In this document: in pieces, positions 1 to 64,000 of the stretch | Position numbering within the stretch: the first letter of the stretch is position 1 | Layout: each line of letters opens with the position of its first letter | DNA from: Xanthomonas sp. GPE 39 | Lineage (GTDB): Bacteria; Pseudomonadota; Gammaproteobacteria; Xanthomonadales; Xanthomonadaceae | Length of the DNA: 64,000 nucleotides | Direction: 5' to 3' | NCBI RefSeq assembly: GCF_000963005.1 | Contig: NZ_JZHZ01000007.1 | Coordinates: forward strand, 3,192,550-3,256,549 | Position numbers and translations under genes: made by a program | Notes under the pieces: generated by a model | The model's database searches: none | Told to the model about the DNA's origin: nothing | Seen by the model: the letters and a program-made list of their open reading frames with translations, nothing else

Positions 1-203
1 AGGTTGCGCTCATCGAACAGCACCGCACCGTGGCTGGGCCGCTCGCTGAGGTGGATGAGCTTGAGCAAGGTGCTCTTGCCGGCACCGGAATGACCGGTGA
101 CGAACAGCATCTCGCCCTCCTCTACCTGGAAGCTGACATCCACCAGCGCCGTATGGCCGCCAGCGTACTGTTTAGTGACATTGTCGAATCGCAGAACACT
201 CAT
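1..203 (-). CDS. ftsE: Cell division ATP-binding protein FtsE (5' part only)
   Basis: Only the first 67 codons are in the window; the gene runs off the left edge. The protein begins MSVLRFDNVTKQYAGG and has a Walker A motif GHSGAGKS at about residues 38-45, typical of FtsE, the ATPase of the FtsEX complex that couples divisome activity to cell-wall hydrolysis at the inner membrane. It lies 75 bp downstream of rhlB on the same strand, so the two may be co-transcribed. Another small ABC ATPase is possible because the signature and Walker B regions are missing, but the N-terminal sequence is characteristic. Confidence 0.75.
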   Translation of the reverse strand, partial: MSVLRFDNVTKQYAGGHTALVDVSFQVEEGEMLFVTGHSGAGKSTLLKLIHLSERPSHGAVLFDERN

Positions 204-278
204 CCGACGATTATGCCGGAGCGCCCAGGGTATTCGTCCACCGAGCGCATACAGCGCGCGGCGGACGGATGCCACGGC

Positions 279-1991
279 TCAGGAACCGGACACCAGCGAG
301 CGCAGCTTGCGGCCGAGACGGGTCAAGAACGAATCGTTCTTGACAGACGCGGCCGCGCGCTCGCCCTGGCGCGGAGCCTTGACCGGCGTCGCCACGACCT
401 GCACCGGCTTGGCCGACGCCGCGACATTGCCTGACTGGGTTCCATCGACCGCGTCCAGTGGCCGCCCACCGCGACGGCGCCTGCGCTTACGCGGCGGACG
501 CTCGCCTTCTACCAGCGGCACCCCCTCGGCGGCCACGCGGGCAGGCTTCGGCACGGCGGGCGCTGGCGCATCGGTCACGGCGGTGGCGTCGACCGGGCGC
601 GGAGTGCGTGATCGGCGTCGCGGCTTGCCATCGGCACCGCGCGATTCACCGCGCCCACCAGGGCCACTACGAGCACCACCGGACTTGCCGCCGCCACGAC
701 GTTGCTCATCGGCCTCGCGCTGGGCACGCGCTTCGCGGAAGATCTCGCCGATGCTGTCATCGCCATCGGCCTCGGCCGCCTCGCCTTCCACCGCCACACG
801 CGGGGTGCGCGGCAGCGCTACCAGCAGCTCCGCCGTCACCGGCTCGACCGGGATCTTCTGCTCGATGTAGGCCTCGATGTCCGGCAGGCTCATCGCGTAA
901 CGCTCGCAGGCGAAGCTGATCGCATCCCCTTCCTCGCCCAGCCGCGCAGTGCGGCCGATACGGTGCACGTAATCCTCCGCGTCGAACGGCAGGTCGTAGT
1001 TGTAGACGTATTTGACCCCGTCGATATGCAGACCGCGCGCAGCCACGTCGGTGACCACGAGGATTTCCAACTGGCCCTTCTGGAAACGGTTGAGCAGCGT
1101 CTCGCGCTTCTTTTGCGGCACATCGCCAGAGAGCACGCCGACCCGGTAGCCATTGCGCTCCAGCGCCCGTGCCACGCGCTCGACGAACGCCTTGGTGTTG
1201 ACGAACACCATGGTGCGCGCGCCCTCGCTGCGCGACAGCAGGCCGAGCAACAGGGTCAGCTTCTCCTCGTCGGAGGGGAAATAGATGCGCTGACGCACCC
1301 GCGCGGCGGTGATGCTTTCGGCCTCGACCACAAGCTTTTCCGGTTCGTTCATGTGCTCATAGGCCAGCTCCAGCACGCGATGGCTGAGCGTGGCCGAGAA
1401 CAACAACGTCTGCCGAGTGCCGCGCTCGGGCATGCGCCGCAGCAGGAAACGGATGTCCTTGATGAAACCCAGATCGAACATGCGGTCGGCTTCGTCCAGC
1501 ACGCAGATCTCGCAAGCGTGCAGGGACACCACTTTGTGCTGTTTGACGTAGTCGATCAGCCGCCCGGGGGTGGCGATGATTACGTCCACGCCCTGCTGCA
1601 GCAGTTCGCGCTGTTTGTCGTAGTCCACACCGCCATAGACCAGCGCGAAACGCAGGCCAATGTCGGCGCCGAACTTGACCGCGTCCTTGTGGATCTGGAT
1701 CGCCAGTTCGCGGGTCGGCGCCAGAATCAGCGCACGCGGGTCTTCCGGCTTGCGATCGGCCAACGCCGGGCGGCTGAGCAGACGGTTCATCACCGCCACC
1801 AGGAACGCCAGGGTCTTGCCGGTGCCGGTCTGGGCCTGCCCGGCCACGTCGCGACCCGGCAAGGCCACCGGCAGGGTCAGCGCCTGGATCGGTGTGCAGC
1901 GGGTGAAGCCGGCGCTTTCGAGCCCCGCCAGCAGAGCCGGTTCCAGGTCGAACGCGGAAAAAGTCACATCGGTCAGCGGTTTGTCGCTCAT
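279..1991 (-). CDS. rhlB: DEAD-box ATP-dependent RNA helicase RhlB
   Basis: A 570-aa DEAD-box helicase that unwinds structured RNA; in gammaproteobacteria RhlB works with RNase E in the degradosome. All core motifs are visible: AQTGTGKT (motif I, about residues 53-60), PTRELA (Ia), [13 protein letters not shown] (II), SAT (III) and HRIGRTAR (VI). After about residue 400 comes a low-complexity Arg/Gly/Ala-rich tail, longer than in E. coli RhlB (about 421 aa) and probably an RNA- or partner-binding region. It is divergent from trxA, and rho follows, matching the rhlB-trxA-rho neighbourhood of other gammaproteobacteria. Confidence 0.93.
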
Positions 1992-2193
1992 CTTTCCATC
2001 TTCGTGAGGCTACCCCGCCCTAGGCGTAAGGTCGCAGCTTGCGTCGGTCCCGGCAGCGTCGCACACTGGCGTCTTCCATACCGGGTCGCGCGACAGGGGG
2101 AATCCCTTGATTTCGACGCGCAATGCCCCAGTTTACCGCAATGCGGCGGCCACCCGGTCCGGTCGATCGCATTGATCCAGGAGATTTTCCAAA

Positions 2194-2535
2194 GTGAGCG
2201 ACAAGGTTCTACACGTCGGCGACGCCGATTTCGATGCCAAGGTGCTGCAATCGGACGAGGCGGTTCTGGTGGATTTCTGGGCCGAATGGTGCGGCCCGTG
2301 CAAGATGATCGCGCCGGTGCTGGACGACCTCGCCGAGGCCTACGACGGCCGGCTGAAGGTGGCAAAGATCAATGTAGACGAAAATCGTGCCACGGCGATC
2401 AAATACCAGGTCCGCTCGATCCCGATGCTGCTGCTGTTCAAGAACGGCCAGATCCAGGCCACCCAGATCGGTGCGGTCGGCAAGGGCCAGCTGACCCAGA
2501 TGATCGACAAGACGCTGGGCGGCGCGGCTGCCTGA
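2194..2535 (+). CDS. trxA: Thioredoxin 1
   Basis: A 113-aa cytoplasmic disulfide reductase with active site WCGPC (Cys33/Cys36), preceded by DFWAEW, and the cis-proline region RSIPML, all canonical for TrxA. Translation starts at a GTG at 2194; an AGGAG Shine-Dalgarno at 2179-2183 supports this start. It is reduced by thioredoxin reductase and serves ribonucleotide reductase and general thiol repair. It is divergent from rhlB (202-bp gap) and followed by rho on the same strand. Confidence 0.97.
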   Translation: MSDKVLHVGDADFDAKVLQSDEAVLVDFWAEWCGPCKMIAPVLDDLAEAYDGRLKVAKINVDENRATAIKYQVRSIPMLLLFKNGQIQATQIGAVGKGQLTQMIDKTLGGAAA

Positions 2536-2542
2536 CGCCCAC

Positions 2543-2567
2543 CTGCCGCTCCGCTCCGGAGCGGCAG
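2543..2567 (+). terminator. Hairpin after trxA
   Basis: A perfect 10-bp stem (CTGCCGCTCC / GGAGCGGCAG) with loop GCTCC begins 7 bp after the trxA stop codon. No T-run follows, so it may be a Rho-type or processing hairpin rather than a strict intrinsic terminator. Confidence 0.55.
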
Positions 2568-2768
2568 CTCTGGACGCCGCGGCCTTACGCTGGTAGCTGA
2601 ATCGCCTGCAAGCGTGGGCTTGCCGTGATTGCGCGGCGGTGATAGTGTCGGTATATCCGGTCGCACTAGCGCACCGCACCCCCTCTGGAAGTTTCTCTCC
2701 CAGACCCGCTCCCAATCCATTTGCCCCCTACGTTTGGGTGCTCGCACTCTTAAGCGAGGAACGCTACT

Positions 2769-4526
2769 TTGTCCGATAACACCATATCTGAACCCGGGAG
2801 CATCGACGCTCCCGCCGAGAAACGCGTGCGCAAGCCGCGCGTCAACAGAGCCACGGCCGATACCGAAGCCAGCGCCGACCACGGCACGCCCGCGCAGCCG
2901 AATCTGCCGCTGCCCGCTGCGCCAGTCCAGGCCGACGCGCCACGCCCAGCTCACCAGGAACATGCGCCAACGCCGTCCAACCATGGCCCATCAGCCGGCA
3001 ACGGCGAGCAACCGGCCATGCCGCCACAGCCACACGGCGGCAACCCCAACGATGGCGGAGAACCGCGCGAAGGCGGCCACCCGCGCTTCAACAATCAGAA
3101 TCAGAACCAGAACAACAATCAGCAGGGCAACCGCCGCGACCGCTTCCGCAATCGCCGCGACCGCAACCGCGAGCGCTTCCAGGACAACGGCTTGCCCAGC
3201 GACAACGGCGCCAACGAAGTCTTCGTGCCGCGCGTGCATGCCAGCGTGCCTGAAGGCTTCCCGATCTACTCGTTAAGCGACCTGAAACGGATGCCGGCGC
3301 AGAAGCTGCTCGACATCGCCGAACAACTCAACATCCAGGACGGCGTGGCGCGCGCGCGCAAGCAAGACGTGATCTTCGCGCTGCTCAAGGTGCTCACCCG
3401 CCATGGCGAAGGCGTCGCCGCCGACGGCGTGCTGGAAATCCTGCCGGACGGCTTCGGCTTCCTGCGCGCGGCCGAGGCCAGCTACCTGGCCGGCCCGGAC
3501 GACACCTACATCTCGCCCAGCCAGATCCGCCGCTTCAACCTGCGCACTGGCGATCACCTGTCCGGCCGCATCCGTTTCCCGAAAGATGGCGAACGCTATT
3601 TCGCGCTGTCGATCGTCGACACCATCAACGGCGAGCCACTGGAAGCGAGCAAGAACAAGGTCCTGTTCGAGAACTTGACCGCGCTGTTCCCGCGCAAGCG
3701 CTTCACCCTGGAACGCGGCAACGGCTCCTCGGAAGACATCTCCGGCCGCATCCTCGACCTGATGGCGCCACAAGGCAAAGGCCAGCGTGCCTTGATCGTC
3801 TCGCCACCCAAGGCCGGTAAAACCATGCTGATGCAGCAGGTGGCCACGGCGATCACCACCAACCATCCGGATGTGCACCTGATCGTGTTGCTGATCGACG
3901 AGCGCCCGGAAGAAGTGACCGAAATGCAGCGCACCGTGCGCGGCGAGGTCATCTCCTCCACCTTCGACGAACCAGCCGCGCGCCACGTACAGGTTGCCGA
4001 GATGGTGATCGAGCGCGCCAAGCGCTTGGTCGAACACAAGAAGGACGTGGTGATCCTGCTCGACTCGATCACCCGCCTGGCCCGCGCCTACAACAACGTG
4101 GTGCCGTCCTCCGGCAAGGTGCTCAGCGGCGGCGTCGACGCCAATGCGCTGCACCGCCCGAAGCGTTTCTTCGGCGCAGCACGCAACGTCGAGGAAGGCG
4201 GCTCGCTGACCATCATCGCCACCGCACTGGTGGAGACCGGCAGCAAGATGGACGAGGTGATCTACGAAGAGTTCAAGGGCACCGGCAACAGCGAAGTGCA
4301 CCTGAACCGCCGCATCGCCGAGAAGCGCGTGTACCCGGCAATCGACATCAACCGCTCCGGCACCCGCCGCGAAGACCTGTTGATCGATCCGGAACTGCTG
4401 CAGAAGATCTGGATCCTGCGCAAACTGCTGCATCCGATGGACGAGATCGCCGCGATGGAGTTCCTGCTGGATAAGATGAAGAACACCAAGTCCAACGACG
4501 AGTTCTTCGGCTCGATGAAGCGCTGA
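2769..4526 (+). CDS. rho: Transcription termination factor Rho
   Basis: A 585-aa hexameric RNA-dependent ATPase that ends transcription of untranslated RNA. The start is a TTG at 2769, supported by GAGGA at 2756-2760. The Rho_N domain begins near residue 164 ([14 protein letters not shown]), followed by the RNA-binding cold-shock-like domain ([14 protein letters not shown]), Walker A SPPKAGKT and Walker [13 protein letters not shown]. An extra segment of about 150 residues precedes the conserved domain and is rich in Pro, Asn, Gln and Arg, so the protein is well above the usual roughly 420 aa. The 230-bp leader after trxA is C-rich, suitable for Rho autoregulation. Confidence 0.96.
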
Positions 4527-4550
4527 AGTCCAGCCACGCCTCATCACAAA

Positions 4551-4580
4551 CGCCCCGTCCCGACGGGGCGTTTGCGTTTT
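4551..4580 (+). terminator. Intrinsic terminator of rho
   Basis: The stem CGCCCCGTC / GACGGGGCG with a very short loop (4551-4570) is followed by the T-rich tract TTTGCGTTTT. It lies 24 bp after the rho stop codon, between convergent rho and icd. Confidence 0.85.
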
Positions 4581-4718
4581 GGAGATCAATCCCCGCCGAC
4601 GCTGCGGGACGATACGCGCGTCCACCGACCGACGTCGCGAGGAACGCAACAAAACAACTCTACTGCTACCCACTCACCCGCGACCGCAAGATGCAGCAGC
4701 GGGTGCGTGACACGAAAC

Positions 4719-7712
<2,994 letters not shown>

Positions 7713-7892
7713 GGTAAAGCGTCGGGCCGTGTGCCTGCCAAGAAGCAGCCGCATGGCGCTTGGCAGCGGCTGGCGGCGCGCCAGCATGGTGCAGCGATTT
7801 GTCTGCATCTCCCACACAGGGCATGCGTATGCTCGCTACATCGGCGGCAGCTTCAGCGCACGCTCTCTATGGAATGGAGACAGACAGACAAA

Positions 7893-10181
7893 ATGGCGTT
7901 CTATGCACATTCGACCGAACGCCGCGATCGCAGCGATTGGCAGGGCCTGGCGGATCATCTAAATAGCGTCGGTGAGCGTGCTGCGTGCCACGCCGAGACA
8001 TTCGGCGGACAACAGATGGCCCGCGTCAGTGGGAAATTGCACGATCTCGGCAAGTACACCGCAAAATTCCAGGCGCGCCTGGACGGCGACCCTACCAAGG
8101 TGGATCACGCCACTTGGGGCGCGCGGATTGCTTGTGCGCGTTATGGCGATGGCGGCAAGCTGTTGGCCTACGCCATCGCCGGACATCATGCTGGGCTGGC
8201 GGACGGACGCCAGGACAAAGACTCCTCTCGCACCTCGCTGCACGAGCGGCTGTCGGAGGAGTACCGCGCACAAGCGTTGCCTCCCTTATTACCGGACTGG
8301 GAACACGAACTGACGCTACCAACCAAGCTGGAACTTCCACAGGGCTTCGCCCGCCATCCCCGTCCAGACCGCCGCGCCTTCCAGATGACGCTACTGGCGC
8401 GGATGATCTTCTCCTGCCTGGTGGATGCCGATTTCGTCGATACCGATGACTTCTACCGGCGCATTGAGGGCCGCAAGACACGCGAAGAAGAGGTGGGTAG
8501 GCGACCAACACTGGTAGAACTGCGCGAACGCCTCGACACGCATTTGGCTGGACTCCCGAGCGAAGGGGGCATCAATCCGGTACGCGCACAGATCCTGCGC
8601 GACGTGCGCGGCAAGGCCCATCTGCGCCCAGGCCTGTTCTCACTCACCGTGCCAACCGGCGGCGGCAAGACCCTGGCATCGCTGGCATTCGCACTGGACC
8701 ACGCCATCGCGCACGGACTGCGCCGGGTGATCTACGTCATCCCGTTCACCAGCATCGTCGACCAGACCGCTGCAGTCTTCCGCCATGCGCTCGGCGAGCA
8801 GGAAAACGACAATGTAGTGCTGGAACATCACAGCGCCTTCTTCGACGATCCCGGCAAGGCGCTGCAGGCAATCGAAAAGCGCAAACTGGCGATGGAAAAC
8901 TGGGACGCACCGATCGTCGTCACCACCGCCGTGCAGTTTTTCGAGAGCCTGTTTGCCGACCGCCCCTCGCGCTGCCGCAAGCTGCACAACATCGCCGGCA
9001 GTGTGGTGATTCTGGACGAAGCACAGACCCTACCACACAAATTGTTGCGCCCCTGCGTGGCGCTGCTGGACGAGCTGGCGCGCAACTACCGGGTCAGCCC
9101 GGTACTGTGTACCGCTACCCAACCCGCGCTGCGCCAGGATCAGGGCTTCGCCGGTGGCCTCGAACAGGTCATCGAATTGGCGGAGGAACCGGAGGCGCTG
9201 TACACGCAACTGCGTCGTGTGCGCGTGCGGCATGTCGGCCCTCTGGACGACGATGCACTGGCCGAGCAGCTCCGGCAACGCGAACAGGTGTTATGCATCG
9301 TCAACAACCGCCGCCACGCACACGCCCTGTTCGACGCAATCGCCGATCAACCGGGCGCACGCCACCTGACCACGCTGATGCATGCGCGACATCGCAGTGT
9401 GGTGCTCGCACAGATACGAAAAGATTTGCAGGAAGGTCGGCCATGCCGAATTGTCTCAAGCAGTTTGATTGAAGCTGGGGTCGATCTGAGCGTGCCGCTG
9501 GTGCTACGCGCCGAGGCAGGCCTGGATTCCATTGCCCAGGCCGCTGGTCGCTGCAATCGCAACATGGAATGGGACATCGACAGCAGCGAAGTACGCGTCT
9601 TCGCGCCAACCAACAAAAACTGGAAGCCGCCGGATGCACTGAAACTGTTCGCCGAAGTGTTCCGCGATGTCGAGCGCGAGCATCACAGCGACCTGTTAGC
9701 AATGGACGCCATCCACACCTACTTTCGCAAGCTCTACCATCGCCTTGGTGATGGCAGACTCGACAACGAAGCAATCCTGGACCTACTGCGCAAGTCCACC
9801 ATCGACAACCTTCCCTTGGACACACTTGCGCGCAAGTTCAACGTGATCCAGACCACCATGCGCCCATTGATCGTGCCTTACGCCCCCTACGCGATGGAGT
9901 CGAACAAGGAAGTACCCGAGGTCGCCGACGTCCTACGCGAGCTTGAGCATGCCGAGCGTGTCAGCGTGGCCGGCGCGGCCCGCCGCCTGCAACCCTGGCT
10001 GGTGCAGGTCCCCGAGCAGGCCTACAAAGCGCTCTGGCAGGCGCACGCCATCGCTCCGGTAGCACCGGAGCGCTACGGCGAGCAGTTCATGCACCTACGC
10101 AATCCACGCCTGTACGACGCCCGGTTCGGGTTGCATTGGGACAACCCGCAGTTTTTGGAGGCTCAGGGCAATGTATGCTGA
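7893..10181 (+). CDS. cas3: CRISPR-associated nuclease-helicase Cas3 (type I-C)
   Basis: A 762-aa protein with the HD nuclease domain first and the SF2 helicase second. HD residues are seen in KLHDLGKY (His50-Asp51), DHATWGA (His72) and GHHAGL (His98/99). Helicase motifs are VPTGGGKT (Walker A, about 254-260), ILDEAQ (374-377), LCTATQP and SSSLIEAGVDLS / AGRCNR. Cas3 is recruited to Cascade R-loops and degrades the displaced strand. The start MAFYAHSTE at 7893 was chosen because family members begin this way and GGAG lies upstream at 7876-7879; an in-frame ATG at 7869 would add 8 residues. It is first in the cas locus and is separated from cas5 by a 382-bp AT-richer segment. Confidence 0.95.
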   Translation: MAFYAHSTERRDRSDWQGLADHLNSVGERAACHAETFGGQQMARVSGKLHDLGKYTAKFQARLDGDPTKVDHATWGARIACARYGDGGKLLAYAIAGHHAGLADGRQDKDSSRTSLHERLSEEYRAQALPPLLPDWEHELTLPTKLELPQGFARHPRPDRRAFQMTLLARMIFSCLVDADFVDTDDFYRRIEGRKTREEEVGRRPTLVELRERLDTHLAGLPSEGGINPVRAQILRDVRGKAHLRPGLFSLTVPTGGGKTLASLAFALDHAIAHGLRRVIYVIPFTSIVDQTAAVFRHALGEQENDNVVLEHHSAFFDDPGKALQAIEKRKLAMENWDAPIVVTTAVQFFESLFADRPSRCRKLHNIAGSVVILDEAQTLPHKLLRPCVALLDELARNYRVSPVLCTATQPALRQDQGFAGGLEQVIELAEEPEALYTQLRRVRVRHVGPLDDDALAEQLRQREQVLCIVNNRRHAHALFDAIADQPGARHLTTLMHARHRSVVLAQIRKDLQEGRPCRIVSSSLIEAGVDLSVPLVLRAEAGLDSIAQAAGRCNRNMEWDIDSSEVRVFAPTNKNWKPPDALKLFAEVFRDVEREHHSDLLAMDAIHTYFRKLYHRLGDGRLDNEAILDLLRKSTIDNLPLDTLARKFNVIQTTMRPLIVPYAPYAMESNKEVPEVADVLRELEHAERVSVAGAARRLQPWLVQVPEQAYKALWQAHAIAPVAPERYGEQFMHLRNPRLYDARFGLHWDNPQFLEAQGNVC

Positions 10182-10189
10182 GTAAAAAA

Positions 10190-10213
10190 ACTACAGTTGA
10201 ACTTTCATAAGAA
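10190..10213 (-). promoter_or_regulatory. Predicted target of the solo crRNA-like guide, with TTC PAM
   Basis: On the minus strand, TTC (10213-10211) is followed by TTATGAAAGTTCAACTGTAG (10210-10191). This aligns to the guide at 10475-10494 with 17 of 20 positions matched; one extra target base (an A at 10204 or 10205) lies at guide position 6, and the mismatches are at guide positions 6, 12 and 18. TTC is the usual PAM of type I-C systems. The site is just after the cas3 stop and 50-70 bp before the start of the 64-codon ORF, where a promoter would be expected, although no clear -35/-10 pair is recognisable. Confidence 0.7.
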
Positions 10214-10261
10214 GTTCTGGCAGTATGAGCATACCCAATACGCCAAGCAGGTAGTCCAGCC

Positions 10262-10456
10262 ATGTCTCAGCTCAGGAAGGAAGAGAAGGATTCCAGCTAT
10301 TCCATCATCAGCCTGCGATTGCACATCAAGAGCAAAGACAAGCTTTCTGTGTGGACTTGGGTGTTTTTCGTTCTCTTTATAGCGGTGATTGTCGTTCTCC
10401 ATAGGCTGGTGATGAGCACCCCATGGCTTGGGGAGCTAATGAAGCAATTGTTCTGA
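10262..10456 (+). CDS. Small putative membrane protein between cas3 and cas5 (CreT-like candidate)
   Basis: A 64-residue ORF of unknown family. Residues 1-30 are charged (KEEKD, KSKDK); residues 31-46 form one hydrophobic helix (WTWVFFVLFIAVIVVL), followed by a short amphipathic tail. A weak AGGT lies 9 bases before the ATG. Codon use is unlike the neighbours (ATA, AGG and many T-ending codons in a GC-rich genome). Its stop codon sits in the loop of the pseudo-repeat hairpin that begins the solo crRNA-like unit, and the DNA upstream is the site that guide matches. By analogy with CreTA modules it could be a toxin held silent by Cascade, but no toxin homology is visible. It could also be a Cas accessory protein or a chance ORF. 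Confidence 0.5.
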   Translation: MSQLRKEEKDSSYSIISLRLHIKSKDKLSVWTWVFFVLFIAVIVVLHRLVMSTPWLGELMKQLF

Positions 10457-10524
10457 AGGAACGTGGATTGAAACTTATGTAGTTCGACTGTGGTGAAAAC
10501 CCGCCCCTCCCAACAGGGAGGGGC
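10450..10524 (+). ncRNA. Solo crRNA-like unit (CreA/CreR-like): pseudo-repeat, guide, hairpin
   Basis: The first pseudo-repeat has a short hairpin GTTC-TGAAG-GAAC (10450-10462) followed by GTGGATTGAAAC; bases 10462-10474 equal the last 13 bases of the CRISPR repeat, including the 11-base Cas5d 5' handle. The guide follows (10475 to about 10502). Next is a 9-bp perfect stem GCCCCTCCC-AACA-GGGAGGGGC (10503-10524), which resembles the hairpin half of the repeat in shape but not in sequence and could be a second pseudo-repeat. The guide matches 10190-10210 upstream, mismatched only at positions 6, 12 and 18. CreA antitoxin RNAs of CreTA modules and CreR autorepressor RNAs have this architecture; assignment to either is inference. 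Confidence 0.7.
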
Positions 10525-10563
10525 ATTCCGTGAAAACACACTCTTACGGGTGGGAGGACAAGG

Positions 10564-11238
10564 ATGAGCTACGGAGTCAGGCTCCATATCTGGGGCGAGC
10601 GGGCGCTGTTTACGCGTCCTGAAATGAAAGTCGAGCGGATGTCGTATGACATCATCACACCATCGGCAGCACGGGGAATTCTGGAAGCAATCCACTGGAA
10701 GCCTGCGATCCGCTGGGTGGTGGACAGCATCCAGGTACTCAAGCCCATCCGCTTCGAGTCGATCCGCCGCAACGAAGTTGGTGGCAAGCTCTCGGCTGCA
10801 AGCGTCAGCAAGGCGATCAAAGCAGGACGCACCGATGGCTTGGTCAGCTATGTGGATGAAGATCGGCAACAGCGCGCCGCCACCCTCCTGCGCGATGTCG
10901 GCTACGTCATCGCCGCGCACTTCGAGTTGAGCGACAAGGCTGGCCCCGACGACAACGTCGGCAAACATTTAGACATCTTCAACCGCCGCGCGCGGCGCGG
11001 GCAATGCTTCCAGGCACCTTGCCTGGGCACCCGCGAATTCCCCGCCAGTTTCGCGCTGCTCGAAGCCGACGCCGCGCCACCGACCAGCGATCCGTCGCTG
11101 TGCGGAGAACGCGACCTGGGCTGGATGCTGCACGACATCGACTTTGCCGATGGCATGACGCCGCGTTTCTTCCGCGCACACATGGTGGATGGTCGCGTCG
11201 TGGTGCCACCCCTGCACGACGACGGGGTACACACATGA
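10564..11238 (+). CDS. cas5: CRISPR-associated protein Cas5d, crRNA-processing endonuclease (type I-C)
   Basis: A 224-aa protein. In type I-C, which lacks Cas6, Cas5d cuts each repeat at the 3' base of its hairpin and stays on the 5' handle as a Cascade subunit. The N-terminus YGVRLHIWGERALFTRPEMK and the following DIITPSAARGILEAIHWKP are typical of Cas5d. A strong GGGAGGA lies just upstream of the ATG. Its last four bases overlap the first codon of cas8c (ATGA, 11235-11238), indicating translational coupling. Confidence 0.95.
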   Translation: MSYGVRLHIWGERALFTRPEMKVERMSYDIITPSAARGILEAIHWKPAIRWVVDSIQVLKPIRFESIRRNEVGGKLSAASVSKAIKAGRTDGLVSYVDEDRQQRAATLLRDVGYVIAAHFELSDKAGPDDNVGKHLDIFNRRARRGQCFQAPCLGTREFPASFALLEADAAPPTSDPSLCGERDLGWMLHDIDFADGMTPRFFRAHMVDGRVVVPPLHDDGVHT

Positions 11239-13076
11239 TCCTCTCCGCACTCGCCGACTTTTATCAGCGGCTACTGGACGATCCCGAGTCTGGTATCGCC
11301 GCACCCGGCTACAGCCAGGAGAAGATCGGCTACACCGTCGTGCTAGCCGCCGACGGCCGCGTCGTCGATGTAAATGACGAACACAGCACCGAGGGCAAAA
11401 AGCGGCTCGCCAAGACGATGAGCTTGCCAAAACCAGAAAAGCGCACGGCCGGAATCAAGTCCAACTTCCTATGGGACAAAACCAGCTACACACTCGGCAT
11501 CAGCGCCAACAGCAAGCGCAGCGAGCAGGAACATGCCGCTTTCATCGCCTTGCATCAGCAAGCACTGGCCGATAGCGACGATCCTGGCCTACGGGCGTTG
11601 CTGGCGTTTCTGCAAACGTGGACGCCTACCCAGTATGCGGACCACCCGAAGTTCGTCAGTCATGGCGAGGCCTTGTTGGATACGAACATCGTGTTCAAGC
11701 TGCAAGGCGACAGCGGTTATCTGCATCAGCGCACAGCCGCCCGTGCCGCTTGGGACCGACAACAAGGCCATGGCACTGATGGCCCCCAAGGCATCTGCCT
11801 AGTCAACGGCACGCATGCGCCGCTGGCGCGGTTGCATCCAGCCATCAAGGGGGTGAACGGCGCACAGAGTTCCGGCGCTTCCATCGTCTCGTTCAATCTC
11901 GAAGCCTTCACCTCCTACGGCAAAAGCCAGGGCGAGAACGCCCCTATCTCAGAACAAGCCGCCTTCGCTTACACCACCGCACTCAACCACCTGCTACGGC
12001 GCGACCCACACAATCGCCAGCGCGTGCAGATCGGCGACACCACCGTAGTGTTCTGGGCGCAAGCGAAAACGGCAAAACACGCACAAAATGCCGAGGACGT
12101 CTTCGCCGACTTCATGCGCGTCGACGAATCCGACGACCCCAGCATCGCTGACGGCCATGTCACCCGACGCCTACAGCTAGCCCTCGAACAAGTCAGACAG
12201 GCACGGCCCCTGCGCGAGTTGGACGACACACTGGACGACGACGCCCACATCTTCGTGCTCGGGCTGGCACCCAATGCCTCGCGGCTGTCTATCCGTTTCT
12301 GGGAGACACAAACGCTCGGCCAGTTCGCCAAACGCCTGGCCGACCACTACGACGATCTGACGCTCGTCCCATCGGCATGGAAACGCCCGCCGACGCCAGC
12401 CTACCTGGCACTGCAGACCGCCCCCATCTACGGCGAGCATGGCAAATCCAAGGCCGAAGACGTCTCCCCATTGCTCGCAGGCGAATTGACCCGGGCAATT
12501 CTTGCCGGCACACGCTATCCGGGAAACTTGCTCGGCGCGATCGTCATGCGCTTCCGCGCCGACGGACAACTCACTCCATTACGCATTGCGTTATGCCGAG
12601 CGGTCTTGGCACGCGATGCGCGTTTGAACACGCAACAAGGACTGCCCACCGACCAGAAGGAACCACCCATGAGCCTAGATACAGGCAATACCAATCCCGG
12701 CTACTTGCTAGGGCGACTGTTCGCATCGCTGGAAAACCTGCAACGTGCCGCGCTTGGCAACCAGATCAACGCCACCATCCGCGACCGCTACTATGGCGCA
12801 GCGTCGGCGACACCGGCCAGTATCTTCCCGGTGCTATTACGTAATGCGCATAACCACTTCGGCAAGCTGCGCAAAGAGAAGGCCGGCTTAGCGGTGAACT
12901 TGGAGAAGGAAATCGGCCAGATCGTCGACGCACTCACTCCAAGCTTCCCGCGTAGCTTGCAGATCCAGGAACAGGGCCGCTTCGCAATCGGCTACTACCA
13001 CCAGACCCAGGCGCGCTTCGCCCGCAACGACGGCCAGGACGCCCACGACACCACTTCCGAAGGAGAAAACGCATGA
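11235..13076 (+). CDS. cas8c: Cascade large subunit Cas8c (Csd1)
   Basis: A 613-aa type I-C large subunit that recognises the PAM and starts R-loop formation. The N-terminus [18 protein letters not shown] is characteristic of Csd1/Cas8c. The start at 11235 overlaps the cas5 stop, and the stop overlaps the cas7 start (13073-13076), giving a translationally coupled cas5-cas8c-cas7 block. An open frame extends upstream of 11235 inside cas5 but lacks family similarity. The last 135 codons also appear to be translated separately as Cas11c. Confidence 0.94.
12669..13076 (+). CDS. cas11c: Cas11c small subunit from an internal start within cas8c
   Basis: In type I-C systems the small Cascade subunit Cas11c is made by internal initiation in the 3' part of cas8c. 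Here an in-frame ATG at 12669 is preceded by a good Shine-Dalgarno, AAGGA at 12657-12661, with 7-base spacing, and would give a 135-aa, mostly helical protein starting [18 protein letters not shown]. Position, length (about 120-135 aa) and the ribosome-binding site all fit the known arrangement. That this start is used here is inference. Confidence 0.75.
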
Positions 13077-13939
13077 GCGCCATTGCCCACCGCTACGAGT
13101 TCGTTTACCTGTTCGATGTCACCAACGGCAACCCCAACGGCGATCCCGACGCCGGCAACCTGCCGCGACTGGACCCGGAAACCAACCGCGGGCTCGTCAC
13201 CGATGTGGCGCTCAAGCGAAAGATCCGCAACTACGTGGCGCTGGAAAAGGAAGGCCAATCCGGCTATGCGATCTACATGCAGGAAAAGTCGGTACTGAAC
13301 AACCAGCACAAGCAAGCTTATGCTGCACTGGGCATCGAACCGGAAGCCAAGAAACTGCCCAAGGACGAGGCCAAGGCACGCAAACTCACCGCGTGGATGT
13401 GCGAAAATTTCTTCGATGTGCGCAGCTTCGGCGCCGTGATGACCACCGAGGTCAACTCCGGACAAGTGCGCGGCCCCGTCCAACTCGCCTTTGCCAGTTC
13501 GGTGGAGCCGGTGCTGCCACTGGAAGTGTCGATCACCCGTATGGCTGTCACCAACGAGAGAGATCTCGAAAAAGAACGCACCATGGGCCGCAAGCACATC
13601 CTGCCCTACGGGCTATACCGCGTCCACGGCTTCATTTCCGCAAAACTGGCCGAGCGCACGGGTTTCTCCGAGGATGACCTGCAGTTACTGTGGCGTGCAC
13701 TCACCAATCTATTCGAGCACGACCGCTCCGCTGCACGCGGCGAGATGGCCGCACGCAAGCTGTTCGTGTTCGAGCACGAACATCCGATGGGTAACGCCCC
13801 GGCGCACGTGCTGTTCGACAAAATCAAAATCGAGCGAGACGAAGGCCCCGACAACGGACCAGCACGTAGCTTCACCGACTATAAAGTGGTCATCGATCGC
13901 GACCTGCCGGCTGGCATTACCTTGACCGAACTGTTCTGA
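13073..13939 (+). CDS. cas7: Cascade backbone protein Cas7 (Csd2)
   Basis: A 288-aa RAMP-fold protein that polymerises along the crRNA spacer to form the Cascade backbone. The segments [20 protein letters not shown] near the N-terminus and [11 protein letters not shown] in the middle are hallmarks of the Csd2 family. The start overlaps the cas8c stop by 4 bp; cas4 follows after 17 bp. Confidence 0.96.
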
Positions 13940-13956
13940 TCGCCGGGGAGCGGGAC

Positions 13957-14589
13957 ATGGACGACGCCGACCTCATCCCGCTCTCCGCCCTGCAGCACTA
14001 CCTGTTTTGCCCGCGCCAGTGCGCGCTGATCCATGTGGAGCAGCAATGGGCGGAGAGCCGACAGACCGCCGAAGGGCGGCTGTTGCACCAGCGCGCCGAT
14101 GCGCCGCAGGCCGAGCGTCGGCGCGGCGTGCGTACCGTCACCGCGATGCCGTTGCTGTCGCTAGACCTGGGCATCACCGGCAAAGCCGATGTGGTGGAGT
14201 TCCATCGCGATGGCGACGGCGAGATCGCCTTCCCCGTGGAGTACAAGCGTGGCCGCCCCAAGACGCATCGCGCGGACGAAGTCCAGCTATGCGCGCAAGC
14301 CTTGTGTCTGGAGCATATGCTGGGACGCACAATCCCCAGCGGCGCCCTGTTCTATGGACAAACACGCCGACGCAAAGAGATTGCCTTCGACTCCGCCTTG
14401 CGCGACCTCACCCTGCGCACCATCGCCGATACCCGCGCAATGCTGCACACTGGCACCACACCGAGCGCGCGTTACGACGCACGGCGCTGCGATGCTTGCT
14501 CCCTGATCGACCTCTGCCAACCACGCCTGCTCGGCCAAGGCAGCGTCGAAACCTGGTTGCGCCGTCAGATCGACGCCGAGGAAGACTGA
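13957..14589 (+). CDS. cas4: CRISPR-associated exonuclease Cas4
   Basis: A 210-aa Fe-S RecB-like nuclease that trims prespacers and selects PAM-containing ends with Cas1-Cas2. Seen are the N-terminal Cys motif FCPRQC (about residues 17-22), nuclease motifs GKADVVEF and EYKRGRPK, and the C-terminal cluster CDACSLIDLC. cas1 starts 2 bp after its stop codon. Confidence 0.95.
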   Translation: MDDADLIPLSALQHYLFCPRQCALIHVEQQWAESRQTAEGRLLHQRADAPQAERRRGVRTVTAMPLLSLDLGITGKADVVEFHRDGDGEIAFPVEYKRGRPKTHRADEVQLCAQALCLEHMLGRTIPSGALFYGQTRRRKEIAFDSALRDLTLRTIADTRAMLHTGTTPSARYDARRCDACSLIDLCQPRLLGQGSVETWLRRQIDAEED

Positions 14590-14591
14590 AC

Positions 14592-15626
14592 ATGCGCCGC
14601 CAACTCAACACCCTGTACGCCACCACCGAAGGCGCCTGGCTACGCAAGGACGGCGCCAATATCGTCATGGAAGTCGAGCGGCAGGAGCGCGCCCGGTTAC
14701 CCGTGCACATGCTCGAGAGCCTGGTCTGCATTGGCCGCATCGCGGTCTCCCCGCAACTGCTCGGTTTCTGCGCCGAACAGGGCATCAGTATTTGCTACCT
14801 CACCCCACAGGGACGCTTTCTGGCGCGCGTCGAAGGCCCGGTCTCCGGCAACGTCTTGCTACGACGCGAGCAATACCGGCGCAGCGATGATCCGACGCGT
14901 TGCGCGGCCATTGTCCGCCACCTATTGGTGGGCAAGATCCACAACCAACGTGCGGTGCTTGCACGCGGCTGGCGCGACCATGGCGACCGACTGACCGACG
15001 TGCCCGCCTTTCAGCACGCATTGAAGCGGCTCAAACGCATTCCCCAGCGCATCCTCATCGAAACCGAGGTGGACGTGTTGCGTGGACTGGAAGGCGAAGC
15101 GGCACAGTCCTACTTCGGCGTTTTCGGTCAATTGGTGCGTGCAGAACAGCCCCTACTGCGCTTCGGCGGGCGCAATCGTCGACCACCCCGCGACGCCTTC
15201 AACGCTCTGCTCTCGTTCCTCTACACTCTGCTCACCCACGATTGCCGCTCGGCTCTGGAGACCGTCGGCCTGGACCCGGCGGTCGGCTTTCTGCATCGTG
15301 ACCGACCAGGGCGCCCGAGTCTCGCTCTGGATCTGGCCGAGGAATTCAGGCCTTTGCTCGGCGAGCGACTGGCGTTATCACTGATCAACCGCCGGCAATT
15401 GAACGAACGCGATTTCCAAGTCTTCGACAATGGTGCAGTCCTGCTGAAGGACGATGCACGCAAAACCGTGCTGATTGCTTATCAAGAACGCAAACGCGAG
15501 CAACTCCAGCATGCATTCCTCGGCGACAAGGTCGACATCGGCCTGTTGCCATTCGTCCAGGCGCAACTCCTGGCCCGGCATCTGCGCGGCGACCTGGATG
15601 GCTATCCCTCCTTTTTCTGGAAATAA
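14592..15626 (+). CDS. cas1: CRISPR integrase Cas1
   Basis: A 344-aa metal-dependent integrase that inserts new spacers at the leader end. Catalytic residues are visible: Glu167 in RGLEGEAAQSYF, His235 in GFLHRDRPG and Glu250 in LDLAEEFRP. The start MRRQLNTLYATT at 14592 directly follows cas4. The frame is open further upstream through cas4, but that part is a shadow. cas2 follows after 15 bp. Confidence 0.97.
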   Translation: MRRQLNTLYATTEGAWLRKDGANIVMEVERQERARLPVHMLESLVCIGRIAVSPQLLGFCAEQGISICYLTPQGRFLARVEGPVSGNVLLRREQYRRSDDPTRCAAIVRHLLVGKIHNQRAVLARGWRDHGDRLTDVPAFQHALKRLKRIPQRILIETEVDVLRGLEGEAAQSYFGVFGQLVRAEQPLLRFGGRNRRPPRDAFNALLSFLYTLLTHDCRSALETVGLDPAVGFLHRDRPGRPSLALDLAEEFRPLLGERLALSLINRRQLNERDFQVFDNGAVLLKDDARKTVLIAYQERKREQLQHAFLGDKVDIGLLPFVQAQLLARHLRGDLDGYPSFFWK

Positions 15627-15641
15627 AATGGCAATCGCCGC

Positions 15642-15932
15642 ATGATGGTCTTGGTCAGCTACGACGTCAGCACCAGCTCGCCGGGGGGCGATAAGCGCCT
15701 GCGCAAGGTCGCCAAAGCCTGTCGCGACCTGGGGCAACGCGTGCAGTTCTCGGTCTTCGAGATCGAAGTGGAGCCGGCGCAATGGACTGCACTAAGGCAA
15801 CGCCTTTGCGACCTCATCGACCCGGACATCGACAGCCTACGGCTCTACCATCTCGGCGCAAAGTGGGAAGCCCGCGTCGAGCACGTCGGCGCCAAACCCA
15901 GCCTCGACCTCAAAGGCCCCCTGATCTTTTGA
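15642..15932 (+). CDS. cas2: CRISPR adaptation protein Cas2
   Basis: A 96-aa ferredoxin-like protein; a Cas2 dimer bridges two Cas1 dimers in the integration complex. The N-terminus MMVLVSYDVST carries the conserved Asp at the end of strand 1, followed by RLRKVAKACRDLGQRVQFSV. Last cas gene; the leader and array follow on the same strand. Confidence 0.96.
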   Translation: MMVLVSYDVSTSSPGGDKRLRKVAKACRDLGQRVQFSVFEIEVEPAQWTALRQRLCDLIDPDIDSLRLYHLGAKWEARVEHVGAKPSLDLKGPLIF

Positions 15933-16117
15933 TGCGAACCCTAAGCGACCGTGAATTCGCCGGCATGTTCGCGGAAATTTAACTTATTGATTTTTATTGA
16001 GAAATAGTCTTTTCAGCCTGGTTCTAGAGCAGAAGAGGATGAAATCACCAGCGCAGAAACACGATTCGCGAAAACAAGGGGTTTTCTCAAGCACACGCCA
16101 ATCTTTATGCTGATGGC
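15933..16117 (+). promoter_or_regulatory. CRISPR leader
   Basis: A 185-bp non-coding stretch between cas2 and the first repeat, AT-richer than its surroundings (for example TTATTGATTTTTATTGAGAA near 15985-16004). By position it should hold the array promoter and the Cas1-Cas2 anchoring sequences; no specific promoter is called. Confidence 0.75.
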
Positions 16118-17366
16118 GTCGCGCCCTTACACGGGCGCGTGGATTGAAACGGGCAGTGCGACCAGTGAGTCGGCCTGCGACATGGTCGCGCCCTTACACG
16201 GGCGCGTGGATTGAAACACAGTGCCACTGATCTTCAACGACTTGCCCTTGTAGTCGCGCCCTTACACGGGCGCGTGGATTGAAACCAGCGCTGGGTTGAC
16301 GCCACTCGCATCAATCTCGGGTCGCGCCCTTACACGGGCGCGTGGATTGAAACATGACGGTCCACATGCGACGCTGGCCGTGGATGCGTCGCGCCCTTAC
16401 ACGGGCGCGTGGATTGAAACACAAGTCCAACGCGGCAAAGAATTGCAGCGGCGTCGCGCCCTTACACGGGCGCGTGGATTGAAACAAGTTAATCAAACGA
16501 CCATTAGTGCTGATGATGCTGTCGCGCCCTTACACGGGCGCGTGGATTGAAACATCGCGCTGGCCGATTGCGCAATGCCATCTTGCAGGTCGCGCCCTTA
16601 CACGGGCGCGTGGATTGAAACTTTGCACATAGTTAAGCGTTGTTGCCGCACCCTCGTCGCGCCCTTACACGGGCGCGTGGATTGAAACTCCAACGCCTCG
16701 CAGGCCATACATGACAAAGCTCCTGTCGCGCCCTTACACGGGCGCGTGGATTGAAACTTTTAGAATATCGAATTAAGCCTGAAGCACCCGAGGGTCGCGC
16801 CCTTACACGGGCGCGTGGATTGAAACATGAGCAAAGCAGCCCACCGAACAGCCACGGAAGGTCGCGCCCTTACACGGGCGCGTGGATTGAAACAGTTTTT
16901 GGGTTATTCCGGACGAAGCCGCTGTTAGTCGCGCCCTTACACGGGCGCGTGGATTGAAACACGTCCGTCAATGCGATGCTGCAAGTGCAAGCAACGTCGC
17001 GCCCTTACACGGGCGCGTGGATTGAAACTGGGCACAACCGCGCGTGATCAACGTCGTGCGTAGTCGCGCCCTTACACGGGCGCGTGGATTGAAACTGACC
17101 ATCCATGCGCTCGGTTCTTGCCGCACAGGCTGTCGCGCCCTTACACGGGCGCGTGGATTGAAACCTTACCAACGATGGGGCAGTCCTGTCGTGGGCAGGT
17201 CGCGCCCTTACACGGGCACGTGGATTGAAACATGTAAGCACCTCCTCCTATTGCCGTCATTGGTCGTCGCGCCCTTACACGGGCGCGTGGATTGAAACAC
17301 TCGCTGCGGACCAACGGGCAAACATTTCGAGCGGTCGCGCCCTTACACGGGCGCGCGGATTGAAAC
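16118..17366 (+). CRISPR. Type I-C CRISPR array, 19 repeats and 18 spacers
   Basis: The 33-bp repeat begins GTCGCGCCCTTACAC and ends GGGCGCGTGGATTGAAAC, with a 7-bp stem CGCGCCC/GGGCGCG and an 11-base handle TGGATTGAAAC. Repeats start at 16118, 16185, 16253, 16321, 16388, 16453, 16521, 16589, 16656, 16725, 16794, 16861, 16928, 16996, 17063, 17132, 17199, 17266 and 17334. Spacers are 32-36 bp and all different. All repeats are identical except number 17 (GGGCACG in the stem) and the last (GCGCGCGGATTG), which marks the glmS end as the old, leader-distal end. No spacer was seen to match elsewhere in the window. Confidence 0.99.
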
Positions 17367-17378
17367 GAACATCTTGAA

Positions 17379-19211
17379 CTACTCCACCGTCACCGACTTA
17401 GCCAAATTACGCGGCTTGTCCACATCCGTGCCGCGTGCCAAGGCGGTGTGGTAAGCCAGCAATTGCACCGGCACGGTGTGCAGTACCGGACTCAACAGAC
17501 CAGCGTGGCGTGGCGTGCGGATCACGTGTACGCCTTCGGACGCGTGAAAATTACTATCCTGATCGGCGAAGACGAATAATTCACCACCACGCGCACGCAC
17601 CTCCTGCATGTTGGATTTCACCTTCTCCAAAAGCGCGTCGTTGGGTGCGATCACCACCACTGGCATCGTCGAATCCACCAGCGCCAGCGGGCCGTGCTTG
17701 AGTTCGCCGGCCGGATAACCCTCGGCATGGATATAGGTAATTTCCTTGAGTTTGAGCGCACCCTCCAACGCAATCGGATAATGCAGGCCACGACCGAGAA
17801 ACAGCGCGTTGTGCTTGTCGGCAAAGCGCTCGGCCCACACCGCGATCTGCGGCTCCAGGTTGAGTACGTGCTGCACGCTGCCGGGCAGATGACGTAGTTG
17901 CTCCAGGTAGTCGGCTTCCTGCGTCGCGCTCAGCCGTCCGCGCTGTTTGGCCAGCACACAAGCAAGTTGGAACAGCGCCGCCAATTGGGTGGTGAATGCC
18001 TTGGTCGAAGCCACGCCGATCTCGGCACCGGCGCGGGTGTACAGCACCAACTCGCTGACGCGCGGGATCGCGCTCTCGGGCACGTTGCAAATCGACAAGG
18101 TCTTGGTGTGACCCAACGACTTGGCGTATTTCAGTGCTTCCATCGTGTCCAGGGTTTCGCCGGACTGGGAAATAGTCACGATCAAGTGTCGCGGGTTGGC
18201 GCAAGCGTCGCGATAGCGATATTCGCTGGCGATTTCCACGCTGCACGGCACGCCGGCGATGGCTTCGATCCAGTAACGCGCGGTGAGCCCGGCGTAATAG
18301 CTGGTGCCGCAAGCCAACAGTTGTACGCCGTCCACATCGGCCAGCACCGCGTCGGCGTTGACGCCGAACAGCGCGCTGTCAAAACTGCCGGCATCGCACA
18401 ATGCTTCCAAGGTGTCGGCCAGCGCACGCGGCTGTTCGTGGATTTCTTTCTGCATGAAGTGGCGGTATGGGCCTAGTTCCAGCGACGCCAGCGAGACGTC
18501 GGAGAGGTGCACCTCGCGCTGCACCGCATGGTCGTCAGCGTCGTACACCTGCACGCCGTCGCGGCGCAGCAGCGCCGTGTCGCCTTCCTCCAGGAACATC
18601 ACCCTACGCGTCGCCTGGATCACCGCTGACACGTCGGAGGCGATGAAGTGTTCGCCCTCGCCCAAACCAATCAGCAATGGACAACCCATGCGCGCGCAGA
18701 CCAGTACATCTGGATAGGCTTTGCTGAGTGCCGCCAGCGCATAGGCGCCGGTCAGTTCCTTCACTGTCGCCTGCAACGCGCCGAGCAGGTCACGGCCCTG
18801 GGCCATGTGATAGTGGATCAGATGCGCGATAACTTCGGTGTCGGTCTGCGATTGGAACGTATAGCCCAGCGCGCGCAGGCGTTCGCGCTGCTGTTCGTGG
18901 TTTTCGATGATGCCGTTGTGGACCAGAGCCAGGTCGCCATGGCTTATGTGCGGATGCGCATTAACCTCGCTGACGCCACCATGGGTGGCCCAACGGGTGT
19001 GGCCGATGCCCAGTGTGGCCTGCAATCCTTCCGACAGCACCGCGCTTTCCATTTCCGCAACACGCCCGGTACGACGCACGCGATGCACGTGACCGTCGGC
19101 AATCGCGGCGATGCCAGCGGAGTCGTAACCGCGGTATTCCAGGCGTTTCAGCCCCTCGATCAGGTGCGCGATGACATCGCGATCGGCAATCGCGCCGACG
19201 ATACCGCACAT
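17379..19211 (-). CDS. glmS: Glutamine-fructose-6-phosphate aminotransferase GlmS
   Basis: A 610-aa cytosolic enzyme that makes glucosamine-6-phosphate from fructose-6-phosphate and glutamine, the first step to UDP-GlcNAc. The N-terminal amidotransferase begins MCGIVGAI with nucleophile Cys2; two SIS sugar-isomerase domains follow ([36 protein letters not shown]), and the C-terminus NLAKSVTVE is family-typical. It faces the CRISPR array, whose last repeat ends 12 bp from the glmS stop codon, with no terminator between. glmU, the later pathway enzyme, lies 10 kb away on the same strand. Confidence 0.97.
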
Positions 19212-19212
19212 G

Positions 19213-19270
19213 GCACGCTCTCTCTTCGCTCAAAGCGTGCATTTTATTCGCCTTGTCCACGCCATGTCTC
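19213..19270 (-). promoter_or_regulatory. glmS promoter and start-proximal hairpin
   Basis: On the minus strand, GAGACA (19270-19265), 18 bp, then TAAAAT (19246-19241) forms a plausible sigma-70 promoter. Just downstream, GCACGCT / AGCGTGC (7-bp arms at 19240-19234 and 19219-19213) would fold into a hairpin ending one base before the glmS ATG and enclosing its purine-rich ribosome-binding region. Confidence 0.45.
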
Positions 19271-19284
19271 GCCATTGACGTTGA

Positions 19285-19327
19285 GCGGACAAGGTGTCCG
19301 CGAACACGTCCGCGGACAGCCGGACAC
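19285..19327 (+). promoter_or_regulatory. Dyad activator sites upstream of the sigma-54 promoter
   Basis: Overlapping inverted repeats share the half-site TGTCCGC: GCGGACA-N3-TGTCCGC (19285-19301) and TGTCCGCG-N8-CGCGGACA (19295-19318), with a further CGGACAC at 19321-19327. The centres are about 91 and 105 bp before the predicted start of transcription, the distance expected for NtrC-type activator sites. The likely ligand is the response regulator at 26963-28300 (inference). Confidence 0.65.
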
Positions 19328-19371
19328 ACCACTCAGCGGCACGAACACCATGCGATTCAATCGCTTGCACT

Positions 19372-19387
19372 TGGCACGCACTGTGCG
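19372..19387 (+). promoter_or_regulatory. Sigma-54 (-24/-12) promoter of the exporter operon
   Basis: TGGCACG-CACT-GTGCG fits the consensus TGGCACG-N4-TTGCW: the -24 element matches 7 of 7, and GG and GC are separated by exactly 10 bp. Transcription would start near 19398, downstream of the first possible ATG (19388), which decides the start of the adaptor gene. Confidence 0.75.
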
Positions 19388-19426
19388 ATGAATGAACCAT
19401 CCTCACTGCCGCGCAGCCACCATTCG

Positions 19427-20695
19427 ATGATCCGCGACACCTCCACCCAGGACCAGGTACTCACCCGCTCCCGCAGCGCCACATGGCACCGTTGGCTGTG
19501 GCCGGGACTGATCGGGCTAGCAGTACTGCTGGGCATCGGCTTCGCCGTGCGTGGCTGGATCGCCGGCAGCCGTTCGTTCGACGCGCAACGGGTGCGCATC
19601 GCCACGGTCAATCGGGGCGACCTGGTCCGCGATCTTTCCGCCGACGGTCGCCTGATTGCCGCCAATAGCCCCATCCTGTACGCGATCTCTGGCGGCACCG
19701 TGACGCTGAAAGTGGTCGCAGGCGATGTGGTCAAACAAGATCAGGAACTGGCCGAAATCGACAGCCCGGAACTGCGCAGCAAGCTGGCCCAGGAAGAAGC
19801 GACGCTGGCCGGACTGGAAGCCGAAGCAAGCCGCGCCGATCTGGATGCGGTGCTGGCGCGTGCCAACGCCAGCAAATCCATCGACCAGGCGCAGATCGAG
19901 CGTCAGGCCGCCCGCCGCGACCTGGAGCGTTACCAGCACGGTTATGACGGCGGCGCGGTGCCGCAGGTGGAGGTGGCCAGGGCCGAGGACACCTTGAAGA
20001 AAGCCGATATCGCGATGCGCCACGCACAAAAAGACTCAGACCTGCAGAGCCGCGGCGCGGGCCTGGACGCGCGCAACAAGCGCCTGCTGGCCGAGCGCCA
20101 ACGCGCGGTGGTCGCCGAGGTGCAACGCCAGGTGGACCTGCTGACCTTGCGCGCGCCGTTCGATGGTCAGGTTGGTCAGGTGCAGGTGTCGCAGCACACC
20201 AACCTCGCCGCCAACGCGCCGGTGTTGAGCGTGGTCGATCTGTCCAAGTTCGAACTGGAAATCAATGTGCCGGAAAGTTTCGCCCGCGACCTGGCAATCG
20301 GCATGCCGGCGCAGTTGACCAGCGGTACCGGCGAACCGTTCGCCGGCGCAATCTCGGCGGTGTCGCCGGAAGTGGTCAACGGCGAAGTCAACGCGCGCAT
20401 TCGCTTCACCAACACACAACCACCGGGCCTGCGCCAGAGCCAGCGCATGAGCGCGCGGGTCTTGCTGGACACCCGCCACAACGTGCTCAAACTCGAACGC
20501 GGCCCATTTGTCGAACAATCCGGCGGCCACTTCGCTTACGTCATGGACGGCAATTCGGCCGTCCGCCGCCCGGTGCAACTGGGCGTCACCAGCCTGAGCG
20601 AAGTCGAGGTGCGTTCGGGCCTACAGGTAGGCGACCGGGTCGTAGTCTCCGGCAGCGACCTGTTCGGGGATGCAACGCGCGTGACGATCCACTGA
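19427..20695 (+). CDS. Periplasmic adaptor (HlyD/MacA-like) of an ABC exporter
   Basis: A membrane fusion protein of 422 aa linking an inner-membrane ABC pump to an outer-membrane channel. It has one N-terminal membrane helix (WPGLIGLAVLLGIGFAVRGW), a split lipoyl/barrel-sandwich domain (AISGGTVTLKVVAGDVVKQD; LRAPFDGQVGQVQV), a coiled-coil hairpin (LEAEASRADLDAVLARANAS onward) and a C-terminal beta-barrel domain. An ATG at 19388 is in frame, but the predicted sigma-54 transcript starts at about 19398, so the ATG at 19427 (MIRDTSTQDQ) is preferred. It heads the cluster containing the ATPase and four permeases. Confidence 0.85.
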   Translation: MIRDTSTQDQVLTRSRSATWHRWLWPGLIGLAVLLGIGFAVRGWIAGSRSFDAQRVRIATVNRGDLVRDLSADGRLIAANSPILYAISGGTVTLKVVAGDVVKQDQELAEIDSPELRSKLAQEEATLAGLEAEASRADLDAVLARANASKSIDQAQIERQAARRDLERYQHGYDGGAVPQVEVARAEDTLKKADIAMRHAQKDSDLQSRGAGLDARNKRLLAERQRAVVAEVQRQVDLLTLRAPFDGQVGQVQVSQHTNLAANAPVLSVVDLSKFELEINVPESFARDLAIGMPAQLTSGTGEPFAGAISAVSPEVVNGEVNARIRFTNTQPPGLRQSQRMSARVLLDTRHNVLKLERGPFVEQSGGHFAYVMDGNSAVRRPVQLGVTSLSEVEVRSGLQVGDRVVVSGSDLFGDATRVTIH

Positions 20696-20812
20696 CCTGC
20701 ACAACTCGGAACAGACAACCGACACATCGACAGCAACGGCACCGGCGAATCGAATACGTTGACGCTTGCCAATCCCGACTCCACCCACCACTCCGCTTCA
20801 AGGAACACCGTC

Positions 20813-21529
<717 letters not shown>

Positions 21530-21559
21530 CCGGTACCGCAACGGAACACGAAGAACGCC

Positions 21560-22882
21560 ATGCTCGGCTACTACCTGCATCTGGCGCTGCGCAGCCTGCG
21601 CCGCAGCCCAGTGCTCACCGCGCTGATGGTGCTGTCCATCGCCGTGGGCATCGCTGCGGCCATGACCACGCTGACGGTGATGCGTTTGCTGTCCGGCGAT
21701 CCGCTGCCCGGACGCAGCCAGCGGATCTTCTATCCGCAGCTCGACCCACGCCCGCCTGGCAGTCCCGCCCGGCAGCCATTCGACAAGCTCGACTACAGCA
21801 CTGCGATGGACCTGTGGAAGCACGCGCATGTCGATCGCCAGGCCATGGTCGCCGAGAGTCAGATCAAGTTGCGCGCATCCGATGGCAACGGCCCGGCGTT
21901 CATGACCCAATTATTGTCCACGCAAGCGGATTTTTTCCCGATGTTCCAGGTGCCGTTCGCTGACGGCAGTGGCTGGCGTGCGCAGGATGACCGCGACCAT
22001 GCGCGGGTGGCGGTGATCTCGAACGATTTGAATGCCAAGCTGTTCCAGGGCCGCAACAGCGTCGGCCAGCACCTGCTGGTGCGCGGCACAGTCGTGCGCA
22101 TCGTCGGCGTGCTGGCGCCCTGGCGGCCGTCGCCGCAGTTCTACACGCTGGCCGGCGGCAGCTTCGCTCATGGCGATACCGCCAGTTTCTACGGCAAGCC
22201 GCAGGACGTGTTCATGCCGCTATCCAGCAGCCTGGAGATCAACGCCGGCAATCTACAGCCGTGGACCTGTTTCGGTATTCCGACGCAGCCACTGGATCTG
22301 CGCAGCGCACCATGCGTATGGCTACAGTTGTGGGTGCAACTGGACTCGCCCGACAAGGTCGCCGCCTACCGTCGCCTGCTCGCCGACTACGCCGCCGAGC
22401 AACACGCCGCTGGACGCATCGGCCACCCCGACACGGCACGCTTGCTATCCCTAACGCAGTGGCTGGACCACAACCGGGTCGTACCCGGCGACGTGCGCCT
22501 GCAAAGCTGGCTGGCGCTGGCGTTTCTGGGCCTGTGTCTGTTCAACAGCGTCGGCCTGCTGCTGGCAAAGTTCCTGCGTCGTGGCGGCGAAATCGGCGTG
22601 CGCCGCGCACTGGGCGCATCCAGGCATGCGATCTTCGCCCAGTGCTTGGTCGAAGCCAGCGTGATCGGTGTCATCGGTGGCACAGGCGGCTGGCTACTGA
22701 CCTTGATCGGGCTGTGGAGCGTGCGCCAGCAACCCACCGCCTACGCCGATCTGGCGCACTTGGACGTGTCGATGTTTGCTGGCACCTTCGTGCTGGCCGT
22801 GGCCTGCAGCCTCGCTGCCGGCGTGTTTCCCGCGCTGCGCGCCAGCCGCATCGCGCCGGCCATGCAACTCAAGAGCTTGTGA
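21560..22882 (+). CDS. MacB/FtsX-type ABC permease, copy A1
   Basis: A 440-aa inner-membrane permease: one N-terminal helix (LTALMVLSIAVGIAAAMTTL), a large periplasmic MacB-like domain, then three C-terminal helices with the FtsX signature GEIGVRRALGASRHAIFAQC. The C-terminus ALRASRIAPAMQLKSL is shared with the second A-type permease at 24283. It pairs with the B-type protein downstream, probably as a heterodimer. Substrate unknown. Confidence 0.85.
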   Translation: MLGYYLHLALRSLRRSPVLTALMVLSIAVGIAAAMTTLTVMRLLSGDPLPGRSQRIFYPQLDPRPPGSPARQPFDKLDYSTAMDLWKHAHVDRQAMVAESQIKLRASDGNGPAFMTQLLSTQADFFPMFQVPFADGSGWRAQDDRDHARVAVISNDLNAKLFQGRNSVGQHLLVRGTVVRIVGVLAPWRPSPQFYTLAGGSFAHGDTASFYGKPQDVFMPLSSSLEINAGNLQPWTCFGIPTQPLDLRSAPCVWLQLWVQLDSPDKVAAYRRLLADYAAEQHAAGRIGHPDTARLLSLTQWLDHNRVVPGDVRLQSWLALAFLGLCLFNSVGLLLAKFLRRGGEIGVRRALGASRHAIFAQCLVEASVIGVIGGTGGWLLTLIGLWSVRQQPTAYADLAHLDVSMFAGTFVLAVACSLAAGVFPALRASRIAPAMQLKSL

Positions 22883-22897
22883 GCGGCGGAGCATCCT

Positions 22898-24112
22898 GTG
22901 CAGATCAGACCCATCCTATCCGCCCTGTCCCGCCACCGCATCGCCGCAATGCTCATCGCGCTGGAAGTCGCGTTGGCCTGCGCGGTGCTGTGCAATGCCT
23001 GCTTGCTGATCGGCAACCGCCTGGAGCTGGTGCATCTGCATAGCGGTATCGACGAAGCCGCGCTGGGGCTGGTGTCTCTTCACGGCTGCGACGGCTGCAA
23101 CACGGTGGACCTGGATGCCCGGATACTCGATGCCATTCGCCGCACGCCCGGCGTGCGCGCAGCAGGCACCATCAACAGCGTGCCCTTCGCCCCGCCGACC
23201 GGCAATAACGGCGTGTGCCTGGATCCGGACTGCAGCACGAACCGCGGGGTACCGCACTTCTACACCGCCAGCCCTGGCGCAGTCGCCGCCCTGGGCCTGC
23301 GCCCCAGCCGTGGTCGCGAATTCAACGATGCGGACTATCAACCGTTCGAGCACTTCGCCCCGGCACAGGTCAACGTCTGGATCACCCGCGCTCTGGCCGA
23401 ACACCTGTGGCCAGGGCAGGACCCGCTAGGCCGGGCATTCTGGTCAAGCAGCCACTTTCGGGTGATCGGCGTCCTCGATCACCTGGCCCGGCCCGATCCA
23501 GGCCGCAGCGAAGATGGCGTGCTCGGCAGTGACTGGTCGGTGCTGATCCCGGTCAGCGAGGCGACGCAATCGGGCATGTACGTGCTGCGCGCCGATCCGC
23601 ATGCGTTACCGCGTGTCCTCGCGCAGGCGCGCACCGCAGTGGCACGTGCCGCGCCCGACGCCGTCCTGGACAACATATACAGCCGACCGCTGGACGAACT
23701 GCGCCAAAGCTATTTCCAAAGCGACCGCGCGATGACCCAGCTTCTGGTCGCGGTCATCGTCGCGATGCTGCTGGTCACCGCGCTCGGCATCATCGGCCTG
23801 GCCAGCTTTTGGGTACAGCAACGCACCAAGCATATCGGCATCCGCCGCGCGCTCGGCGCCACCCGCCGCGACATCCTGCTCTATTTTCAGATCGAGAATC
23901 TGCTCATCGTCGGTGCAGGCGTGGCGCTGGGCATGTTGCTGGCCTATGGCGGCAACGTGCTGCTGATGCGCTTCTTCGAAGTGGAGCGCTTGCCGGTCAG
24001 CGATCTACCGGTCGGTGCTGTACTGCTGTGCGTGCTCGGCCAACTCGCCGTCCTCGGCCCGGCGCTGCGCGCGGCCGCCGTACCACCAGCCATTGCCACC
24101 CGCAGCACGTAA
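22898..24112 (+). CDS. MacB/FtsX-type ABC permease, copy B1
   Basis: A 404-aa permease with the same one-plus-three helix layout and signature KHIGIRRALGATRRDILLYF. The start is a GTG at 22898 preceded by GGAG at 22887-22890. The C-terminus AAAVPPAIATRST nearly repeats that of the later copy B2. Its periplasmic domain contains a local Cys cluster (HGCDGCNTVDLD, then LDPDCSTN) that B2 lacks, perhaps disulfides. Confidence 0.83.
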   Translation: MQIRPILSALSRHRIAAMLIALEVALACAVLCNACLLIGNRLELVHLHSGIDEAALGLVSLHGCDGCNTVDLDARILDAIRRTPGVRAAGTINSVPFAPPTGNNGVCLDPDCSTNRGVPHFYTASPGAVAALGLRPSRGREFNDADYQPFEHFAPAQVNVWITRALAEHLWPGQDPLGRAFWSSSHFRVIGVLDHLARPDPGRSEDGVLGSDWSVLIPVSEATQSGMYVLRADPHALPRVLAQARTAVARAAPDAVLDNIYSRPLDELRQSYFQSDRAMTQLLVAVIVAMLLVTALGIIGLASFWVQQRTKHIGIRRALGATRRDILLYFQIENLLIVGAGVALGMLLAYGGNVLLMRFFEVERLPVSDLPVGAVLLCVLGQLAVLGPALRAAAVPPAIATRST

Positions 24113-24282
24113 GCACACGCCAAGGACCATCTCGTGCTACCTCGAACCTTTGCCTTCCGTTGCTTTCGCCGCATCGCCGCTCGCGGCGCTGCCCGATTTC
24201 ATCAGTCATCCGCTGCAATGCGCACTGAGTTCAGATGCGAAGTGCGCGATGTTTTTCCATCTCCATCCTCGCGGAGCCACTG

Positions 24283-25614
24283 ATGCCACTGCCATACGCC
24301 ATTGAACTGGGGATACGCGGCGCACGCCGCCATCCGCGCACCATGCTGCTAACCGTGCTGACACTCGCGCTCGGCCTGGCCGCGGTGATGACGATGCTGA
24401 CGCTACTGAAGGTGCTCTCCGCCGATCCATTACCAGGACTCAGCCAGCAGTTGTATCTGGGCTGGGTGGATTCGCGCGAGGCCGCCACCAGCAGCACGCT
24501 CGACGAACCACACCCATTGCCGCCATCGCAGTGGAAAATAGCCGATGTTCAGCGCTTCATGGCGTCACATCCGGACATCCCACAGACCGCATTGGCTTCC
24601 AGCCAATTCACGATCAGCAGCGAAGATCACCGTCAGAGCGCATCTGTTAGCGGCGTGACGGCATTGGGTCCGATGCCGCGCATTTTTGGCGTGCCACTAC
24701 GCGAAGGCCGCTATTGGACACCGCAAGAAGAGCTCGACCGTGTGCCGGTCGCGATCATCGGCCATCGGCAGAGTCTGCGGTTATTCGGCACCGAACATGG
24801 GGTGGGCCACCAACTGCGCTTGGGCAAACATCTATTCAAAGTCATCGGTATCAGCGACGACTGGGGACCGCGGCCGGCATTCTACTTTCTGCAATCACTG
24901 GAACAAGCCTGGAGCGACCTAAAGATCGAACTCTTTGTCCCAGCGCAAGCCGCACTCGACGCCGATGCTCCACCATTGGTGGGAATGCAGTGCGACGATA
25001 ATGGTCCTGGCGGCATGCGCTTCAACGAGATCAATCTGCACGCCTGCCGCTGGCTGATGCTGTGGGCGCAGTTGCAGACCGAAGCACAAGTAGACAACTA
25101 CCGCAGCGCGTTGTTGGCATTCGCACAGGTACAGCACACAGCCGGAATATTCCCACGAGCTGCGCAGGCCATGCTGTACAACGTGTCCGCATGGCTGGCC
25201 GCCAATCGCGCTGTGCCCGATACCGTGCATTTAAACCTCTGGTTGGCTCTGGCACTGCTGGGCTTGTGCATTCTCAACGTCGCCGGCTTGCTCGCGGCAC
25301 GCTTCCTGCGCCGCGCTCACGAAATCGGCATCCATCGTGTGCTGGGCGCACCACGCCACGCGGTGTTTGTACGCTGCCTGACCGAGTCTGGGTTGATCGG
25401 ATTGCTTGGTGGCATTTTGGCACTGCCGGTGACGCTGTTCGGCCTGTGGGTGGTCCGCATACAAAGTACGACGTACAGCGACTTAGCCCAGTTCCGGGCC
25501 GATCTATTCGGCGTGTTGTTACTGTTGGCAATCGGCACCGGGCTACTGGTCGGCATCATCCCCGCATGGCGCGCGTCGCGACTCTCACCGGCCATGCAAG
25601 TCAAGAGCGTCTGA
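24283..25614 (+). CDS. MacB/FtsX-type ABC permease, copy A2
   Basis: A 443-aa paralogue of the permease at 21560, with matching ends (FLRRAHEIGIHRVLGAPRHA; WRASRLSPAMQVKSV) and the same topology. GGAG at 24272-24275 supports the start at 24283 rather than an upstream in-frame ATG at 24235. The 170 bp before it contains no recognisable promoter or terminator, so it may belong to the same transcript as B1. Confidence 0.83.
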   Translation: MPLPYAIELGIRGARRHPRTMLLTVLTLALGLAAVMTMLTLLKVLSADPLPGLSQQLYLGWVDSREAATSSTLDEPHPLPPSQWKIADVQRFMASHPDIPQTALASSQFTISSEDHRQSASVSGVTALGPMPRIFGVPLREGRYWTPQEELDRVPVAIIGHRQSLRLFGTEHGVGHQLRLGKHLFKVIGISDDWGPRPAFYFLQSLEQAWSDLKIELFVPAQAALDADAPPLVGMQCDDNGPGGMRFNEINLHACRWLMLWAQLQTEAQVDNYRSALLAFAQVQHTAGIFPRAAQAMLYNVSAWLAANRAVPDTVHLNLWLALALLGLCILNVAGLLAARFLRRAHEIGIHRVLGAPRHAVFVRCLTESGLIGLLGGILALPVTLFGLWVVRIQSTTYSDLAQFRADLFGVLLLLAIGTGLLVGIIPAWRASRLSPAMQVKSV

Positions 25615-25621
25615 GGTGCTC

Positions 25622-26863
25622 ATGTCTATTCTGCGTCCTTATCTAGCTCCGTTACGACGACATCCGCTGATGCCGCTACTGGTCATCGGACAAACCACCG
25701 TGGCATGCGCGATCCTGCTCAACGTGCTGTTTCTGCTCTGGCAAAAGCTCGCACCGATGTTGGTCACCGATGGCATCCCAAGCGGCGAACTGGTGATCGT
25801 GGACCAAGTGATCAACCAGGCCGGCCAATGGAACGCCGCACAAATCCTCACGGGAACCGATGCACTACGCAAGATCCCTGGCGTCAAGGCAGTGTCACCC
25901 ATGATTGGATTGCCAATGAGTTCTTCGTTAACGGTAACGGGCCTGCTGAAAGGTCCCGCCGGATCGGAAACACCAAGCCTGTACAGCGGCGACTCCGCAC
26001 TCGATGCGCTGGGCCTGGAACTCAGCGCTGGCCGCCGCTTCAGCCGCGAGGAGATGTATAACATCGATCTGTCAACGTCGAACATCTTCAATAAAGGCAC
26101 CACCCCCGTCATCCTCACCGAGGCGCTAGCGCGCAGGCTGTTCGGCACGCAGCCAGCCTTGGGTGGCATCCTCAACGGCAGAGATCCGCGAGACCCCGAT
26201 CACTTCGTGGTAGTCGGTTTGGTCCGGCACCTGCTGCGCTACCAGCTCGACGAACTCGACGATGGCAAGGCCGAGTTCTCGATGCTGACACCAGGCAAAA
26301 TCACCGGCACTCCCATTCTGAACTATGCCGTGCGCGTCACCCCTGGACAACGCGATGCGGTGATTGCACAGATCGCGCCACAGCTCAAACGCGCACTTGG
26401 CGCGGACATGATGCGCAACATCGAACCCAAGGTCAGCGACTACGAATCACAGCGCAACGCACGCCTGAAACCACGCCGTGCCGCTGTCTGGCTGTTCGGT
26501 TCGGTGAGCGCATTGGTCACGGCCATCACCTTGATCGGCATCGCCAGCCTCAGCGGTTTCTGGATCCAGCAACGCACGCGCCAGATCGGCATCCGCCGCG
26601 CACTCGGTGCGACCCGCTCGCAAATCCTGCATCAGTTTCAGTTGGAGAACCTGCTGATCATCGGCACCGGGCTGACCTTCGGCATCCCCCTGGCCTACGC
26701 GGCCAATCTGTGGCTGATGCAGCACTACGAACTGTCACGCTTGCCAACGATCTGCATACCGATCGGAGTGGGTGTGTTGTTGATGCTCGGTCAGCTCGCG
26801 GTGTTCTGGCCAGCACGCCGCGCCGCCGCCGTGCCACCGGCCATCGCCACCCGTCATGCCTGA
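25622..26863 (+). CDS. MacB/FtsX-type ABC permease, copy B2
   Basis: A 413-aa paralogue of the permease at 22898, with signature RQIGIRRALGATRSQILHQF and C-terminus AAAVPPAIATRHA. A GAGG overlapping the A2 stop codon makes the ATG at 25622 a better start than the GTG at 25616. A2-B2 repeats the A1-B1 order, so the cluster has two diverged permease pairs served by one ATPase and one adaptor. Confidence 0.83.
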   Translation: MSILRPYLAPLRRHPLMPLLVIGQTTVACAILLNVLFLLWQKLAPMLVTDGIPSGELVIVDQVINQAGQWNAAQILTGTDALRKIPGVKAVSPMIGLPMSSSLTVTGLLKGPAGSETPSLYSGDSALDALGLELSAGRRFSREEMYNIDLSTSNIFNKGTTPVILTEALARRLFGTQPALGGILNGRDPRDPDHFVVVGLVRHLLRYQLDELDDGKAEFSMLTPGKITGTPILNYAVRVTPGQRDAVIAQIAPQLKRALGADMMRNIEPKVSDYESQRNARLKPRRAAVWLFGSVSALVTAITLIGIASLSGFWIQQRTRQIGIRRALGATRSQILHQFQLENLLIIGTGLTFGIPLAYAANLWLMQHYELSRLPTICIPIGVGVLLMLGQLAVFWPARRAAAVPPAIATRHA

Positions 26864-26962
26864 TCGCCTGGCAATCCGCACGACAAGCTCGGCACGGGCT
26901 GCGATGATGCCATCCTGTCCAGCTACCAACGTCGGCATGCCGGCCCGCCTTCAAGGTTCACG

Positions 26963-28296
<1,334 letters not shown>

Positions 28297-28300
<4 letters not shown>

Positions 28301-29664
28301 GACAGCGCTATTCCTTCACTACCGCTTTGTTCCTGCACCTGCTGCCACTGCTGGCGCTGGCGGCAACGTTGCCGTGGCTGCTGACGCATTGGATAGAGCG
28401 CAGTTGGGTCACGATGACGCTGTCGGCCCTGGTGTTGATCGCACTGGCGTGGTTGGCCATGCACCACGCCACCGCATCGATGCGCTCGCTGTTCCGTGCC
28501 CTGGCCAGCAACATCGGCAGCTACCGCGACGGCGAATACAACGTCAGCGTGTCATGGCACAGCAACGACGAACTGGGGAAGATGGTGGCGGCGCACCAGC
28601 AACTCGGCGAGATTTTGCGCGAGCAACGACAAGCGTTGGTGCAGCGCGAACTGATGCTCGACACCATGGTGCAGAACACCCCGGTGGCGATGCTGCTGAC
28701 CTGCAAGGGCGGCGACGGCCTGCAACGCGTGATCTTCTCCAACCTGGCGGCGCGCAAGCTGCTGCATGGTGGCTGGAAGCTGGAAGGCCAACGCCTGGAC
28801 AATCTGCTACTGAATGTCCCTGCGCCGTTGCGCGACGCCATCGCACGCGGCGGTGACAGCCTGTTCTCAATCGAAAACGACCAGCAGGATGCGGAGGAAG
28901 AACAGATTTACCATCTATCGCGACGCAGCTTCCATCTCAACGGGCGACCGCACGAATTGCTCCTACTACGCCTGCTCACCGCCGAGCTGCGGCGGCAGGA
29001 AGTGCATACCTGGAAGAAAGTCATCCGGGTCATCAGCCACGAATTGAACAACTCGCTGGCCCCGATCGCGTCGCTGGCGCATTCCGGCGCCGAGTTGGTA
29101 CGACGACAGAAAGTAGAGCGACTGGAAGAGGTGTTCGGCACCATCGAGGAAAGCGCGCGGCACCTGGAAGGCTTCATCCGCGGCTACGCGCGCTTCGCCA
29201 AACTGCCACAGCCGCAACTGCAGACCGTGCACTGGGCGCAGTTCCTGGCCGGACTCCAGCAGCAGATTCCATTCGCACTGGAGATGCAAGCACAGGATCT
29301 ACACAGCAGAGCCGATCCAGCACAACTGCAGCAGGCGTTGCTCAATCTGATCAAGAACGCACACGAGTCCAGCCCCGAGGGGCCAATGTCAGCCGACGGC
29401 GTGCGCGTGCGCGTCTCCACGCGCCCGGACTGGCTGCGCATCGAAGTGCTGGACCGCGGCAGCGGCATGAGCGAAGCGGTGCTGCATCACGCCCTGATGC
29501 CGTTCTACTCGACCAAACGCAATGGCACCGGCCTTGGCTTGGCATTGACCCGCGAAATCGTCGAAGCACACGATGGCCGCCTGTCGCTGCACAACCGAGA
29601 GGCGGGTGGGCTGTGCGTGACCATTGCGCTGCCGATCACCACCTCGGTCAACAGCCTGGGCTGA
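28297..29664 (+). CDS. Membrane sensor histidine kinase (NtrY-like)
   Basis: A 455-aa inner-membrane kinase. Two helices (about residues 10-28 and 37-55) enclose almost no periplasmic loop, suggesting it senses the membrane or cytoplasmic side. A HAMP/PAS-like region follows, then the H-box VISHELNNSLAP, N-box NLIKNAHESS and G-boxes DRGSGMSE and GTGLGLALTREIVEAH. It starts inside the stop codon of the response-regulator gene, so the two should be partners controlling the exporter. Confidence 0.9.
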
Positions 29665-29695
29665 AGCACACTCCACGCCATCCCACGCCGCCGAC

Positions 29696-31063
29696 TCAGT
29701 CGCGCTTACGCGGGCGCTCCCAGCCCTCGATGGTTTGCTGGCGCACGCGGGCCACGCTCAGCTTGCCGGCAGGCGCGCTGCGGGTAATCACCGAACCGGC
29801 GCCGATCGTGGCACCTGCACCGATCTCCAGCGGCGCTACCAGCGCACTGTTGGAACCGACGAACACGTCATCACCGATGATGGTCTGCGACTTGTTCACC
29901 CCATCGTAGTTGCAGGTAATGGTGCCGGCGCCGAGATTGACCCCGCTGCCGATCTTCGCATCGCCCAGATAGCTCAGGTGATTGGCCTTGCTGCCGACAC
30001 CAAGTACCGTTTGCTTGGTCTCGACGAAGTTACCGATGTGCACGCCATCAGCCAGCACGGTGCCCGGCCGCAGCCGCGCGAACGGCCCGATCTGCACTGC
30101 GCCCTCGGCGACCACACCCTCCAGATCGCAATGCGCGCGCACCTCGGTGCCCGGCCCCAGCATCACATCTTTCAGCCGCACGAATGGGCCGATGCTGACA
30201 CCATCGCCGAGTTCCACCTCGCCTTCCAGGATCACATTCACATCGATGCGCACATCGCGGCCCACGCGCACGCGACCACGCTGGTCCAGGCGATTGGGAT
30301 CCAGCACCTGCACGCCTTGTTCGCACAGCGCACGCGCTGCGCGCAGTTGCCAGGCACGCTCCAACTGGGCCAGTTGCCACGGATTATTGGCGCCCTCGGC
30401 CTCGATCGGATCGGCCACCAGCACCATCTCCGCCGGAGTGAACTCGGCGGCAGCGGCGGCGAACACATCCGTCAAGTAATACTCGCCCTGCGCATTGTCG
30501 TTGCGTAGTCCCGCCAACCAACGTCGCAATGCTGTGGATTCGGCGGTGACGATGCCGGTGTTGACAGTACGGATGCGCCGCTGCGCGTCGTCGGCGTCCT
30601 TCTGTTCGACGATGGCCGCGACCTTGCCGGCGGCATCGCGCACGATACGGCCATAGCCAGTGGGGTCATCCGGCTCGGCGACGAGCACCGCCAAGCGGCC
30701 TGGCGCGTGCAACAGGCGTAACAGCGTCTCGGCACGGATCAACGGCACATCGCCATACAGCACCAACACGGTGGCCGCGTCCGGTACTGCCGCCATCGCC
30801 TGCTGCAGCGCATGGCCAGTTCCCAGTTGCTGGGCCTGTTCGGCCCACAGCAAATCGGTCTGCTCGGCGAAGGCGGCCCGCACCGCGTCGCCTCCATGTC
30901 CGTAGACGATGTGGATCGCCTGCGGCTGCAACTGGCGCGCGGCCTCGATTGCGTGCGCCAACATCGGACGGCCGGCAATGCAGTGCAGCACCTTGGGCTT
31001 GGCCGAGTTCATCCGTTTACCCGCACCGGCGGCGAGAATCACGACGTGCAGTGGCAGGCTCAT
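29696..31063 (-). CDS. glmU: Bifunctional GlcN-1-P acetyltransferase / UDP-GlcNAc pyrophosphorylase GlmU
   Basis: A 455-aa enzyme for the last two steps to UDP-GlcNAc. The N-terminal uridyltransferase has [17 protein letters not shown]; the C-terminal left-handed beta-helix acetyltransferase shows hexapeptide repeats and [19 protein letters not shown] at 31063 is the family start; longer upstream frames lack similarity. It is convergent with the sensor kinase gene. Confidence 0.97.
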
Positions 31064-31197
31064 ACGGCGGTTCCGTTTCGGATGATGTGCAATGTTAAAG
31101 GCTGGCCGTGCCGTGCGCTGTGTCCTGCACGCAGCAGGGGTGTATCTGGGCACGGCAACCGCTAGCATGCGCGATCTGCCTCTTACCCTGGATCTGC

Positions 31198-31581
31198 ATG
31201 AGTCTCCTGCGACAGAGCAGCCAATTTATGCTGATCGGCCTGCTGCAATTGCTGGTCGATTGGAGCGTGTTCGTCGGGGCGACCGCTGCGGGCATGCCAC
31301 CGATTCCCGGCAATGTGCTGGGCCGCATCTGCGGGGCCATGCTCGGGTTCTGGCTCAACGGCCGCATCACCTTCGCCAATGGCAATGTCCCCCGTCTGGG
31401 CTGGCAACGCTTCGCTCGTTTCGCCGCTCTGTGGCTTGCGCTCACCGTCCTCAGTAGTTGGCTGGTGTCGCTATGCGCGAACGCGCTGGGTCTGCGTCTG
31501 GCTTGGTTGGGCAAGCCGCTGGTCGAAGGCATGCTGTCCGTGGTGTCGTTCTTTCTCGGCAGACAGTTGGTGTATCGCTGA
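31198..31581 (+). CDS. GtrA-like small membrane protein
   Basis: A 127-aa protein with four predicted membrane helices ([56 protein letters not shown]; and the C-terminal region). The motif [11 protein letters not shown] followed by a basic loop is typical of the GtrA family, often involved in moving lipid-linked sugars or modifying surface polysaccharide. The start at 31198 ([10 protein letters not shown]) was chosen to match the family; an upstream in-frame ATG at 31108 would add 30 unlikely residues. It is divergent from glmU. Confidence 0.75.
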
Positions 31582-31604
31582 CCACACGGTATGCGGCGCT
31601 CGAC

Positions 31605-31636
31605 CGCGTGCGATGGCATAGACGCCATCGCACGCG
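31605..31636. terminator. 13-bp perfect hairpin between convergent genes
   Basis: CGCGTGCGATGGC-ATAGAC-GCCATCGCACGCG lies 23 bp after the GtrA-like gene and faces the end of aroQ. It is symmetrical and could act on both transcripts; no T-run is present on either side. Confidence 0.6.
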
Positions 31637-31751
31637 TTCACCGATATCAACGCTGTTGGCCGCGACCGGTACAGGACGGACAACCGCGCAGCCGCGACTG
31701 GATGCGCTCCTGAAGCACGTCGGTGCGACACCCACCGCACCACCTCCACAC

Positions 31752-32327
31752 TCAGTGGCAGAAATCGCCCAGGCTGCGGACCAGCGCGGTGCGGTGGAGT
31801 TGATCCAATTGCCAGCGCAGCGCATAGAGTTCTGCGGCGCGGGCGGTCGTGGCCGGACAGTCCGGCGCCTGCCGCAGCGTCGCGTTGGCCTGCAAGGCAT
31901 CGAGCATCTCGCCCTGCAACTGATCCAGACGTGTGCGCAGCGCGCTCAAATCCGGACGCGGACGGTCGGGTGCGCGACCACGCAGGTGCCAACGCGATAG
32001 CAATTCGTACTGCACCAGCTTGTTGGATTCGATCTGCATGCCGAAGAAGCGCGCCGCATCGTCGGGATCCACACCATGCGCCGGGGCTTGTTCGCGCACC
32101 TTGGCCAACACGGCGGCTTCGCGCGTGCTATCGAGCACCGGCTTGCCGCTATCCCATTTGCTCAACGCTACCTGGTCGCCGATGGCATTACGCGCGACGA
32201 TGCGATCCAACAGCGGCTCCAGCGGAGTCGAGCTGCGAGCGGCGGGGATCGCACAGCCCATCAAGACGGTACCGGCCAGCAGCGCCGTCAGCGCATGCGC
32301 AAGGGAAGAGGAAGCGGTTGTGGTCAT
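31752..32327 (-). CDS. aroQ: Secreted or periplasmic chorismate mutase (AroQ-gamma type)
   Basis: A 191-aa exported protein with an all-helical AroQ fold that converts chorismate to prephenate. After the signal (ALTALLAGTVLMGC) the mature part has LLDRIVARNAIGDQVALSKW and FFGMQIESNKLVQY, which carry the Arg, Lys and Glu residues conserved in exported chorismate mutases known from Xanthomonas and other pathogens. GGAG 9 bases upstream supports the start at 32327. LMGC is a possible but non-ideal lipobox, so the protein may be either a lipoprotein or soluble periplasmic. Confidence 0.85.
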   Translation of the reverse strand: MTTTASSSLAHALTALLAGTVLMGCAIPAARSSTPLEPLLDRIVARNAIGDQVALSKWDSGKPVLDSTREAAVLAKVREQAPAHGVDPDDAARFFGMQIESNKLVQYELLSRWHLRGRAPDRPRPDLSALRTRLDQLQGEMLDALQANATLRQAPDCPATTARAAELYALRWQLDQLHRTALVRSLGDFCH

Positions 32328-32588
32328 CGTGATTCTCCGAAAATCGTCTGCAGTCGGGGGGAAGGATGCGCAGATCGGGCGCACATCTTGCCGCAGCTAT
32401 TGCGCCATGCAATGACGCAAGGCGGTGTTGTGTCATACCGCCACCATCGAGTCAGCAACGATAAAGCCAGAAGTATGGTTTGCGTCACAATCCACCGCGA
32501 TACCGATGCAAATCGCGCAGAAACGACAACGCCGGCAAGCGCCGGCGTCTTTATCGCGATGGGCTCGCCCATCGGCCGCGCATGACAC

Positions 32589-33011
32589 TCAGTGCTTGAG
32601 GTTCTTGCGCAGGCGTTCCAGCGCCTGCAACTGTGCGGTCACTTGTGCAAGCTTGGCCTGCGCCTCGGCCACGTCGATGCCTTCGCCGCGACCAGCCAGC
32701 AAACGCTCGGCTTCTTCCTTGGCCTTGCGCACGGACGCCTCGTCGATATCCTGCGCGCGGATCGCGGTGTCGGCCAGGATGGTGACCACCTGCGGCTGCA
32801 CCTCAAGGATGCCACCAGAAATGGCGAAGTCCAACTGCTCGCCGCCAGCGGTGGTCACCACCACCTTACCGGGCTTGAGCCGGGTGATCAGCGGCGCATG
32901 CTTGGGTGCGATGCCCAACTCGCCCAGCTCGCCGGTGACGACCACCAGGGTCGCGTCGCCGTGGTAGATCTCATTCTCGGCGCTGACGATGTCGCAACGG
33001 ATGGTGCTCAT
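32589..33011 (-). CDS. atpC: ATP synthase epsilon subunit
   Basis: A 140-aa rotor-stalk subunit of F1 that links rotation to catalysis and inhibits idle ATP hydrolysis. The N-terminal beta-sandwich begins [20 protein letters not shown], followed by a two-helix C-terminal domain. Last gene of the atp operon; a 170-bp gap separates it from atpD. Confidence 0.96.
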
Positions 33012-33181
33012 GGTGCCTCACTGGATGAGGTGGGACGCTGGACTGCGGCTGCGGGAGTGGCCAAGCGGCTCAATGGCCGTATGACTTGCCCGGTGCTTCG
33101 ATGTCCTGCGCCCCGCCTTGACGATAGCTGACAACTGACGTGCGGATGCGCGCGCCGACCGCGTGCGGCCGGCTGCACGGA

Positions 33182-34705
<1,524 letters not shown>

Positions 34706-35569
34706 CTACACAGCGGCCGCGCCGCCGACGATTTCGGAAATTTCCTGGGTGATCGCGGCCTGACGCGCCTTGTTGTAAACCAACTGCAAGGTGCTGATCA
34801 GCTTGCTGGCGTTGTCGCTGGCCGCCTTCATCGCGACCATGCGCGCCGCATGCTCGGAAGCCACGTTCTCCAGCACCGCCTGGTACACCAGCGACTCGAT
34901 GTAACGGCGCATCACATGCTCCAGCACGGTCTCGGCATCGGGTTCGTATAGATAATCCCAGTCGTGATGCGCGACCTTGTATTCCGCCGCTGGCAGCGGC
35001 AGCAACTGGTCGAAACTGGCCTTCTGCGTCATCGTGTTGATGAAGTGGTTGTAGACCAGATACACGCGATCCAGCGTGCCCTCGGTGAACGCGTCCAGCA
35101 TGACCTTGATCACACCGACCAACTGTTCCAGGTGAGGCACATCGCCAAGGTGGCTGACGCTGCCGACCATATTGACCTTGAGCCGGCGGAAAAACACCGA
35201 CGCCTTTTGCCCGATGGTGACCACGTCCACTTCGGCGCCCTGGTCCTGCCACTGACGCACTTCGCCGAGCATTTTGCGGAACAGGTTGTTGTTCAACCCG
35301 CCGGCCAGGCCACGATCGGAAGAGATCACGATATAGCCGACGCGCTTGACCGTTTCGCGCTGCACCAGAAATGGATGCGTGTGCTCGGTGCTGGCCTGCG
35401 CCAGATGCCCGATCACCTGCTTCATCGCTTGCGCGTAAGGCCGCGAGGTCTTCATCCGATCCTGCGCTTTGCGGATCTTGGAAGCGGAGACCATCTCGAG
35501 CGCACGCGTCACCTTGCGGGTGTTCTGCACGCTCTTGATCTTGGATTTGATTTCGCGTCCGCCTGCCAT
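34706..35569 (-). CDS. atpG: ATP synthase gamma subunit
   Basis: The 287-aa rotor shaft of F1. The N-terminal helix [20 protein letters not shown] and C-terminal [20 protein letters not shown] are family-typical. Normal length and operon position between atpA and atpD. Confidence 0.97.
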
Positions 35570-35578
35570 CTCTCTTCT

Positions 35579-35712
35579 CGGGACTCGTGACCCGGAACCC
35601 AGGGCCCGCTAAAGACCCTGGATCACGACTCGTTGTTGTCACCCGGCGCCCAGGTCACGGTCCCGGGACTCCGCTTTCGCGGGTCCAGGGCTCCGGATTC
35701 CGGGGCCCGGCG
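35579..35712. repeat. CGGGACTC / CCCGGAACC-type inverted repeats in the atpA-atpG gap
   Basis: The 145-bp gap is almost entirely made of short G/C heptamer-like words (CGGGACTC, GACCCGG, CCGGATTCCGGGG) arranged as nested imperfect inverted repeats, for example CCGGAACCCAGGGCC near 35593 against its diverged complement near 35690. It is predicted to fold strongly in the atp mRNA. Confidence 0.5.
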
Positions 35713-35714
35713 CT

Positions 35715-37262
<1,548 letters not shown>

Positions 37263-37324
37263 CTTGGTTTCCTTCGGATCGTCCATCGCACAGAGGCGAA
37301 TGGCGACGTGTGGTTAGCTTTTTT

Positions 37325-37410
37325 GAGAATCGGGAGTGGAAAATCGGGAATCGCGCATGACGTCGTCGTCAGGCCGGGTTCTCTCTTCTCTCTTCGCCAT
37401 TCCCGGTTCT
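37325..37410. repeat. GGGAATC-type inverted repeat in the atpH-atpA gap
   Basis: Arms GAGAATCGGGAGTGG (37325-37339) and CCATTCCCGGTTCT (37397-37410), nearly complementary over 14 positions, enclose a second AATCGGGAATCG unit. The right arm overlaps the atpH stop codon. Confidence 0.6.
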
Positions 37411-37937
37411 TAGTGAGCCAATGCGGACTGCAGACGCGATAGCTTGCCTTTCAACGAGCCGTCGATGACCACGTCTCCCGCGTCGATCACCGCACCGCCG
37501 ATCAGCGAGGCATCCACCGCCGTCGTGATCTCGACCTCGCGGCCAAAACGCTGCCGCAATGCCAGCTTCAACGAGGCCACTTCCGCATCGCTCAACGCGG
37601 CGGCAGAAGTCACATTGGCCTTGACCACGCGCTCGGCATCGGCACGCAATTGATCGTAAAGCCCAGCGATCTCCGGCAGCAGCGATAGGCGCTGACCTTC
37701 CGCCAGCAGGCTCAGAAAACGCTGATACTGCTCGTCGGCCTGCTCCGGCGCGAGCAACGTCACCGCTTGATCGCGCTGCAACTGCGGGTTGTGCAACAAC
37801 GCGGCCACACGCGGATCGGCCGCGAGCTGAGCGGAAAACGCCAGCGCCTGCGACCACGGCACGAGCTTGCCAGCATCGCTAGCCGCAGCGAACGCGGCAC
37901 GGGCGTAGGGACGCGCCAGTGTGAGGGACTGACTCAT
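37410..37937 (-). CDS. atpH: ATP synthase delta subunit
   Basis: The 175-aa peripheral-stalk cap joining F1 to the b subunits. TLARPYARAAFAAA at the N-terminus and VDASLIGGAVIDAGDVVIDG near the C-terminus are diagnostic. The ATG lies 1 bp after the atpF stop codon, so translation is probably coupled. Confidence 0.96.
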   Translation of the reverse strand: MSQSLTLARPYARAAFAAASDAGKLVPWSQALAFSAQLAADPRVAALLHNPQLQRDQAVTLLAPEQADEQYQRFLSLLAEGQRLSLLPEIAGLYDQLRADAERVVKANVTSAAALSDAEVASLKLALRQRFGREVEITTAVDASLIGGAVIDAGDVVIDGSLKGKLSRLQSALAH

Positions 37938-37938
37938 C

Positions 37939-38409
37939 TCAAAGCTCCGCCGCCAGCGCGTCGAGCAGCGCCTTGTGCGCATTGGCATCGATTTCGCGAT
38001 TGAGCAGCTTTTCGGCACCGCTCACCGCCAGCAACGATACCTGGCGACGCAGGTCTTCGCGCGCGCGATTGGCCGCGGCCTCGATCTCGGCCTGCGCCAG
38101 ATCCTTCTGCCGATTGGCTTCGACGACTGCTTCGTGTCTGGCCGCCTCGACGATCTGATTCGCGCGTGCGTGGGCCTGGTCGATAATCTCGTTAGCCTTG
38201 CTACGCGCGTCCTTCAACGCTTCGTTGACCTTTTCCTGCGCCTGAGCCAGATCCTTCTGACTGCGATCGGCAGCAGCCAGACCTTCGGCGATCTTCTGCT
38301 GACGCGCTTCGATGGCCTGCATCAGCGGCGGCCAGATTTTGGTCGCGACAATCCAGATCAGACCGGCGAAGGCAAGCGCCTGGGCAAAGAGGGTGAGACC
38401 GATATTCAT
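37939..38409 (-). CDS. atpF: ATP synthase b subunit
   Basis: A 156-aa peripheral stalk: one N-terminal membrane helix ([20 protein letters not shown]) and a long charged Ala-rich helix that dimerises along F1. Located between atpE and atpH. Confidence 0.96.
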
Positions 38410-38524
38410 GGGGTACGCTCAACCAAAGATGACGTGGTGGACGCGCCGCCAGCACGGCGAACGCGTCCGAACCTTCCTGCGCAGCGGCGGCCGCCTGACG
38501 CGACCGCGTGCCGATGCGACGGGA

Positions 38525-38824
38525 TCAACCGCCCTGCGGCAGACGCGCGACGAACTCGCCGATCATCGGGTTGGCAATCGCGAACAGCAGGCCAACCGCG
38601 ACGCTGATGATGAACGCGGCGTCGATCAGACCGGCGGTGATGAACATGCGGACCTGCAGCACCGGGATCAATTCCGGCTGGCGCGCGGCCGATTCCAGGA
38701 ACTTGCCGGCCATGATGGCCAGACCAAGACCAGCGCCCAGCGCGGCCAGACCGATCATGATGCCGACAGCGAGGATGGTGGAGCTCTGGACTTGGGCGAG
38801 GTTGGTCAGAACAGCAAAGAACAT
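38525..38824 (-). CDS. atpE: ATP synthase c subunit
   Basis: A 99-aa hairpin of two membrane helices forming the rotor ring. Gly-rich helix 1 ([15 protein letters not shown]), polar loop ARQPEL and helix 2 with the proton-binding carboxylate Asp68 in [11 protein letters not shown]. The ATG at 38824 has a TGGAG ribosome-binding site; an ATG 18 bases upstream includes that site and was rejected. It lacks the Na+-binding residue pattern, so it is a proton type. Confidence 0.97.
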
Positions 38825-38905
38825 GGTTTTCTCCAGGAACAAGTTGCTTGAGGATGATGAAACGAACGAAGGGTTAAAGAAACAGGTGAAACAGAAAACG
38901 AAACG

Positions 38906-39700
38906 TTAGTGGCTGTCTTCCGCCAGGCTCAGATACACGATGGACAGCATCATGAAAATGAACGCTTGCAACGGAATCACCAGCAGGTGGAACAGCATCC
39001 AGCCGAAGCCGAACGCGCCGCCGGCCAGCGCACCGAAAATGCCAGCGCCACCCAGTACCCAGATCAGCAAAAACACGATCTCGCCGCCGAACATATTGCC
39101 GAACAGTCGCATGCCCAGCGATACCGGCTTGCTCAGCCATTCGACAACGTTGAGAATCAGGTTGAACGGCAACATCCATTTGCCGAACGGCGCAGTGAGG
39201 AATTCCTTGGCCATCCCGCCCACGCCCTTGGAGCGTAGCGAGAAGAACACCATCAGGAAGAACACGCTGATCGACATGCCGAGCGTGGCATTGACGTCGG
39301 CCGTGGGCACCGGCTTCCAGTGATGCACGCCAGCCAAATCCAGCGGGATGGCGATGAAGTCCGCCGGGATCAGCTTGATGAAGTTCATCATCAGGATCCA
39401 GAAAAACAGCGTGATCGCAATCGGTGTCACCAGCTTGCTGGTGCCGTGGTAGGTGTCCTTGGCCTGACGGTCGACGAACTCCAGCATGATTTCCACGAAC
39501 GCCTGCCACTTGCCCGGCACACCGGCGGTGGCTTTGCGCGTGGCCATCCAGAAGGCAAACACCATCAGCAGGCCCATCAGCAACGACATCACCAGCGTGT
39601 CGATATGCAATTGCCAGAAGCCGCCTTCCTGCACCTGGAAGGTGAGGTTCTTAAGGTGATGCTGGATGTAGGAGGTAGGGGTTGCTGCCTCGCCCGCCAT
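38906..39700 (-). CDS. atpB: ATP synthase a subunit
   Basis: A 264-aa multi-helix membrane stator with proton half-channels. The essential Arg lies in GMRLFGNMFGGEIV, and the C-terminal helix has QAFIFMMLSIVYLSLAED. Normal length; located between atpI and atpE. Confidence 0.97.
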   Translation of the reverse strand: MAGEAATPTSYIQHHLKNLTFQVQEGGFWQLHIDTLVMSLLMGLLMVFAFWMATRKATAGVPGKWQAFVEIMLEFVDRQAKDTYHGTSKLVTPIAITLFFWILMMNFIKLIPADFIAIPLDLAGVHHWKPVPTADVNATLGMSISVFFLMVFFSLRSKGVGGMAKEFLTAPFGKWMLPFNLILNVVEWLSKPVSLGMRLFGNMFGGEIVFLLIWVLGGAGIFGALAGGAFGFGWMLFHLLVIPLQAFIFMMLSIVYLSLAEDSH

Positions 39701-39725
39701 GAGTCCTGAGCCTTTTTCGATTCGA

Positions 39726-40091
39726 TCAACGTCTGGCCAGAGCCAGAACTTGGAACATCAACCCGACGGCGATACCCGCCAACAGGGCCAGAGGAGGCAA
39801 CCGCCACCAGGCAAAACCTAGCGCCAGTACCGCGAACACCAACACCCACTTGAACACCATGGCCACGACCAACCGCGCCATCGCCGAACCCGCCGCCTGC
39901 ACACCGCCACCGAGCGCCATGCGGGCCGCCAACCATCCCCCTGCCACCGTCGCCAGCCCGGTCACAGCAGTACCCATGGCGTATTTCACCCCCAGGCACG
40001 AAAACGCCAAGGACACCACGGCCACCGCCACCAATGGGTAAATCGCTGCGCGCAGCATCAGCCGCCGACTCGCATCAACGGAGTTCAGCAC
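39726..40091 (-). CDS. atpI: ATP synthase protein I
   Basis: A 121-aa protein with four hydrophobic segments, first gene of the atp operon; AtpI proteins assist c-ring assembly and possibly Mg2+ supply. Sequence similarity is modest, so the call rests mostly on position and topology. It starts at a GTG (40091), with AGG about 9 bases upstream. Confidence 0.85.
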   Translation of the reverse strand: MLNSVDASRRLMLRAAIYPLVAVAVVSLAFSCLGVKYAMGTAVTGLATVAGGWLAARMALGGGVQAAGSAMARLVVAMVFKWVLVFAVLALGFAWWRLPPLALLAGIAVGLMFQVLALARR

Positions 40092-40149
40092 GGAAAAACC
40101 TGCAGTTGGTGGTGGATTGAGGACGTTTTGGCGTCCGTCGAGACGCAGA

Positions 40150-40179
40150 ATTATAGCAATGGGACAATTTGCCAGACAA
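40150..40179 (-). promoter_or_regulatory. Sigma-70 promoter of the atp operon
   Basis: On the minus strand TTGTCT (40179-40174), 18 bp, TATAAT (40155-40150), with TGC immediately before the -10 (extended -10). Transcription would start near 40142, about 50 bases before the atpI GTG. Confidence 0.8.
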
Positions 40180-40308
40180 CCGCCATCGGCTCTTTGCCGC
40201 CCCTAACGTCAGCCACGGGCTAGACCACCATAACACGCAGCGCCTGCGATACCTGTCCTGGACTGCCGCAGCACAACAAAAATCTGCGCGGGAACTTTTA
40301 ATCGCGCC

Positions 40309-40398
40309 GACTAGTCCAATGCCTTAGGGACTGCGCGCATCCTCGTCAGCACCACAGCGCAGACCCACGGAGCCCCGGCTCGCCCCGGGGCTCTTTTC
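40309..40398 (+). ncRNA. Candidate small RNA ending in an intrinsic terminator
   Basis: No gene on the plus strand leads into this region, yet a textbook terminator is present: GAGCCCCGG (40370-40378), CCGGGGCTC (40385-40393), then TTTTCT. Upstream are the stem CTGCGC/GCGCAG (40331-40336 with 40357-40362), whose loop contains CATCCTCGTC, and a competing stem AGTCC/GGACT (40313-40332). TTTAAT at 40297-40302 could be a -10, giving an RNA of about 90 bases. Its position between the atp promoter and lpdA and the C/U-rich loop suggest a regulatory RNA. Expression is unproven. Confidence 0.5.
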
Positions 40399-40589
40399 TC
40401 TAGCCTTCGGCTTATTTTCTACAAGCACGAAGGGCCGCCACAGACTCCCGCCAATGGCGAACACTGTCGCGGCACCACGGCAGCCGACCTGAAGCATTAA
40501 GCTTTAGGCAATCCACCCCATTCTTTGCCGCTGCCAGCGGCTCGATGGAGCCGCATTTGCGTGCAGTCGCATGCTTTCGCAGGCTGCAT

Positions 40590-40620
40590 GCGCCGCTTCA
40601 GCGTGAGCAGGAAGCGGCGC
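40590..40620. terminator. 10-bp hairpin after lpdA
   Basis: GCGCCGCTTC (40590-40599) and GAAGCGGCGC (40611-40620) form a perfect stem 10 bp beyond the lpdA stop. No T-run on the minus strand. The rest of the 539-bp atpI-lpdA gap holds the atp promoter and the candidate small RNA; nothing else was seen. Confidence 0.55.
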
Positions 40621-40630
40621 GGCGCGGATG

Positions 40631-42424
40631 CTATTTCTTCTTCGGGATGTACAGGTCGGTAATCGTGCCGTCATAGACCTCGGCGGCCATCCCGACCGAC
40701 TCGCTCAGGGTCGGATGCGCATGGATGGTATGACCGATGTCCTCGGCCTCGGCTCCCATCTCGATCGCCAGGCAGATTTCAGCCAGCAAGTCGCCGGCAT
40801 GCACGCCCACGATGGCGCCACCAATGACCCGGTGCGTCTGCTCGTCGAAGATCAACTTGGTGAAGCCTTCGGTGCGGCCAATACCGATGGCGCGACCACT
40901 GGCCGCCCACGGGAACTTGGCCACGCCCACCTTCAGCCCCTTGGCCTTGGCTTCGGTCTCGGTGACACCGACCCAGGCGACCTCCGGATTGGTATAGGCC
41001 ACCGATGGGATTACCCGCGCCACCCACTCCTTCTTTTCGCCGGCGGCCACTTCGGCGGCCAGCTTGCCTTCGTGGGTGGCCTTGTGCGCGAGCATCGGGT
41101 TCCCGACGATGTCGCCGATAGCGAAGATATGCGGCACATTGGTACGCATCTGCCGATCGACCGGGATGAAGCCGCGCTCGGTGACGTGGATGCCGGCCTT
41201 GTCGGCGCCGATCTTCTTGCCATTGGGTGCGCGCCCCACCGCAACCAGCACGCGGTCATAGGTGGTCGCGGCCAATGCCGGCGCCGCCCCGGCCGCAGCG
41301 GCCTCGAACGTCACGGTGATGCCTTTCTTCTCGGCCTTGACCGCCGCCGCCTTGGTTCCCAGGTGGATTTCCACACCCTGCTGCTTCAGCCGATCGGCCA
41401 GGGGCTTGACCAGGTCCTTATCCGCACCGGGCATCAGTTGGTCCATGAACTCGACCACGGTGACCTTGCTGCCCAGTGCGCTGTACACCGTGGCCATTTC
41501 CAGACCAATGATGCCGCCGCCGACCACCAGCAAGGTCTTGGGGATTTCCTGCAATTCCAGCGCGTCGGTGGAATCCATGACCCGCTTGTCGTCCCACGGG
41601 AAGTTCGGCAGCTTCACCGCCTGCGAGCCAGCGGCGACGACGCAATACTCAAAACGCAGCAACTGGGTCTTGCCATCGCTGCCGACAATCTCCAGCTCAT
41701 TGGGCGAAACGAAGCTGGCCACGCCGGTGACGGTGCGGACCTTGCGCTGTTTGGCCATGCCAGCCAGGCCGCCGGTCAACTTGCCGACCACCTTCTCCTT
41801 GTACTCGCGCAAGCGGTCGAGGGTGATCTTGGGCGCGCCGAAATCCACGCCGAAGTCGCCGGCATGCGCGACTTCATCGATCACCGCCGCCGCATGCAGC
41901 AGCGCCTTGGACGGGATGCAGCCGACATTGAGACAGACGCCACCGAGGCTGGGATAGCGCTCGACCAGCACCGTGTCCAACCCTAGGTCGGCAGCCCGGA
42001 ACGCGGCGGTGTAGCCCCCCGGGCCGGCACCAAGCACCACCATCTTGCAGGTGATGTCGGCAGGCTTGCCGCTGGAGGAGGCAGGCGTCGGCGCCGACCG
42101 CTCGGCCGGGGCAGGCTGCGAAGAGTGTACCGACGGCGCGCTGGCAGGCACCTCGGCCTTGGCGACTGGCGACGCGGCATTGTCCTGCGCCGTTTCCAAC
42201 AACGCGATCACCGCCCCTTCGGACAAGGTGTCGCCGAGCTTGACCTTCAACTCCTTGATCACCCCGGACGCCGCGGACGGCACCTCCAGCGTGGCCTTGT
42301 CCGATTCCAGGGTGACCAGGCTCTGGTCCTTCTTCACCACATCGCCGACGGCGACGAGCACCTCGATGACCGGAACGTCGCTGTAGTCGCCGATATCCGG
42401 GACTTTGACCTCAATGACCGCCAT
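40631..42424 (-). CDS. lpdA: Dihydrolipoamide dehydrogenase (E3) with N-terminal lipoyl domain
   Basis: A 597-aa flavoprotein that reoxidises dihydrolipoyl groups of the pyruvate dehydrogenase complex. Residues 1-80 are a lipoyl domain (lipoylated Lys in ESDKATLE), followed by an Ala/Pro/Ser linker. The E3 core begins at VVLGAGPGGYTAAFRA, with redox pair GGVCLNVGCIPSKALL, NAD motif VVGGGIIGLEMATVYSALG and C-terminal HAHPTLSE. Lipoyl-E3 fusions occur in Xanthomonas and Neisseria. It directly follows aceF. Confidence 0.96.
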   Translation of the reverse strand: MAVIEVKVPDIGDYSDVPVIEVLVAVGDVVKKDQSLVTLESDKATLEVPSAASGVIKELKVKLGDTLSEGAVIALLETAQDNAASPVAKAEVPASAPSVHSSQPAPAERSAPTPASSSGKPADITCKMVVLGAGPGGYTAAFRAADLGLDTVLVERYPSLGGVCLNVGCIPSKALLHAAAVIDEVAHAGDFGVDFGAPKITLDRLREYKEKVVGKLTGGLAGMAKQRKVRTVTGVASFVSPNELEIVGSDGKTQLLRFEYCVVAAGSQAVKLPNFPWDDKRVMDSTDALELQEIPKTLLVVGGGIIGLEMATVYSALGSKVTVVEFMDQLMPGADKDLVKPLADRLKQQGVEIHLGTKAAAVKAEKKGITVTFEAAAAGAAPALAATTYDRVLVAVGRAPNGKKIGADKAGIHVTERGFIPVDRQMRTNVPHIFAIGDIVGNPMLAHKATHEGKLAAEVAAGEKKEWVARVIPSVAYTNPEVAWVGVTETEAKAKGLKVGVAKFPWAASGRAIGIGRTEGFTKLIFDEQTHRVIGGAIVGVHAGDLLAEICLAIEMGAEAEDIGHTIHAHPTLSESVGMAAEVYDGTITDLYIPKKK

Positions 42425-42558
42425 GCAGCTTCTCCTGTGACCCATCGGCGCAGCGATGGGCATTTGCAGTTCGTCGGCACGCACCGCGCTTGAACGCGAC
42501 GCACGCAGGTAAAGGGGTAACGGACGCCGCGACAAGCGCGGCACCGGCGCAGCTAGCG

Positions 42559-44268
42559 TTACAGCAGCACGCGGCGCATATCCGCCAGCACCTGGCTCAA
42601 ATACGTGGTGAAGCGGGCAGCGGCGGCACCGTCGATGACCCGGTGGTCGTAGCTCAGCGACAGCGGCAGCAGCAACTTCGGCGCGAACTCCTTGCCGTTC
42701 CAAACCGGTTGAATCGACGACTTGGACACACCCAGGATCGCCACTTCCGGCGCATTGACGATCGGCGTGAACGCGGTGCCGCCGATGCCGCCGAGCGAAC
42801 TGATCGAAAAACAGCCGCCGCTCATCTCGGCCGGGCCGAGCTTGCCATCGCGAGCCTTCTTAGCCAGCTCGCCACTCTCGCGCGCCAGTTCGACCACGCC
42901 CTTCTTGTCCACGTCGCGGATCACCGGCACCACCAATCCGTTTGGAGTGTCGGCGGCAAAACCGATGTGGACGTATTTTTTCAGGGTGAGGTTCTCTCCA
43001 CTGGCGTCCAGCGAAGCGTTGAAATCCGGGAACTGCTTCAGCGCCGCAGCGCTGGCCTTGAGCAGGAAGGCGAGCATGGTCAGCTTGATGCCAGCCTTCT
43101 CGTTCTCCTTGTTCAGCGCCACGCGCAGCGCTTCCAGATCGGTGATGTCGGCCTGCTCGAACTGGGTGACGTGCGGAATCATCGCCCAGTTGCGCGCAAG
43201 ATTGGCGCCGGAAATCTTCTTGATCCGCGACAACGGCTTGACCTCGACCTCGCCGAATTTGGCGAAGTCCACCTTCGGCCACGGCAGCAGGTTCAGACCA
43301 TTGCCGCCGGCTGCCGACACAGCGCCGGGGGCAGCGCCGGACAGCGCCGCCTTGACGTAGCGCTGCACGTCGTCCTTGCTGATGCGACCGCCCTGCTCGG
43401 AACCGCTGACCTGGGACAGATCCACTCCCAGCTCACGCGCGAACACCCGCACCGCTGGACTGGCGTAGGGCACTTTGTGCGGCAGCACGCTATCGGCATT
43501 GAATTCCACCGGCGGACTGTTCTGCGTCGCGGACGACGCGGCGGCCTTGGCCGAGCTCTGCGCGCCTGACGTGGACGCGGCCGGGACCGAGGCACCGCCA
43601 GCAGCTTGAGCGCTGGGCTGCGCCGCAGCAACGGCCGGCGCGGCGGCGGCAGGCGCAGCGGCGGCGCCAGCCACTTCGATCAGCGCCACTACCTTGCCTT
43701 GAGACAGGTGATCCCCCACCTTGACCTTGAGCTCCTTGACCACGCCAGCGAACGGCGAAGGCACTTCCATCGTCGCCTTGTCCGACTCCAGGGTGACCAG
43801 GCTCTGGTCTTTCTTCACCGTGTCGCCAACTGCCACCAGCACTTCGATGACCGGCACGTCGCTGTAGTCGCCGATGTCCGGCACCGTCGCCTCGACCACC
43901 CCACCAGCCGCAGCCGGTACTGACGTGGCCGTCTCCTGCTTGATCGGCGCTGCCGGGGCGACGTCCTGCTTGGCCGGCGCGGGCGGCGCCTTGGCCGCAG
44001 CCGCAGGCGCGCTGGAAGCGGCCTCTGCGGACACCTCGATCAGCGCCACGAGCTTGCCCTCGGACAGGCTATCGCCCACCTTGACCTTGACCTCTTTGAC
44101 CACGCCAGCGAACGGCGAGGGCACTTCCATCGTTGCCTTGTCCGATTCGAGCGTGACCAGACTCTGGTCTTTCTTCACCGTGTCGCCCACCGCCACCAGT
44201 ACTTCAATTACCGGGACATCGCTGTAGTCACCGATATCGGGGACACGTGCTTCCTTGATTTCGGCCAT
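42559..44268 (-). CDS. aceF: Pyruvate dehydrogenase E2, dihydrolipoamide acetyltransferase
   Basis: A 569-aa protein with two N-terminal lipoyl domains (each with ESDKATMEVPSPFAGVVKE), flexible Ala/Pro linkers, an E3/E1-binding domain (SPAVRVFARELGVDLSQVSG) and the C-terminal catalytic domain with YDHRVIDGAAAARF. It transfers acetyl groups to CoA and forms the complex core. The aceE gene is not in the window; lpdA follows after 134 bp. Confidence 0.97.
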   Translation of the reverse strand: MAEIKEARVPDIGDYSDVPVIEVLVAVGDTVKKDQSLVTLESDKATMEVPSPFAGVVKEVKVKVGDSLSEGKLVALIEVSAEAASSAPAAAAKAPPAPAKQDVAPAAPIKQETATSVPAAAGGVVEATVPDIGDYSDVPVIEVLVAVGDTVKKDQSLVTLESDKATMEVPSPFAGVVKELKVKVGDHLSQGKVVALIEVAGAAAAPAAAAPAVAAAQPSAQAAGGASVPAASTSGAQSSAKAAASSATQNSPPVEFNADSVLPHKVPYASPAVRVFARELGVDLSQVSGSEQGGRISKDDVQRYVKAALSGAAPGAVSAAGGNGLNLLPWPKVDFAKFGEVEVKPLSRIKKISGANLARNWAMIPHVTQFEQADITDLEALRVALNKENEKAGIKLTMLAFLLKASAAALKQFPDFNASLDASGENLTLKKYVHIGFAADTPNGLVVPVIRDVDKKGVVELARESGELAKKARDGKLGPAEMSGGCFSISSLGGIGGTAFTPIVNAPEVAILGVSKSSIQPVWNGKEFAPKLLLPLSLSYDHRVIDGAAAARFTTYLSQVLADMRRVLL

Positions 44269-44510
44269 GCGGGGAACTCCAGCAACTTGATAAGAGGAAA
44301 CCCCTATTGTGGCCGTCCGCAGCCGCAGCGCCAACCATTGTCGGAGCAAAAACCCGTCATGGCCCATCGCCGCGCCCCTACCGAACGGCACAAGCCGCAT
44401 CGGCAAGGGACTGTACGCCTGCGCATGTTGACCCGATGCGCCGCGTGCGACGGCGCACTGCCTTAACGAAGGCTTCTCTAACATCCCCCCAAGTTTTTGT
44501 GAGGATGCTC

Positions 44511-45242
44511 ATGCGGATCTTGGTGCTCTTGATGTCGTTGGCAATGCCGCTGGTCGCCTGGTTTTCGCAACGTGGCGCGTTTGGCCCGAGCAACGGCGCG
44601 ATCTCGGACAACTACCCCACCCTGATCGTCGCGGCCGGCTACGCCTTCGCGATCTGGGGTGTGATCTTCCTGCTCGACGTGGGCTTCGGCCTGTGGCAAC
44701 TGACACCGCGACACGACGGCACCCTGGCGCGGGTGCGCTGGCCGGCGGCGCTGGGATTCGCGCTGACTGCGGCCTGGATGCCGGTGTTTTCGCAACAACA
44801 CTTCCTGCTGGCGCTGGCGGTGATCTGGGCGGCGCTGGGCAGCCTCGGGCTGGCGGCGCTGCGGCTATCGCGCACGCGCGCTAGCAAGCCCAAACAGATA
44901 ACGTGGGCATGGTTGCCGCTGTCGCTGCATGCCGGCTGGCTCTCGCTGGCGGCTTTCCTGAACACCGCGCAAGTGATAGTGGCCTACCGCTGGCTGTCGA
45001 CCACGCACATGTTGCCGTGGAGCCTGGCGTTACTCGCCCTGGCCGCCGTGCTGCTACTGAGCATGAACCGTGCGATGCGCGGCAATCCGGTCTACGCCGC
45101 AGCCGCGCTGTGGGCGCTGGCGGCGGTCTACGTCAAACAGATTGGCAGCCCCCTGGACGGGGCGTACAGCGCGGCCTGGGCGGCACTGGCACTGGCCGCG
45201 GCACTGCTGGCACAGACACTGTGGTTGCGCGCGCGGCGCTGA
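44511..45242 (+). CDS. TspO/MBR-like multi-helix membrane protein
   Basis: A 243-aa protein with seven or so hydrophobic helices and many Trp residues (ISDNYPTLIVAAGYAFAIWG; AWMPVFSQQHFLLALAVIWA). Similar Xanthomonas proteins are called tryptophan-rich sensory protein, but the resemblance to true TspO is limited and no ligand can be inferred. GAGG at 44501-44504 favours the ATG at 44511 over the one at 44505. Confidence 0.6.
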   Translation: MRILVLLMSLAMPLVAWFSQRGAFGPSNGAISDNYPTLIVAAGYAFAIWGVIFLLDVGFGLWQLTPRHDGTLARVRWPAALGFALTAAWMPVFSQQHFLLALAVIWAALGSLGLAALRLSRTRASKPKQITWAWLPLSLHAGWLSLAAFLNTAQVIVAYRWLSTTHMLPWSLALLALAAVLLLSMNRAMRGNPVYAAAALWALAAVYVKQIGSPLDGAYSAAWAALALAAALLAQTLWLRARR

Positions 45243-45245
45243 CGT

Positions 45246-45812
45246 TCAACGCGACGTCAGCGGCAACGTCAACCACGCCTGCAGCGGCACCCACGCCTGC
45301 AACAAGCGCGGTAGGGCAAAGCCCGCATTGGCCGGGCTGGTGGACGGCAATTTCAACAGGTGCAACGGTGGATCGCGTGGCAACAACTGCGGCTGCACGA
45401 AACGGGCGAACGCCTGCGCTGCAGCAGCACCGTTGCAAGCAATCGCGCGTAACTGGCGCAACTGCGCGATCCGCTGAGGCAAGGGGTTGGGCACCTCGCT
45501 GCCGCGCACGATCGCCGCGTCCAGGCTGCCACGGCGCTGGCATTGACCGATCACGTCCCACAGACCAATACCGGCCAGGTGCAACGCGCGCAGGCGCTGC
45601 ATGTCGTCCAGGGCCGGATCGAAACCGCACAGCGCTGCCATCAGCGGCCAGAACCGATTGCGTGGATGTGCGTAGTAGCGCGCCTGTTGCAAGGAAGCCG
45701 CACCGGGCATCGAACCCAGGACGAGCACACGACAATCGTCGCGGATCTGCGCAGGTAAGCCCTGCAACAATGGCGCATTCTTCACGCCACCATCACATAA
45801 TTGAACACTCAT
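45246..45812 (-). CDS. DNA-deoxyinosine (hypoxanthine/uracil) glycosylase
   Basis: A 188-aa protein of the uracil-DNA-glycosylase superfamily that should remove deaminated bases. Motif 1 region VLGSMPGAASL with YYAHPRNRFWPLM and the C-terminal motif LPSTSPANA match the hypoxanthine-DNA glycosylase group. The start at 45812 (MSVQLCDGG) fits the family length; the frame is open for 21 more codons. It is convergent with the membrane protein gene, 3 bp apart. Confidence 0.8.
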   Translation of the reverse strand: MSVQLCDGGVKNAPLLQGLPAQIRDDCRVLVLGSMPGAASLQQARYYAHPRNRFWPLMAALCGFDPALDDMQRLRALHLAGIGLWDVIGQCQRRGSLDAAIVRGSEVPNPLPQRIAQLRQLRAIACNGAAAAQAFARFVQPQLLPRDPPLHLLKLPSTSPANAGFALPRLLQAWVPLQAWLTLPLTSR

Positions 45813-45965
45813 AAGTCTTAAAACCTCGTTATTTGAAGCATCGCAAGGACGTGCCTGAACGTCATCCTCACTCACCCGGCCAGGGTCGGCGGGGATTCAT
45901 CTTTCCGTGGATACGTTGTCCCCGCCCACTTCCCGTGGCCAACAAGAAAAGATGAGGAGATTCCC

Positions 45966-46598
45966 ATGCGGTCCATTCAAATTCTGAGCTTGGCTGTGCT
46001 TTCCGCCCTTGCTTTTGCGCCCGCCGCGTTCGCGCAGGATGCCGACACCGCATCCGGCAAGCATTTTTCTGTCGTTGGTAGCGCGACGCTGCTCGATCCG
46101 CACTCCAAGCCTGCCAATGGCTTGCATGTCGACGGCGGCCCGGCGCCGACCATCAGCGCCAGCTGGCTGATCGACGACAACTGGGCGGTCGAACTGTGGG
46201 GCGCGCCAGACAAGTTCAGCCACCGCGTCCGTACCGATGCCGTCGGCAAGGTCGGCAGCGTCAAGCAGCAGCCGATTGCGCTGAGTGGCCAGTACCACTT
46301 CGGTGCAGCGGACAGCGTGTTCCGTCCGTTCGTCGGCGTCGGCTACTACCAGTCCAACTTCAGCCACGAGAAGATCGACGGGCTCTCGGCCACCGGCGAC
46401 CACGTGAGCCTGGACACCGCCAAGGGTCCGATGGGCACCGTCGGCGTGGACATGAACATCAACTCCACCTGGTTCGCCCGCGCCGACGCCCGCTACATGC
46501 GCTCGCGTCCGGAAGTGGACGTTGCCGGCAGCGGCACCGGCAAGGAACTGATGCTGGATCCGTGGTTGGTCAGCTTCGGTATCGGTGCGCGCTTCTAA
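45966..46598 (+). CDS. ompW: OmpW-family outer membrane protein
   Basis: A 210-aa protein with signal peptide SIQILSLAVLSALAFAPAAF cut after AFA, then an eight-stranded barrel (RPFVGVGYYQSNF; WFARADARYMR) ending in Phe, the C-terminal signature of outer membrane barrels. OmpW proteins form narrow hydrophobic channels. An AGGAGA precedes the ATG. Confidence 0.9.
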   Translation: MRSIQILSLAVLSALAFAPAAFAQDADTASGKHFSVVGSATLLDPHSKPANGLHVDGGPAPTISASWLIDDNWAVELWGAPDKFSHRVRTDAVGKVGSVKQQPIALSGQYHFGAADSVFRPFVGVGYYQSNFSHEKIDGLSATGDHVSLDTAKGPMGTVGVDMNINSTWFARADARYMRSRPEVDVAGSGTGKELMLDPWLVSFGIGARF

Positions 46599-46621
46599 GC
46601 ACCTTCGCTCCATGGCATAAG

Positions 46622-46650
46622 CAAACGGGCCCGAACGGGCCCGTTTGTTT
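46622..46650 (+). terminator. Intrinsic terminator of ompW
   Basis: CAAACGGGC / GCCCGTTTG with loop CCGAACGG, then TTTCT, 23 bp after the stop codon; it could also serve metQ from the other side. Confidence 0.8.
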
Positions 46651-46694
46651 CTGTCGCGACACGACACGCCGACCAAGCCACACCCGCCCCCGCA

Positions 46695-47501
46695 TCAGAA
46701 CGCCGGCAGCACCGCGCCCTGGTACTTGCGCAGGATGAAAGCCTTCACCTGTGGACTGGTCAACGCCTTGGCCAATTTCCGCACGCGCGGGTCATCCTTG
46801 TTGTCGGCACGAGCGACCAGGAAGTTGACATATGGCGAATCCTTGCTTTCAATCGCCAGCGCGTCACGGGTCGGGTTGAGCCCGGCATCGAGCGCGTAGT
46901 TGGTGTTGATCAGCGCCAGATCGACCTGCTCCAGTACCCGTGGCAGCATCGCCGAATCCAGCTCGCGGAACTTCAACTGTTTGGGATTGGACACGATATC
47001 GCGCTGCGTCGAGAGCGCGTTACCCGGATCCTTGAGCTTGATGACCCCAGCCTTGTCCAGCAGGATCAATGCGCGGCTGTTGTTGCTGGGATCGTTGGGA
47101 ATCACCACTTCGGCACCCTGCGGCAACTCGGCCAGTGACTTGAAACGGCGCGAATAGGCACCGAACGGCTCGATGTGCACCCCGACCACGGTCACCAGAT
47201 CGCTCTTACGGTCACGGTTATAGGCTTGCAGATACGGCTCAGTCTGGAAGTAGTTCACGTCGATCTGCTTCTGCACCACCTGGTCGTTGGGCTGCACGTA
47301 ATCGTTGAATACGCGCACGTCCAGGATGACCCCCTGCTGCTCCAGCATCGGCTTGACCACCTCCAGAATCTCGGCATGCGGCACCGCCGTGGCGGCAATG
47401 CTGAGGTGAGACACGTCGGCAGCGGAATCGGACTTGGCGCAGGCGCCCAGTGCAAGCACGGCAGCGGCGGCGAGCAAGAGACGCAAGGGGAGTCGGGTCA
47501 T
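46695..47501 (-). CDS. metQ: Methionine-binding lipoprotein MetQ
   Basis: A 268-aa lipoprotein (NLPA family) that feeds D- or L-methionine to the MetNI importer. Signal with lipobox LALGAC; mature motifs VPHAEILEVVKPMLEQQG, QPNDQVVQKQIDVNYFQTEP and ALINTNYALDAGLNP. The start at 47501 was chosen for the signal peptide; 16 upstream codons are open. Last gene of metNIQ. Confidence 0.94.
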   Translation of the reverse strand: MTRLPLRLLLAAAAVLALGACAKSDSAADVSHLSIAATAVPHAEILEVVKPMLEQQGVILDVRVFNDYVQPNDQVVQKQIDVNYFQTEPYLQAYNRDRKSDLVTVVGVHIEPFGAYSRRFKSLAELPQGAEVVIPNDPSNNSRALILLDKAGVIKLKDPGNALSTQRDIVSNPKQLKFRELDSAMLPRVLEQVDLALINTNYALDAGLNPTRDALAIESKDSPYVNFLVARADNKDDPRVRKLAKALTSPQVKAFILRKYQGAVLPAF

Positions 47502-47669
47502 GGCAAGAATCCAAAAACGTGAGAAAGAAGTGCGGCTGGCGACCGCCATGGACGCACGCTAGCAGACCTGACTGCAGCGTGCGGAACAATCCTGGTATTC
47601 GCAACGGATTGGCCGTCATCGAGGATTGCTGCAACGCATGCGCGGCTGAAGCCACTGCGATAACTGCAC

Positions 47670-48365
47670 TCAGCGCCGGCTGTAATGCGCAACCAAACGA
47701 TCACCGAGCATCTGCAACGCCTGCACCAATACCAGCAGCAACAGCACCGTGACCAGCGCCACGTCGGCATGCGAGCGTTGATAGCCATCGCGATAGGCCA
47801 AGTCACCCAGGCCACCGGAGCCAATCGCGCCGCCCATCGCGGTGAAGCCGATCAGCGCAATCGTGGTGACAGTGGCACCGGCGATCAGGCCCGGCCGCGC
47901 CTCCGGCAACAGCACCCGCGTCACCAGTTGCCAAGTGGTCGCGCCCATCGCCAGGCTGGCTTCGACCACGCCACGCTCCACTTCGCGCAACGCCGTCTCC
48001 ACCAGGCGCGCATAGAACGGTGCCGCGCCCACCACCAGCGGCAGGATCGCGCCACGTACCCCCAACGAAGTACCCATCGCCCACAGGGTCAGCGGAATCA
48101 TCGCGATCATCAGGATGATGAAGGGCACCGAACGCAGCACATTGATCGCCAGCGCCAGCATGCCGTAGAGCAACGGCCGCCGATGGAGTTGGCGCGGCCC
48201 GACCAGAAACAACAACACGCCTAGCGGCAAACCGATCAGCAAGGTCAGCGGTAGCGCGCCACCCAACATCATCAGCGTATCCAGCGTGGCACGGCCGATC
48301 TCGTTCCATTTATCGGCATCGAGATGATGGAAGAAGCCACCGGCAGCAATCGCGAAGCAGCTCAT
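47670..48365 (-). CDS. metI: Methionine ABC transporter permease MetI
   Basis: A 231-aa inner-membrane permease with five helices and the EAA-type loop [36 protein letters not shown] near the C-terminus is typical of MetI. It starts inside the metN stop codon (4-bp overlap). Confidence 0.95.
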
Positions 48366-49372
48366 CGGCGCAGTTCCTCCACATGCACGCCGGCAGCGAC
48401 GAATGCGGCCTGCGCCGCGTCGATGTCGCCACCAACCAGGGCCACAGTGAGCTGACCATACGGGGTGTCCTTGATCCGGTCGATGCGCCCGGACAGGATG
48501 TTGTAGTCCACTGCGGTGGTACGGGCGATATGCCCGAGCAGCGGCGCGTAGGTGTCGGCACCGAGGAAGGTCAACCGCAAGACGCGTCCGGCTACCGCGA
48601 CGAGGTCGCGATGCAGTTCGCTCTCGTCCACATGCTCGGCTTCGGAGACGAAGCGGCGGGTGGTCGGATGCTGCGGGTGCAGGAAGACATCGCTCACCGC
48701 TCCGATTTCCACCAAGTGCCCGGCATCCAGCACCGCTACGCGATCGCAGACCCGGCGGATCACCTCCATTTCATGAGTAATCAGCACGATGGTCAGGCCC
48801 AACTCGCGGTTGATCTGTGCCAGCAACGCCAGCACCGAGGCGGTGGTCTGCGGATCCAATGCACTGGTGGCCTCGTCGCACAGCAGGATGCGCGGCCGCG
48901 TGGCCAGGGCGCGGGCAATGCCGACACGCTGCTTCTGTCCGCCCGACAATTGCGCCGGATACTTGCTGGCGTGTTCGGTCAATTCGACCCGAGCCAGCAG
49001 TTCGGCGACCCGCAGATCGATCTGCGCACGCGGCGTGCCGGCCAGCTCCAGCGGAAAGGCAACGTTACCGGCGACGGTGCGCGAGGACAACAGATTGAAG
49101 TGCTGGAAGATCATGCCCACACGCTGGCGCAGCGTGCGCAGCCCGGCACGATCCAGCGCGGTGACGTCTTCGTCGTCGATGCGCAAACGTCCACCGCTGG
49201 GCTCCTCCAACCGGTTGATCAACCGGATCAGGGTGGATTTGCCGGCACCGGAATGGCCGATGATGCCGAATACCTCGCCGGCCTCGATCCGCAGATCGAG
49301 CGGATGCAGGGCCACGACCGGCCGGTCGGCAACGTCATAGGACTTGTGCAGGCGCTCGAACTGGATCACCAC
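48362..49372 (-). CDS. metN: Methionine ABC transporter ATPase MetN
   Basis: A 336-aa ATPase with Walker [10 protein letters not shown], signature [16 protein letters not shown], Walker [15 protein letters not shown] and the C-terminal ACT-like (NIL) domain that binds methionine and shuts off transport. First gene of metNIQ; its 245-bp upstream region is unusually structured. Confidence 0.96.
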
Positions 49373-49617
49373 ACGGTGCCCTCAAGAAAGGGGGCAAAGC
49401 CTATCAGGCCAGGATGGCGAGTGTTATCCCATCGGATGTTGAGAGTGGCTAACAACACGTCGCGAGTCGCTGTCGGCTGGGCGCGGACAGCGCGCAGGAA
49501 CCGCAGTGTACAGGGGGTACATGAGGATTCCGAGCAATGCCCGCGCCCGTCCGAGGGCGAGACCGTCGTTGTGTTAACGACGCTAACGCCCGCATCGCAT
49601 GGCCGGCACCGACCAAG
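49373..49617. other. Structured intergenic region upstream of metN
   Basis: No gene. Three palindromes are present: TGTAC-AGGGG-GTACA (49507-49521), CGCCC/GGGCG around 49543-49560, and CGTCGTT-GTGTT-AACGACG (49564-49582). It could be a folded leader of the metNIQ mRNA or a copy of a dispersed intergenic repeat; it does not match a SAM riboswitch that I recognise. Confidence 0.5.
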
Positions 49618-50514
49618 TCAGGGGTGCATCTGCGGCGGCGGATGGGACACGGCACGTATCCGCTCGCGATGCAGCAGATACAGGCCACTGGCGACGATGA
49701 TCGCCCCACCCACCCAGGTCCAGACATCGGGTAGCGTGCGCCAGAGCAGCCAATCCCAGGGGATCACCCACAGCAGGCCGCTGTATTCCAGCGGCGCGAT
49801 CAGCGAGGCGTCGCCACGGCGAAATGCCTGGGTCAGCGCGACTTGGCCCAGCGCACCGGCCAGCCCCATGAAAGTGATCCAGCCCGCATCGGCCGCTTGC
49901 AGCGGCGTCCATCCCGGCAGCGCCAACGCACCAGCACCCAATGCCATGAGCAATAAAAACCAGACCACCAGCGACTGCGGGGTATCGCTGCGCGCCAATA
50001 GGCTGACCAGGATCGTCGCCACCGCATAGGCACCGGCCGCCAGCAATACCATCAGACCTGGCAGCGAGATCAGCCCTCCCACACCCGGCCGCAGCACCAC
50101 CAACACGCCCACCAAGCCGAGGCCAATCGCGGCCCAGCGCCGCGGGCCGACGTGCTCGCCAAGCAACGGCACCGACAACGCCGCCACCAGCAGCGGCGAA
50201 ACGAAGTAGATGGTATAGGCGGTGGACAGCGACAGGTGGCGCAACGCCCAGGCGAAGCAGGCGATCATCACGATGCCGAGCACACCGCGCAGCAGATGCA
50301 ATCCCCAGCGCACCGGCATGATCGCGCGTGGTCCAGCGCTGACCAGCACCCAGAGCAACACGAACGGTAGCGAGGCGGCACCGCGCAGCGTGGCCATTTG
50401 CAGCGCCGGGTAATGCGCGCTGAGCAACTTCATCGCCACGTCCATCAGCGAGAAAAACGCGACCGCAGCGATCATCCACGCCGCAGCCACAGCATTGGAA
50501 CGGGAACGGGGCAT
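49618..50514 (-). CDS. EamA/DMT-family transporter
   Basis: A 298-aa inner-membrane protein with ten predicted helices in two EamA repeats (AAVAFFSLMDVAMKLLSAHY; AAGAYAVATILVSLLARSD), the drug/metabolite transporter superfamily. Substrate not predictable. MPRSRSN at 50514 is a better start than the ATG eight codons upstream. Confidence 0.88.
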   Translation of the reverse strand: MPRSRSNAVAAAWMIAAVAFFSLMDVAMKLLSAHYPALQMATLRGAASLPFVLLWVLVSAGPRAIMPVRWGLHLLRGVLGIVMIACFAWALRHLSLSTAYTIYFVSPLLVAALSVPLLGEHVGPRRWAAIGLGLVGVLVVLRPGVGGLISLPGLMVLLAAGAYAVATILVSLLARSDTPQSLVVWFLLLMALGAGALALPGWTPLQAADAGWITFMGLAGALGQVALTQAFRRGDASLIAPLEYSGLLWVIPWDWLLWRTLPDVWTWVGGAIIVASGLYLLHRERIRAVSHPPPQMHP

Positions 50515-50585
50515 GCGCGGATTATCGCCGCGATCCACGTCCGATGCCTATCGGCATGCGGCGGCGGCCATGCACCGCTGTGGGC

Positions 50586-51068
50586 TCAATCGCGGAAGTT
50601 GTCGAACTGCAATGGCAGCTCGAAATCGCTCTTCTTCAGCAAAGCGATCGCGTCCTGCAGATCATCGCGCTTCTTGCCGCTGACGCGTAGTTTCTCGCCG
50701 TTGATCTGGGCTTCCACCTTGATCTTGGCCTCCTTGAGCGTGGCGACGATCTTTTTAGCCAGCTTCTGCTCGATACCTTGCTTGACAGTGACTTTCTGCC
50801 GCGCGCCAGCCAGATTGATCTCCACGTCACCGAACTCCAGGCAGCGCACGTCGATGCCACGCGCAAGCAGGCGCGCGCGCAAGATATCGGTCATCTGCTT
50901 GAGTTGGAAATCGCTGGGCGCGGACTGGGCGATGACCTGATCGTCCAGCTCGAAGGTGGCCTGCACGCCCTTGAAGTCGAAGCGCGTGGCCAGTTCCCGG
51001 TTGGCCTGATCCACCGCATTGGTCAGTTCGTGCTTGTCCACTTCGGAAACGACGTCGAAAGACGGCAT
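50586..51068 (-). CDS. yajQ: YajQ-family nucleotide-binding protein
   Basis: A 160-aa protein with two ferredoxin-like folds. MPSFDVVSEVDKHELTNAVD and RFDFKG are diagnostic. In X. campestris a YajQ protein binds cyclic di-GMP and a transcription factor to control virulence genes; the same role here is inference. A strong GAGGAG precedes the ATG. Confidence 0.94.
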   Translation of the reverse strand: MPSFDVVSEVDKHELTNAVDQANRELATRFDFKGVQATFELDDQVIAQSAPSDFQLKQMTDILRARLLARGIDVRCLEFGDVEINLAGARQKVTVKQGIEQKLAKKIVATLKEAKIKVEAQINGEKLRVSGKKRDDLQDAIALLKKSDFELPLQFDNFRD

Positions 51069-51209
51069 GGCAACTCCTCGGAAAAAGAGCACCTATCCTA
51101 CCGATGTCGCTGCCACGCCGCTGCCCGCGCCATGCCAGCGGCCGCACCGTGACACCCCGCATCCGGCATACACTTGCGCGCCAGCGCTCTACCCAACGTC
51201 ACCGTCGCC

Positions 51210-51764
51210 ATGGATCCCACCCCCACCTGCCACACCGCCGATCCCATCGCATTGACCCGCCAATGGCTGGAACGCGCAGTGATCGGCCTGAACCTGTGTC
51301 CATTCGCCAAGGCGGTGTACGTCAAGCAGCAAGTGCGCTACGTGCTCAGCGATGCGACCACGCCCGAGGCCCTGCTCGAAGAATTGGCCGAGGAGCTGCT
51401 GCTGCTGCGCGATACCCCTGCCGAACAGATCGACACCACGCTGATCGTGCATCCAGACGTGCTGCAGGATTTCCTGGACTACAACGACTTCCTCGACAAC
51501 GCTGACGCTGCGGTCCAAGCACTGGATCTGCAAGGCATTTTGCAAGTGGCCAGCTTCCATCCGCACTACCAGTTCGCCGGCACCGCAGCGGAGGACATCG
51601 GCAACTACACCAATCGCGCGCCCTTCCCCACCCTGCACCTGCTGCGCGAGGACAGCGTGGAGCGCGCGGTGGCCGCGTTCCCGGACGCAGATGTGATCGT
51701 CGAACGCAACCTGCAAACGCTGGAGAAACTTGGCGTGGACGGATGGAAAAAGCTATTCGAGTGA
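51210..51764 (+). CDS. DUF1415 family protein
   Basis: A 184-aa cytosolic protein of unknown function common in gamma- and betaproteobacteria. The start of the domain, WLERAVIGLNLCPFAKAV, and the central SFHPHYQFAG are conserved landmarks, with a Cys in LCPF. No partner gene is evident. Confidence 0.85.
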   Translation: MDPTPTCHTADPIALTRQWLERAVIGLNLCPFAKAVYVKQQVRYVLSDATTPEALLEELAEELLLLRDTPAEQIDTTLIVHPDVLQDFLDYNDFLDNADAAVQALDLQGILQVASFHPHYQFAGTAAEDIGNYTNRAPFPTLHLLREDSVERAVAAFPDADVIVERNLQTLEKLGVDGWKKLFE

Positions 51765-51960
51765 CCCCATCGATCCTCCACTGCGCCACCACAGCGGAGA
51801 TTTTCCACTGGCAACAATCAGCGATTGCAGGCGCGCACGCTGAAGTGCAACCCACTTTCCCGATCACGCCTGTTAGCCACACTGCACATTGCGCAGCGTG
51901 GTTTTAATCAGACCACACTGTTCAACGCAACACGTCTGAGCGCGTTGCGAATCCAGGCTG

Positions 51961-52659
51961 CTATCCAAACAGTTGCGCCAGCTCGGCCGCCTCCAGCACA
52001 CGCCACTGCCCAGCGGGCAGTTCGTCCAACGCCAGGCCACCGATGCGGCAACGGTGCAGCGCGATCACATGATTTCCGACCGCGGCAAACATCCGCCGCA
52101 CCTGGTGGTAACGCCCTTCGTGCAAGGCGACACGCACCTGCCGTGCGCCCAGCACCTCCATTTCCACCGGCAGCAAGGGCGTGGTTTCGCCGTCCAGCAA
52201 CAACGTGCCGCTGGCGAACTGCGCGGCCTCATCGCCACGCAGATCCTCGGCCAGGGTCGCCTCGTAGATCTTGGCCAAACGCGACTTCGGCGCGACGATG
52301 CGATGCAGCAGGGCGCCATCGTCAGTCATCAACAGCAGGCCGCTGGTGTCGCGATCCAGGCGTCCGACCGTGGACAGCAGGGGCGAACGCAGGCGAAATC
52401 GCGGCGGCAACAGATCGTAGACGATGCGTCCGGGGTCCTTGGTCGAACAGGTGTAGCCGACCGGCTTGTGCAACGCCAGGATCAACCCCGGCGGCGGATC
52501 CAGCACTTCGCCATCGACCCGGATCGCCGCATGCGGCACCTGATCGTCGGCATACAGGACATCGCCGTCGGCATCGGTGATACGTCCCTCGCGAAACATC
52601 AGCGCCACCTGCTTGCGGCTGCCGTACCCCAGGTTGGCCAGATGTTTGACCAGCTTCAT
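51961..52659 (-). CDS. rsuA: 16S rRNA pseudouridine(516) synthase
   Basis: A 232-aa protein with an N-terminal S4-like RNA-binding segment (KHLANLGYGSRKQVALMFRE) and a catalytic domain with Asp in GRLDRDTSGLLL. The RsuA group is preferred to RluB/RluE by length and by the short insert-free catalytic domain. It overlaps the methyltransferase gene upstream by 4 bp. Confidence 0.88.
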   Translation of the reverse strand: MKLVKHLANLGYGSRKQVALMFREGRITDADGDVLYADDQVPHAAIRVDGEVLDPPPGLILALHKPVGYTCSTKDPGRIVYDLLPPRFRLRSPLLSTVGRLDRDTSGLLLMTDDGALLHRIVAPKSRLAKIYEATLAEDLRGDEAAQFASGTLLLDGETTPLLPVEMEVLGARQVRVALHEGRYHQVRRMFAAVGNHVIALHRCRIGGLALDELPAGQWRVLEAAELAQLFG

Positions 52660-53729
52660 CGGCGTACCGTCGTGCGAGCGCGCACCGCACAGATCAGCTT
52701 GAAACCGTCGCGGGTGGCGACCACCTCGGTCGCGCCGAAGCTGGCATCGAGCACCGCCTCGTAGGGCAGGTGCCGATTGGCGACCAGATACAGGCGTCCG
52801 CCAGGCGTCAGCGCCTGCGCGGCCACCGCGATGAAACGGCGACCGATGTCCGGCCGCTCCATCCGACCGGGCGCGTGGAATGGCGGATTGCTGACAATCA
52901 CGTCGTAGTGCGCAGGCAGCCCCGCGGTGACGTCATGCCAGTGGAAGCCCAACGTCACCGTGGCCGGGGTCTGTGCCAGGTTATGGCGCGCCATTGCCAG
53001 CGCGCGCGCATCGGCCTCGAACAGATCCAACGCGGTGATCTGCGCGCAGCGCGCCAGTAATTCGGCCGACAGATAACCGTAACCAGCGCCGAGATCGGCG
53101 GCACGCCCGCGCAGGTCCGCTGGCAGATGCTCGGCCAACAGCGCCGAAGCCGGGTCGATGCGGTCCCAAGCGAACACGCCGGGACGGCTAAGGAAGCGCC
53201 CGCCAAGGATCGGTCGCGGCGCGTCCGCAGCGGCCCAGCGCTGTTGCAGGGTGGCATCGTGCGTCCCGTGCAGGGGCGCGGTCCAGTACACCCGGCAATG
53301 GTGTTTGGTCAGTTTGCCGCCGAGGCCAGCCAATTGCTGCAAATCGTCCTCGCCGGAGCGCGCACCTTCATTATTTGCTTGACAGGCGACCACCACGCCG
53401 CCCGGCGCGGCCAGCGCCAACGCACGTGCCAGCAAGGCCCGCGCCTCCTCGCGCTGGCGTGGCGGTAGCACCAGCACCAGCGCATAACCACCAGGATCGT
53501 CATGAGCGCCGGCCTGCTCCGTGCGAACCTGCCACCCGCCCTGCTGCAACGCCATGGCGAATGGGCGGTAGTCCTGTTCGCAGACCAGTTGCGTCGCCTG
53601 CGCATGCTGGCGCAGCGCCCAACCCTCGCGCGCGCGCAAGAACAGCACCTTGCCGGCTGGCCAGGGCAGCCTGCCCTGGGCGAACGGCAGGAACAGCGTG
53701 TGGAGGGGGGCATCTTGCACAGCCGGCAT
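52656..53729 (-). CDS. rsmC: RsmC/RlmG-like rRNA guanine-N2 methyltransferase
   Basis: A 357-aa protein with a degenerate N-terminal methyltransferase-like half and an active C-terminal half: SAM motif ADLGAGYGYLSAELL and catalytic VSNPPFH. This two-half design is typical of RsmC (16S G1207) and RlmG (23S G1835); RsmC is preferred because it is coupled to rsuA. The start is uncertain: ATG 53729 or GTG 53741, both with weak ribosome-binding sites. Confidence 0.78.
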   Translation of the reverse strand: MPAVQDAPLHTLFLPFAQGRLPWPAGKVLFLRAREGWALRQHAQATQLVCEQDYRPFAMALQQGGWQVRTEQAGAHDDPGGYALVLVLPPRQREEARALLARALALAAPGGVVVACQANNEGARSGEDDLQQLAGLGGKLTKHHCRVYWTAPLHGTHDATLQQRWAAADAPRPILGGRFLSRPGVFAWDRIDPASALLAEHLPADLRGRAADLGAGYGYLSAELLARCAQITALDLFEADARALAMARHNLAQTPATVTLGFHWHDVTAGLPAHYDVIVSNPPFHAPGRMERPDIGRRFIAVAAQALTPGGRLYLVANRHLPYEAVLDASFGATEVVATRDGFKLICAVRARTTVRR

Positions 53730-53870
53730 CGGGAATCGCACTCGGGTGGGACGCGCATTCTACCGGGAGTGCGACAGTTGACCGGACTTTGCGCCAATCC
53801 AACGTCGTGTTGATGCGCCGACAACATGCCCGCGCCTAGTGTGGATGCACTCAATGCCCGGAGAAGCAGC

Positions 53871-54134
53871 ATGCGCGCAGTCTTCATCGGTGGTGTCGTC
53901 GACAACAGCGAGGTAGAGCTGGATGGCAACCAACCACCGTTGCACTATCCGAACAGCGCCGACAGCCAACGCTTGCGCTATCGTCTGCACCAGCGTGGAG
54001 AACACGACGACGGCCGCGTGATCTACGCCATTTACGCCGCGCCAGGACTGGACGATACCGAGGTCAAGCGCGTATTCGACGAACGCGGCTACGCACGCCG
54101 CTTCGGCGTGGAGCCGGCGCTGGTGGCGCCTTGA
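53871..54134 (+). CDS. Conserved hypothetical protein, 87 aa
   Basis: A short soluble protein beginning MRAVFIGGVVDNSEVELDG, with a charged middle and a mixed alpha/beta pattern; no Cys, no membrane segment. I do not recognise the family. GGAGAAG lies 9 bases upstream of the ATG, and GC content and codon use match neighbours, so it is probably a real gene. It is convergent with the dehydrogenase gene. Confidence 0.65.
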   Translation: MRAVFIGGVVDNSEVELDGNQPPLHYPNSADSQRLRYRLHQRGEHDDGRVIYAIYAAPGLDDTEVKRVFDERGYARRFGVEPALVAP

Positions 54135-54198
54135 GCACACTCGCTGCAGTTGCCTATGCAGCGCGAACCGACACGGCAACTGCGGCAACCGATCATGC

Positions 54199-55533
54199 TT
54201 ATCTACCCATCTTCGGCGTGACCCGCCACACCACGTTGCCGACATCGTCGGCGACCAACAATGCACCGGGCTTATCCACCGCCACCCCTACCGGGCGGCC
54301 TTGTGCGCGGCCTTCGACATCCAGGAAACCGGTCAGCACATCCTGCGGCTTGCCACTGGGCTTGCCGCCGACAAAGGGCACGTAGATGACCTTGTAACCC
54401 GATGGCGGATCGCGATTCCAGGAGCCGTGCTGCCCGATGAAGACGCCACCACGGTAGGCCGGAGGCAACAGCGTCCCCTCGTAAAAGACCAGCCCCAGCG
54501 ACGCCGTATGCGCGCCGAGCGCATAGTCCGGTTTGATCGCGCTCGCCACCAGCTCCGGATTCTGCGGCTGCACCCGCTCGTCCACATGCTGGCCGTAATA
54601 GCTATAGGGCCAGCCGTAGAAACCGCCCTCGCGCACCGAGGTCAAATAGTCCGGGACCAGATCGCTGCCGAGTTCGTCGCGCTCATTGACCACCGTCCAC
54701 AGCGTGTCGGTGCCGGGTTGCCAGGCCAATCCCACCGGATTACGCAGGCCACCAGCGAACACCCGGGTGGCGCCGCTGGCCACGTCCACTTCCAGGATTG
54801 CCGCACGGTTGAGCTCCTGTTCCATGCCATTCTCGGCGACGTTGCTATTGGAACCCACACCCACGTAGAGCTTCTTGCCATCGCGACTGGCCAGCAGGCT
54901 CTTGGTCCAGTGGTGATTGATACCGCCCGGCAGATTGGCCAGGACACTGGGCGCGGCACTGATCTGGGTATCGCCCTCGTTGTAAGGAAAGCTGACCAGC
55001 GCGTCGGCATTGGCAACGTACAGACGATGACCCACCAAAGCCATGCCGAACGGGGAATGCAGGCCCGTCAAAAACTGCGTGCGCACTTCGGCCACGCCAT
55101 CGCCGTCGGCATCGCGCAGCAAGGTAATGCGATTGGCGCTGGGCATACTGGCGCCAGCCTTGGCCATCATCGCACCCTGGATCTTGTCGCGCAGGCCGCT
55201 GCTTTGCTTGTTCGGCGCTGGCGGTGCCGCGCTCTCAGCCACCAACACATCGCCATTGGGCAGAACATAGAGCCAGCGCGGGTGATTCAGATCGCGCGCG
55301 AATGCCTGCACCGCCAAGCCATCGGCCGGTACCGGTGCGGCACCGACGGCCCAGCGCTTGACCTGCGCGATCTTCACCGTGGGAATCATCCGCCTCACCG
55401 GATCTGGCAATACCGGATTGGGCCCCATACCATCCTCGATGGAATGTTTGGCGGTATCGCCACAAGCGGCGAGCAAGACAACCGCAAGGGCGCACACGAC
55501 CCAACATGCACGAATCGGCGAAAAAATAGCCAT
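54199..55533 (-). CDS. PQQ-dependent sugar (sorbosone-type) dehydrogenase lipoprotein
   Basis: A 444-aa predicted lipoprotein (lipobox in VLLAACGD) with a six-bladed propeller typical of soluble aldose/sorbosone dehydrogenases: [69 protein letters not shown]. It probably oxidises a sugar or aldehyde in the periplasm using PQQ. No pqq genes are in the window. Confidence 0.85.
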
Positions 55534-55861
55534 GCGTCGTGGAAATCCAGGAAACCGGGCGAATGGCGATGATGCACAGCCGCGCCAGAGAAAAAGTGAA
55601 ATCTACGTCAAGGCCACGGCACGGCAATCACAGCGCCAGGACCGCTGTTGGCAGCAGCGCACGGTGCGGATTCATGCGACCAGCAGATGCGGAGCGATGT
55701 ATCGACAGCATCGGCCAGGTCATCGACGCAACGTCTACGCCGCCCACTCCTGCGCCATCCGCTACGCTGTGCAATGGCGCGACCACCTGCACCGTCGAGA
55801 CGATAACGGAGCACACGCTGCCATCCTCGCATGCACTCCGCACGCCAGCCGGCAACCGCGA
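55534..55861. other. Non-coding gap between dehydrogenase and hybrid kinase
   Basis: 328 bp with no convincing gene, RNA or repeat. It should hold the promoter of the dehydrogenase gene; no clear -35/-10 pair was recognised. Confidence 0.5.
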
Positions 55862-57862
<2,001 letters not shown>

Positions 57863-58099
57863 GACGGCAATTGTTCTAGACGCGGCCTGCGTTGAGGAAT
57901 GGGCGATGCGATCAGCCTACCCAGCACACACAGCACGCCAGGACACCAAGGATGAACCTCCATCTTGTTGAAGCGGCCCGGCTGCCGTCAAGCCTTGGCG
58001 CAACCGGGCAAAAGCGCACATGCCCCAGCAGACCCAGCGACACGCTCTACACGAACGCCTCGGCACCTTCGGCAATCCATCGTGGCATGCGGGTCGGAC

Positions 58100-58255
58100 C
58101 CATGGCAGCGCATGTGCAACGCCTTGGCGGAGATACGGACGTCATGCCTGCCGCTGGATGGATTGTGCGCGGCAGCGCCGACATCGGCAACGCGACGACC
58201 CGTAGCACAATGGGCCGCCGCGCACCTCAACGGCTGGGCACCTCGAATCACCACC
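58100..58255 (+). pseudogene. Decayed gene fragment, copy 1 (also at 63.3 kb)
   Basis: The DNA here aligns with 63325-63455. Shared words include GGAGATACGGA, GACATCGGCAACGCG and the segment encoding DIGNATTR-x-T-x-x-RRA. No intact ORF is shared and the family is not recognised. Both copies lie on the plus strand just beyond the 3' end of a small exported-protein gene. The rest of 57863-58351 shows nothing else recognisable. Confidence 0.5.
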
Positions 58256-58351
58256 AAGAACTCGACCCCAACATCCACACGACATTGATTCGTATAGCGC
58301 ACAATTTATGGAATCGAGTTTTTTAGAGGTGCCCAGCTATTAATCGTAATT

Positions 58352-58795
58352 TTATTTCGTAGTGATCGTTAATTTCCCCATGCCAAGCCAATCTTTCGAA
58401 ATATTAAAGAATCGAGTTGCCGTATCTGTCACAGTGTACCCTTCCCTGTATGATCCGGTTATATATGAATCCATACTACAGAACCTATCTGTCATCGCAT
58501 ACACGTCGTAAGTGTAACCAAGTAATAGAATCGGACCGGAGCCTCTGCCGGGTCCAGTTACATTACCGTTCTTATCCAATGACGGCGGATTCAGCTGGAC
58601 ACACCCAGGCGTGTTAGTATGATGACCGGTGATTTGTATCATCACGGCTTTCGCCTCGGCGTCATAGTTTCTCGTATTAACACGCACGAATAATTGTTGT
58701 TGCGCGCCAACGGATGTGGCAGCACCGGCCAATAGTGCGAACACCGCACATAGCGCGGCTTTGCGGAAATGCCGAATGGTCGAATGTGTGTACAT
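58352..58795 (-). CDS. Small exported protein, family copy 1 (unknown function)
   Basis: A 147-aa protein with a basic N-terminus (RHFRK), hydrophobic core ALCAVFALLAGAATSVGA and likely cleavage before QQQ. The mature part of about 115 residues looks all-beta, with two Cys (PGCVQLNPP and RFCSMD) that could form a disulfide and the loop DKNGNVTGPGRGSGPILLLG. I do not recognise the family. GC is clearly lower than in neighbours. AGAGG lies about 7 bases before the ATG. It is a tandem duplicate of the next gene. Confidence 0.75.
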   Translation of the reverse strand: MYTHSTIRHFRKAALCAVFALLAGAATSVGAQQQLFVRVNTRNYDAEAKAVMIQITGHHTNTPGCVQLNPPSLDKNGNVTGPGRGSGPILLLGYTYDVYAMTDRFCSMDSYITGSYREGYTVTDTATRFFNISKDWLGMGKLTITTK

Positions 58796-58923
58796 GAAGA
58801 TACCTCTTGATAATGGGCGGGGGATGGAACCGACTGACCAACCGTTTGGGACAGGCTGTTAACACAAGGCGCTCATCACTATTCGGCAAGGCCTGAAGAA
58901 GTCCATCTTCATCGTCTTTTTTA

Positions 58924-59367
58924 TTACGGCGTAGTGATCGTTAATTTCCCGTTGCCATTTGCATCTTTAAAAATAGTAAACAATCGAGTTGCCGTACTTT
59001 TTACAGTGTAGCCAGTCGTGCTTTCCCCAACTATATATCCACCAATATTACAAGAACTATCTCGCATTGCATACACGTCGTAAGTGTAACCGAGTAATAG
59101 AATCGGACCGGAGCCGTTGCCGGGTTTGCGTACATTACCGCTCCGATCCAATGACGGCGGAGTCAGCTGGACACACCCCGGCGTGTTAGTATGATGACCG
59201 GTGATTTGTATCATCACTGCTTTCGCCTCGATGTCATAATTTTGCGTATTAACACGCACGATTAATTGTTGTTGTGCGCCAACCGATGTGGCAGCACCGG
59301 CCAACAGTGCGAACACCGCGCATAGCGTGGCTTTGCGAAAATGCCGAATGGTCGAATGTGTGTACAT
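58924..59367 (-). CDS. Small exported protein, family copy 2 (unknown function)
   Basis: A 147-aa tandem paralogue of the gene at 58352, nearly identical in the signal peptide and first 100 residues and diverging near the C-terminus (GESTTGYTVKSTATRLFTIF). The Cys pair is kept (PGCVQLTPP; SSCNIGG). The same AGAGG ribosome-binding site and upstream sequence are present, so both copies carry their own promoter region. Confidence 0.75.
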   Translation of the reverse strand: MYTHSTIRHFRKATLCAVFALLAGAATSVGAQQQLIVRVNTQNYDIEAKAVMIQITGHHTNTPGCVQLTPPSLDRSGNVRKPGNGSGPILLLGYTYDVYAMRDSSCNIGGYIVGESTTGYTVKSTATRLFTIFKDANGNGKLTITTP

Positions 59368-59493
59368 GAAGATACCTCTTGATAATGTGGCGGGGGATGG
59401 GACGGACTGACCAACCGTTTGGGACCAACTATTAATGCAAGGCGCTCATCATTATTCGGCAAGGTCTGAAGAAGCCCATCTTCATCGTCTTTT

Positions 59494-59863
59494 GCCGGAT
59501 CAATCCATTGAATTTCAAAGCCTATCATCCCGATAGCCTGATTCATTCAGATTTTCCTGAGTTAGGCTTGCTAATCAGTGTATCGCCTTGAAATAACGAT
59601 CACAAAATGCGTTTAGTATCACAAAATATTTTCAGCGGACTGAGCGCGATGCTTCCAGACACGATCGCATCGCCCCGCCCTGTCAGGAGACGGGACAGAG
59701 GACACCATTTAGAGCGGCTAACAAAACGACTGCGCAGCAGCCAAACGTGTGTGGAAAGCGCGCAGATGAATCAGCGAATAATCCGCCATGCCATTGGCGT
59801 CACCGCGATTGCAGACATCGCAGCACGCGCACACACTTGACCGACACCTCCTGGAGATCCGCC
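59494..59863. other. Non-coding AT-rich stretch
   Basis: 370 bp without a gene before the DUF3016 gene. It contains a direct repeat ATCACAAAAT at 59599-59608 and 59618-59627 (19-bp spacing) in an AT-rich patch that could be a regulator site or the edge of transferred DNA. Nothing else recognisable. Confidence 0.5.
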
Positions 59864-60433
59864 ATGACGATCCGTTCTGCCTGGATGGCGCTGGCTGTGG
59901 CCTGCCTGTGCGCGGGCGGAGCCCACGCCGAGATCCGCAGCGTCACCGATCCGCAAGCACCGCGCAGCATCGCCGGCGATAGCCCGGTGCAAGTCGGCTG
60001 GGCCGACCCGGCCACGTTCAGCGAACTACGCCAAAGCCGCAACCGCTGGGACGCCGAGCGCGGCGACTGGGTACACGATCTGGCCGTTTACCTACAGAAG
60101 CAGGCGAGCAAACAATTGCAGCCGGGCCAGCGCTTGCATATCGAACTGACCGACATCAAGCGTGCCGGCGACTACGAGCCCTGGCACGGTCTGCAATGGA
60201 ATGATGTGCGGGTGATGCGCGACATCTACCCACCCCGGATCAATCTGACCTTCACGCTATACGGCGCCAATGGCCAAGTGCTGGCACAGGGCCAGCGCAA
60301 GTTGTTGGACGGCAGCTATCTGCTCAATAGCTCGGTCGGCCTGAGTACCGATCCACTACGCTACGAAAAGCGCATGCTTGAGGACTGGCTGCATCGCGAG
60401 CTGCGCAAGGACGCCGCCGTCGCCGAGCGCTGA
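59864..60433 (+). CDS. DUF3016 family exported protein
   Basis: A 189-aa protein with signal peptide cut after AHA and the DUF3016 pattern (VQVGWADPATFSELRQSRNR; LHIELTDIKRAGDYEPW; IYPPRINLTFTLYGANGQ). Function unknown; probably periplasmic. GGAG 7 bases upstream supports the start at 59864 over earlier in-frame codons. Confidence 0.85.
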   Translation: MTIRSAWMALAVACLCAGGAHAEIRSVTDPQAPRSIAGDSPVQVGWADPATFSELRQSRNRWDAERGDWVHDLAVYLQKQASKQLQPGQRLHIELTDIKRAGDYEPWHGLQWNDVRVMRDIYPPRINLTFTLYGANGQVLAQGQRKLLDGSYLLNSSVGLSTDPLRYEKRMLEDWLHRELRKDAAVAER

Positions 60434-60464
60434 TGCGACGCGAGCCGCGAGCGCGAGCCGGCCA

Positions 60465-61538
60465 TTAATCGCCCAGATAGTGGCGCGGCGCGCGCTTTAA
60501 CCCGCACAGCAGGCGATAGGCACTGGAAGCGCAGCGTGCGGCCAGGGCATCGATGCGCGGTTGCGCGCCCCACAACTGCACCAGGCTGCCAAGCCCGGCC
60601 TGCGGATGTTCGGTCAGATCCACAGTGAGCATGTCCATGGACACGCGTCCGATCAGCTCACCCGGCATACCGTCGATCAGCACCGGTGTGCCATTCGGCG
60701 CCAACTGCGGATAACCATCGGCATAGCCGATCGCCACCACGCCCACCCGGGTCGGCCGTGGCGCGACGAAGCGGGCACCGTAGCCGACCGGCTCACCGGG
60801 TTCCAGGTCGCGCACCGCGATGATCTTGGACTGCAAGGTCATCACCGGGCGCAGTTCGCCCGGTAGCAGCGCTGCCGCCGCGAACGGGTCTGCGCCATAC
60901 AACATCAACCCCGGACGCGCCCAGTCGCTGCGCACCTGCGGCCAACCCAACAACGCTGGCGAATTGCACAGACTGATCTCGCCAGCCAGGTCGGCAGTGG
61001 CCTGCCGGAACACCTCGACCTGTTCCAGTGTGCGCTCGCTCTCCAACTCGTCGGCACGCGCGAAATGGCTCATCAGCACCAGCCGCTCGACCTGCGGCAA
61101 TGCGCTCAGCCGTGCATGCGCGGCACGGAATGCGTCCGGGGCCAGGCCGAGCCGGTGCATGCCGCTGTCAAGCTTCAACCACAGGCACAGCGGCTGCGGT
61201 GCGGCGAAAGCGGCGATCGCCTCCACCTGCCAGGGCGAGGCCACCACGCACCACAGCCGATGCTGGGCGACCAGTGGCAATTCGTCGGCCTCGAAGATGC
61301 CTTCCAGCAGCAGGATCGGCGCCGCGATGCCAGCCTGACGTAGTTCCAGCGCCTCCTCGATGCAAGCCACCGCGAACCCGTCCGCCTCGGCCTCCAGCGC
61401 ACGCGCGCACGCCACCGCGCCATGCCCGTAGGCATCGGCTTTGACCACTGCAAGCGCCTTGCCGCCCCCGAGCCGCCTGGCCAAGCGATAGTTATGGCGC
61501 AGCGCGTGGAGATCGATCAGCGCACGGGCTGGGCGCAC
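60465..61538 (-). CDS. alr: Alanine racemase
   Basis: A 357-aa PLP enzyme that interconverts L- and D-alanine. The PLP Lys is in [11 protein letters not shown]; the catalytic Tyr is in VGYGARF, and substrate loop GRVSMDML is seen. It starts at a GTG (61538) behind GGAGG and overlaps the dadA 3' end by 22 bp, so it is the catabolic dadX-like partner of dadA, though it may also be the only racemase of the cell. Confidence 0.93.
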
Positions 61539-62824
61539 GCAGCGGCCTCCGCAGCGGGTACGCCGGCAGCACGCGAATAACGGAACAGGTCCAGACCTTC
61601 GCCATCGATCTGCGGCTGACGCGACGCGATCAGGTCGGCCAGATAGCGGCCGGAACCGCAGGCCATGGTCCAACCGAGGGTGCCGTGGCCGGTATTGAGA
61701 AACAGATTCCGGTAGCCGGTGGCGCCGACCACCGGAGTGCCGTCCGGAGTCGCGGGGCGCAGCCCGGTCCAGAATTCGGCCGCAGCCAGATCGCCACCGT
61801 GCGGATACAGCTCGCGCACCACTTTCTCCAGCGTGGCGCGGCGTCGCGCCGGCCGCGACAGGTCGAAACCCGCCAGTTCGGCCATGCCACCGACGCGGAT
61901 GCGCTGGTCGAAGCGGGTGATCGCCACCTTGTAGGTTTCGTCTTGGATGGTGGAGTTCGGTGCCCGTGCGGGGTCGCGGATCGGCAAGGTCAACGAGTAG
62001 CCCTTCAGCGGATATACCGGCAGGCGGATGCCAAGCGGCGCGAGCAACGCCGGGGAATAACTGCCCAGAGCAACCACATAGCGATCGGCACGCTCCACAC
62101 GGCCGCCAATGCGCACGCCATCGAGGCGGTCGCCATCGGCCAGCAACGCTTGGATCGTCTCGCCATGACGAAACTGCACCCCTGCCGCTGTCGCCAGCGC
62201 GGCCAGACGCTGGGTGAACAGGTGGCAATCGCCGGTCTGGTCGTTGGGCAGGCGCAACGCACCGACCAGCGTGGCGGGCGCGTCGGCCAGGGCCGGCTCG
62301 ACCCGGACAATACCGGCGCGGTCCAGCAACTCGTAGGGCACGCCATACTCGCGCAGCACCGCGATGTCCTTGGCCGCGGCGTCCAACTGGGCCTGGGTAC
62401 GGAACAACTGGGTGGTGCCGAGCTGACGTCCTTCGTAGGCGATGCCGGTCTCGGCACGCAACTGATCCAGACAATCGCGGCTGTATTCGGACAGGCGCAC
62501 CATGCGTGCTTTATTGATCGCATAGCGCTCAGCCGTGCAATTGCGCAGCATCTGCGCCAGCCACAGGTACTGCTTCAGATCGGCGGTGGGGGTGATCGCC
62601 AGCGGCGCATGGCGCTGGAACAGCCACTTCAACGCTTTCAGCGGCACCCCCGGTGCGGCCCACGGCGAGGCGTAGCCGGGCGAGACTTGCCCAGCATTGG
62701 CATAGCTGGTCTCCAGCCCGACCGCCGGCTGGCGGTCGACCACGCTCACCTCACAGCCACTGCGGGCCAGATACCAGGCCGTGGCCGTACCGATCACACC
62801 ACTGCCGAGAATCAGAACCCGCAT
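61517..62824 (-). CDS. dadA: D-amino-acid dehydrogenase small subunit
   Basis: A 435-aa FAD enzyme that oxidises D-alanine to pyruvate at the inner membrane. Dinucleotide motif [20 protein letters not shown] at the N-terminus, DADA family motif [20 protein letters not shown] and C-terminal [16 protein letters not shown]. In Xanthomonadaceae and E. coli the dad genes are controlled by Lrp; the adjacent lrp here is broken. Confidence 0.95.
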
Positions 62825-62958
62825 GCTCTACCTCGTCTGGATCAAATCCCTGGCTGAATAGCGCCGGGGATGGGTTTAGCCGCAGTATAGGCAGCCACCT
62901 GCGGATTTTCCCCCAATTTTGGCTCACACGGTAGGTTAAAACACTGAGACTCACGCAC

Positions 62959-63239
62959 ATGGCCCCACGCCCGCGCAAACTGGACAAGATCGAGCGCGCA
63001 AGATCCTCCGCATCCTGCAACAGGAGAGCCGTATCTGGTTTACCGAACTGGGGACAGGCGGAGCTTGTACCCCCCGCTGCATCGAGCGGATGCGCCGACT
63101 CGCACGCGATGGCGCCATCACCGGCTACTACGCGCGGCTAGACCCGCACTACCTCAAGCGAGCCTATCTGGCCGCCGAGCTGATCTGCACCGCGTTGCAG
63201 AGGGCCATCGTCCTGCGCCAACCCACGCACGGACGATAG
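62959..63239 (+). pseudogene. lrp: Broken lrp (Lrp/AsnC-family regulator)
   Basis: From 62959 the frame reads MAPRPRKLDKIER, then a 2-base insertion or 1-base loss near 62995 shifts it. In the new frame from 63000 it continues KILRILQQESRIWFTELG, a damaged helix-turn-helix (expected GERVGLSTTP replaced by GTGGACTP), then CIERMRRLARDGAITGYYAR and LDPHYLK. The ligand-binding domain is missing and the frame ends at a TAG at 63237. Divergent from dadA, the usual place of the dad regulator. Confidence 0.85.
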
Positions 63240-63324
63240 TGCATACCGACCCCAGCCGCCAATACACCACCACGACAGACAAGCTGACGTTGAACCCGGC
63301 CGGAAGTATGACGTTACCTGTTCA

Positions 63325-63460
63325 ACGTCTTGCCCTGGAGGATACGGAGATGATGAACGCCACCGCCGGATGTGTGGGTTCTGCGCGGCGACACTGACAT
63401 CGGCAACGCGGCGACCCGTGTCACGGTGGACCGCCGCGCATATCAATGGCTGTTACACGC
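63325..63460 (+). pseudogene. Decayed gene fragment, copy 2 (also at 58.1 kb)
   Basis: Aligns with 58100-58255. In one frame it gives RGDTDIGNAATRVTVDRRAY then QWLLHATD. No start or complete domain is visible; it abuts the 3' end of the third small exported-protein gene. Confidence 0.5.
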
Positions 63461-63466
63461 TACTGA

Positions 63467-63886
63467 TCAGCCGGTACTGACCAGGATCCTTGATTTGGAA
63501 ATACGAATAAACAAATTTTTCGTACTGCGTACTACGTACCCATTCTGGTATATACCATCCAAAGGGATGGTGCAGTCCGGATCACGCATCGCCTGCATGT
63601 TGAAAGTGAAACCGACTAGCAGGGGCTGACCTCTGCCAACGCCAGGGCCCGTGAAGTTACCTTGAGCGTCCCTTTGCGGCGGACTCAAGGCCGTACACGT
63701 CTCACCGCCAGAAATTTTGGCGTTTTTTATCATAATATACTTTGCATCGAGATTATAATTATATGTAACACTATTGGCAGCCTGAGTTTGTTGTGCGCCG
63801 GCCGATGTGACGGCAACGGCCGCCAGTGCGAACACGGCACACATGACACTCTTGCGAAAATGACGCTTGGTAGAATCTGCGGCCAT
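63467..63886 (-). CDS. Small exported protein, family copy 3 (unknown function)
   Basis: A 139-aa diverged paralogue of the genes at 58352 and 58924: same signal design (RHFRKSVMCAVFALAAVAVT, then SAGAQQ), same spaced Cys pair (GETCTALSPP and DPDCTIP) and the loop DAQGNFTGPGVGRGQPLLVG. GC is lower than in the neighbours. Its upstream DNA (63890-63915) has a TATAATGTGGC-like word also found upstream of copy 2. Function unknown. Confidence 0.72.
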   Translation of the reverse strand: MAADSTKRHFRKSVMCAVFALAAVAVTSAGAQQTQAANSVTYNYNLDAKYIMIKNAKISGGETCTALSPPQRDAQGNFTGPGVGRGQPLLVGFTFNMQAMRDPDCTIPLDGIYQNGYVVRSTKNLFIRISKSRILVSTG

Positions 63887-64000
63887 GACTATTTCCTTTA
63901 TAATGTGGCAGAGGATGCGTATGCATTATTAGAGCGTGTTATGAACTTGAGGCTTTCGCGGCTATCGTAAGCGGATGAAGCCAGCACGCTCCTATCCGAC

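What the first reader, a model, noticed from the sequence alone, without database searches (positions are those of the whole stretch)
10450..10524. Solo crRNA-like guide inside the cas locus matches upstream DNA with mismatches only at positions 6, 12 and 18
Seen: 10462-10474 is identical to the last 13 bases of the CRISPR repeat and follows a small hairpin ending at the place where Cas5d would cut. The next 20 bases match the minus strand at 10210-10190 at 17 positions, directly beside a TTC. The three mismatches fall at guide positions 6, 12 and 18, and the one extra target base is also at position 6. In type I Cascade R-loops every sixth base is flipped out and unpaired, so this is the pattern left by selection for Cascade binding; positions 12 and 18 would also be G-T wobbles. 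Known relatives are CreA of CreTA modules and CreR autorepressor RNAs. Inference: Cascade loaded with this RNA represses a promoter at about 10190-10260, controlling the 64-codon ORF and possibly cas5-cas2.
Basis: partly seen in the sequence, partly recalled or inferred. Interest (0 to 1): 0.95.

Follow-up and report, generated by a model that had tools for sequence, protein, structure and literature searches.

The report
CRISPR-silenced miniprotein module in type I-C
Between two of its CRISPR immune genes this bacterium carries a lone guide-RNA-like sequence that matches DNA just upstream of a tiny neighbouring gene for a predicted membrane protein, and because related bacteria carry their own differently spelled but again matching pairs, the CRISPR complex likely keeps that gene, which may be a toxin, switched off.

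Summary
The 13-nt repeat end, the guide and a target beside TTC are where stated. All 17 non-sixth positions match, reached by 0 of 20,000 shuffled guides and 0 of 10,000 real 20-mers; the genome holds one such site. The match needs one extra target base at position 6.

It is not a lone oddity. Of 80 cas5d loci from other genomes, 25 carry such a cassette in the cas3-cas5 gap. With two further searches I have 37 modules in 16 guide groups. In 32 of 37 the guide matches its own upstream DNA at 9 or more of 11 seed positions beside TTC/TTT; only 3 of 1,242 swaps between groups do. Positions 6 and 12 drift freely while their neighbours are nearly fixed: the Cascade pairing signature.

Cargo differs: 24 carry (or once carried) a mini membrane protein, 8 a mini-ORF with rare AGA/AGG codons, 5 none. 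Best reading: CreTA/CrePA-like modules of type I-C, in which Cascade likely represses a probable toxin. The window copy and its nearest kin show partial decay. Repression and toxicity are untested.

The parts
10190..10210 (-). target (protospacer) of the guide; 17 of 20 guide positions match, mismatches at 6, 12, 18, one extra target base at position 6
10211..10213 (-). TTC, the type I-C PAM, directly beside the target
   Evidence: TTC is the tested PAM of a Xanthomonas type I-C system (PMC8406640, passages); beside the target in 27 of 32 in-register modules, TTT in the other 5, while TTT is the commoner of the two in these regions (569 against 461)
10197..10226 (+). inferred weak promoter, -35 TTGAAC 10197-10202, 18 nt, -10 CAGTAT 10221-10226, overlapping the target
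   Evidence: inferred by position in relatives (L018 TTGTAA-17-TAGTAT, L029 TTGCTA-17-TAATCT, L111 TTGCAA-17-TAGGCT); against it: the consensus scan finds no promoter here and my own scoring preferred TTCATA-17-GAGCAT for the window
10262..10456 (+). 64-aa cargo protein, one predicted transmembrane helix (residues about 30-52), probable toxin or membrane effector
   Evidence: no Pfam family above cut-off; no PADLOC family
10449..10463 (+). degenerate 5' repeat stem-loop before the tag; the stop codon of the small ORF lies in it
10462..10474 (+). last 13 bases of the CRISPR repeat, containing the 11-nt 5' tag TGGATTGAAAC (10464-10474)
10475..10502 (+). guide (spacer-like); its first 20 nt match the target
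10503..10524 (+). 9-bp hairpin without a T-run, inferred remnant of the second repeat (3' handle)
   Evidence: in L083, L141 and L145 the matching hairpin is followed by TGGATTGA or TGGATTAA, a recognisable repeat
7731..10181 (+). cas3 of type I-C (longest ORF; true start may lie further in)
10564..13939 (+). cas5d, cas8c (csd1), cas7 (csd2): Cascade genes
13957..15932 (+). cas4, cas1, cas2
16118..17366 (+). CRISPR array, 19 repeats of 33 nt

Best explanation
The cassette at 10190-10524 joins a crRNA-like guide, apparently the remnant of a two-repeat mini-array, to a matching target upstream of a small predicted membrane-protein gene, and the type I-C Cascade loaded with that guide likely represses this gene, which is probably a toxin that would be freed when Cascade is lost or inhibited. 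Shown: anatomy, PAM, guide-target match, covariation over 16 guide groups, free drift at positions 6 and 12, dN/dS well below 1 in the five small-protein pairs where it could be estimated. Inferred: that the target overlaps the cargo promoter in the window, that Cas5d trims the transcript at the 11-nt tag, that Cascade binds without cutting because only about 20 positions can pair (27 were needed for interference in a Xanthomonas type I-C system), that binding over or beside the -35 region blocks RNA polymerase, and that the protein harms its own cell. Because the 3' hairpin lacks a T-run, the promoter may also feed cas5d-cas8c-cas7, so that loss of Cascade would raise both cargo and Cascade.
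For: Covariation: 32 of 37 own guides match their own upstream DNA at 9 or more of 11 seed positions beside TTC/TTT; swaps between different guide groups reach that in 3 of 1,242. Mismatches over the 32: positions 1-5 3/160, 6 22/32, 7-11 9/160, 12 24/32, 13-17 53/160. Promoter geometry: for + strand targets a promoter TTGANN, 16-18 nt, TA starts 39-46 nt after the target start in 8 of 12, 55 in a ninth, none by this pattern in three. The stop codon of the small ORF ends within 8 nt before the tag or inside it in 16 of 24 protein modules, inside it in L066, L067, L071, L081, L082 (L068 by eye). dN/dS 0.12-0.31 in five pairs. Second-repeat remnants in L083, L141, L145. Mini-ORF cargo of 8 modules has 10 AGA/AGG among 76 codons against 0.69% in long ORFs of the same loci, P 1.6e-10, as in known CreT; where several mini-ORFs were possible (L017, L038, L063) I chose the one, so this P is optimistic. 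The small ORF's frame is damaged in 3 of 5 out-of-register protein modules and 1 of 19 in-register ones, P 0.018, post hoc, damage judged by me: it looks as if the guide drifts once the cargo is lost.
Against: No RNA, binding or growth data. The window's own copy needs a one-base bulge, and its promoter is weak and unseen by the scan. Related L029, L110, L111, L117 are out of register. A stem of 4 or more pairs just before the tag, expected for Cas5d, was found in only 21 of 37, with no chance control. The small proteins differ strongly between groups and match no toxin family. In 55 of 80 type I-C loci no such tag was found.
Confidence: 0.77

Rival explanations
1. Autorepressor (CreR-like): the guide mainly tunes the cas5d-cas8c-cas7 operon, and the small ORF is a passenger.
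For: Five modules (L042, L062, L065, L135, L136) have a matched guide but no evident cargo; the 3' hairpin is followed by 5 or more T in 10 nt in only 3 of 37, so transcription may run on into cas5d.
Against: 24 of 37 modules carry, or once carried, a small hydrophobic protein at the same place, with low dN/dS in the five pairs that could be estimated, and 8 carry CreT-like mini-ORFs; many loci without the cassette have gaps of 12-60 nt, which leaves little room for a cas5d promoter there.
Confidence: 0.25
2. Decayed remnant: in the window the module once worked but is now drifting, so the guide no longer silences anything.
For: Extra base in the target; weak promoter; out-of-register relatives L029, L110, L111, L117; two IS copies at the 3' end of the small ORF in G019 (L148).
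Against: 17 of 17 non-sixth positions still match; the ORF is open over 64 codons, dN/dS about 0.27 against L099.
Confidence: 0.25
3. Antisense pairing of the guide RNA with the mRNA leader, without Cascade.
For: For - strand targets the guide is complementary to the + strand.
Against: 12 of 32 in-register targets lie on the + strand, where the guide has the same sense as the mRNA; PAM and six-base rhythm have no role in antisense pairing.
Confidence: 0.03
4. Plain array remnant or phage-type solo-repeat RNA (Racr-like) with no chromosomal target.
For: Solo repeats outside arrays are known in viral genomes (start of the abstract of PMC10651486, seen in the listing).
Against: Guide-target covariation in 32 of 37 modules.
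Confidence: 0.01

Closest known systems
CreTA of haloarchaeal type I-B (PMC8501985) and of Acinetobacter type I-F (PMC10097628)
   Same: crRNA-like guide from degenerate repeats beside cas genes, partial match near the promoter of a small toxic gene beside the right PAM; 6th and 12th guide positions dispensable in the type I-B case; 17 of 20 pairs (not 6, 11, 18) in the type I-F case, whose module sits in the cas3-csy1 gap; mini-ORFs with rare codons in our + strand class
   Different: type I-C; in the window the cargo is a membrane miniprotein, not an RNA; stop codon next to or inside the tag
CrePA (as described in PMC12737573, section 3.3)
   Same: protein cargo silenced by a CreA-type guide with Cascade
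   Different: CreP is described there as typically a KilA-N domain protein; here intact ones are 45-66 aa (starts my choice) with one hydrophobic stretch and no KilA-N match
CreR (passages of PMC12737573 and PMC13131331, the latter naming types I-B, I-E and V-A)
   Same: guide with partial match to a promoter in the cas locus
   Different: here in type I-C and mostly coupled to a cargo gene; the five cargo-less modules come closest

Membership tests
CreTA | crRNA-like guide from one or two degenerate repeats outside the array | tested here: met
   solo repeat end plus 3' hairpin; 20 copies of the 13-mer in the genome, 18 of them in the array. That the RNA is made was not testable
CreTA | guide partially matches DNA at the cargo promoter beside the PAM, sixth positions free | tested here: met
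   in the window copy with one bulge and an inferred promoter
CreTA | Cascade-dependent repression | not testable with these tools
   needs reporter or RNA data
CreTA | cargo is a toxic small RNA (often a rare-codon mini-ORF) | tested here: not met
   window cargo is a 64-codon frame with low dN/dS; met in sequence for the 8 mini-ORF modules, toxicity untested
CrePA | cargo is a protein | tested here: met
   open frame of 64 codons, dN/dS about 0.27 against L099
CrePA | CreP protein (KilA-N type) halting cell division | tested here: not met
   no KilA-N or other Pfam family above cut-off; AlphaFold2 model has a helix 30-52 at pLDDT about 90, rest low (mean 68, pTM 0.34); effect on division untested
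CreR | guide targets the promoter of the cas operon, no toxin coupled | tested here: inconclusive
   target lies inside the cas gene run but directly upstream of the small ORF; transcription past the 3' hairpin unknown
type I-C CRISPR-Cas | cas3, cas5d, cas8c, cas7, cas4, cas1, cas2, repeat ending ATTGAAAC | tested here: met

The most novel reading that the evidence does not exclude
The cas3-cas5 junction of type I-C loci is a general slot for swappable Cascade-silenced cargo, and it houses an undescribed class of membrane-miniprotein toxins whose stop codon is built into the guide's 5' repeat, so that Cas5d processing both makes the guide and cuts the 3' end off the toxin mRNA: a two-layer antitoxin that also reports Cascade loss to the Cascade genes downstream.
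Probability: 0.3. Interest if true: 0.9.

Novelty: new variant of a known kind. Interest (0 to 1): 0.76.

Why it matters
The authors of PMC8501985 call systematic discovery of such modules a major challenge, because guide and toxin RNAs are poorly conserved. Here a fixed slot and a repeat tag, confirmed by the six-base pairing rhythm, give 37 modules with three kinds of cargo in a common CRISPR subtype. If the cargo is toxic, many type I-C systems would be guarded against loss and anti-CRISPRs by a protein that annotation does not name. The natural guide-target pairs also give an evolutionary read-out of which Cascade positions must pair in cells: 1-5 and 7-11 nearly always, 13-17 mostly, 6 and 12 not at all.

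Tried and rejected
Position 18 as a free position: trend only. Wobble at mismatches: not enriched at position 12. Promoter and terminator scan of the window: none found. Rfam, at E up to 1: a sub-threshold CRISPR-DR9 match at 10441-10474 (E 0.64) and an NsiR4 match at 10277-10346 (E 0.61), both far below the gathering score. Homologs of the window ORF: only itself; with alignment A1, 17 proteins of 46-69 aa, the window's own among them, none with an informative name. The second copy of the 13-mer (C1:2830241, L001) is a degenerate two-repeat mini-array; in L001, the window and a genome pattern search I found no convincing target for its spacer. Array repeats of 20 module genomes by a loose pattern: too many chance matches to use. 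Dropped rows: five modules (window, L029, L110, L111, L117) are left out of the position profile because their best ungapped match is below 9 of 11; L017 was added by hand (tag GGAATAGAAAT). The 5 loci L036, L058, L087 and others with longer gaps were looked at by eye only. Group representatives are the best-matching member of each group, which favours high scores; the swap test there uses all members. The best-scoring promoter was not at the target for L012, L042, L067, L080 and L099 of the - strand class.

Full report
OBSERVATION. The window holds a complete type I-C locus: cas3 7731-10181, cas5d 10564-11238, cas8c, cas7, cas4, cas1, cas2 and an array of 19 repeats GTCGCGCCCTTACACGGGCGCGTGGATTGAAAC. 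In the 382-nt gap between cas3 and cas5d lie a 64-codon ORF (10262-10456), then the last 13 bases of the repeat (10462-10474), a guide, and a 9-bp hairpin (10503-10524). The guide TTATGTAGTTCGACTGTGGT matches minus strand 10210-10190 beside TTC at every position but 6, 12 and 18, with one extra target base at 6. By chance this is not reached in 20,000 shuffled guides or 10,000 real 20-mers, and the bulged pattern with up to 3 mismatches occurs once in the 3.53 Mb genome.

RELATIVES. A scan with the window's Cas5d gave 80 loci, the best of 568 confirmed matches. A repeat end lies in the cas3-cas5 gap, on the + strand, in 24 of 80, and in L017 with a variant tag (seen by eye), so 25 of 80. Searches of 395 genomes of the family and 369 of the class gave 26 and 34 genomes with Cas5d above cut-off; of the 26 and 29 loci examined from them, 11 (the window among them) and 4 have the tag. 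L100, L102 and L103 repeat the guides of L087, L017 and L038 and were not counted again. Total: 37 modules.

COVARIATION. For each module I took the 34 nt after the tag and looked up to 420 nt upstream on both strands for TTC or TTT followed by the best match over positions 1-11, position 6 weighted like the rest. In the first set 24 of 26 own pairs reach 9 of 11, against 10 of 650 swaps, all ten between modules that one search puts in one guide group. In the full set 32 of 37 own pairs do, against 18 of 1,332 swaps, and 3 of 1,242 swaps between different guide groups. The 37 guides fall into 16 groups by 12 of 20 identity; each group has at least one in-register pair. With any trinucleotide allowed, 33 modules have a best site at 9 or more: beside TTC in 26, TTT in 5, TTG in 1 and GCA in 1.

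THE SIX-BASE RHYTHM. Over the 32 in-register pairs mismatches are 3/160 at 1-5, 22/32 at 6, 9/160 at 7-11, 24/32 at 12, 53/160 at 13-17, 19/32 at 18 and 224/320 at 19-28. With four equal bases chance would be 75%. With one module per group (16, the best of each): position 6 9/16 against 3/160 for the other seed positions, P 6e-9; position 12 12/16 against 29/80 at 13-17, P 0.006; position 18 7/16, not different, P 0.58. Mutating guide position 6 or 12 of a type I-B CreA had no effect while each of the other ten of the first twelve was essential (PMC8501985, section read). So selection keeps the Cascade-type pairing and ignores what Cascade ignores.

THE WINDOW COPY IS THE EXCEPTION. The window, L029, L110, L111 and L117 belong to one guide group with L016 and L099 and are not in plain register. 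In the window all segments match if one extra target base at position 6 is skipped; in L018, L029 and L111 the inferred -35 starts 13 nt before the PAM, in the window 14, so the extra base would also lengthen the promoter spacer to 18 (my reading). In the same group the frame of the small ORF is altered in L110 and L111, and in G019 (L117/L148) two tandem IS copies (by eye) sit at its 3' end while tag and guide remain. Damage is seen in 3 of 5 out-of-register against 1 of 19 in-register protein modules (L014), P 0.018; the comparison was made after seeing the data and damage was judged by me. It fits a guide that is kept only while it has something to silence.

CARGO. 24 modules have, or once had, a small protein with a hydrophobic stretch ahead of the tag, with targets on the - strand where a target is found; 8 have a mini-ORF behind a Shine-Dalgarno-like sequence, with targets on the + strand; 5 have no evident cargo. 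Where the frame is intact the proteins are 45-66 aa by my choice of starts, with a mostly polar N-terminal part and one hydrophobic stretch. dN/dS is 0.12 to 0.31 in five pairs and could not be estimated in three others; four of the five have dS of 0.8 or more, and one, window against L110, includes L110's altered frame. AlphaFold2 gives the window protein a helix 30-52 at pLDDT about 90 but a low overall score (mean 68, pTM 0.34). No Pfam family passes its cut-off for the window member, and none reached E 0.01 in the 16 members. In the mini-ORFs 10 of 76 codons are AGA/AGG against 0.69% in long ORFs of the same loci, P 1.6e-10; 7 of 8 have at least one, three of 8 two in a row; in L017, L038 and L063 more than one mini-ORF was possible and I chose, so the P is optimistic. 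Known CreT RNAs use two consecutive rare codons (PMC8501985, abstract and discussion).

PROMOTERS AND RNA. For + strand targets a promoter TTGANN, 16-18 nt, TA starts 39-46 nt after the target start in 8 of 12 and 55 in L087; three have none by this pattern. For - strand targets the PAM mostly lies between the best-scoring -35 and -10 or just before the -35, clearest in L141 and L145 (TTGACA-16-TATACT); for L012, L042, L067, L080 and L099 the best-scoring site lay elsewhere, and for the window it was not the one I infer. A separate scan finds no promoter in the window. The 3' hairpin starts 18-43 nt after the guide start; only 3 of 37 are followed by 5 or more T in 10, so it is not a standard terminator. 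In L083, L141 and L145 it is followed by TGGATTGA or TGGATTAA and is plainly the second repeat. A stem of 4 or more pairs just before the tag was found in 21 of 37, without a chance control. The stop codon lies inside the tag in L066, L067, L071, L081 and L082, so a Cas5d cut before the tag would leave an mRNA without stop codon: inference.

MECHANISM. Likely: the transcript from the cargo promoter contains cargo and guide; Cas5d trims it; Cascade with this guide returns to the promoter and blocks it. A Xanthomonas type I-C system needs at least 27 matched bases for interference (PMC8406640, passages) while pairing here ends near position 20, which would explain binding without self-cutting. 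Loss or inhibition of Cascade would free the cargo. That the cargo is toxic is inferred from the analogy and from the linked decay of ORF and guide.

KNOWN SYSTEMS. CreTA: PMC8501985 (abstract, first part of the results, one further section, discussion), PMC10097628 and PMC9458426 (passages). CrePA: PMC12737573 (section 3.3 and passages). CreR: PMC12737573 and PMC13131331 (passages), the latter naming types I-B, I-E and V-A. Type I-C Cascade: PMC7684278 (passages, nothing on the sixth base); PMC11417383 held none of the terms asked. In the listings of searches (each listing the top 10-25 of up to 458 papers; 24 had none) I saw no paper describing such a module in type I-C. The founding papers (Science 2021, seen only as a reference; Cell Host and Microbe 2023 and Nature Chemical Biology 2024, recalled) were not in the listings and not read, so a mention there cannot be excluded. 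The window module works like CreTA/CrePA, is not CreTA in the strict sense (cargo is a protein) nor CrePA in the strict sense (no KilA-N), and is filed as a new variant.

Noticed in passing
L001:1480-1600 (own genome C1:2830241): A second degenerate mini-array far from the cas genes, after a 3-hydroxyacyl-CoA dehydrogenase-like gene (name by eye): tag CGTGGATTGAAAC, 33-nt spacer, second repeat GTCGTGCACTCACGAGTACGTGAATTGAAAT. No clear target in the scans made; possibly another regulatory guide.
   Followed up: partly
L033:3660-4004; same gap in L022, L049, L053, L060: In five type I-C loci the cas3-cas5 gap holds a different gene (114 aa in L033) without a guide; it looks GIY-YIG-like by eye (YPNGKIYVG) but the L033 protein matches no Pfam family at E 0.1. 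The gap seems to be a slot for other cargo too.
   Followed up: partly
L148 (G019:C1:4232500-4235600): Two tandem copies of one IS element at the 3' end of the small ORF, with tag and guide left intact behind them.
   Followed up: yes
L135, L136: Cargo-less modules with the target starting only 57 and 82 nt before the tag, with Cas5d about 50% identical to the window's: candidates for pure autorepressors in type I-C.
   Followed up: partly
7122-7171: Two tandem 25-nt copies (CACCAAATGAGCACACTCCTCCACG, 92% alike) upstream of cas3.
   Followed up: no
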